Notes under the pieces: generated by a model
Seen by the model: the letters and a program-made list of their open reading frames with translations, nothing else
Database searches by the model: none
What the model was told of the DNA's origin: nothing
Position numbers and translations under genes: made by a program
Shown here: one piece after another, positions 1-36,324 of the stretch
Numbering within the stretch: the stretch's first letter is position 1
Layout of the letters: the number at the start of each line of letters is the position of its first letter
DNA from: an uncultured Woeseiaceae bacterium
Lineage (GTDB): Bacteria > Pseudomonadota > Gammaproteobacteria > Steroidobacterales > Woeseiaceae
Direction of reading: 5' to 3'
Length of the DNA stretch: 36,324 bases
Assembly (NCBI GenBank): GCA_947259145.1
Contig: CAMYLB010000301.1
Location: forward strand, 1 to 36,324

Positions 1-1
1 T

Positions 2-646
2 GGCACAAAGGGCGTAGCGGACGATTTCTCGCGAGACAAGCAGGTCTTCGGCGTGCCCTGGGGCAAGGCCATGATGTGGATATTCCTGCTCAGCGATACC
101 TTTATTTTCAGCTGTTTCCTGGTCAGCTATATGTCCGTGCGGATCTCCTCGACGGATCCGTGGCCGATCCCCAGCGAAGTATTTGCACTGACCCTGTTCG
201 GCACTTCAATCCCGCTGGTGCTGATCGCGATCATGACGTTTATCCTGATCACCTCATCCGGCACCATGGCGATGGCCGTGAACATGGGCTACCGCAAGGA
301 CCGCAACAAGACCTTCTGGCTCATGGTCGCGACGGCTGTCCTCGGCGCGTCTTTCGTGGGCATGCAGGCTTTCGAGTGGACGAAGCTGATATCGGAAGGC
401 GTTCGTCCCTGGGGTAACCCGTTCGGCGCCGCACAATTCGGTTCGAGTTTCTTCATGATCACGGGCTTTCACGGCATGCATGTATCGGCCGGCGTTATTT
501 ATCTTTTGGTCATAGCGTTCAGGGTCAAAAACGGTTTTTACGAAAAGCATGGCGGCAACTATGAGATCGTCGAAATCACGGGCCTGTATTGGCACTTCGT
601 CGATCTCGTCTGGGTATTCATTTTCGCATTTTTCTATCTCTGGTAA
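2..646 (+). CDS. Cytochrome c oxidase subunit III (5' end outside window)
   Basis: Subunit III of a haem-copper terminal oxidase, an inner-membrane protein that supports the catalytic core of aerobic respiration. The reading frame is open to the first base of the window, so the gene is cut at its 5' end; a GTG at 53 is in frame, but family-like residues (DDFSRDKQVFGVPWGKAMMW) precede it, so it is not the likely start. About five hydrophobic helices are visible. Family hallmarks are WIFLLSDTFIFSCF in the first helix, GFHGMHVSAGVIYL, and the C-terminal ETGLYWHFVDLVWVFIF. The short form (about 200 residues) fits the small bacterial COX3/NorE-like subunits. Subunit IV follows 22 nt downstream, which supports an oxidase operon whose subunits I and II lie upstream of the window. 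Identification is firm; the exact oxidase class is not determined. Confidence 0.92.
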   Translation, partial: GTKGVADDFSRDKQVFGVPWGKAMMWIFLLSDTFIFSCFLVSYMSVRISSTDPWPIPSEVFALTLFGTSIPLVLIAIMTFILITSSGTMAMAVNMGYRKDRNKTFWLMVATAVLGASFVGMQAFEWTKLISEGVRPWGNPFGAAQFGSSFFMITGFHGMHVSAGVIYLLVIAFRVKNGFYEKHGGNYEIVEITGLYWHFVDLVWVFIFAFFYLW

Positions 647-668
647 GGGACCTCAGGAGTCTTTGGCT

Positions 669-1016
669 ATGGCGGAAGAAGCACAGCAACACCCTCTCAG
701 CGTCTATTTCTGGATCTGGGGACTGCTATTCGTGGTCAGTTTCTTTTCCTACATGGTGGACTACATGCAGTTTCAGGGTGCACTGCGCTGGACTTTGATT
801 CTGATTTTCATGTTTGTGAAGGCCGGGTTTATTGTCGCGATTTTCATGCACATGAAATGGGAGCGGCTTGCGCTGAAGCTCGCCATCCTGGGACCGCCAA
901 TTGCCCTACTCGTGCTCATTTGGTTGATGTCTTACGAGGGCCTTTACATCGAAGACACGCGCGTCGAATATTACGGTGAAAGCACGATGGAGCCGCAGAC
1001 GCCAGCGCATCATTAA
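669..1016 (+). CDS. Cytochrome c oxidase subunit IV, prokaryotic type
   Basis: Small (115 residues) inner-membrane subunit of the cytochrome c oxidase, of the bacterial COX4/CtaF type. Three hydrophobic segments are visible (about residues 10-29, 40-60 and 70-90), with the typical middle-helix signature FVKAGFIVAIFMHMKWE. The longer open frame begins at 549 inside subunit III, but the ATG at 669 is preferred: AGGAG lies at 655-659, nine bases upstream, and the family homology begins there. The acidic/polar tail after residue 95 is family-variable. It is surely co-transcribed with subunit III. The intergenic gap to deoB is only 20 bp, yet deoB belongs to a different pathway, and no terminator is obvious between them. 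Confidence 0.9.
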   Translation: MAEEAQQHPLSVYFWIWGLLFVVSFFSYMVDYMQFQGALRWTLILIFMFVKAGFIVAIFMHMKWERLALKLAILGPPIALLVLIWLMSYEGLYIEDTRVEYYGESTMEPQTPAHH

Positions 1017-1036
1017 GCCGTGATACATTGTGATGT

Positions 1037-2242
1037 ATGGCAAGGGCAATAATCCTCGTACTTGATTCTTTCGGTATCGGCGCGACGGCTGATGCAGACA
1101 AGTTTGGCGATGTCGGATCCGACACGCTCGGCAACATCGCACGCGTGCGCGCAAAATCAGCCGACGGTCCGTTGCAGCTCCCCAATCTCTCGAAACTGGG
1201 TCTCATGCATGCCAGCAAAGAGAGCACGGGTAAATTTCCGGCAGGTGTCGAGCAAAATGTCGAAATTATTGGCGCGTACGGTCACGCGGCCGAACTCTCG
1301 AGCGGTAAGGATACGCCCAGCGGTCACTGGGAGATCGCCGGCGTCCCGGTGTTATTCGATTGGGGATACTTCACTCGCAAAACGGACACGTTTCCACCCG
1401 AGATGCTCGAAGAACTCATTGCCAGGGCGGATTTGCCGGGCGTACTCGGCAACTGCCATTCCTCCGGTACTACGATTATTGCTGAACTCGGCGACGAGCA
1501 TGTTCGCACGGGCAAGCCGATCGTCTATACCTCGGCCGACAGCGTATTTCAGATTGCCTGCCATGAAGAGGCGTTTGGCTTACAAAGACTTTATGACCTG
1601 TGCGACATAGCACGCGAGCTCGTTGACAAGTACAACATTGGACGAATCATCGCGCGACCATTCGTCGGTGACGGTCCCGACAGCTACGTGCGCACGGGCA
1701 ATCGACGTGACCTGACGACGCCTCCGCACGCACCGACGGTGCTCGACAAGCTCGTTGAAAGTGGCGGCGAGGTATACAGCATCGGGAAGATCGCCGATAT
1801 CTACGCGCACAGTGGAATCACGAAGAAAATAAAGGCAACGGGAAACGAAGCACTGTTCGACGCAACGTTGGACGCGATGAAAGAGGCCGGCGACAGCTCC
1901 ATCATATTCACGAATTTCGTCGACTTCGACATGCTGTACGGGCATCGTCGTAACGTCGAAGGCTATGCTGCTGCACTGGAGTATTTCGACCGGCGTTTGC
2001 CCGAGTTGATGCAGCAAATGCAGGATGACGACCTGCTGGTTCTGTGTGCAGACCACGGCTGCGACCCGACCTGGCCGGGCAGCGACCACACGAGGGAGAA
2101 CATTCCGGTCCTCGCTTACGGTGCAGGTATCAAACCGGGGTCTCTCGGCCTGCGCGACACCTTTGCCGACATTGGGCAGACCATCGCGGCGCATCTTGGA
2201 TTGTCACCGATGGATTACGGTACCAGCTTTCTGAACAATTGA
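1037..2242 (+). CDS. deoB: Phosphopentomutase
   Basis: Interconverts (deoxy)ribose-1-phosphate and (deoxy)ribose-5-phosphate in the cytoplasm, linking nucleoside phosphorolysis to central metabolism. The 401-residue protein is close to the family's usual 400-410 residues. It has the alkaline-phosphatase-superfamily metal-binding motifs at both ends: [12 protein letters not shown] near the N-terminus and [19 protein letters not shown] near residue 335. Also present are [42 protein letters not shown] (activating and phosphate-binding segments) and [12 protein letters not shown]. The ATG at 1037 gives the family N-terminus, although no strong Shine-Dalgarno is visible. The gene stands apart from deoA (21.7 kb), with which it would work: DeoA makes deoxyribose-1-phosphate and DeoB converts it. 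No deletion or frameshift is seen. Confidence 0.97.
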
Positions 2243-2281
2243 TTTTTCGGCCAAAGGGATCCTCAGCCGACCTTTCTCATA

Positions 2282-3058
2282 TCAGGAGGTCGCGTAGGTC
2301 TCCGTCAGGTACCGAATAATGTCCTCAGACTCGGCCATCTCCATTCCAGTGTTCGGGTCCACGAGGTACGGAATCGAGACCCGGCCAGCGCGCTTCAACA
2401 ACGCTTTGCGATTCTCTTGATCGGGATCGGACTGCATGTTCAATGAATCGCGCATAGCTGGCGGTACCCAGTCCGACACACGAGTTCGTCCGGCCGAACG
2501 CAGAACATAGGGAATCTCGAGTTCACAGAGAAGGTCCCTGACCAGGCGTGCAAACGGGCTGGATTCGAAGCTGTACAGCTGCAGAGGCTTGGCCGGGCGT
2601 TTGGAGGGCCGTGCTCGCATCCCACCCATGCCCCGAGCGATGCCGGTGATGGTTGAGCCGAATTTTTGCAACGGCCCGACGCGCCATTTCAATGGCAATG
2701 GACGCTCCCCATAGGTTTCAAAAAGATAGGCAATGATGTCCATTGACTCGTACATTTGTTCGCCGTTATTGGGATCGACGAGCAGCGGGAACTGCGCCTT
2801 GCCGCCCAACTTGATGGCCCGAGGCCGGAAGCGCTTGCCGCCCTTGGGGCAGGGATAAATCATGGCGTCCAGATCCAGTTCCGTTAGCGCTTCACGCACG
2901 ATGCGGCAGTAAGGGCAGCCTTCGAACTCATAAAGTTGCAGCAACTTGGCTGGTTTTTTTGCGGCCGGATTAGCGGTAATGCCAACGCCCGTTCGGAGTG
3001 CGGTTGCCAGACTCGAACTGGCAAGGTTGACACGATATTTCAGGGAGTTTGCGTCCAT
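2282..3058 (-). CDS. Tandem GST N-terminal/glutaredoxin-like domain protein
   Basis: A 258-residue protein built of two consecutive thioredoxin-fold domains of the glutathione S-transferase N-terminal (GST_N_3) type. The first (about residues 37-125) carries CPYC (48-51), a glutaredoxin-like redox pair, followed by QFPLLVDPNNGEQMYESMDII. The second (about 155-258) repeats the pattern (SIPYLVDPNTGMEMAESEDIIRYL) but has SSPFAR where the first has CPYC, so only the first can do dithiol chemistry. No GST C-terminal helical domain follows either copy. Likely a glutathione-dependent redox or transferase-like protein in the cytoplasm; substrate unknown. It converges with deoB (39 bp apart) and lies 133 bp downstream of the sensor gene that ends at 3192. 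The architecture is recognised; the function is inferred only from the fold. Confidence 0.82.
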   Translation of the reverse strand: MDANSLKYRVNLASSSLATALRTGVGITANPAAKKPAKLLQLYEFEGCPYCRIVREALTELDLDAMIYPCPKGGKRFRPRAIKLGGKAQFPLLVDPNNGEQMYESMDIIAYLFETYGERPLPLKWRVGPLQKFGSTITGIARGMGGMRARPSKRPAKPLQLYSFESSPFARLVRDLLCELEIPYVLRSAGRTRVSDWVPPAMRDSLNMQSDPDQENRKALLKRAGRVSIPYLVDPNTGMEMAESEDIIRYLTETYATS

Positions 3059-3191
3059 GATCGGCTCTCAACGAGTTAGGCAAGGCAGTTAGCCATAACC
3101 CGTCACGGCCATTCAAGCTAATTATTTCCTCGCTACTAGTCCGACTGGTAAGCCGTTGACCAGTTACCAGGTCATCCTGACCCGGTGTTGG

Positions 3192-6035
3192 CTAGATTGC
3201 CTGCAATGCTGTGCGGAGCTTACGTTCCTTGCCGTGAGATTCTATCAGGCGGCGAAAATCCTTGAGCGGCAGCGGTTTGCTGTACAGGTAGCCCTGTCCC
3301 ACGTGTACGCGGTAATTCTTCATGAATGCTTCCTCTGCGCGAGTCTCGATGCCCTCGGCAATGATAGTCTTTTCGAGCTCGTGGGCCATCGTGATGATGG
3401 CACGGCAAATGTTGTTCGCATTCTTGTTGTTGCCGATGGCGCGCACGAATGACTGATCGATCTTGAGATAATCGAACGGTAATTCGGTAAGGTAGCTGAG
3501 AGACGAAAATCCCGTGCCGAAATCATCCATCGCGATCGCAACGCCCCGGTCACGCAAATGTTTCAATGCATCTAAAGCAACGTCTAAGTTATTTGCGATC
3601 GCCGTCTCCGTAATTTCCAGCTTGATCATGCCGGGATTGACATCGTGCCTGGTGAGCGCGTCACTCACCATCGATATCAGTCTATAATCCTGAAGCTGGC
3701 GGCCGGACACGTTGATCGAAATGGTTTTGCAATCGATCCCTTGATCGGCGAAATGCCGAATATCCTGGCATGCCCGGTCCAGTACCCAGTTGCTGATTTC
3801 AAAAATCAGATCAGTCTGCTCGGCGATCGGAATGAATTCGGCTGGCGAAATATCGCCCAGCGTTCGACTTCGCCATCGCAACAGGGCCTCGGCCCCATGC
3901 AACTTGCCATCGGACAGGTCAAACTGCGGTTGGTAATGTAATTGCAGTTCCCCCGCTTCGATCGCGGTGTGCAGTCCGCGTTCGAGCGTCAGTCTGCGTC
4001 GGCTCACTTCGTTGAGCTGCTTGCTGAAGTATTCGAACTTGCCGCGTCCAGCGCTCTTTACACGATTGAGGGCAGCGTCCGCGTTTCGAATCAGAACTTC
4101 ATTAACATCGCCATCATCCGGGAATACCGCGATCCCAATGCTGGCACCGATAAAGTGTTCATTACCGTTGGCTTCAAATTTCTGCGCCAGTCGTGACAGG
4201 AGTCTTAACGCAAAATCACCGGCGTCATCGGCAGTCTCAATTTCCGGCATAACTACGGCAAACTCATCATCTCCGAGCCTTGCGACGGTGTATTTCTCCC
4301 GCGCTTCGGCAAGGAGCCGAACTGCAACCCGCCCAAGGATCAGGTCGCCCGTCGAATGACCGAAAAGATCGTTGATCTTCTTGAAGTGATCCAGATCAAG
4401 CAATAACAACGCGCCGGTTTTATTCGAGTGCTGCGACGTGGAAATTGCCTGCCCGAGCCGGTCTTCAAGCAGCGCACGGTTAGGCAATCGGGTCAGGTTG
4501 TCATAGTGTGTTTTCTGGTAGAGGGCCTGCTCTCTTTCGGCGTTCGACACGCCTACTGCGATGCGTTGCGAGAGATTCTCGCAATGCCGGATAGCCGTGG
4601 CAATTGCTGCATCCTTGTTTCTTGTTCCGAGTACGATGACCCCACGTGAATGGGCATCGAACGAGACCGGTATGTCACGGAAATGCCGGAAGCCGGCATT
4701 TTCGTAGTGCTTGCGCAACGGCGCTGCCAGATCTTGCCGCCCATACCAGTCGTCGCCCATGTTCGGCCTGACTCTCTGCGTCAAATGCGGATCGAAAATG
4801 ATCAGTTCGTTTTCGAGCTGCTGATTTTTCCAGACTAACAGTTTCGCCCGGGCCGACTCGTCTTCTGTTCGCAGGATAATTGCGCACGGCTGGCCACCGA
4901 GCTGTGTACTTAAGTGTGACAGCACGACTCCACAAATTTCGTCGACCGATGCTAGTAACATTATCAGCCGGTCGACGTCCGACATTGTGCGCAACAGGCT
5001 CAATTGCTGACTCAAACTGGTTGCCATGTCGTTGAAAGCATGCCCAAGCTGCTGGAATTCGTCGCCCGTCTGAATATTCACGCGCACGTTGAGGTCGCCA
5101 CCCGCGAATTCTTCAGCCGCATTTTTCAATAGCTGTACAGGAACAAGGTTTTTGTGCACGATCCGGAAACTGAAAAAAGCGATGAGGACCGCGGCCAGCC
5201 CTACGACCAGAGGAAAGACGGCCCGTAACTCTCGCACAATTCCAAATATGTGTTCCCGGTTCACGGTAACGACGACGTCGACAGAATCGAACGCAATCCG
5301 TCCCAAAAACGGTAACTGCCAGAGTGCCGAGAGCATATCAACACCGTCGTTTTGCCATTCAATGAGCGCCGACTTGCTGTCGTCATCCAGATCAGCGATC
5401 CGTAATGTACCTGACTCGCCGGCACCACTGGAGCAAAAGAGCAGCTGTCCGCCGCTCTTGTAAATGCAATATTGAGATTGATGGGGCAGGTATTCTTGCG
5501 GCGCCCATACCGCTCCCGCGGACATACGAAACGCGATAATGCCCGCCGCGTCGTCGTCGCGATCGGCGAGCGTTACAAGCAGCCAGGCGGGTGCGGCAGA
5601 ATCATTGCTTAGAATTAGCTGGCTTCGACTATTGGAAAGCTGAGTCCTATCGATCGCGTTGTCGTCGAAATCCACGAATGCGGTGCCGTGCAGGGGCGTT
5701 ACGCGATTGTCAGGCGCGATTTTCCAGATCGCTTCGAAGTGATTCGTTGATCCACGAATTGTAGCGCGTAGATGTTCAGGGTTTTCGTTTGCGGCGCGCG
5801 CGATCAACTGCGCGGTACCCGATACATCATTCAGGTTTTCGCCGATGCGCATGCCGATAGACTTGGCATTTTCGCGCAAGCTAGCCAATGTTTCTCGCCG
5901 CAATCCCTCAGTAATTTTGGCATAGGACAGGTACGCCATTAGCAACATTGGCAACAGTCCAACCAGCAGGAACAGGCCAAAGATCCGGCGTCGTACATGG
6001 CCGCGAAAGGCGCCAACTCCCGGAATTCGCCGCAT
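3192..6035 (-). CDS. Membrane sensor with HAMP, GGDEF and EAL domains (probable c-di-GMP phosphodiesterase)
   Basis: Inner-membrane c-di-GMP enzyme of 947 residues. Order: a first transmembrane helix (about residues 17-38), a roughly 230-residue periplasmic sensor region, a second helix (about 275-300), HAMP, a GAF-like stretch, GGDEF and EAL. The GGDEF signature reads GDDEF (588-592) and no RxxD inhibitory site precedes it (REKY occupies that place), so cyclase activity is doubtful. The EAL domain looks intact: EAL (716-718) in GAEALLRW, INVSGRQ, KLEITETA, MDDFGTGFSS, YLKIDQSFV, IAEGIET and GQGYLYSKPLP. Net phosphodiesterase activity is therefore the better inference. The ATG lies only 3 nt after the stop of the upstream propeller-GGDEF gene, so the two are almost certainly co-transcribed and translationally coupled. 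That gives a paired cyclase and phosphodiesterase. What the periplasmic domain senses cannot be seen. Confidence 0.9.
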   Translation of the reverse strand: MRRIPGVGAFRGHVRRRIFGLFLLVGLLPMLLMAYLSYAKITEGLRRETLASLRENAKSIGMRIGENLNDVSGTAQLIARAANENPEHLRATIRGSTNHFEAIWKIAPDNRVTPLHGTAFVDFDDNAIDRTQLSNSRSQLILSNDSAAPAWLLVTLADRDDDAAGIIAFRMSAGAVWAPQEYLPHQSQYCIYKSGGQLLFCSSGAGESGTLRIADLDDDSKSALIEWQNDGVDMLSALWQLPFLGRIAFDSVDVVVTVNREHIFGIVRELRAVFPLVVGLAAVLIAFFSFRIVHKNLVPVQLLKNAAEEFAGGDLNVRVNIQTGDEFQQLGHAFNDMATSLSQQLSLLRTMSDVDRLIMLLASVDEICGVVLSHLSTQLGGQPCAIILRTEDESARAKLLVWKNQQLENELIIFDPHLTQRVRPNMGDDWYGRQDLAAPLRKHYENAGFRHFRDIPVSFDAHSRGVIVLGTRNKDAAIATAIRHCENLSQRIAVGVSNAEREQALYQKTHYDNLTRLPNRALLEDRLGQAISTSQHSNKTGALLLLDLDHFKKINDLFGHSTGDLILGRVAVRLLAEAREKYTVARLGDDEFAVVMPEIETADDAGDFALRLLSRLAQKFEANGNEHFIGASIGIAVFPDDGDVNEVLIRNADAALNRVKSAGRGKFEYFSKQLNEVSRRRLTLERGLHTAIEAGELQLHYQPQFDLSDGKLHGAEALLRWRSRTLGDISPAEFIPIAEQTDLIFEISNWVLDRACQDIRHFADQGIDCKTISINVSGRQLQDYRLISMVSDALTRHDVNPGMIKLEITETAIANNLDVALDALKHLRDRGVAIAMDDFGTGFSSLSYLTELPFDYLKIDQSFVRAIGNNKNANNICRAIITMAHELEKTIIAEGIETRAEEAFMKNYRVHVGQGYLYSKPLPLKDFRRLIESHGKERKLRTALQAI

Positions 6036-6038
6036 CGC

Positions 6039-9000
6039 TCAGGCTGTCTTCGTCTGGCTGACCGACCGCGATTGTTCTATTCGTACACAGCCGTCGTCAA
6101 GGAGCCCGTCGAGATTCGACTGTAGCGCCTGATACAGGCTATCCGATGAGCGTTGCCACGATATTCCATGAATGCCGACCCAAGCATTGCGTTCCTGCTT
6201 CGCCCGGTACATCGCAGCGTCAGCCACGCCCAGAACCTGCTCCCAGTTGAGGAGGTCGGTAGCACCGTGTATGAATGGAAAGCTTGCGAATCCGATCGAA
6301 CAGGTCGTTCGAACCACCTGGCCGTTGCCGACTGAGAAAACGGTCTGCGCAATCTGCGCGCGCAGACGTTCAACAAGCCCGCTGGCATCGCTGTGAGTCG
6401 CTTCCCGGCCCACAATCAGGAATTCGTCTCCGCCCCAACGAATCACGATGTCTGACGTGCGGCAAACGGATTGAAGGACATCGCGAACTTGCAGCAGAAC
6501 AAGGTCGCCGGCAAGATGTCCGCAGTTGTCATTGATCGGCTTGAACTTGTCGAGGTCGACCATGATAAAGACCATGTCGTTCTTTTCGATTGACTCTGCA
6601 TACCGCGGATCGTGCTTGCGGCGCACGAGTTCGACGTCTTTAAGAACTTCCTCGAACAGGTAGCGTCGGTTGCGTAATCCAGTGAGCGCATCTGTCAGGC
6701 TCGCCTCGCGCAGTCTGTCGTTAGCATCGTGCAGTTCGGAATTACTGTCCGCGAGTTCGCTGGTTCGGTCGCGGACTTCCGACTCTAGACGTCGGCTGTA
6801 GTCCGCTTCGCGAGCAAGCTTGCGCGCGTGAATTCGATACAGCAGGTACACGGCACCTAGAGCGGCAAGAAAATAGAGGACAAAAGCCCATGGCCTGAAC
6901 CACGGCGGCTGCTCGACATGGACTGCCAGTGCAAGGTCGGATTCACTCCAGACGCCGTCGCTGTTCGCGCCCTTGACATGAAATTCGTAACGACCGCCGG
7001 ACAGGTCGGTGTAGGTTGCGCGCCGGTTGACGCCAGCCTCGACCCAGTCGCGGTCGAATCCTTCAAGCTTGTACGCATAACGATTTAGCGCCGGCGCCGT
7101 GTAGTCGACTGTCGCGAAAGTGAAAGTCACCATGTCGTCCGTATACTCGAGGTCGATATCGGTCAGGGTTTCGAAGGCCACACCCGAATAGGCCGGTTCG
7201 TTGAATTTGCTTATGCCTGTAAGAACAACTCTCGGTGGTTCAGACTCGAACGTGAGGCTGCCTGGATCGAAGGCGTTGAAACCATTGTGACCGCCAAAGA
7301 ACAGCATGCCCTCATCGTCTGCGAAGTAAGCGCCGAAATTGAATTCTTCGCCCTGCAGGCCGTCGCTCAGGTGAAAATTGCGGATATTGCCATTCTCGGG
7401 ATCGTAACGGCTGATGCCATAATTCGTACTTAGCCAGAGCTTGCCTTCTGAATCGGAGAGTATGCCGTAGATCGCTTCATTGGGGAGCCCGTCGCTCTGT
7501 GTGACGGTTTGAAAACTCCCGCCACCGACCTGTCCGTCGTCGTGCGGCACAAAAAGGTTCAGCCCGGAACGTGTGCCCACCCAAAGTCTGCCGGCCCGGT
7601 CGACATGCAGTGAGTAAGCGGCGTTGCCGCTCAAACTGGTGTCGTCTGTCGGATCGTTAAGGTAGTGCACCCAGTCGCCGTCTGAAGTCAGCCGGTTAAG
7701 ACCGCCTCCGCTGGTCGCGACCCAGAGCACGCTGTCGGCATCCTCGATGATTGCAGTCGCATTGGGGTTCGATAACGATGTTGGCACATCCGGTTTATGC
7801 TGGTAATTGACGAAGTCGTTTGTGTCGCGGTCGTAGCGGCTGACACCGCCGCCAAACGTCCCAATCCAGATCGTGCCGTCTTTTGCAGCGTAAAGTGACA
7901 TGATGCCGTTTGCAGGGAGGCTCCGCGGATTACCGGGGTCATGCCTGTAAACCGAAATTTCGCCCGTCGTCGGGTCGATTCGATTCAGACCGCCGTGCAT
8001 CGTTCCGGCCCAGATATGTCCGTCGGTGTCGGTCAGCATCGTCATGACAACGTCGTCGCTGAGCCCGCCCTGGCCGTCTGTGCGTTTTCGAATCTGTGTT
8101 TTCTGTTCGAGTTCCGGGTCGAGTACAAGGATGCCGCTGCCGAAACTGCCGACCCAGAGTTGTCGCTGTTGATCGCGAGTGAATGAAGTAATTTTTGGTG
8201 TGTGATTGTCTTCGTTGCTGTTCGACTTTGGGCGTACGTGACCGAACAACCAAGACCGTGAATTCCACTTGTTGATGCCGCCTGTTTTCGTACCAAACCA
8301 CAGCACACCGCCGGCATCTTCGAATATCGAAATTACATAGCTGTCGCTTAGGCTGGTCGGGTCGGTTGGGTCGTTTCGATAGCGCGTGAACGAGCTGCGC
8401 TCGTCGTTCATCAGGTTGAGGCCATTGTTGGTGCCAATCCATAGGCGCTCGGCCGAGTCCTCGTAAATGACCTCCACTCGGTCACTGGCGAGCGCGCGAG
8501 AATCATCCTCATCATGACGGTATACGTCGAGTTTGCCGTCCGCCTCATTAAATCGCGCGAGGCCGTGCTGCGCCGATCCTATCCACAGGGCGCCGCGGCT
8601 GTCGCGCCGGATAGCCAGGATGCGATCACCGCCGGCAAATTTATTGTCAGAAGTTCCAAGCTGATAGCGGCGTATGTCGCCCGTTTCAGGGTCGAGGCGA
8701 TCGAGCCCTGCGCCCGTACCAATCCAGAGGATACCGTCGGCGTCGAGCCACAGCGCATAAACGCGGTCATCACTCAGCGAAGCCGCATCGCTGTCATCGT
8801 GGCGGTAAACGACGATCTCACCGCTGGCCGGATCCAATCGACTCAGGCCATGCCGCATTGTGCCCACCCAGATCCAGCCGCGCGGATCGGCCAGTACCCG
8901 GCGCAAGTTGTCGTCGATTAATGAATCGGGATTCGCTGGATCATTACGATAAATGTCTCGATCGACCGGATTGTCGTCGTGGTGAACGAGGCCGCCGCCG

Positions 9001-9431
9001 TCGGTCGAAATCCAGAGATCGCCGGTCTCATCCACCGAGATGTCGGTGATGAAATCATTTGACATCGTGTCGAGCTTGCCGCGTCCTCGGCGGTAGACCG
9101 TAAAGTCGTAACCGTCGAAGCGGTTCAGGCCGCTCTCGGTCGCGAACCACATGAATCCTGACGTATCCTGGACGATTCGGTTGACAGCACTTTGTGACAG
9201 TCCGTCGTCGCGATCGTACTGCACGAAGTGCATCGGATGCGATTGCCGGGAAAGTGTCGATGCTTGGGCGGTGGAATGTGTGCCGAGAAGAATGGCCGTC
9301 AGGAGCAGCAGGATCGAGAATGCCGTGGCCTTTGCGGCAGCAGCACACGTGACCATACCAATGCCGTCAGCGCGAAATATTGATGTATTCGCTACCGGGA
9401 GGAGTTGTGGCGTGCTCATGAAGCGTCGCAT
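6039..9431 (-). CDS. Periplasmic beta-propeller sensor diguanylate cyclase
   Basis: A 1130-residue inner-membrane diguanylate cyclase with a large periplasmic sensor. A hydrophobic signal segment (about residues 34-52) is followed by many two-component-regulator propeller repeats (about 65-745, recurring GxLWIGTxxGLNRLD), a Y_Y_Y domain (about 765-855, ending RYEFHVKGANSDGVWSES), a transmembrane helix (about 862-880), a coiled coil (about 890-930) and a C-terminal GGDEF domain. The active site is canonical, RWGGDEF (GGDEF 1000-1004). An RTSD inhibitory site ends five residues before it, so an active, product-inhibited cyclase is expected. This resembles the sensor half of hybrid two-component systems that detect polysaccharides or other polymers, here fused to a cyclase. 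The first ATG (9431) is reported; an internal ATG at 9356 directly before the signal peptide is possible. Couples to the downstream HAMP-GGDEF-EAL gene. Confidence 0.92.
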   Translation of the reverse strand: MRRFMSTPQLLPVANTSIFRADGIGMVTCAAAAKATAFSILLLLTAILLGTHSTAQASTLSRQSHPMHFVQYDRDDGLSQSAVNRIVQDTSGFMWFATESGLNRFDGYDFTVYRRGRGKLDTMSNDFITDISVDETGDLWISTDGGGLVHHDDNPVDRDIYRNDPANPDSLIDDNLRRVLADPRGWIWVGTMRHGLSRLDPASGEIVVYRHDDSDAASLSDDRVYALWLDADGILWIGTGAGLDRLDPETGDIRRYQLGTSDNKFAGGDRILAIRRDSRGALWIGSAQHGLARFNEADGKLDVYRHDEDDSRALASDRVEVIYEDSAERLWIGTNNGLNLMNDERSSFTRYRNDPTDPTSLSDSYVISIFEDAGGVLWFGTKTGGINKWNSRSWLFGHVRPKSNSNEDNHTPKITSFTRDQQRQLWVGSFGSGILVLDPELEQKTQIRKRTDGQGGLSDDVVMTMLTDTDGHIWAGTMHGGLNRIDPTTGEISVYRHDPGNPRSLPANGIMSLYAAKDGTIWIGTFGGGVSRYDRDTNDFVNYQHKPDVPTSLSNPNATAIIEDADSVLWVATSGGGLNRLTSDGDWVHYLNDPTDDTSLSGNAAYSLHVDRAGRLWVGTRSGLNLFVPHDDGQVGGGSFQTVTQSDGLPNEAIYGILSDSEGKLWLSTNYGISRYDPENGNIRNFHLSDGLQGEEFNFGAYFADDEGMLFFGGHNGFNAFDPGSLTFESEPPRVVLTGISKFNEPAYSGVAFETLTDIDLEYTDDMVTFTFATVDYTAPALNRYAYKLEGFDRDWVEAGVNRRATYTDLSGGRYEFHVKGANSDGVWSESDLALAVHVEQPPWFRPWAFVLYFLAALGAVYLLYRIHARKLAREADYSRRLESEVRDRTSELADSNSELHDANDRLREASLTDALTGLRNRRYLFEEVLKDVELVRRKHDPRYAESIEKNDMVFIMVDLDKFKPINDNCGHLAGDLVLLQVRDVLQSVCRTSDIVIRWGGDEFLIVGREATHSDASGLVERLRAQIAQTVFSVGNGQVVRTTCSIGFASFPFIHGATDLLNWEQVLGVADAAMYRAKQERNAWVGIHGISWQRSSDSLYQALQSNLDGLLDDGCVRIEQSRSVSQTKTA

Positions 9432-9472
9432 TCATACTTCGCCGGACCATAAGTAAATGAAATTAAAAAGGA

Positions 9473-11380
9473 TTAGGCGGTCAAAGGGCGTGATTCAGTT
9501 CTCACATCCGAGCCAAATACGCCAGAATCCGTGGCCCGGACGCCTGCCGCGCGGCGAAACTGCTCTTTGACGCCAGGTATTGCAACGCTGAGCATCTCTG
9601 ACGCTGCGACTGGCGGCGAGAAGAAATTACCCTGAAATTCGTCGCAGCCCCAGTTGCGCAGCCGCTGGATCTGGGCACTTGATTCCACGCCGACGGCCGT
9701 GACGGATAAGTCGAGCCTCCTGGCAATAGCGACTATTCCAGCCCCGATCGCATCGGAGCGCCGGTCCCGGCGCGATCCACTGACACGTCGGCGTTCGATT
9801 TTTACGGCATCCAGAGGCAACTCCTCCAGCAGAGCGATAGAGAATGCACCGGTGCCAAACTGGTCGATGACAATTCGCACACCGAGACCCTTGAGCTGAT
9901 GGATTACGTCGAATACTCCCTCGCTCCTGTTCAGCAGATCGCTCTCGCAGACCTCGACCTGTAGTTGTTCTGCAGCGACGGCGTGTTTTGCGAGAGATTC
10001 CTGGATCAGTTCAACCAGGTTTCCGGAAATAAGCTGTGCGTGCGACACGTTAACAGCAATTCGACTCGGTGCGTCGGAGGTTTCGGCCCACTCTGCAGCC
10101 TGACGAACGACCTCTGCGATCACGAATTCGTTAATATCGGCAACCAGGTCGGACCGCTCGGCAATTCGCATGAATTCATCTGGCGAGATCTCACCGGCCT
10201 CTGGATGATTCCATCGCAACAGCGCTTCGGCCGCAACAACGCTGCGACCGTGCCAGTCCATGATGGGCTGGTAAACAAGCGTAAGCTGCCCCCGCTGCAG
10301 TGCGGCATGAAACGTATCCTCGAGCATGAGCGAACGTGCGTGCAGGTTGGTAGAGGCGGCGTCAAAAAACTTGAGGGGAATGTTCTCGGTGCGCGCCTCC
10401 CCGAGCGCCTGCTCGGCGAGACCCAGGAGATTACACGCTGGCGCGCGGTCGTCGATCATGCGTGCCGCTCCCATCGTGATCGACAGGTAGATACTCTGAC
10501 CGTCAATCTCGAACGGGTGCTCAAAGTTACTGCCAATCGCACTTGCAATGCGCTGTATTTCGTTGGCGTTGGTAAGCGAAAGCAACAAGCCAAAGCGGAC
10601 GCCCGCAACGCGGCCTGCGGTTGCGGTCAATGTTGTCGTTTCAGACTCGCTCAGAAGGTCGTTCTTCTCCAGCAGCGCGTGCAAACGCTCTGCGAACTCG
10701 CGCAACACCTGGTTGCCGATTGCGTGGCCTGCGGCGTCGTTGATCAGGTCGAAACGGTCGATGCCGATTACGAGGACGGCCGGGTTGCTGTCTTCTTCGG
10801 AGTCGCCTTTCAGACGTGAAATGTGGCTGACGAATCGTTCTCGTCCGGGTAGGCCGGTTAATGAGTCTATGCCGCGCATCAGGAGTACATGACGTTGTGC
10901 GCTGGTGGCGTCGAGCTTGGCCTCGGTCAGTGCTTTGTGAGCGTGCTCGAGTTCCTGTTGCATATTGTGCGTTGCTGCCGCGCGCATGATCCGTTGCGAA
11001 AAAAGTTGCCAATTGAATGGCTTGCGCAGGATTTCCGCTTGCTCGTGCCTGGCGACCTCATTCATATCGCGTGCCGAATTGCAGAGTACGAAGACTTTCG
11101 CATTGTCGCGGCGCTTTTCGAGGACTAGTTCGTACAGGCGACGGCCCGTAACATCGCGTATGCGGGCGTCAACAATGACGACTGAGGGACGCAGGTCGGC
11201 AATATGTCTCAAGGTATCGTCGACGTTCGCGGCGCTCTTGACGTCAAATCCTGCTCGGGAAAGCCAGCGCTTGCCCCAGGATAGCTGTCTCGAGTTCTTG
11301 GTTACGAGCAGCGCTGTGCCGAGGCTGGCGCTATACAGGTCTGGAGAGACCGCAACATCCTTGTCACGTTCCACGAGCAT
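9473..11380 (-). CDS. Cytoplasmic protein with receiver-like, degenerate GGDEF and degenerate EAL domains
   Basis: A soluble 635-residue protein. The receiver-like domain (about 20-140) keeps the phospho-acceptor position (VVIVDA, Asp71) and LRKPF (Lys120) but lacks the acidic pair after strand 1 (LLVTKNS). A helical linker leads to a GGDEF domain (about 170-335) whose catalytic motif is gone: VRFGLLLS stands where xRxGGDEF belongs. The EAL domain (about 350-600) keeps EALLRW and INVSHAQ-like elements (VNVSHAQ). However, DDFGTG reads DQFGTG and AEGVE reads AVGVE, so a metal-binding Asp and a conserved Glu are missing. A c-di-GMP binding or scaffold role is more likely than catalysis. The ATG at 11380 is chosen over an in-frame TTG at 11398 because AGGAG sits 7 nt before it, inside the last codons of the peptidase gene. 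Four nt separate it from that gene's stop. Confidence 0.88.
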   Translation of the reverse strand: MLVERDKDVAVSPDLYSASLGTALLVTKNSRQLSWGKRWLSRAGFDVKSAANVDDTLRHIADLRPSVVIVDARIRDVTGRRLYELVLEKRRDNAKVFVLCNSARDMNEVARHEQAEILRKPFNWQLFSQRIMRAAATHNMQQELEHAHKALTEAKLDATSAQRHVLLMRGIDSLTGLPGRERFVSHISRLKGDSEEDSNPAVLVIGIDRFDLINDAAGHAIGNQVLREFAERLHALLEKNDLLSESETTTLTATAGRVAGVRFGLLLSLTNANEIQRIASAIGSNFEHPFEIDGQSIYLSITMGAARMIDDRAPACNLLGLAEQALGEARTENIPLKFFDAASTNLHARSLMLEDTFHAALQRGQLTLVYQPIMDWHGRSVVAAEALLRWNHPEAGEISPDEFMRIAERSDLVADINEFVIAEVVRQAAEWAETSDAPSRIAVNVSHAQLISGNLVELIQESLAKHAVAAEQLQVEVCESDLLNRSEGVFDVIHQLKGLGVRIVIDQFGTGAFSIALLEELPLDAVKIERRRVSGSRRDRRSDAIGAGIVAIARRLDLSVTAVGVESSAQIQRLRNWGCDEFQGNFFSPPVAASEMLSVAIPGVKEQFRRAAGVRATDSGVFGSDVRTESRPLTA

Positions 11381-11384
11381 CGTC

Positions 11385-13148
11385 TTACTCCTGGTCAACC
11401 CAGGTGTTGATCGACATCGTCTCGGTCAGCCCGTTGGTCCACAGGTAACCATTGGTCCAGAGGTAGCCGTTGGTCCACAGGTAGCCATTCGACCAGAGGT
11501 AGCCGTCCGACCAGAGGTAGCCGTTCGCATCAACTCTGCCGTCCGTCCACAGGTAGCCGTCGGCCCAGAGATAGCCGTTGCTCCAGAGATAGCCATTCGA
11601 CCAAAGATAGCCATTGCTGTCGACGCCACTGTTGCTCCAGAGGTAGCCGTCGAGGCCCATCAGGTAGTAGTTGCCGTTTGCGTCCTGGTTGGCGCGACCA
11701 CCGAAGTGTTTCGTGCCGGCGATATCGGCTTCGATATCGAGACCGTTATTGGCGCAGTCGTGGGTCCAGTCAAACACGGCGTCGTGAGCATTGACCATGC
11801 CCGCGCCCTGCTGAAAAATACTATAAGCAAGATTGCCATTTTCATCCAGAGCGGGGCGCGCACCTTTCATGATCTTGCATTTGACGGCGTCGGGAGAAAT
11901 TCCGGGCTCCATCTGCAGTATCAGTGCCGCGATGCCGCTGACGACAGCGGTTGCCTGCGAGGTACCCGACATCTGGAAGAAATTCGCGCCCAGGTAGAAG
12001 TCCGGGTAATCCGTCGCAATCTTGTCAGTGCCTTCCATCGAGGCCATGATGTGGCCGCCCGGCGCGACGATTTCGGGCTTGACGAAGCCTTCATAGGTCG
12101 GTCCGGCGGCGGAAAATGTGGCCAGGCGATCGTCGCTGCCGACGGCCGGCGTGTAGCTGTCGGTCATGGCGCCGACCGTAATTACGTACGGCACGTTCCC
12201 GGGCACTCCGATCGACTGCGCGTCGGGACCCGAGTTGCCCGCCGATACCACGACCACGATGCCGTCGTTCCACGCCGCCATAACCGCCTGGTTCAGCGGG
12301 TCGTCCCAGTAATGAGACTGCGGCGGTGCGCTCAGCGACATGTTGAGCACTTCAATCTGCAGGGACTGGCGGTTTTCGACGACCCAATCGACGCCGCGAA
12401 TTACGTCGGCATAAGTGCCGCGACCTTCAGCGTCGAAAACCTTCACGGCGACGATTCTTGCCGCCGGAGCGATACCGTTGTACTTGCCGACGTTGGACAG
12501 TTTGCCGCTCGTTGCCACTCCGGCGACGTGCGAGCCGTGACCGCTCTCATCAATATCGATTTCGGCAAAATCTATTTTGCTCTTACCCTTGCCGCCTTCG
12601 ACATACTCATAGTCTATCGTTGCATCGTATACGGCCTTCAAGCGGTCGAAACCATAGCGGTCTTGCGAAATGCCCGGACCCGAATAGATACCGCTGTCGA
12701 CGATAGCTATCGTCACGCCCCAGCCGTCGATGCCCTGGTCGTGCAGCAGGTCTGCATCAACGAGGCTCGGAAATTCCGAGTAGCCATCACCCGGCATTTC
12801 TTCTTCCGAGGGTTCTTCCTCTGGTGGAGGCGATTTCTTGCCACCGCCTTTGCCGGCAGCTGCCACAGCGTTATTGCCGTACAAGCGGCGAACCGCCGGA
12901 TGATTGCGGAGCCGATCGGCCTCGGGCTCAGTCAGATTGACAGCAACAGCGCGAATAATCCCAAGCTCGTGAGTGACCTCGACATCGAACTCACCGACTG
13001 CGGCCAGTACTGCATCGAAGCTCGCACCCTGCACGATGTAGCTCGTGCGGGTCTCGGGTTCAGCCGTGGGGATCGATGCGGCGACGCAAAGAGTTATTGC
13101 GAGCGTTGCGGCGATTACCATTTTCTTCAGCGACGTGAGCGTTGTCAT
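11385..13148 (-). CDS. Secreted S8 (subtilisin) serine peptidase with C-terminal GYLW hexad repeats
   Basis: A 587-residue exported protease. Signal peptide about residues 1-29, then an I9-like propeptide (about 35-92), a low-complexity Gly/Lys/Pro/Glu stretch (98-120) and the S8 catalytic domain (about 125-460). Triad: Asp151 (AIVDSG), His204 (GHGSHVAG) and Ser397 (MSGTSQAT), with oxyanion Asn305 (SAGNSG). After residue 498 come 13 six-residue units, mostly [S/T/A][N/D]GYLW, to residue 576, then an 11-residue tail. The start at 13148 follows AGGA eight bases upstream; the longer open frame from 13478 runs into the preceding gene and lacks homology. A perfect TGTGA-N6-TCACA site lies about 50 bp upstream. 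The downstream degenerate EAL gene starts 4 nt after the stop with its ribosome site inside this gene, so both are probably made together. The protease identity is firm; the repeat's role is unknown. Confidence 0.92.
   Translation of the reverse strand: MTTLTSLKKMVIAATLAITLCVAASIPTAEPETRTSYIVQGASFDAVLAAVGEFDVEVTHELGIIRAVAVNLTEPEADRLRNHPAVRRLYGNNAVAAAGKGGGKKSPPPEEEPSEEEMPGDGYSEFPSLVDADLLHDQGIDGWGVTIAIVDSGIYSGPGISQDRYGFDRLKAVYDATIDYEYVEGGKGKSKIDFAEIDIDESGHGSHVAGVATSGKLSNVGKYNGIAPAARIVAVKVFDAEGRGTYADVIRGVDWVVENRQSLQIEVLNMSLSAPPQSHYWDDPLNQAVMAAWNDGIVVVVSAGNSGPDAQSIGVPGNVPYVITVGAMTDSYTPAVGSDDRLATFSAAGPTYEGFVKPEIVAPGGHIMASMEGTDKIATDYPDFYLGANFFQMSGTSQATAVVSGIAALILQMEPGISPDAVKCKIMKGARPALDENGNLAYSIFQQGAGMVNAHDAVFDWTHDCANNGLDIEADIAGTKHFGGRANQDANGNYYLMGLDGYLWSNSGVDSNGYLWSNGYLWSNGYLWADGYLWTDGRVDANGYLWSDGYLWSNGYLWTNGYLWTNGYLWTNGLTETMSINTWVDQE
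11421..11654 (-). repeat. 13 x 18-bp in-frame tandem repeat encoding GYLW hexads
   Basis: The 234 bp encode exactly thirteen six-residue units, residues 499-576 of the S8 peptidase. In order: LDGYLW, SNSGVD, SNGYLW three times, ADGYLW, TDGRVD, ANGYLW, SDGYLW, SNGYLW, TNGYLW twice, and TNGLTE. Ten units end in GYLW. Two variant units (SNSGVD, TDGRVD) break the array into blocks of one, four and five GYLW units. At DNA level the core AGGTAGCC (plus strand), or its AGATAGCC variant, recurs every 18 bp. Copy number could therefore change in frame by slippage. Because 18 is a multiple of three, long open frames also appear on the opposite strand; these are shadows. Confidence 0.95.
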
Positions 13149-13198
13149 TTGTCTGTTCCTGTTTGTGTCATCCCGGGCCGACATGTTCTTTGGTAAAG

Positions 13199-13214
13199 TG
13201 TGACGTGCGTCACA
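13199..13214. promoter_or_regulatory. CRP/Vfr/Clp-type operator, TGTGA-N6-TCACA
   Basis: A perfect palindrome with half sites TGTGA and TCACA separated by six bases (CGTGCG); the symmetric arms extend to 7 bp (TGTGACG/CGTCACA). This is the consensus recognised by the cAMP receptor protein family (CRP, Vfr, Clp). It lies in the 77-bp gap between the broken GGDEF/EAL gene and the S8 peptidase, with its centre about 58 bp upstream of the peptidase ATG. No convincing -10/-35 pair was identified nearby, so activation versus repression is not resolved. Confidence 0.6.
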
Positions 13215-13225
13215 TAATGGGGGTG

Positions 13226-14976
13226 TCAAATCGCCCTGTAGAGGTGGAAACGGGTGCGTATTGTGTCGAGGTCGACAACCTTGGGGTCGGATGCGGCGCC
13301 AAGGTGCGGTGCTATAAAATCCGGAACATTCTCGGGCCGCAACGGTTCGGTGATGACAAAACCCTGCAATGCGTGGCAGCCCTGATCGCGCAGGAAATCG
13401 ATTTGCTCGGTGTTCTCGACGCCTTCGGCAATGACGGTAAGATTCATGCTGATCGCAAGCGCTATAATCGCCGAACAAACCGAACGTTCGTCGTCATCGA
13501 ACTGACATCGGTCGACAAATGTACGGTCGATCTTGATCGCATTAACCGGCAGTCGTATCAGACGACGCAGCGAGGAATGACCTGCGCCGAAATCATCGAC
13601 GACCAGGCCCACGCCAATGTTTCCCAGTTTCTCGAGAATGAGGTCGGCGTCGGCCGCGCGCATCAGCGTTCTTCAGGCGGCAGCCCGGAAGTTTGCAGGG
13701 CGTTAAGGATTACGGCATCAAGACCGTCACGAGTAAACTCGGCTTCGGAAAGATTGACTGACACGGGCGGCATGCCGGTAATGTCGCGGCGCCAACTGGC
13801 CGCTTGCAGGCATGCCGACTCGAGGATCCATTCGCCGAGCGGCCGCATCAAGCCGGTGGCCTCTGCCAACGGGATAACCTCGTCCAGCGCAACCATGCCA
13901 CGCAGTGGATGTTCCCAGCGCAGCAGTGCCTCGAGGCCGCCCACGTGACCGGTCTTGAGATCGACTCTCGGCAAGTAATGCAGGCCAAGCTGATCGTTCT
14001 CGAGGGCCCAGGCGAGCTCAGTCTTGCCGTCGAGGCGCTGCAGGGCGCGAAACTTCATCGTCGTGGAATAAAACTCGTAGCCCTGGTCGCTGCGAATTGC
14101 GGCCTCGTCGAGTGCAACGCGCGCGCGCTTTAGCAAGTCGTCGGAGCTGTCGCCGTCGCTCGGGTACAGTGCGATGCCTATCGCAGGCTCAATCGTGAAT
14201 TTGTGCCCTTTATAAGCCAGCGGATTCGCGAACGCTTTGCGAATTCGGTCTGCGACCTGGCCGGCCGCGTCACGACGATCAACGCCGTTCAGCACGACGA
14301 GAAATTCTTCGCTGCCGAGCCGGGCCAAATCCGCAAAATTATCGTCATCCGAACCGGCGCGCCCGGCTCTGTGTTGCGATCTGAGGCAGTCCTCGATACG
14401 TTGCGATGCGATCGAGAGCATCGCGCGACGAACCGGTTTCCCGATCCGCTTCGTCAGGCGCACGAGCTGCTCGAGGCCGACGACCATGACGGCGATGCCA
14501 CGCTCGCGCAGTCTGGCATCGTCGACCGCAGCGTCGAGTAAGGTTGCGGCACCGGGAAGACGAGCGGATACACTGGCGTCGGCCGCTGCCGCCTTCGTGC
14601 CGACGGCAGGAAAACGACGCAGATCACGCAATACCCCCATGACTTTCTTGCGGCCGACGACGATCAAACGCAGTTCGTAATACTGGGAGTCTGGTTTGCC
14701 ATCGATTTCGAATGTGAATGCGACGTCGGCACGGTTACGCAGCGCTTTGCCGATATTCATTTTTATGAGTTGGGCAATCGCGTCAGGCAGGTCGGCTGTG
14801 ATATCCGCGTCGGCCTGTCGGTCGGGGCAGAAATTCGCTGCAGCCGCGGCGCCGGTCACGGTTTCGAGGAGCATGCCTTTGTCGGAGGCTAAAAACGTCC
14901 AGTCCGGCAAGTCGTCGTGCGATGCCAGTTGAGAATCTCTTTTTGTTCCGTCATCCCTCAATGCGATCTGCCTCAC
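13226..14976 (-). pseudogene. PAS-like/GGDEF/EAL protein broken by a short internal deletion
   Basis: A c-di-GMP signalling protein split between two frames. The first part (14976 down to 13663, GTG start, 437 residues) has a PAS-like region (about 25-130), a GGDEF domain with GSEEF in ARLGSEEFLVVL, and the start of an EAL domain (LEALLRW, PVSVNLSEAEF) up to LPPEER. The frame then stops. The rest of the EAL domain continues in another frame from an ATG at 13663 (MRAADADLILEKL, VDDFGAGHSS, AIKIDRTFV, IAEGVEN, QGFVITEPL). Stop and ATG overlap as TGATG. Between LPPE and LMRAAD the EAL family has about ten residues including the ExTE motif with a catalytic Glu; these are missing. The frame change implies loss of about 22 or 25 nt. 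Two coupled half-proteins are possible but would still lack the Glu. It lies upstream of the peptidase. Confidence 0.8.
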
Positions 14977-15062
14977 ACCCGAATTGCCGTGCAGAGAATC
15001 AGGTTAACGACGTTTGCCGGCGGGTTGAGTGATCCAGTTCGCCTTTTACCGTGCTGTACGGG

Positions 15063-15520
15063 TCAGTTCGCGTTCTTCCAGGAATCAGGAACGCGAATCG
15101 CGATGACCTCACCTTCCGCCGTCTGGATTCCGTCCGAATACACCCGGGATTTTACGCGCGTCTTTCGCTCGCCGACTTCCTCGATGGTCGACCTGACTTC
15201 GATTTCCTTATCGATGGGTGTCGGTGCCAGGTAGTCGACCGTCAGGCGTCCCGTGACGCACCAGATCTCCGGCGCTGCACCAATATCGCGCCCTTCCAGT
15301 TTGTAATAATTTGAGAGTGCGGTACCGACGCTGTGACAATCGATCAGGCTTGCGATCGTGCCGCCGTAAACGTACTCCCGGCACATTGCTCAGGCCGCGG
15401 CATGTAATGGCAGACGCATTCGTCGCCGTGCCAGTGACTCTTGATTTGCAGGCCTTTTTCGTTGTCGGCGCCACAGCCATAACAATGATTGTGGGGCAGC
15501 TGATCCTGAACGGCCGTCAT
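15063..15520 (-). pseudogene. PaaI-like hotdog thioesterase, frameshifted
   Basis: A small acyl-CoA thioesterase-like protein (PaaI/YbgC hotdog fold). The ATG at 15520 overlaps the stop of the upstream membrane-protein gene as ATGA, a classical coupled start. From it the frame reads HNHCYGCGADN, KGLQIKSHW and PRPEQCAG, the normal N-terminus of this family (CYGCG...GLQI). It then shifts: the rest, EYVYGGTIASLIDCHSVGTA onward to the end at 15063, is in another frame, with a chance ATG at 15386. Family members have CAGP(x)nGGxIASLxDCH at this point, so the break at about 15384-15395 looks like a loss of 1, 4 or 7 nt. The active-site region (GGTIASLIDCH) is otherwise intact. Substrate unknown. 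A base-calling or assembly error is possible. Confidence 0.8.
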
Positions 15521-15930
15521 TCAGCCTCGCTAGCTGTGCTGGCGCCAAACGTCATGCCGAGCCATGCCGCAACGACGATGCCAACCAAACCGAGAATCGA
15601 GAACCAGAGCGGGTGCGGGATCGTCACAAGATTGAATAGGGTAGCGATCAGCATGAGTCCGCCGACGACGACGGCAAAAATCATCGGTTTGGCATCACCG
15701 ATCCTGCAAGCGGCGAACGTGCCGCCCAATGTGCCGATAAACCAGGCGGCAGCGACGAACAGCAGAGCGCCGAGTGGCAGCATATCGATATAGGCGCGCA
15801 TCGCATCAGGATCAGCGAAGTTCAGGTCCGTCGGTGGTGGGTAAACAGCGTGCCCCAACATCTCGACCAGCCAGACGAGCAGTCCGGCGATGACGACACC
15901 GGCGATGCCGGCAGCAATATTCTTCCCCAT
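15517..15930 (-). CDS. Small four-helix membrane protein of unknown function
   Basis: A 137-residue integral membrane protein with four hydrophobic segments: about residues 7-26, 55-75, 85-103 and 110-128. The loop after helix 1 contains HAVYPPPTDLNFADP. I do not recognise a characterised family with certainty; similar short four-helix proteins are annotated as hypothetical in many proteobacteria. The start is well supported: AGGAG is placed 7 nt before the ATG at 15930. It begins 28 nt after the stop of the lipoprotein amidohydrolase, and its stop overlaps the thioesterase start (ATGA), so the three genes form one transcription unit. No function is proposed. Confidence 0.8.
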   Translation of the reverse strand: MGKNIAAGIAGVVIAGLLVWLVEMLGHAVYPPPTDLNFADPDAMRAYIDMLPLGALLFVAAAWFIGTLGGTFAACRIGDAKPMIFAVVVGGLMLIATLFNLVTIPHPLWFSILGLVGIVVAAWLGMTFGASTASEAE

Positions 15931-15958
15931 GATTGTCTCCTCAGCTTTCTTGTTGTTG

Positions 15959-17407
15959 CTATGGTGACTGATTTCTTTGTTTCAGCGCCGCCTGAATGCG
16001 AGCAGCGAGGGCCGTTGCTTCAGCAGCAACGCGGTCCGTCTCGATAGTGAGCATCTCATTGTCTTCCATCAGGACCTGTCCATCGACGACTACCGTCGCC
16101 ACGTCCTGTTCGTCGGTGACCCACACGAGGTGCGATACGATGTCATACGTCGGCACGTGATGGACGTCATCAAACACAACCTGGATGAGATCGGCTTTCT
16201 TGCCAACTTCAAGGGAACCGATGCTGTCGCCCAGGCCGATAGCGGTTGCACCGCCGCGGGTTGCCATCGTCAGGACCGTCGTCGCTGACAGCGCTTCGGG
16301 ATCCATGCGATCGACCTTCTGCAACAAGGATGCCAGGCGCATCTCTTCCCAAAGATCGAGGTCATTGTTGCTTGCGGCGCCGTCGGTGCCGATGCCGACA
16401 CGAACTCCCGCCGCGAGCATCTCAGTGATTGGCGCGATCCCGGAGGCGATCTTCATGTTCGACGTCGGGTTATGGATAACGCCGACTTTGCGTTCCACAA
16501 GGATCGGAATTTCTTCCTGCATCGGCCAGACGACATGCGCTGCGATTGTAGGCCCGTCGAAGAAGCCGATCGAGTCAAGCATATTGATACTCGTTGTACC
16601 GTAGGTGTCTTTCGAATATTGCACTTCGAACGGCGACTCCGATAAGTGGATGCTGATCGGCACACCGAACTTCATGGCGGCAGCGCGAGTCGCCGCGAGT
16701 TTGTCTTTATTGAGAGTGTAGTTGGCGTGTGGGCCAAAGATTGGAGTGATGCGATCGTTCTTGCCCTGCCAGCGCTCAATGAAGCCGATGCCCTTCTGAA
16801 TGGAGTCGTCTGCATTCTCGGCATCCGGGCTGCGTTGATCGATGACGGTGGCGGATATCAATGCGCGCATGCCACAGCTGTCGACGACCTCGGCAATGGT
16901 GTCCGGGTAGTAATACATGTCGACAAACGTCGTGGTACCGCCACGAATCATTTCCCAACAGGCAAGTTCGGTACCGACGCGCACAAACTCGGGATCGACA
17001 AACTCGACCTCGGCCGGAAAAATATAATTGTTGAGCCAGTCCATGAGCGCCAGGTCGTCGGCAACACCGCGAAGCAGTGTCATGGCCGCATGCGAATGGC
17101 CGTTAACGAGCCCGGGCATGACAATGCGATGCTCGCCATCGAGCGTTTTTGCGGTGGAATACTCGGCATGAATGTCTGCGGCGGAGCCGATCGCCAGGAT
17201 CAGGCCGTCGTCGATGGCGACGGCACCGTTCTCATAGACAGTACCATCGACATCCATTGTGACGATGTAACTGCCCTCTATGATCAGGTCGATACCAGGA
17301 TGATCCGGCTCAGCAACACCTGGTTCATTTGCCGGCGAACAGGCCGTCAGCGCAAACGCCAACACCCCGGCCAGCAATTCCGCCAGGTGCATCTTTCGAT
17401 AGTCCAT
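15959..17407 (-). CDS. Lipoprotein amidohydrolase, MTA/SAH deaminase (MtaD/TrzN) type
   Basis: A 482-residue amidohydrolase-superfamily enzyme that probably deaminates a purine nucleoside or related amine. Metal and active-site motifs: VNGHSHAAMTLLRG (HxH), HANYTLN, SIHLSESPFE, AHVVW, and GTDGAASNNDLDLWEEM (catalytic Asp). These match the 5'-methylthioadenosine/S-adenosylhomocysteine deaminase and triazine hydrolase group. Unusually, it starts with a lipoprotein signal (lipobox LTAC, Cys23), implying export and membrane anchoring outside the cytoplasm; most relatives are cytosolic. The start at 17407 is chosen because AAGGA lies five bases upstream; an ATG two codons earlier has no spacing for a ribosome site. 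It is divergent from adenosine deaminase, sharing an 80-bp intergenic region. It heads a unit with the membrane protein and thioesterase. Exact substrate unproven. Confidence 0.88.
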   Translation of the reverse strand: MDYRKMHLAELLAGVLAFALTACSPANEPGVAEPDHPGIDLIIEGSYIVTMDVDGTVYENGAVAIDDGLILAIGSAADIHAEYSTAKTLDGEHRIVMPGLVNGHSHAAMTLLRGVADDLALMDWLNNYIFPAEVEFVDPEFVRVGTELACWEMIRGGTTTFVDMYYYPDTIAEVVDSCGMRALISATVIDQRSPDAENADDSIQKGIGFIERWQGKNDRITPIFGPHANYTLNKDKLAATRAAAMKFGVPISIHLSESPFEVQYSKDTYGTTSINMLDSIGFFDGPTIAAHVVWPMQEEIPILVERKVGVIHNPTSNMKIASGIAPITEMLAAGVRVGIGTDGAASNNDLDLWEEMRLASLLQKVDRMDPEALSATTVLTMATRGGATAIGLGDSIGSLEVGKKADLIQVVFDDVHHVPTYDIVSHLVWVTDEQDVATVVVDGQVLMEDNEMLTIETDRVAAEATALAARIQAALKQRNQSP

Positions 17408-17443
17408 TTTCATCCTTCGATCTTCGAGCTCTGTTGTGTTTAC

Positions 17444-17471
17444 ATTGTAACGCGATGGAAGGCGCCGTAAA
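17444..17471 (-). promoter_or_regulatory. Candidate promoter for the lipoprotein amidohydrolase
   Basis: On the minus strand, TACAAT (17449-17444) lies 16 bp after TTTACG (17471-17466). These are acceptable -10 and -35 hexamers. A transcript would start about 30 nt before the amidohydrolase ATG. The -10 is embedded in the palindrome TTACA-T-TGTAA (17440-17450), placed centrally between the two divergent deaminase genes, which could be an operator for joint control. The assignment rests on sequence match only. Confidence 0.4.
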
Positions 17472-17487
17472 CCTATCGGCATCAAAC

Positions 17488-18484
17488 ATGACTGAAAATA
17501 ACTTTATGAATTATAAGGAAATACCCAAGGCAGAGCTGCATTGCCACCTGGAAGATCGGCAATACGCTGGGAATGGACGTTCCACAGGATCCTGCGGTAT
17601 TTCATGAAGAATGGCTATTGTCCAGGCCGCTGGAAAATCTCGAGGTCGCGCTCAAGCGCTTTGTCGATATCCAGAAAGTCTGGTGTTCGGAGGAGGTCAT
17701 CGAGCGGCTGGCTTTTGAGGCTGGCGAAGATGCAGTGGAGCAGGGCATTCGCATCATGGAATTTCGCTATGCGCCCGATTTTATCGCCTTCGACAAGCCA
17801 CACTTGTCGTTTGAGCGGATACACGCGGCCATTGTTCGTGGTCTCGATCGGGCAGCTCATGCCGACCTTGCTGTCGGGCTGATCGGAATCGTGCAAAAGA
17901 CTCTCTCACTTAAAGACGCTGCAAGAACGATCGACTTCATCGTCGAGAATGCCGATACCTTTGTGGCGCTCGACTTCGCTGACAAAGACACCCATGACCT
18001 CCGCAGTTATGCCCCGCTCGTAGACAAAGTGCGACGTGCGGGGTTGCACTTGACGACGCACGCCGGCGAAGACCCGGGCCCCCGGTCACCAAACGAGGTC
18101 CGTGAAGCAATCGAAGTGCTGCAGGCTGAACGGATCGGCCATGGCATTCATATTATTCACGACGACGATGTCATGGCGCTTGTACGAGCAAACGATGTTG
18201 CGCTCGAGGTCTGTCCGACCAGCAACTGGTTGACGAGTGCCGTCCCGACAACGGCCGACCATCCGATTCGCCGCTTGATGGAGGAGGAAATCGCGGTGAC
18301 GATCAATTCGGACGATCCGGGGCTTTTTGGTATCGATCTGTGCCACGAGTACGAAATCCTGCATCGCGAACATGCCTATACGGCCGAGGAGTTCGATCAC
18401 TGCAATGACATCGCCGCTGCGCACAGTTTTTTGCCTTTGAAAGAACGGCAACGAGTCTGGCCAAGAACGATCGGTGGGGTCTGA
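17488..18484 (+). pseudogene. Adenosine deaminase family gene with frameshifting deletion near the N-terminus
   Basis: Adenosine (or adenine/methylthioadenosine) deaminase: hydrolytic removal of the 6-amino group of a purine. From the ATG at 17488 the frame reads IPKAELHCHLE, containing the first zinc ligands (HxH), then runs off into nonsense to a stop at 17607. The remainder is in another frame (IGNTLGMDVPQDP onward), with TTHAGEDPG (zinc/His), ERIGHGIHI, CPTSNW and INSDDPGLFG (catalytic Asp), to a stop at 18484. Family members have about ten more residues (G-[SN]-[IV]-R-P-x-T-x-x-[DE]) between HLE and IGN. A deletion of about 29 or 32 nt at 17553-17555 explains both the gap and the frame. 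As read, no active enzyme is made. Position beside another deaminase and the nucleoside genes fits purine scavenging. Confidence 0.85.
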
Positions 18485-18486
18485 GC

Positions 18487-18517
18487 AAAAAAAAGAGCCG
18501 GTCGAAAGACCGGCTCT
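18487..18517 (-). terminator. Intrinsic terminator of the TonB-dependent receptor gene
   Basis: Perfect 10-bp stem (AGAGCCGGTC / GACCGGCTCT, 18494-18503 and 18508-18517) closed by a GAAA tetraloop as written on the plus strand. On the minus strand it is followed by eight T residues. It lies 26 nt after the receptor stop codon. The convergent adenosine deaminase ends just before it and could also use the hairpin, but the T-run serves only the minus strand. Confidence 0.92.
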
Positions 18518-18542
18518 CAAGGCAAAGTGGTTCCGTTCGTCG

Positions 18543-20693
18543 CTAGAAATCCTTGACGAAGCGCAGCCCGAATTCACTCGCGTCATTGCTTAAAATATCG
18601 AGTATGTAGTCGCCAAGGTTGATAAGTGCCTGTGTGTAGCGCTCGTCAGTCGCATTCCGACCGTAGATTCCAGCCGTCCAGCTTTCATCGGCCGACGTGT
18701 ACGAGAAATCAAAATTGATGATGTCCCGACTGGGGATTTGCGTCATCCGACCAGGATCGTCGCTGGGCTCGCCCCACATTTCGTCACGATACGAGTAGTC
18801 CGCGCGGAGTACCACTTCGCCGCCACTCGCCATCGGGATATGCAATTCCGGGCTTATCGTCCAGGTTAGTTCCGGCGTCAGCGGCGCTACGGGTTTTGTG
18901 GTGCCCTGCTGGTCGACGTCAACATCGATGTAGCCGAGTGTCGCCTGGAAAAGGAATGTGTCTGTCAAGTACGCCGTACTTTCCCATTCAAAGCCAGTCG
19001 AAGTCTGGTCCACGATCAGGCTAACGGTCGAGAAGCCACCACCACTCGTCGAGCTGACCTGGTAGGGCAGGTCCGAGTACTCAGTGTAGAACACTGCGGC
19101 ACTCATTTGCAGACGTTCCAAAGGTTGACCCTTGATGCCGACCTCGTAGTTGACTGCCGTAATATTGTCCGCGGGAGCGGAGAAGCAGTCAGGCCAGGTA
19201 CCAAAACAGAACGGGCGCGGATTGAACTGTCCGGACTGGTAGCCGCTCTGGACGCTGCCATAGACATTCAGTCCATTGTTCAGCGAATAGCTTGCTGACA
19301 AGTCCCAGCTGATATCGTCGTAGTCAACGCTCTTAAGCGACCGGGGCAGGCCATCAGAGATTTGGGCGGCTGCGTCCTTGTCGTCCTCGGAGTAGCGAAG
19401 TCCGCCGGAGAGGCGCAGATTGTCCGAGATATCGTAGCCGACGTTCGCAAAGATGCCAATGCTATCCACTTCCTGATCGAGCGTGAAATCATCTGCCGGA
19501 ACCCCCCCACAAAGAAAGCAGCCCTCGGCCTGCAGGTTGCCGCCGTCCTCGGTGAAATAATAAAGGCCGCTGACGAAGTCCCAATCGCCGTAGTCACCAT
19601 TGATCTGCACCTCGATCGAGGTCTGGTCGGCGTCGCCAACCTCCGGGAACGTCAGAACATTGTCCGCGAAGCTGTCATCGTCGAGTCCGGTCTTGTATTC
19701 GGAGCTGCGAGTGCTTGCGATGATCTTGGTCGCGATGTTGTCGTTGATATCCCACTCGGCGGTCACCGCCAGGCCACTCGCCTTGTGTGAGACGCGGACC
19801 TGGTCAGACTGTGTCGTGGCGTTGTCGTAGGGGTCGGCCGCCGTATCTGAGTTGCGGTAGCCCAGCGAATACAGGAGTCCGTTAGGTAATTCATCGATCA
19901 GCGTCGTATAGGGCCGTAAGCCACCGTCGCCATCAGCACCATCGGCGGTGATGGTCAACGAAAAATCGTCTCTCGGCTCCCAGTAAAATGCGAGCCGCGC
20001 AAACGATTCATGCATCTCGCCAACGCGCATACCAGCGTTCCGCAGATTGATGAAATCACCGACGCCGTCGCGGTTCTTGAAACCGCCAGACAATGAAATT
20101 GCGGCGTTGTCGCTGAGTTCCGTGTCACCGTAAAAGGTGCCGTTAAGACGCTCGCGGCTACCGACTTCAATGCCAACACGCGCACCTGGATCCGATCCCG
20201 GTCTCTTGGTAATGATATTGATGGCGCCGCCGATGGAGTTTCGTCCATACAGCGTACCCTGCGGCCCACGCAGCACCTCGAGGCGCTCTATGTTTGGCAA
20301 GTTCCAGTTCTGTCCGATCTGGCGACCGAGGTACACGCCGTCGATATAAACACTGACGCCGGGATCGGTCGTAATCAGATGATCCTGCAGACCGATACCG
20401 CGGATGAACGGATTGGACGAGGATACCTGTCCGCCGGAGAACGACGTCACGTTCATATTCGGTACGAATTTGCCAATGTCGACCAAATTTGAGATGCCTT
20501 GTTGAGCGAGCTTGTCACCTTGAAATGCGCTGACAGCGACCGGCACCTCATAGATGCTCTCTGCCCGTTTCGTGGCCGTGACAGTGATCTCTTCGAACAG
20601 ACTCGTGTCGTCCTGTGCAAACGCAGCCGGAGATGCGCCAAGCAACATTCCGCTCGCGGCAAGTACGATTACAGTAATCCCGTTTTTCTTCAT
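18543..20693 (-). CDS. TonB-dependent outer-membrane receptor
   Basis: A 716-residue outer-membrane active transporter. Signal peptide to about residue 26 (ASPAAFA), a TonB-box-like EEITVTA (34-40), a plug domain (about 45-165, with VLRGPQGTLYGRNSIGGAINIITKRP) and a 22-strand-type barrel ending in a terminal Phe (GLRFVKDF), the usual barrel-assembly signal. Two loop regions carry Cys pairs (EGCFLCGG and PFCFGTWPDCF) that could form disulfides outside the cell. A good ribosome site (AGGGGAAG) precedes the ATG, and a strong terminator follows. It is transcribed divergently from the PHYHD1-like oxygenase and nucleoside operon, 140 bp apart, so import of nucleosides or nucleic-acid-derived ligands is plausible but inferred from context only. 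The sequence itself does not reveal the ligand. Confidence 0.93.
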   Translation of the reverse strand: MKKNGITVIVLAASGMLLGASPAAFAQDDTSLFEEITVTATKRAESIYEVPVAVSAFQGDKLAQQGISNLVDIGKFVPNMNVTSFSGGQVSSSNPFIRGIGLQDHLITTDPGVSVYIDGVYLGRQIGQNWNLPNIERLEVLRGPQGTLYGRNSIGGAINIITKRPGSDPGARVGIEVGSRERLNGTFYGDTELSDNAAISLSGGFKNRDGVGDFINLRNAGMRVGEMHESFARLAFYWEPRDDFSLTITADGADGDGGLRPYTTLIDELPNGLLYSLGYRNSDTAADPYDNATTQSDQVRVSHKASGLAVTAEWDINDNIATKIIASTRSSEYKTGLDDDSFADNVLTFPEVGDADQTSIEVQINGDYGDWDFVSGLYYFTEDGGNLQAEGCFLCGGVPADDFTLDQEVDSIGIFANVGYDISDNLRLSGGLRYSEDDKDAAAQISDGLPRSLKSVDYDDISWDLSASYSLNNGLNVYGSVQSGYQSGQFNPRPFCFGTWPDCFSAPADNITAVNYEVGIKGQPLERLQMSAAVFYTEYSDLPYQVSSTSGGGFSTVSLIVDQTSTGFEWESTAYLTDTFLFQATLGYIDVDVDQQGTTKPVAPLTPELTWTISPELHIPMASGGEVVLRADYSYRDEMWGEPSDDPGRMTQIPSRDIINFDFSYTSADESWTAGIYGRNATDERYTQALINLGDYILDILSNDASEFGLRFVKDF

Positions 20694-20764
20694 TATGATC
20701 TTCCCCTGGAGAGGTTTCGCCGTTGTTAATGGACTCGATGATGATCGCGGCCCTTATCGGATGA

Positions 20765-20793
20765 ATTATAGCTGATCGTATGACTTGTCTGCC
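20765..20793 (-). promoter_or_regulatory. Candidate promoter of the TonB-dependent receptor
   Basis: A perfect TATAAT is present on the minus strand (20770-20765), about 70 bp upstream of the receptor ATG. Its -35 partner at 17-bp spacing (GGCAGA, 20793-20788) is poor, suggesting an activator-dependent promoter. On the plus strand, a weak TTGTCT (20785-20790), 17 bp, TAAGGT (20808-20813) could serve the oxygenase operon. Confidence 0.4.
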
Positions 20794-20833
20794 CCAGTAA
20801 CGTGCTCTAAGGTACTGAAGTGCGAAAAATGAC

Positions 20834-21721
20834 ATGAAAAATACAGCCGAAATACCGTCCTACGCCGCCCCGACGGGCGGGCGACTCTCGGATGACATGC
20901 TCGCCGACTTCAAAGACGCCGGCGTGCTAGCGCTGCGCGACTTTGCCAGTGTTGATGCCTGCGACGCACTGCGCGCGCGGGCGGCGAAACTGGTGGAAGC
21001 GTTTGACCCCGAGGAAGTACGCAGCGTCTTTTCAACAACGGAGCAGACACAGCTTAACGACGACTATTTCATCGAATCCGGTGACAAAATTCGTTTTTTT
21101 CTGGAAAAGGAAGCAATTGACGAAAACGGCAGGCTGCGGCAGAAAAAGGAGCACAGTCTTAACAAGATGGGGCATGCCATGCATGACCTGGATCCGGTAT
21201 TTGATCGGTTTTCGCGGACTCCCGAGCTCGCAGAGGTCGTAAAACGAATCGGCTTTGTGGAGCCGGCCATCGTGCAGTCGATGTATATTTTCAAGCCACC
21301 AGGTATCGGTGGCGAAGTCGCGTGTCATCAGGACTCCACCTACATCTACACCGAACCGGAGTCCTGTGTTGGCTTCTGGTTCGCGCTTGAAGATGCAACG
21401 CTTGAGAACGGCTGCATGCAGTTCATACCCGGCGGGCACAAGTTGCCGCTTAAGAAACGCAATTACCGCGGTGCCAACGGCAAGCTCGTCACGGAGACGC
21501 TCGACGACTCACCCTGGCCCGAGGAGAAAAAACGGCCGGCTGAAGCGCCTGCCGGCACGCTGGTTATTTTCGATGGCCGTGCGCCGCACCTGAGCGCCGC
21601 GAATCGTTCGTCCAAATCACGCCATGCCTACACTCTGCACGTCATCGACCAGCAATGCCGCTACCCGGCTGAAAACTGGCTGCAACGCCGTGCCGATCTG
21701 CCGCTGCGCGGATTCAACTAG
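20834..21721 (+). CDS. PhyH-family Fe(II)/2-oxoglutarate dioxygenase, PHYHD1-like
   Basis: A 295-residue cytoplasmic oxygenase of the phytanoyl-CoA dioxygenase family, closest in pattern to the eukaryotic PHYHD1 subgroup. Shared blocks include SGDKIRFFLEK, NKMGHAMHDLDPVF, QSMYIFKPP, GGEVACHQDSTYIYTEP, ALEDATLENGCMQFIPG and the C-terminal PAENWLQ. The iron ligands are visible as His165-x-Asp167 and His252 (GRAPHLS), with Arg263 in the usual 2-oxoglutarate-binding position. Full length, no break. It is the first gene of an apparent operon: the deoA ATG follows its stop by 8 nt, then come the transporter, nucleoside hydrolase and ribokinase. That context suggests oxidation of a nucleoside, base or other co-imported compound, but the substrate of PHYHD1-type enzymes is not established to my knowledge. 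Family assignment is sure; role is inference. Confidence 0.9.
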   Translation: MKNTAEIPSYAAPTGGRLSDDMLADFKDAGVLALRDFASVDACDALRARAAKLVEAFDPEEVRSVFSTTEQTQLNDDYFIESGDKIRFFLEKEAIDENGRLRQKKEHSLNKMGHAMHDLDPVFDRFSRTPELAEVVKRIGFVEPAIVQSMYIFKPPGIGGEVACHQDSTYIYTEPESCVGFWFALEDATLENGCMQFIPGGHKLPLKKRNYRGANGKLVTETLDDSPWPEEKKRPAEAPAGTLVIFDGRAPHLSAANRSSKSRHAYTLHVIDQQCRYPAENWLQRRADLPLRGFN

Positions 21722-21729
21722 GGAAGACG

Positions 21730-23043
21730 ATGTTATTCACCGATGTAATCCGCAAGAAGCGTGATGGTGGCGAGCTGTCTGAGAATGAAATCCAGTTCTT
21801 CGTCGACGGGCTTGCCGACAACAGCCTGCCCGCAGAGCAGGTGTCTTCGCTCGCGATGGCGATATACCTGAACTCCATGAGCTTTGAGGAGGCCGGCAAG
21901 CTGACGCTCGCAATGGCGGCTTCGGGCACGGTCCTTGACTGGTCGAAAGAAGCCCTCGATGGTCCCGTGATCGACAAGCACTCGACGGGCGGCGTCGGCG
22001 ATAAAGTCAGCTTCATGCTGGCACCAATCGCGGCCGCTTGCGGTTGCTATGTGCCGATGATATCCGGGCGTGGCCTCGGGCATACCGGCGGCACCACGGA
22101 CAAGGCCGAGTGCATACCGGGGTACAACGCGACGCCCGACTTCGACACGTTTCGCAGAGTAGTCAAAGAGGTTGGCTGTGCAATTATCGGCCAGACGGCT
22201 GATCTTGCGCCGGCTGACAGGCGCTTCTATTCCATCCGTGATGTGACGGGTACGGTTGAATCCGTGCCGCTGATCACGGCGTCGATACTGTCGAAGAAGA
22301 TCGCCGCTGGTCTGCAGGGGCTGGTCATGGACGTGAAGGTCGGCAATGGCGCGTTCATGGAGACGCCGGAACGAGCGCGGGAACTCGCGAAGAGCGTCAT
22401 CAAGACTGCCGCGAAAGCGGGTCTGACAACACATGCATTGATTACCGACATGAACGAGGTGCTGGGCACTACGGCTGGCAACGCACTCGAAATCGAGGAA
22501 TCGGTCTTGTATTTGCGCAACGAGCGACGCGACGCTCGACTCGACGACGTGACCTTGTCTCTGTGCGCCGAGATGCTGGTTGTCGGCGGCATCGAAACGG
22601 ATCGCGACAAGGCGCGCGATCTGTGTGCCGAGTCGGTAACGAGTGGCCGCGCGGCCGAGACATTCGGCCGGATGGTGGCCGCACTCGGCGGGCCATCCGA
22701 CTTTGTTGATCACTACGACAAATACCTCGCGAAGGCGCCGATCATACGGCCGGTGCATGCCTCCGGTATTGTGACGGCGATCGATACACGTGGTATCGGC
22801 AACGCGATTATCGAGCTCGGCGGTGGCCGGCGCAGTGTCGGTGAGAATCTGGATCTCTCTGTCGGTTTCGAGCACATTGCCGCTATCGACACCAAAGTGG
22901 ATGAGGCAACTCCGCTGGCCGTCATTCACGCCGCCAGCGAGGCCGATGCGGTGGTAGCGGAACGCAATCTGCGTGCGGCGGTAACGCTGGATGACGCGAT
23001 GCACGCCGAGCGGCCCGTGGTACTGGAGATTCTGGCCGGCTGA
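21730..23043 (+). CDS. deoA: Thymidine phosphorylase
   Basis: Cytoplasmic pyrimidine-nucleoside phosphorylase: thymidine or deoxyuridine plus phosphate gives base plus 2-deoxyribose-1-phosphate. The 437 residues match the family length (about 440). Motifs: DKHSTGGVGDKVS (phosphate site), MISGRGLGHTGGT, IGQTADLAPADRRFY, SVPLITASILSKK (base-binding region), VMDVKVGNGAFM and GGGRRSVG. Where most relatives have GGTLDKLE, this one has GGTTDKAE, a two-position change next to the substrate cleft. The ATG at 21730 is preceded by GGGAAG. Co-transcribed with the PHYHD1-like gene (8-nt gap) and followed 62 nt later by the transporter. Its product sugar phosphate would go to DeoB, encoded at 1.0-2.2 kb. 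Confidence 0.96.
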   Translation: MLFTDVIRKKRDGGELSENEIQFFVDGLADNSLPAEQVSSLAMAIYLNSMSFEEAGKLTLAMAASGTVLDWSKEALDGPVIDKHSTGGVGDKVSFMLAPIAAACGCYVPMISGRGLGHTGGTTDKAECIPGYNATPDFDTFRRVVKEVGCAIIGQTADLAPADRRFYSIRDVTGTVESVPLITASILSKKIAAGLQGLVMDVKVGNGAFMETPERARELAKSVIKTAAKAGLTTHALITDMNEVLGTTAGNALEIEESVLYLRNERRDARLDDVTLSLCAEMLVVGGIETDRDKARDLCAESVTSGRAAETFGRMVAALGGPSDFVDHYDKYLAKAPIIRPVHASGIVTAIDTRGIGNAIIELGGGRRSVGENLDLSVGFEHIAAIDTKVDEATPLAVIHAASEADAVVAERNLRAAVTLDDAMHAERPVVLEILAG

Positions 23044-23105
23044 AGCGCCGCTTTGCGGTATGCTTGTGTTGGCTGAACAATAACAAACTGCCTTGGGGGA
23101 GATCT

Positions 23106-24329
23106 ATGCCGGCCAACCTGATCGGACTCGTCGGAATTGTCGTGATTCTGGCTATCGCAGTCGCCTTCTCAAGTAACCGAAAAGCAATCAACCTGCGTAT
23201 TGTTGGTGCGGCGTTTGGCCTGCAGGTCGCGATCGCCACGTTTGTTCTTTATTTCGACACAGGGCGGGCCGTCATCGATACCCTGAGCACCGGCGTTCTC
23301 AAGGTTATTGGCTATTCGAAGGCCGGCATCGACATGGTATTTGGGCCACTCGCCGATACCAACGTTATTGGTTTCAGTTTTGCGATCAACGTGCTGCCGA
23401 TCATTATCTTCTTCGCTGCCCTGATGTCGGTCATGTACCACCTTCGAATCATGGAGTGGGTCGTGAAGCTCGTCGGCGGATTTCTGCACAAGGTTATTGG
23501 TACCGGCGCCGTCGAATCGATGAACGCCGCGGCGAATGTCTTCATTGGCCAGACGGAGGCACCGCTGGTCGTAAGGCCTTATCTTAAAAACCTCACGGAG
23601 CCGCAGATGTTCGCGGTGATGGTCTCGGGCCTGGCCTCGATTGCCGGCACGGTCCTGGCAGGTTACGTACTCATGGGTGCGGAACTCAAATACCTGCTGG
23701 CCGCAGCCTTCATGGCTGCGCCAGGCGGTCTGCTGATGGCGAAAATCATCATGCCCGACGAACAAGTGGTCAAGGCCGGCGAACATGAGAAGCTCGTCAT
23801 GGAGCCCAGCCAGCATCGCAACGTCATCCTGGCGGCCGCGTCCGGCACGACCGACGGTCTGCGCCTCGCCGCCAATATCGGCGCGATGCTCATCGCGTTC
23901 GTTGCCCTCATCGCCCTGTTCAACGGCATTGTCGGTGGCATTTCCGGGTTGTTTGGTTACGAGCTGACCCTGGAGAAGATCCTCGGCTGGATCTTCAGGC
24001 CGCTGATGTTCCTGCTGAGCGTTCCCTGGTCCGAGGCGCAGGCGGCGGGCGCACTGTTTGGCGAGAAGCTTATTCTCAATGAGTTCGTTGCATTCAGTCA
24101 TCTCACCGAGCGCCTCGCCGGCATGAGCGATCGGACGCACGCGGTCGTGACGTTTTCACTGTGCGGTTTCGCGAATTTGTCATCCATCGCGATCCTGCTC
24201 GGCGGCCTCGGTGTACTCGTCCCGGAAAAACGGGACCTGATCGGTGTGCTTGGTATCAAGGCTGTCCTGGCGGCGTCGCTGTCGAACCTCATGAGTGCGG
24301 CATTGGCAGGGCTGCTGCTGACGTTCTGA
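23106..24329 (+). CDS. Concentrative nucleoside transporter, NupC/CNT family
   Basis: Inner-membrane cation/nucleoside symporter, 407 residues, with eight or more hydrophobic segments. CNT hallmarks are present: GQTEAPLVVRPYL (substrate/cation-binding hairpin), ASGTTDGLRLAANIGAMLIAFVALIAL, VPWSEA, LNEFVAF and LCGFANLSSIAILLGGLG. The longer open frame starts at 23064, but the ATG at 23106 is preferred: a GGGGGAG ribosome site ends about four bases before it, and the protein then begins with a normal hydrophobic N-terminus. The stop codon (24327-24329) directly abuts the 272-bp inverted-repeat element, which separates it from the nucleoside hydrolase. It supplies nucleosides to DeoA, the hydrolase and the deaminases. 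No truncation is seen. Specificity (pyrimidine versus broad) is not deducible. Confidence 0.94.
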   Translation: MPANLIGLVGIVVILAIAVAFSSNRKAINLRIVGAAFGLQVAIATFVLYFDTGRAVIDTLSTGVLKVIGYSKAGIDMVFGPLADTNVIGFSFAINVLPIIIFFAALMSVMYHLRIMEWVVKLVGGFLHKVIGTGAVESMNAAANVFIGQTEAPLVVRPYLKNLTEPQMFAVMVSGLASIAGTVLAGYVLMGAELKYLLAAAFMAAPGGLLMAKIIMPDEQVVKAGEHEKLVMEPSQHRNVILAAASGTTDGLRLAANIGAMLIAFVALIALFNGIVGGISGLFGYELTLEKILGWIFRPLMFLLSVPWSEAQAAGALFGEKLILNEFVAFSHLTERLAGMSDRTHAVVTFSLCGFANLSSIAILLGGLGVLVPEKRDLIGVLGIKAVLAASLSNLMSAALAGLLLTF

Positions 24330-24601
24330 CCAGGGCCTGTTAACGCTTGCCAGATCGCTCCGACGGGCACCCATTTTGTTCAATACAAGGAACGATGAAC
24401 GCGATGTACTCCATGTACATTAGTGAAGAGAGACGCCGTAGTGGGCAAAATGGGACCCGTCCCTTCGGGTTGTTGTCGCAAATGGCCCCATGCTGCGTTG
24501 CTCGTCACTCATTTGGATTCACCAAACCACGCTTCTCGCGCCTTGCTTGGGGCCATTTGCGCCAGCAACGGAGCGATCTGGCAAGCGTTAGCAGGCCCTA
24601 G
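24330..24601. repeat. 272-bp element with 33-bp terminal inverted repeats and nested hairpins
   Basis: The outer arms (24330-24362 and 24569-24601) are inverted repeats matching at 31 of 33 positions, with core AGGGCCTG...TAACGCTTGCC. Inside are at least three further hairpins. Arms CCCATTTTG/CAAAATGGG are at 24370-24378 and 24446-24454. ACCCG/CGGGT lie just after these. Arms CGCAAATGGCCCCA are at 24477-24490 and 24548-24561. The whole could fold into a multibranch structure in DNA or RNA. No gene of its own is present; short open frames through it are uncharacteristic. It begins right after the transporter stop and ends at the first base of the hydrolase GTG start, filling the gap exactly. 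MITE-like element or structured operon leader are the two main readings; no clear target duplication is seen. Confidence 0.85.
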
Positions 24602-25496
24602 TGCCTCCACGCCCAATCATTATCGACTGCGATCCGGGTCAGGACGACGCCGTGGCGTTGTTTCTTGCCATGTCATCACCCGATGAACTCGAGGTTCTTG
24701 GCGTCACGACAGTAGCCGGCAACGTACCGCTTGCGCTCACGCAACGTAACGCACGCATGATGTGCGATATTGCCGGGCGCGCGGATATCCCTGTTTTCGC
24801 AGGCTGTGAGAAGCCCATGGTTCGGGAGGCGATCACTGCCGAATACATTCACGGCAATACGGGTATCGACGGAGTGGCTGTTTTTGAGCCCGATACGCCG
24901 CTACAGGAACAGCATGCCGTCGAGTTCATCGTGCAAACACTTCTCGATGCAGACAAACACTCGGTTACGCTCGTACCAACAGGGCCATTGTCGAACCTTG
25001 GCACAGCTTTCCGGAAGGAACCAAGAATACTGCAGCACGTGAAAGAGATCGTGGTCATGGGCGGCGCCATGCGTGAAGGCGGTAATCGCTCGCCTTCGGC
25101 TGAGTTCAATATTCTCGCGGATCCACAGGCGGCGGACATCGTGTTTTCGTGTGGCAGACCTATTACGGCCATGGGGCTCGATGTGACTCACCAGGTGCGG
25201 AAGCGACCGCGGGAATGCTCAGTTTTTTTCATCGCTACGACACCAAGAAATACGGAACAGAAGGCTCACCATTGCATGATCCATGTACGATCGCCTGGCT
25301 GCTGAAACCGGAACTTTTTCAGATAAGAATGTGCAATCTTTCAGTCGAAACTGAATCCGAATTGACGATGGGGCATACGGCGATCGATTTCTGGCATGTC
25401 ACAGACCGGCCCAACAACGTGCACTGGACGCACGCCGTCGATGCAGACGGTTTCTTCGAACTGTTGACAGACCGGCTCGCCCGGTTTGAGCGGTAA
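24601..25496 (+). pseudogene. Inosine-uridine (RihA-type) nucleoside hydrolase with frameshifting deletion
   Basis: Hydrolyses the N-glycosidic bond of ribonucleosides, giving base plus ribose. From the GTG at 24601 the frame has IIIDCDPGQDDAVAL (calcium-binding Asp cluster), TTVAGNVPL, STGPLSNL-like VPTGPLSNLGTA, VMGGAM, AEFNILADPQAA and AMGLDVTHQV, then goes out of frame (false end at 25305). The C-terminal part continues in another frame: ATAGMLSFFHRYDTKKYG, GSPLHDPCTIAWLLKPELF (conserved His-Asp), ending at 25496. Compared with RihA-type enzymes, about 17 residues are missing between the two parts, and the frame change suggests loss of about 52 nt at 25192-25200. The start codon overlaps the end of the inverted-repeat element. 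Ribokinase follows 6 nt later, matching the ribose product. As written the enzyme would be non-functional. Confidence 0.87.
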
Positions 25497-25502
25497 CAGA
25501 TA

Positions 25503-26345
25503 ATGTCATCTATCGTTGTAGTTGGTTCCGTAAACGATGATATTGTCGCCAGCGTTTCGCGTTTGCCTGCGCCGGGTGAAACGGTGACTGGTGCAGAGCT
25601 GGGTCGGTTCCCGGGCGGGAAGGGCGCCAACCAGGCGCTTGCAGCACAGCGGCTTGGTGCAGACGTCAGCTTGATTGCTTGCGTTGGCGATGACGCTGCG
25701 GCAGACGAGGCTCTCGCGCTTTTACGGCGAGGCGGCGTCGACCTCTCGAAATGCCGGCGTATCGAAGGTGCGACCACAGGCACCGCTTTGATCGCAGTCG
25801 CGCCTTCCGGCGAAAACCATATCATTGTTGCGCCCGGCGCAAATCGAATGCTCACGCCCGATGACGTTGAGGCCATCCACGCTGATGCGCTGATCTGCCA
25901 GCTCGAGGTGCCGGTACCGGTTGTCGTCGAGGCGGCCAGGGCATTCCGAGGCTTTTTTTGCGTCAACCTTGCGCCCGCCGCGGAGATCGACGTCGAGGTT
26001 CTGCAGCGCGCCGACCTGGTTGTTGTCAACGAAACGGAGTCGAACTGGTACGGCGGCTCGCTTAAGGCCTGTACCGGGCTCGTCGCGACCACGCACGGTG
26101 CCGGCATTGCAACGCTTGCGCGAGACGGACAGCTTATTGCGGAGGCAAAGCCGCCAAGCGTACAGGCGGTAGATACAACGGGCGCGGGCGACACCTTTAC
26201 CGCAGCGCTCGCGGTTTCGCTCGTGGAAGGGCAGGAGCCGGAACAGGCATTGCGCTATGCCTGTGCGGCTGGCGCCGTTGCGACTATGAAAATGGGCGCA
26301 CAGCCGTCGCTGCCGGATCGCGATTCCGTATTGAAGTGGTTGTAA
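25503..26345 (+). CDS. rbsK: Ribokinase, PfkB family
   Basis: Phosphorylates ribose to ribose-5-phosphate with ATP in the cytoplasm. 280 residues, slightly short for ribokinase (about 300) but with all landmarks: N-terminal VVVGSVNDDIV, FPGGKGANQALAAQRLGA (PfkB signature 1), GTALIAV, VVNETE, and DTTGAGDTFTAALAVSL (signature 2, with the catalytic Asp in GAGD). The region between VNETE and DTTGAGD is compact (about 50 residues), and I see no frame break. It starts 6 nt after the nucleoside hydrolase stop. It would use the ribose released by that enzyme. It is the last gene of the plus-strand operon and converges on a hypothetical gene 18 bp away; the short palindrome AGTCCGGACT lies at the junction. 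Other PfkB sugar or nucleoside kinases are possible. Confidence 0.88.
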   Translation: MSSIVVVGSVNDDIVASVSRLPAPGETVTGAELGRFPGGKGANQALAAQRLGADVSLIACVGDDAAADEALALLRRGGVDLSKCRRIEGATTGTALIAVAPSGENHIIVAPGANRMLTPDDVEAIHADALICQLEVPVPVVVEAARAFRGFFCVNLAPAAEIDVEVLQRADLVVVNETESNWYGGSLKACTGLVATTHGAGIATLARDGQLIAEAKPPSVQAVDTTGAGDTFTAALAVSLVEGQEPEQALRYACAAGAVATMKMGAQPSLPDRDSVLKWL

Positions 26346-26363
26346 GGGTTACGCCAGTCCGGA

Positions 26364-26819
26364 CTAATTGGTCTCGGCATCCGAGTCGCTGTTCGTCAGG
26401 TACGGCATGCGAACCAATTCAAGGTGGCGCCCACTGCTGTGGTGCGGAAAAGCACGGAAGTGTAAGCCCACCAGGCCTTCGTCATTGACGCCGAGAAACA
26501 GTCGTGCTTCTCCCAGCTCAGCGAGGGTCAGGAAAGAAAAGCTGCGGAGCTTGCTGGCGCGTCCCAGGATACCGGAGTCCTGAAAATCGAAATTACTCAT
26601 CGGTCGCGACGAGTCATCGGCATAGGTCATCGTTTCGATCGGTTGGGTCAGTCGCCAGCGCGGCGCATGCGCGGGTTGCACCTGCAGCGATTCAAGCGAG
26701 AGGGCCAGAACCGGCGCTGGTTCGCCGTCGCCGCGGAAGACAGTCGCATCATCGGCAGGAGCGGCTGCCGGAAGCAGCGTGCCGACAATCAAAAGCACCA
26801 TCCAGTTAATTCTTAGCAT
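26364..26819 (-). CDS. Secreted hypothetical protein
   Basis: A 151-residue protein with a clear signal peptide (hydrophobic residues 6-16, cleavage probably after PAAAPA near residue 22), so periplasmic or secreted. The mature part is mixed polar, with repeated Leu/Arg, motifs RLTQPIETMTYADD and LGEARLFLGVNDEGLVGLHFR, and a Ser/Asp/Glu-rich tail (SDSDAETN). I do not recognise a family. No cysteines are available for disulfides, and no metal motif is obvious. It is the only gene between the ribokinase (convergent) and nhaA (divergent). A perfect 10-bp palindrome lies 20-29 nt upstream of its start. Confidence 0.65.
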   Translation of the reverse strand: MLRINWMVLLIVGTLLPAAAPADDATVFRGDGEPAPVLALSLESLQVQPAHAPRWRLTQPIETMTYADDSSRPMSNFDFQDSGILGRASKLRSFSFLTLAELGEARLFLGVNDEGLVGLHFRAFPHHSSGRHLELVRMPYLTNSDSDAETN

Positions 26820-26838
26820 GACCTAACTCCCTTGAGTC

Positions 26839-26848
26839 ATGACGTCAT
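26839..26848. promoter_or_regulatory. Perfect palindrome ATGACGTCAT in a divergent intergenic region
   Basis: A 10-bp perfect palindrome, 20 nt before the start of the secreted hypothetical protein and about 177 nt before nhaA, in the 205-bp gap between the two. It could be an operator for a dimeric regulator. No consensus -35/-10 pair could be placed convincingly; TACAAT at 26894-26899 is a candidate -10 for nhaA without a good -35. The rest of the gap shows nothing else distinctive. Confidence 0.25.
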
Positions 26849-27024
26849 ATGTCACACCGTTCGGCTTAGCCAATCGGTATTGATATACGTTGTTACAATC
26901 TGACAGAAACCACCGCGAAATTCGTTTGTCCGCATCACGAAATAGGACTTTAACTGCGTCGGGGGTTATGTAAGGTAGCGGCCGTACGTAGAATACTGAT
27001 GTTGGAAACTGGGATACCTGCTTG

Positions 27025-28164
27025 ATGATTGACACATTTCGTGACTTCCTGAAACTCGAAACCGCCAGCGGCATTCTCCTTGTTGCGGCCGCCGTGCTGG
27101 CGATGCTAGTCGCCAACTCGCCGCTGGCGCCGCTCTATGGCTCGTTGATTGATTTGCCCGTCGGCATTCGGGTCGGCGCGTTGGAAATCGAGAAACCGCT
27201 CCTGCTGTGGATCAATGACGGGCTGATGGCCATTTTCTTTTTCCTGGTCGGCCTGGAGCTCAAGCGGGAAGTCCTTGAGGGCCAGCTGTCCGATCCCAGG
27301 GAAATCGTCTTGCCGGCGCTCGGCGCGTTCGGTGGAATGGTATTTCCCGCGGCCATCTATATCTGGATCAACCAGGGCGACAGCACGGCGATTCAGGGCT
27401 GGGCGATTCCAGCCGCGACCGATATTGCGTTCGCACTGGCTATTCTCGCGTTGCTTGGAAGCCGTGTGCCTGGTGCGATTGCCATTATTGCGTTGTTCTA
27501 TACCAGCGATCTTTCGGTCGCGGCTTTGGTCACGGCAGGAGCATGCTTGCCCGTGCTCGCGCTTCTGAACCGGCGGGGCGTCCTCGAAAGGACGCCGTAT
27601 ATTCTCATCGGGCTTGTCATGTGGATCGCCGTGCTCAAATCGGGTGTCCACGCTACGCTTGCCGGTGTAATTCTGGCCGTGTTCATTCCGCTGCGGGACC
27701 GGGCGAAAGAGCGTTCTCCGCTCCACGAAATCGAGCATGACCTTCATACCGCCGTAGCCTTCGGCATTCTGCCTATATTCGCTTTTGCAAACGCAGGAAT
27801 TGCGTTGGGCGGCCTGTCGTTCGAATCGTTTCTTCACCCTGTTCCACTTGGAATAATGGCCGGTCTTTTCGTTGGCAAGCAGGTCGGTGTCGGTGTCTTT
27901 GTGTTCTGTGGTCTTGGCGTCATGTTGGGCATTGCTCGCCTGCCTGACGACCTGCGCTGGGCGCACATCTACGGTACGGCACTTCTTTGCGGCGTCGGTT
28001 TTACCATGAGCCTGTTCATCGGGTCGCTGGCGTTCGAAGCAACCGGCGTAAACCTGCTCTTCGACGAGCGGCTCGGAATTATCGCGGGGTCGCTGCTTTC
28101 CGGAGCCTGTGGATACCTGGTCTTGAGAATGACGTTGCCTGAAAGGATTCGAAGCGAATCCTAG
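27025..28164 (+). CDS. nhaA: Na+/H+ antiporter NhaA lacking the Asp163-Asp164 segment
   Basis: Inner-membrane sodium/proton antiporter, 379 residues. N-terminus and numbering follow E. coli NhaA closely: [58 protein letters not shown] (Asp133 at the same number), [12 protein letters not shown], and a conserved Lys in VGKQVG. However, P149 is followed directly by [15 protein letters not shown]. In the family, 16 residues stand between these, corresponding to E. coli 150-165 and containing the ion-binding pair Asp163-Asp164. The in-frame loss of 48 nt at 27471/27472 also removes most of helix V, so topology and transport should be destroyed. The ATG at 27025 is taken; a TTG precedes it. The 3' end overlaps the convergent TPR gene as CTAG. 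Confidence 0.9.
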
Positions 28165-28736
28165 GGTAGCGCTTCGAGCATTCTCATCGCGGATTGCCGA
28201 ATCGATTCGTCGCTGCCGTTCTCTGCTGCGGTTGTGAGCGCCTTGCGCGCTTGCTCGACGTTGCCGACCTGGCTGTTGACGTAACCGAGTGTCAGCCAGA
28301 TTCTCTGATTGTCGGCGTTTACCGCAATACCGTCGTTGAGTCGGCGCAAGGCCTCATCGGAACGACCCAGGTAATGCAGCGTCAAACCCAGATTGTTGTA
28401 AATTTCCGCGTTGCTCGGGTCGAATGTGAGGAGTCGTTCGTACGCGTTCGCCGCCTGCTGGTATTGCCCGTTCGTAAAGAACCGGTCTGCCTGGCGGGAT
28501 ATTTCAGCCGGATCCTGTGCGGGCGATTCGCCGAATACTCCTGGCGCAAGACGGGCGATGTCGGATTCCGTGATGCCCTGCGGCCACACGCTGCCCGAAG
28601 AAGTGATCGTCGTTGGGTGCGCGCTGGCCTTTGCCGGCTGCTGCGTGTAGAAATCGCGCGTTATCGCGAAAACGGCGAGCCCGAAGAGGACCTGGAATAC
28701 GGCCATCGAAAGCCAGAACTTGGTATTGCGGATCAT
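28161..28736 (-). CDS. Membrane-anchored TPR protein
   Basis: A 191-residue protein with one N-terminal transmembrane helix (about residues 8-26) and a periplasmic region carrying about three tetratricopeptide units from about residue 80 ([22 protein letters not shown], in pieces: [53 protein letters not shown]). TPR arrays mediate protein-protein contacts; the C-terminal layout resembles cytochrome c biogenesis (CcmI/NrfG-like) TPR modules, but no partner is encoded here. The longer frame starts at 28901, inside the divergent upstream region. The ATG at 28736 is preferred because the helix and homology begin there. It converges with nhaA, the two stops overlapping as CTAG (28161-28164), and is divergent from the M3 peptidase gene. 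Confidence 0.8.
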
Positions 28737-28827
28737 GTGTCGTCGAACCTTTATGATAATTGTCAGTCGGATAACCGACAATGTCGGGAAGATCAGCTGA
28801 CAATAACCAGCCAGTCGGAGGAGATCA

Positions 28828-28923
28828 ATGACTCCGGCATCAGCGACCCTGGGCACAGCAACTACGGTATCATCCCACCGACTTCGGCCGACCGTAAACA
28901 CAGGAGCTGACGCATGCGCGTAA
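28828..28923 (+). CDS. Possible 31-residue leader ORF overlapping the M3 peptidase start
   Basis: A short frame MTPASATLGTATTV... begins at an ATG preceded by an unusually strong ribosome site (GGAGGAG, 28817-28823). It ends with TAA at 28921-28923, ten bases into the peptidase gene. The arrangement would allow translational coupling to the peptidase ATG at 28914, which has its own AGGAG (28902-28906). The peptide is Thr/Ala-rich and has no recognised feature. It may be a chance frame; the strength of the ribosome site is the only argument. Confidence 0.27.
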   Translation: MTPASATLGTATTVSSHRLRPTVNTGADACA

Positions 28924-31116
28924 TCACCGTCGTATCATCACTTGCCTTAATCACAGCGATTTACGGCTGCGGGGAATCAAAGGAATCAGCTATGCAGACA
29001 GCCAGAACGGAAACCGCAACGATGACCGTTCTCGCCGACATCGGCAAGACGGCGGATGCGCTGTTCGCAGCGATCCCGGCCGCGGATGCCGAAAATGACG
29101 AAGGCAACGTGCTGCTGTCCGGGTACTCCGGTCCCTATGGCGGGGTACCACATTTCGACACCATGAACGTTACTGGCGTCAAATCCGCACTCGAGGCCGG
29201 CATGGCGCGTACGCTCGCCGAAGTCGATGCGATTGCGAACAACCCGGAGCCGGCCGATTTTGCCAATACGATCGTCGCGCTCGAACGTACCAGCGAGGAC
29301 CTGGGCCGCGTCTTCGCCTATTGGGGTATCTGGAGGTCCAATATGTCGACGCCGGAGTTTCGCGACATCCAGCAGGAAATGGCGCCCGTACTTTCGGAAT
29401 TCGGTTCGAAGATCAAACAGAACGATGCCCTCTTCCAGCGCGTCAAGAGCGTTTACGAAAGCGATGCAAGCAGGTCGCTGCCGCCGCATGAACAGCGGCT
29501 CATCTGGCTTACCTATGACGGTTTCGCCAGCGACGGGGCGACGCTGCAGGGTGAAGCAAAACAACGTTATGCGGCGATCGATCAGCGGCTCGCCGAGCTT
29601 CACACCCGCTTCGCAAACAATGTTCTCGCCGACGAGGAAGGCTATGTAACCTACATCACGTCGAAACAGCTCGGCGGCTTGCCTGAATCGTTTGTCGCCG
29701 CTGCCAAAGCCGCGGCCGGGGAGCGCGGACAGGCGGGTAAATACGCGATCACGAATACGCGGTCGTCAATGGCTCCGTTCCTGACTTTCTCGGACGAACG
29801 TAAGCTTCGCGAGAAGGTTTGGCGCACCTATTACAGTCGCGGCGACAATGGCGATGAGCACGACAACAACGCGATCATTGCCGAAATCGTGAAACTGCGT
29901 GACGAACGCGTTGCGCTGCTCGGCTACGACAATTACGCGGCGTGGCGCTTGCAGAACCGGATGGCAAAAGAGCCGGAGCAGGCGTTGGCGCTGATGGAAG
30001 CTGTCTGGCCCGCCGCCGTCGGCCGCGTGCGCGAGGAAGTCGCCGATATGCAGAAAATCGCCGACGCGGAAGGCGCTGACATCGCCATCGAGCCGTGGGA
30101 TTACCGCTACTACATGGAGAAGCTGCGCAAGGACCGTTATGCGCTCGATTCGGACGAAGTAAAGCAGTATCTCCAGCTGGATAAACTGCGTGAGGCAATG
30201 TTTTTTGTCGCGGGCGAACTCTTCAATTTCACATTCACTCCGGTCGCAGCAGGCTCGGTGCCCGTATGGCATCCGGATGTAAAGGTCTGGGAAGTCACTG
30301 ATACGACCTCGGGCGAGCATGTCGGCCTCTGGTATCTTGATCCGTTCGCACGGCAGGGCAAGCGATCGGGCGCCTGGGCAACCGGTTATCGAAGCTACGA
30401 AACCTATAACGGCAAGCAGACACCGCTTGTTTCCAATAACTCCTTCGTGGGACGACGCGACGACGCTCTTCCATGAATTCGGACACGCACTGCATGGCCT
30501 GTCGTCAAATGTCGCTTATCCGACGCTCAACGGTGGTGTGCGGGACTACACTGAACTCCAGTCGCACCTACTTGAGCGTTGGTTGATGACCGACGAAGTC
30601 ATCGACAACTACCTGGTGCATCACAAGACGGGTGAGCCGATGCCGGCGGCGCTTGTGCAAAAAATCAAGGATGCCTCGACCTTCATGCAGGGCTTCGGCA
30701 CGACGGAGTATCTTGCGTCAGCTCTCGTTGACATGCGCTACCACATGATCGACCCCGAGGGTCTCGATCCGGATGCTTTCGAAAAAGCGACGCTTGCGGA
30801 CCTTGGCATGCCGAAAGAAATCGTCATGCGCCACCGCAGTCCCCACTTCAGCCACATTTTCTCGGGCGAGGGCTATTCGGCCGGATACTACAGCTACATG
30901 TGGGCCGATGTGCTGACGGCAGACGCCGCGGAAGCCTTCAAAGAGGCGCCGGGTGGTTTCTACGACAAGGGTTTGGCCAGGCTACTCGTCAATAATCTCT
31001 TTTCCGTTCGCAATGCCGTCGATCCGGCGGACGCGTATCGGGCCTTCAGGGGTCGCGACGCTGAAATCGGTGCCCTGATGCGCGATCGTGGGTTTCCCGA
31101 GCCAGCGAAAAAATAG
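28914..31116 (+). pseudogene. M3-family oligopeptidase (dipeptidyl carboxypeptidase type) with frameshifting deletion
   Basis: Zinc metallopeptidase that degrades short peptides, here with a lipoprotein-like signal (hydrophobic core then IYGC, Cys19), so probably periplasmic and membrane-anchored. The first frame (to a false stop at 30476) covers the N-terminal helical domain and part of the catalytic domain, ending GLWYLDPFARQGKRSGAW and TPLVSNNS. The second frame carries SWDDATTLFHEFGHALHGL (zinc motif HEFGH at 30472-30486), RDYTELQSHLLERWL and the C-terminal IFSGEGYSAGYYSYMWADV, to 31116. Relatives have about 13 residues between VSNNS and SWDD (NFxKxxxGxPxLL); these are absent. A loss of about 38 or 41 nt near 30440-30450 explains it. 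The ATG at 28914 has AGGAG seven bases upstream. marC follows 9 nt later. Confidence 0.87.
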
Positions 31117-31125
31117 AGAACAGCA

Positions 31126-31716
31126 ATGACTCTGGCATCGGCAACCGTACTACTGTTCCTGGTCATCGATCCGTTTGGCAATGTACCGTTTTTCGTTGCC
31201 GCCCTGAAACAGGTAGATCCGGCGCGGCGCAGACGTGTGATTGTTCGCGAGCTCTTGATCGCGTACGCCGTGATGGTTGTCTTCCTGTTCTTCGGGCAGC
31301 CGCTCTTGAAGGTCCTTGGAATTTCCGGACCGGCATTGACGATCGCCGGCGGCGTCATACTCTTTCTGATCGCACTGCGAATGGTCTTTCCCATGCGCGG
31401 ACGGACCTCCCAGGAAGAAATTGAAGGCGAGCCCTTCATCGTACCGCTCGCCATTCCCTACGTGGCCGGACCGTCCGTGCTGGCAGTGGAGATGCTGCTG
31501 ATGAGCGATGAACCGACGCGATGGCCTGTCTGGCTGGTCGCAATTTCGATCGCATGGGCGGCCACATCGGTGATCGTCCTGTTCGGCAGCCAGGTGGCCG
31601 AGCGCCTGGGTTCGCGGGGCCTCATCGCGATCGAGCGCCTCATGGGCATGATACTCGTCGCCATCGCCATCCAGATGTTCCTGACGGGCGCGGACACGTA
31701 TTTTGGCCGAGGCTAA
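31126..31716 (+). CDS. MarC family integral membrane protein (YhgN-like)
   Basis: A 196-residue inner-membrane protein with six hydrophobic segments, the length and pattern of the MarC/UPF0056 family. Landmarks: LFLVIDPFGNVPFFVAAL in helix 1, VRELLIAYAVMVVFLFFG, ISGPALTIAGGVILFLIALRMVF, EPFIVPLAIPYVAGPSVLA, and IERLMGMILVAIAIQMFLTG at the end. Despite the name, members are not proven to take part in multiple antibiotic resistance; function is unknown, and small-solute transport is a guess. The ATG is 9 nt after the M3 peptidase stop with no strong ribosome site, suggesting coupling. It converges with cdd across a large inverted repeat. Confidence 0.9.
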   Translation: MTLASATVLLFLVIDPFGNVPFFVAALKQVDPARRRRVIVRELLIAYAVMVVFLFFGQPLLKVLGISGPALTIAGGVILFLIALRMVFPMRGRTSQEEIEGEPFIVPLAIPYVAGPSVLAVEMLLMSDEPTRWPVWLVAISIAWAATSVIVLFGSQVAERLGSRGLIAIERLMGMILVAIAIQMFLTGADTYFGRG

Positions 31717-31719
31717 GAA

Positions 31720-31782
31720 AACCGGGGTCGAAGCGAGGTTTTAGAGCCGGGGGTTTTCAAGAACCTCGGTTCGACCCCGGTT
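31720..31782 (-). terminator. 21-bp inverted repeat between marC and cdd; probable transcription terminator
   Basis: Arms at 31720-31740 and 31762-31782 are complementary at 20 of 21 positions (core ACCGGGGTCGAA / TTCGACCCCGGT), separated by 21 nt. The right arm overlaps the cdd stop codon by two bases. Read on the minus strand, the hairpin is followed by TTTTCTT, fitting a terminator for the hydA-preT-preA-cdd operon. On the plus strand the T-run is weak. The long arms exceed a normal terminator stem, so a repeat-element origin is possible. Confidence 0.62.
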
Positions 31783-32179
31783 AATCGAGGTGGAAAGATT
31801 CGGGCAGCAGCTCGGCCGCTGAGTATTCCTGCCATTCCTTGCTGTCGTCGATGACGATGACAACCGTGTTCTTGTCGGCAAATTCATTGATACGCTGGCG
31901 GCATCCGCCGCAGGGTGTGCAGGATCCGATCTCGGAATGACCGCCTGCGACTGCGATGCGAACGATGCGTTTGCCGCCTTCCTGAACCATCGCGGCAATC
32001 GCGGCCGCTTCCGCGCAGTTGCCAAGATTGTAAGCGGCATTCTCGACGTTGCAGCCGATGTGCAGGCGACCCTGATCGTCGACAATAGCTGCCCCGACGC
32101 TGTAGTTTGAATAGCGACTGTAGGCGTTCTTGCGAGCCTCTTTGGCCGCATTGATGAGATCGTCGTTCCGTATGGCCAT
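31781..32179 (-). CDS. cdd: Cytidine deaminase
   Basis: Converts cytidine and deoxycytidine to uridine and deoxyuridine in the cytoplasm. 132 residues, the length of the small tetrameric bacterial class. The zinc site is visible: NCAEAAAI (C-x-E, with Cys in place of His as in this class) and TPCGGCRQ (PCxxC), plus substrate residues in GCNVENAAYNL and the C-terminal AAELLPESF. The ATG at 32179 (MAIRNDD) is taken over a longer frame from 32266, because that extension lies inside preA and lacks homology. It begins one base after the preA stop. It is the last gene of the pyrimidine operon: it would feed uridine to base release and then uracil to PreTA and HydA. Confidence 0.95.
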   Translation of the reverse strand: MAIRNDDLINAAKEARKNAYSRYSNYSVGAAIVDDQGRLHIGCNVENAAYNLGNCAEAAAIAAMVQEGGKRIVRIAVAGGHSEIGSCTPCGGCRQRINEFADKNTVVIVIDDSKEWQEYSAAELLPESFHLD

Positions 32180-32180
32180 C

Positions 32181-33479
32181 TTATTTCGTCTTCCGCATCG
32201 GGTTATTCGGGTGTGTCGTCCAGTTGGCTTTTTGCAGCGAGATCGGCTCTCCTGTTCGCGGGTCACTGCCCTCCGTCAGCTGATGCATGGAAATACAGCT
32301 CTCTACGGGACAAACACTGACACACAGGTTGCAGCCAACGCATTCGGAATCGATTACTTCAAATCGCCGTTCGCCGTTGACCGTATGCGTGATGGCCTGG
32401 TGCGAAGTGTCCTCGCAGACGACGTGGCAGCGACCACACTGGATGCACAGGTCCTGATCGATGACGGCCTTTTCTACGTAGTTCAGGTTCAGGTACTGCC
32501 AGTCGGTGACGCTGGGCACGGCTTTGCCGATCAGTTCGTCGAGAGTCAGCTGTTTGTCGTCGAGGAAACGGCTCAGGCCGTCAACCAGGTCGTCGATAAT
32601 CTTGAAACCATAGACCATCGCAGCCGTGCACACCTGCACATTGCTGGCGCCCAGCGCCAGGAAATCGACAGCGTCGCGCCAGTCTGTGATGCCGCCAATA
32701 CCAGAGATAGGAAGCGACCGGGTTTCTTTCGTGCGCGCAATTTCAGCCACCATGTTTAACGCGATCGGTTTCACGGCTTCGCCGCAGTAGCCACCGTGCG
32801 TGCCCATGCCATCCGTCGTCGGGTACATCGTCAGTGAGTCGTAGTCCACGCGCATGATGGAGTTAATCGTGTTGATTAACGACACGGCATCGGCGCCGCC
32901 GTCGAGCGCTGCTCTGGCCGGCGGCAGGATGTTCGTGACGTTCGGTGTGAGCTTCACAATAACCGGCACTGACGCGGCTTTCTTCGCCCACTCAGCGGCC
33001 ATCTGAATGTATTCTGGCACCTGGCCGACGGCCGCACCCATGCCACGTTCGGACATGCCGTGCGGACAACCGAAATTGAGTTCGAACGCATCGATGCCGG
33101 TTTCCTCGACCATGGGCAGGTACTTCGCCCAGGTCGGTTCGTTCATCGGCAGCATGACGGATGCGACCAAAGCGCGATCCGGCCAGTCTTTCTTGATCTG
33201 CCGCATCTCGTCGAGGTTGGTCTGCAGCGGCCGGTCGGTAATCAGCTCGATGTTGTTGAAACCGATGACCCGCCGCTCGTTGCTGTGGAGCGCGCTGTAG
33301 CGTGGGCCGTTGACATTGACGATGTGTGGATCTTCCCCCAGCGTTTTCCAGACAGCGCCACCCCAGCCGGCTTCAAACGCACGATTAACGTTGTAGGCTT
33401 TGTCGGTCGGTGGCGCCGATGCGAGCCAGAACGGGTTTGGTGACGAGATGCCGAGGAATGTCGTCTTCAGGTCCGCCAT
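32181..33479 (-). CDS. preA: NAD-dependent dihydropyrimidine dehydrogenase subunit PreA
   Basis: Catalytic subunit that reduces uracil or thymine to the 5,6-dihydro form, the first step of reductive pyrimidine breakdown. 432 residues: an FMN-binding TIM barrel like dihydroorotate dehydrogenase (TTFLGISSPNPFWLASAPPTDK; NFGCPHGMSERGMG; VKLTPNVTNI; SGIGGITDWRDAVDFL; VCTAAM), followed by a C-terminal 2[4Fe-4S] ferredoxin domain with CIQCGRCHVVCEDT and CVGCNLCVSVCPVESC. It pairs with PreT, whose stop is 2 nt upstream; a GGGGAGA ribosome site lies inside the end of preT. Full length, no break. Cytoplasmic. Confidence 0.97.
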   Translation of the reverse strand: MADLKTTFLGISSPNPFWLASAPPTDKAYNVNRAFEAGWGGAVWKTLGEDPHIVNVNGPRYSALHSNERRVIGFNNIELITDRPLQTNLDEMRQIKKDWPDRALVASVMLPMNEPTWAKYLPMVEETGIDAFELNFGCPHGMSERGMGAAVGQVPEYIQMAAEWAKKAASVPVIVKLTPNVTNILPPARAALDGGADAVSLINTINSIMRVDYDSLTMYPTTDGMGTHGGYCGEAVKPIALNMVAEIARTKETRSLPISGIGGITDWRDAVDFLALGASNVQVCTAAMVYGFKIIDDLVDGLSRFLDDKQLTLDELIGKAVPSVTDWQYLNLNYVEKAVIDQDLCIQCGRCHVVCEDTSHQAITHTVNGERRFEVIDSECVGCNLCVSVCPVESCISMHQLTEGSDPRTGEPISLQKANWTTHPNNPMRKTK

Positions 33480-33481
33480 GT

Positions 33482-34834
33482 CTATTCTCCCCTCAGCCGA
33501 CGGTCGATATCGATGGCCGCGACTTTGCCCTGCTGCACGGCCGTAACGGTGAGGTCGTCGCCACCGGCAACGCAGTCGCCGCCTGCCCAGACATCCGGAA
33601 GCGTGGTTCTGCCGGCCTCGTTGACGACGATACGGTCGTGTCGAATCTCGAGGCCTGCAGTATTGCCAAGCACGCCCACGTCGAGTATTTGTCCGATCGC
33701 CTTGAACACAGTATCCGCGGCGAGTTCGAAGCGATCACCTTTTGACGTCAACCGGCCATTGCTGTCGAGTGCCGTTCGCTCAAAGCGGATAGTCGTGACG
33801 TAGTCGTTGCCGAGCAGCTCGACCGGCTTCGCCCAATGATGAATCGTCACACCGTTGATCTGAGCCAGGTTCTGCTCATACCGGCTTGCGCCCATCTGCT
33901 CGGGCCCGCGGCGGTAGACGAGGTCGACAACCTCGGCGCCCAGGCGTTTGCTTTGCACGGCAATGTCGATGGCCGTCATGCCGCCGCCGATAACCACAAC
34001 ACGCCGCCCGACCGGCAGCTTGCCGAGGTCATCTGCCTGGCGAATTTCCGCGATGTATTCGATGGCACTGCCGACGCCCGGCAGTGACTCGTGGTCGAGG
34101 CCAATCTTATTGGTCGATCCCAGACCGACACCGATGAACACCGCGTCATAGGAATCACGAAGATCCTGCAGCGTGAAATCCTTGCCGAGTGCTTCGCCAT
34201 TGCGAAGTTCGATACCGCCGATCGACAAGATGTACTCGACTTCCTTCTGTGCAAAATCGTTTATCGTCTTGTACGCAGCGATGCCGTACTCATTCAGGCC
34301 GCCGGGTTTGTCGTCACGATTGAGAACTACGACGTCGTGGCCAAGCACTGCAAGCCGATGCGCGCAGGACAGGCCCGCAGGACCGCCACCAACTACTGCG
34401 ACCTTCTTGCCTGTGGCAGCAGCCCGGGAAAAAAGCGGAGATTCCTGGTCGAAGATCGGATCGGTCGCGTAGCGCTGCAGCAGTCCGATTTCCACGGGCT
34501 TTTCTTCATGGGTATTCCTGACGCACGCTTCTTCGCAAAGCACTTCGGTCGGGCAGACACGCGCGCACATGCCGCCCATGATGTTTTCCCTGAGGATGGT
34601 GTGCGCCGAACCGCGAATGTTGTTGCTGCGTATCTTTTGAATGAAGCCCGGTATGTCAATGCCCGTTGGACAAGCCGTGGTGCAGGGTGCGTCATAGCAG
34701 AAATAACAGCGATCGGCTGCGATCAGCGCTTCGGAGCGAGACAACGGCGGATGCAGGTCGCCAAAATTGCCCGCTAGCTCGTCTTTGTCCAGACGGTTGC
34801 TGCGGATATCTGCTTGCTGTTCGCTTTTGCTCAT
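33482..34834 (-). CDS. preT: NAD-dependent dihydropyrimidine dehydrogenase subunit PreT
   Basis: Electron-transfer subunit that oxidises NADH and passes electrons through FAD and iron-sulfur clusters to PreA. 450 residues. N-terminal cysteine motifs for clusters (CYFCYDAPCTTACPTG and CARVCPTEVLCEEACVRN), an FAD-binding GGGPAGLSCAHRLA, a second nucleotide-binding IGGGMTAIDIAVQSKRLGA, and a C-terminal FAD motif with VWAGGDCVAGG. It resembles the GltD small-subunit fold, but its place directly upstream of preA identifies it as PreT. It starts 13 nt after the hydA stop and ends 2 nt before preA. Longer than E. coli PreT (about 412), with the extra residues at the N-terminus. No defect is seen. 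Confidence 0.95.
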   Translation of the reverse strand: MSKSEQQADIRSNRLDKDELAGNFGDLHPPLSRSEALIAADRCYFCYDAPCTTACPTGIDIPGFIQKIRSNNIRGSAHTILRENIMGGMCARVCPTEVLCEEACVRNTHEEKPVEIGLLQRYATDPIFDQESPLFSRAAATGKKVAVVGGGPAGLSCAHRLAVLGHDVVVLNRDDKPGGLNEYGIAAYKTINDFAQKEVEYILSIGGIELRNGEALGKDFTLQDLRDSYDAVFIGVGLGSTNKIGLDHESLPGVGSAIEYIAEIRQADDLGKLPVGRRVVVIGGGMTAIDIAVQSKRLGAEVVDLVYRRGPEQMGASRYEQNLAQINGVTIHHWAKPVELLGNDYVTTIRFERTALDSNGRLTSKGDRFELAADTVFKAIGQILDVGVLGNTAGLEIRHDRIVVNEAGRTTLPDVWAGGDCVAGGDDLTVTAVQQGKVAAIDIDRRLRGE

Positions 34835-34847
34835 CGGAGTAACGCGA

Positions 34848-36323
<1,476 letters not shown>

Positions 36324-36324
36324 T

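Follow-up and report, generated by a model that had tools for sequence, protein, structure and literature searches.

MITEs, non-autonomous transposable elements, are usually viewed as decayed leftovers of IS. The described kinds nearest to the element reported here are NEMIS, ERIC, RUP, CIR and QMITE, none of which is credited in the reviews with a pair of inverted hairpins like those it contains (PMC2229807, PMC10969869). The NEMIS or Correia sequences of Neisseria are likewise short and non-autonomous, with TA at their ends and long terminal repeats, and their folded transcripts are reportedly cut by RNase III (PMC2229807, PMC10969869); however, they measure ~107 or 155 bp, are confined to one genus and are described in these reviews without paired inverted 97-nt units. 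ERIC and RUP are also small TA-flanked mobile sequences, RUP having its ends in common with an IS (IS630-Spn1), and ERIC RNA influences mRNA stability (PMC2229807). Both differ from the present element in length (~107–127 bp) and sequence, and the ERIC effect depends on orientation, whereas our element displays one motif in each orientation. CIR of Caulobacter and Brucella shares an architecture of two arms and a linker with a conserved predicted RNA structure (PMC2229807), but is an alphaproteobacterial sequence of ~110 bp with a GANTC motif and unclear terminal repeats. QMITE of Coxiella burnetii, compared here by its description, is a MITE whose repeats measure 23–29 bp and whose transcript is highly folded (PMC10969869), and differs in having 7–9-bp direct repeats. 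Membership of the REPIN/RAYT group is unlikely because of the element's size, long terminal repeats and IS5 partner.

The element lies in a window of 36,324 nucleotides from an uncultured Woeseiaceae bacterium, the whole stretch of DNA that was analysed. The first-pass annotation had placed a 272-bp inverted-repeat element with a multibranch fold at 24330–24601, between two genes of an operon. Inverted repeats are present there, of 34 nt (24329–24362/24569–24602, 94% complementary), 25 nt (24469–24493/24545–24569, 88%) and 17 nt (24370–24386/24438–24454, 82%), and the fold is far above chance: its energy is −153.2 kcal/mol versus −88.8 ± 5.3 in shuffles (z = −12.1), with none of 200 shuffles folding as well as the 272-nt stretch. 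The inverted-repeat element thus stands, with its exact ends corrected to 24333–24598 by the comparison of copies; this gives 266 bp with ~30-bp terminal repeats and no recognised coding content. We read it, with a probability of about 0.75, as a MITE moved in trans by IS5 transposases of the IS427 group, with a conserved twin-hairpin core that probably acts as RNA. The features of the locus are listed below, where R1 denotes a covariance model of the 97-nt hairpin, used at a threshold of E ≤ 1e-4.

23064–24329, plus strand: upstream gene, NupC-type nucleoside transporter (TIGR00804, 5.6e-133; PF07662).
24331–24332: left flanking dinucleotide CA, in the window copy probably an altered TA of the target duplication (TA at left in 56 of 73 clear-ended copies).
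24333–24598: mobile element proper (266 bp; GGGCC at start, GGCCC at end), delimited by comparison with more than 100 other copies and empty sites.
24333–24362, plus strand: left terminal inverted repeat, with the outer bases GGGCCTGTTAAC of IS427-type IS5 ends.
24364–24460, plus strand: hairpin A, 97 nt, motif on the plus strand (R1 66.2 bits, E 1.5e-14, the window copy being included in the model).
24461–24469: central 9-bp palindrome CCCTTCGGG, a small hairpin; a hairpin spacing of ~9 nt is the rule in other genomes.
24471–24567, minus strand: hairpin B, 97 nt, motif on the minus strand (R1 87.6 bits, E 6.2e-20, the window copy again being included in the model).
24569–24598, minus strand: right terminal inverted repeat, from the repeat search and comparison with IS ends.
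24599–24600: right flanking TA (TA at right in 64 of 73 clear-ended copies).
24601–25305, plus strand: downstream nucleoside hydrolase, frame broken after about residue 200 (PF01156, 3.5e-73, profile positions 1–201 of 297).
25503–26345, plus strand: PfkB-family kinase (PF00294, 2.1e-50).

When the window's genome and 60 relatives were searched, copies or partial copies of the 272 bp were found in 12 of the relatives, all of the same genus and mostly at unrelated loci; the element is therefore not a single-copy sequence. Most of the 116 elements extracted measure 264–283 bp. The earlier proposal of a non-autonomous mobile element is borne out by the dispersal of its copies, by sites found empty, by TA flanks and by terminal repeats that equal those of IS, and on these comparisons the element is a MITE and not a fixed host regulator. 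Gene trees group the window's genome (G000) with G009 and G083, both of which lack the element, and place the element-bearing G024 apart, while the G000 and G024 copies are 96% identical against 78% for the flanking coding DNA; the element thus appears to have arrived separately or by transfer. The left junction is odd in both of these copies (CA and CG, not TA), which would be compatible with transfer or with an old insertion followed by losses. Three orthologous copies at a different locus (L002, L011 and L039) differ by internal deletions, which indicates that individual copies decay.

In the host operon, the gap between transporter and hydrolase was read in 30 genus members; 28 of these lack the element, and their gap is only a few bases wide. 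Since these element-free relatives place an ATG, GTG or TTG a few bases after the transporter stop, the GTG at 24601–24603 looks like the host gene's own start codon, and there is no support for the suggestion of a start codon context supplied by the element. The hydrolase, an open frame of ~315–320 codons in relatives, is interrupted in the window, where within 24601–25496 coding resumes in a different frame at 25149–25496; this reflects either a real frameshift or an assembly error.

A host regulatory RNA for the nucleoside-salvage operon, acting as an attenuator or processing site, would suit the position of the element between co-directional genes, and NEMIS and ERIC elements can affect neighbouring mRNA (PMC2229807, PMC10969869). 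Yet the same element family occupies unrelated loci, the hydrolase of the window itself has a disrupted frame, and a terminator-like site was looked for and not found. This last result, together with the element-free gap in relatives, led us to reject an attenuator; with the decay of copies elsewhere by deletion, it also leaves regulation of the window operon unsupported, and we regard a host regulator of either kind as very improbable. The structured RNA proposed in the first-pass annotation accordingly holds for the family, where covariation is strong and wobble pairs are strand-specific (below), and lacks support as a regulator of the nucleoside operon.

The ends of the element connect it to IS5-type IS. 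At locus L045, an IS5 transposase fragment (PF13340, 6.9e-21; 96.7 bits against NF033580, below the cut-off of 110) lies beside CTAGGGCCTGTTAACACTAAT, and the plasmid relatives of this locus are TA-flanked IS of 805–824 bp in which both sides have nearly the same ends. Genome G216 carries five IS of 807–808 bp ending in GGGCGTGTTAACACTAAT, which over the outer 12 bases differs at a single position from the elements of that genome, and the elements of G021 end in GAACCTATCTCA, as does one side of an 834-bp IS5 in that genome, the other side being GAACCTATTTCA. Complete partner IS (805–834 bp) are slightly shorter than the 832–865 bp of published IS427-group members, all but one of which, as tabulated, have 2-bp direct repeats (PMC3281130). 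The element and the IS427 group share the same terminal 12–16 bp and TA flanks within YTAR; the IS have a transposase and no hairpins, whereas the element has hairpins and no gene. TA occurs on both sides in 52 of the 73 elements with clear ends, and 48 of these 52 copies show YTAR with outer bases that combine freely, as expected for a 2-bp duplication. The ends common to the element and these IS probably reflect use of the same enzyme. No transposase of IS5/IS427 type was detected in the window's genome, the assembly of which is 76% complete. IS630 was also considered as a partner, prompted by an Azotobacter neighbour and a CTAG/TA target, and was dropped because IS5 relatives carry the same ends.

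End types differ between hosts, with at least eight kinds found: GGGCCTGTTAACAC, GAACCTATCTCA, GAGCCTGTCTGTGAATAAATC, GGGGGCGTTCTCAATTAA, AAGGAAACACTGATC, GAGCCTGTTTCAGTAG, GGGCGTGTCGTCATGAG and GGAATCTCTGATTAATT. The genome of the window also contains, at L004 (G000:C181, from 1341 on the minus strand), a 269-bp copy whose core is of the same type but whose ends (GAGCGCATCTTATGCATCCTC) are quite unlike and are not flanked by TA. Lone ends or truncated elements abut host genes directly at L034, L037, L049, L050 and L055, where they often supply a TAG stop codon or adjoin a start codon. Palindromes of ~24 bp, CTAGGGCCTGTTAACAGGCCCTAG or near it, occur at L041, L042 and L054, with more in G015, G088 and G030; they resemble the two ends of an element joined without its interior, and might be scars left where a palindrome was deleted between the two GTTAAC.

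Between these ends, hairpins A and B are homologous 97-nt units on opposite strands, inverted around the 9-bp palindrome. In a tree of hairpins, the A and B copies separate into two clades (one label change), so that the inverted duplication predates spread among the sampled hosts. Read on the motif strand, the consensus runs from the outer stem through CAAGGC, a 5-bp helix and GAGCG to an apical stem-loop, and returns through GAGCGA, a 5-bp helix and AACGCCG to the outer stem. The tandem G.A/A.G pairs and one more G.A hardly vary (conserved in 42, 47 and 48 of 50 hairpins). Standard pairs make up 85.9%, and the compensatory changes that had been sought in the stems are present, both sides having changed in 33 of 39 pairs, with a covariation score of 0.615 versus 0.191 for shuffled and 0.10–0.15 for slid structures. 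Identity is 87% in loops and 58% in outer stems, a comparison in which hairpin-B loop conservation is inflated, hairpin B itself being the seed pattern for many copies. Together, these data support selection on the core structure. In the Thiodiazotropha copies L069, L077, L079, L087 and L163, an extra small hairpin, GCGCCCCGAAGGAAGTGCCCTTGGGGTGCGCC or similar, is inserted at up to two places per element.

Covariation of this kind could also arise in an ordinary MITE as a mutational by-product. Template switching at inverted repeats is an established process that corrects imperfect palindromes, and with no selection on the fold it might account for the covarying arms of an element that is itself a long palindrome; the small central hairpin occurs both ways round (CCCTTCGGG and CCCGAAGGG), and the internal deletions in L002 and L011 also fit. 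However, the tandem G.A and the AAC bulge have been long conserved and left uncorrected. Mismatch counts bear further on this point, as G-T and A-C are expected to be equally frequent where no single strand is selected. Read on the plus strand, the outer stem of hairpin A contains 119 G-T and 33 A-C, and that of hairpin B 22 G-T and 59 A-C, so that the G-T excess flips with the motif strand and lies on B's own strand. The sampled lineages are related. Counting lineages instead of sequences leaves the direction of the wobble bias unchanged, with significance that drops as clusters become coarser; at the coarsest clustering the bias for hairpin B loses significance. The motif strand also folds more stably, in 61 of 67 cases for A and 60 of 67 for B. 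The strand-specific wobble excess and the folding energies argue against palindrome correction as the sole cause, an explanation we hold to be improbable, and for selection on a single-stranded fold, with support for each hairpin being selected on its own strand.

As to whether that strand is RNA or DNA, the G-T excess speaks for RNA, as does a conserved G-U pair, but G-T outdoes A-C in single-stranded DNA as well, and sheared G.A pairs are found in DNA too. The fold might act during transposition as a cruciform or as single-stranded hairpins that serve as a recognition site for the transposase or for a DNA-binding protein of the host. Such a role would agree with the strong conservation of a core within transposon ends and with the inverted symmetry usual for DNA sites. 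Against it, IS5-type DDE transposases use double-stranded ends and their IS are without hairpins, covarying stems are unnecessary for double-strand recognition, and a G-U pair is retained in 38 of 50 hairpins. We consider a DNA role unlikely, and because of the retained G-U pair, RNA is the likelier active form.

The hairpin is widespread. R1 matched 71 of the 274 genomes sampled within the class (61 of 221 genera) and 84 of 299 genomes in a phylum-wide draw; the loci checked usually hold an inverted pair ~9 nt apart. A short hairpin-B pattern occurs in at least 119 stretches in named genomes, and the matches listed include Thiodiazotropha, Woeseiaceae, Pseudomonas, Gilvimarinus, Marinobacterium, Thiohalobacter, Nevskia, Nitrococcus and Zetaproteobacteria, among others. 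Genome G303 alone has 44 matches to this pattern, almost all of them identical, as might be left by a recent burst. Most R1 matches outside the class come from one family (f205, perhaps Zetaproteobacteria), many with at least 10 scored copies. With the longest ORF as a crude proxy, neighbouring genes showed no clear orientation bias. Rfam 15 gave no match in the window at gathering score, and for six further loci the best weak matches fell far below cut-off, so by gathering or E-value thresholds a known RNA family was rejected; a phage origin was likewise set aside, the phage collection searched yielding no match. Text searches, the scope of which excluded subscription journals and ISfinder, returned no description of the element, only general MITE/IS papers and chance sequence matches.

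In the mechanism we propose, IS427-group IS5 transposases would mobilise the element in trans and insert it at TA within YTAR, and the core between the IS-like ends would be active as RNA, such that a transcript in either orientation shows exactly one motif copy. Our leading, though less certain and speculative, suggestion is that, through the motif, an untranslated insertion within a transcribed region becomes tolerable or of use to the element; a possible route, also speculative, is the binding of a host RNA-binding protein, RNase or RNA polymerase, leading to anti-polarity or clean processing. The motif would not serve the operon where the element happens to sit. A bolder version can be put forward only tentatively: a mobile lineage defined by its RNA core and not its ends, in which a 97-nt RNA domain, anciently duplicated in inverted orientation, is displayed once per transcribed strand, different IS5-type ends were captured repeatedly, the lineage spread through much of Gammaproteobacteria and beyond, and the RNA cancels polarity or recruits a host factor.

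The sequences are best read as a new superfamily of MITEs whose folded core, probably RNA, is independent of orientation. About a quarter of the sampled genomes of the class carry a motif absent from Rfam, which constitutes an annotation gap. A gene-free core whose precise structure persists in many hosts, with transposase-facing ends that differ, suggests that the core itself is under selection. Should the motif work as RNA, the family would offer a tractable case of a parasite that handles host transcripts whatever the direction of its insertion.
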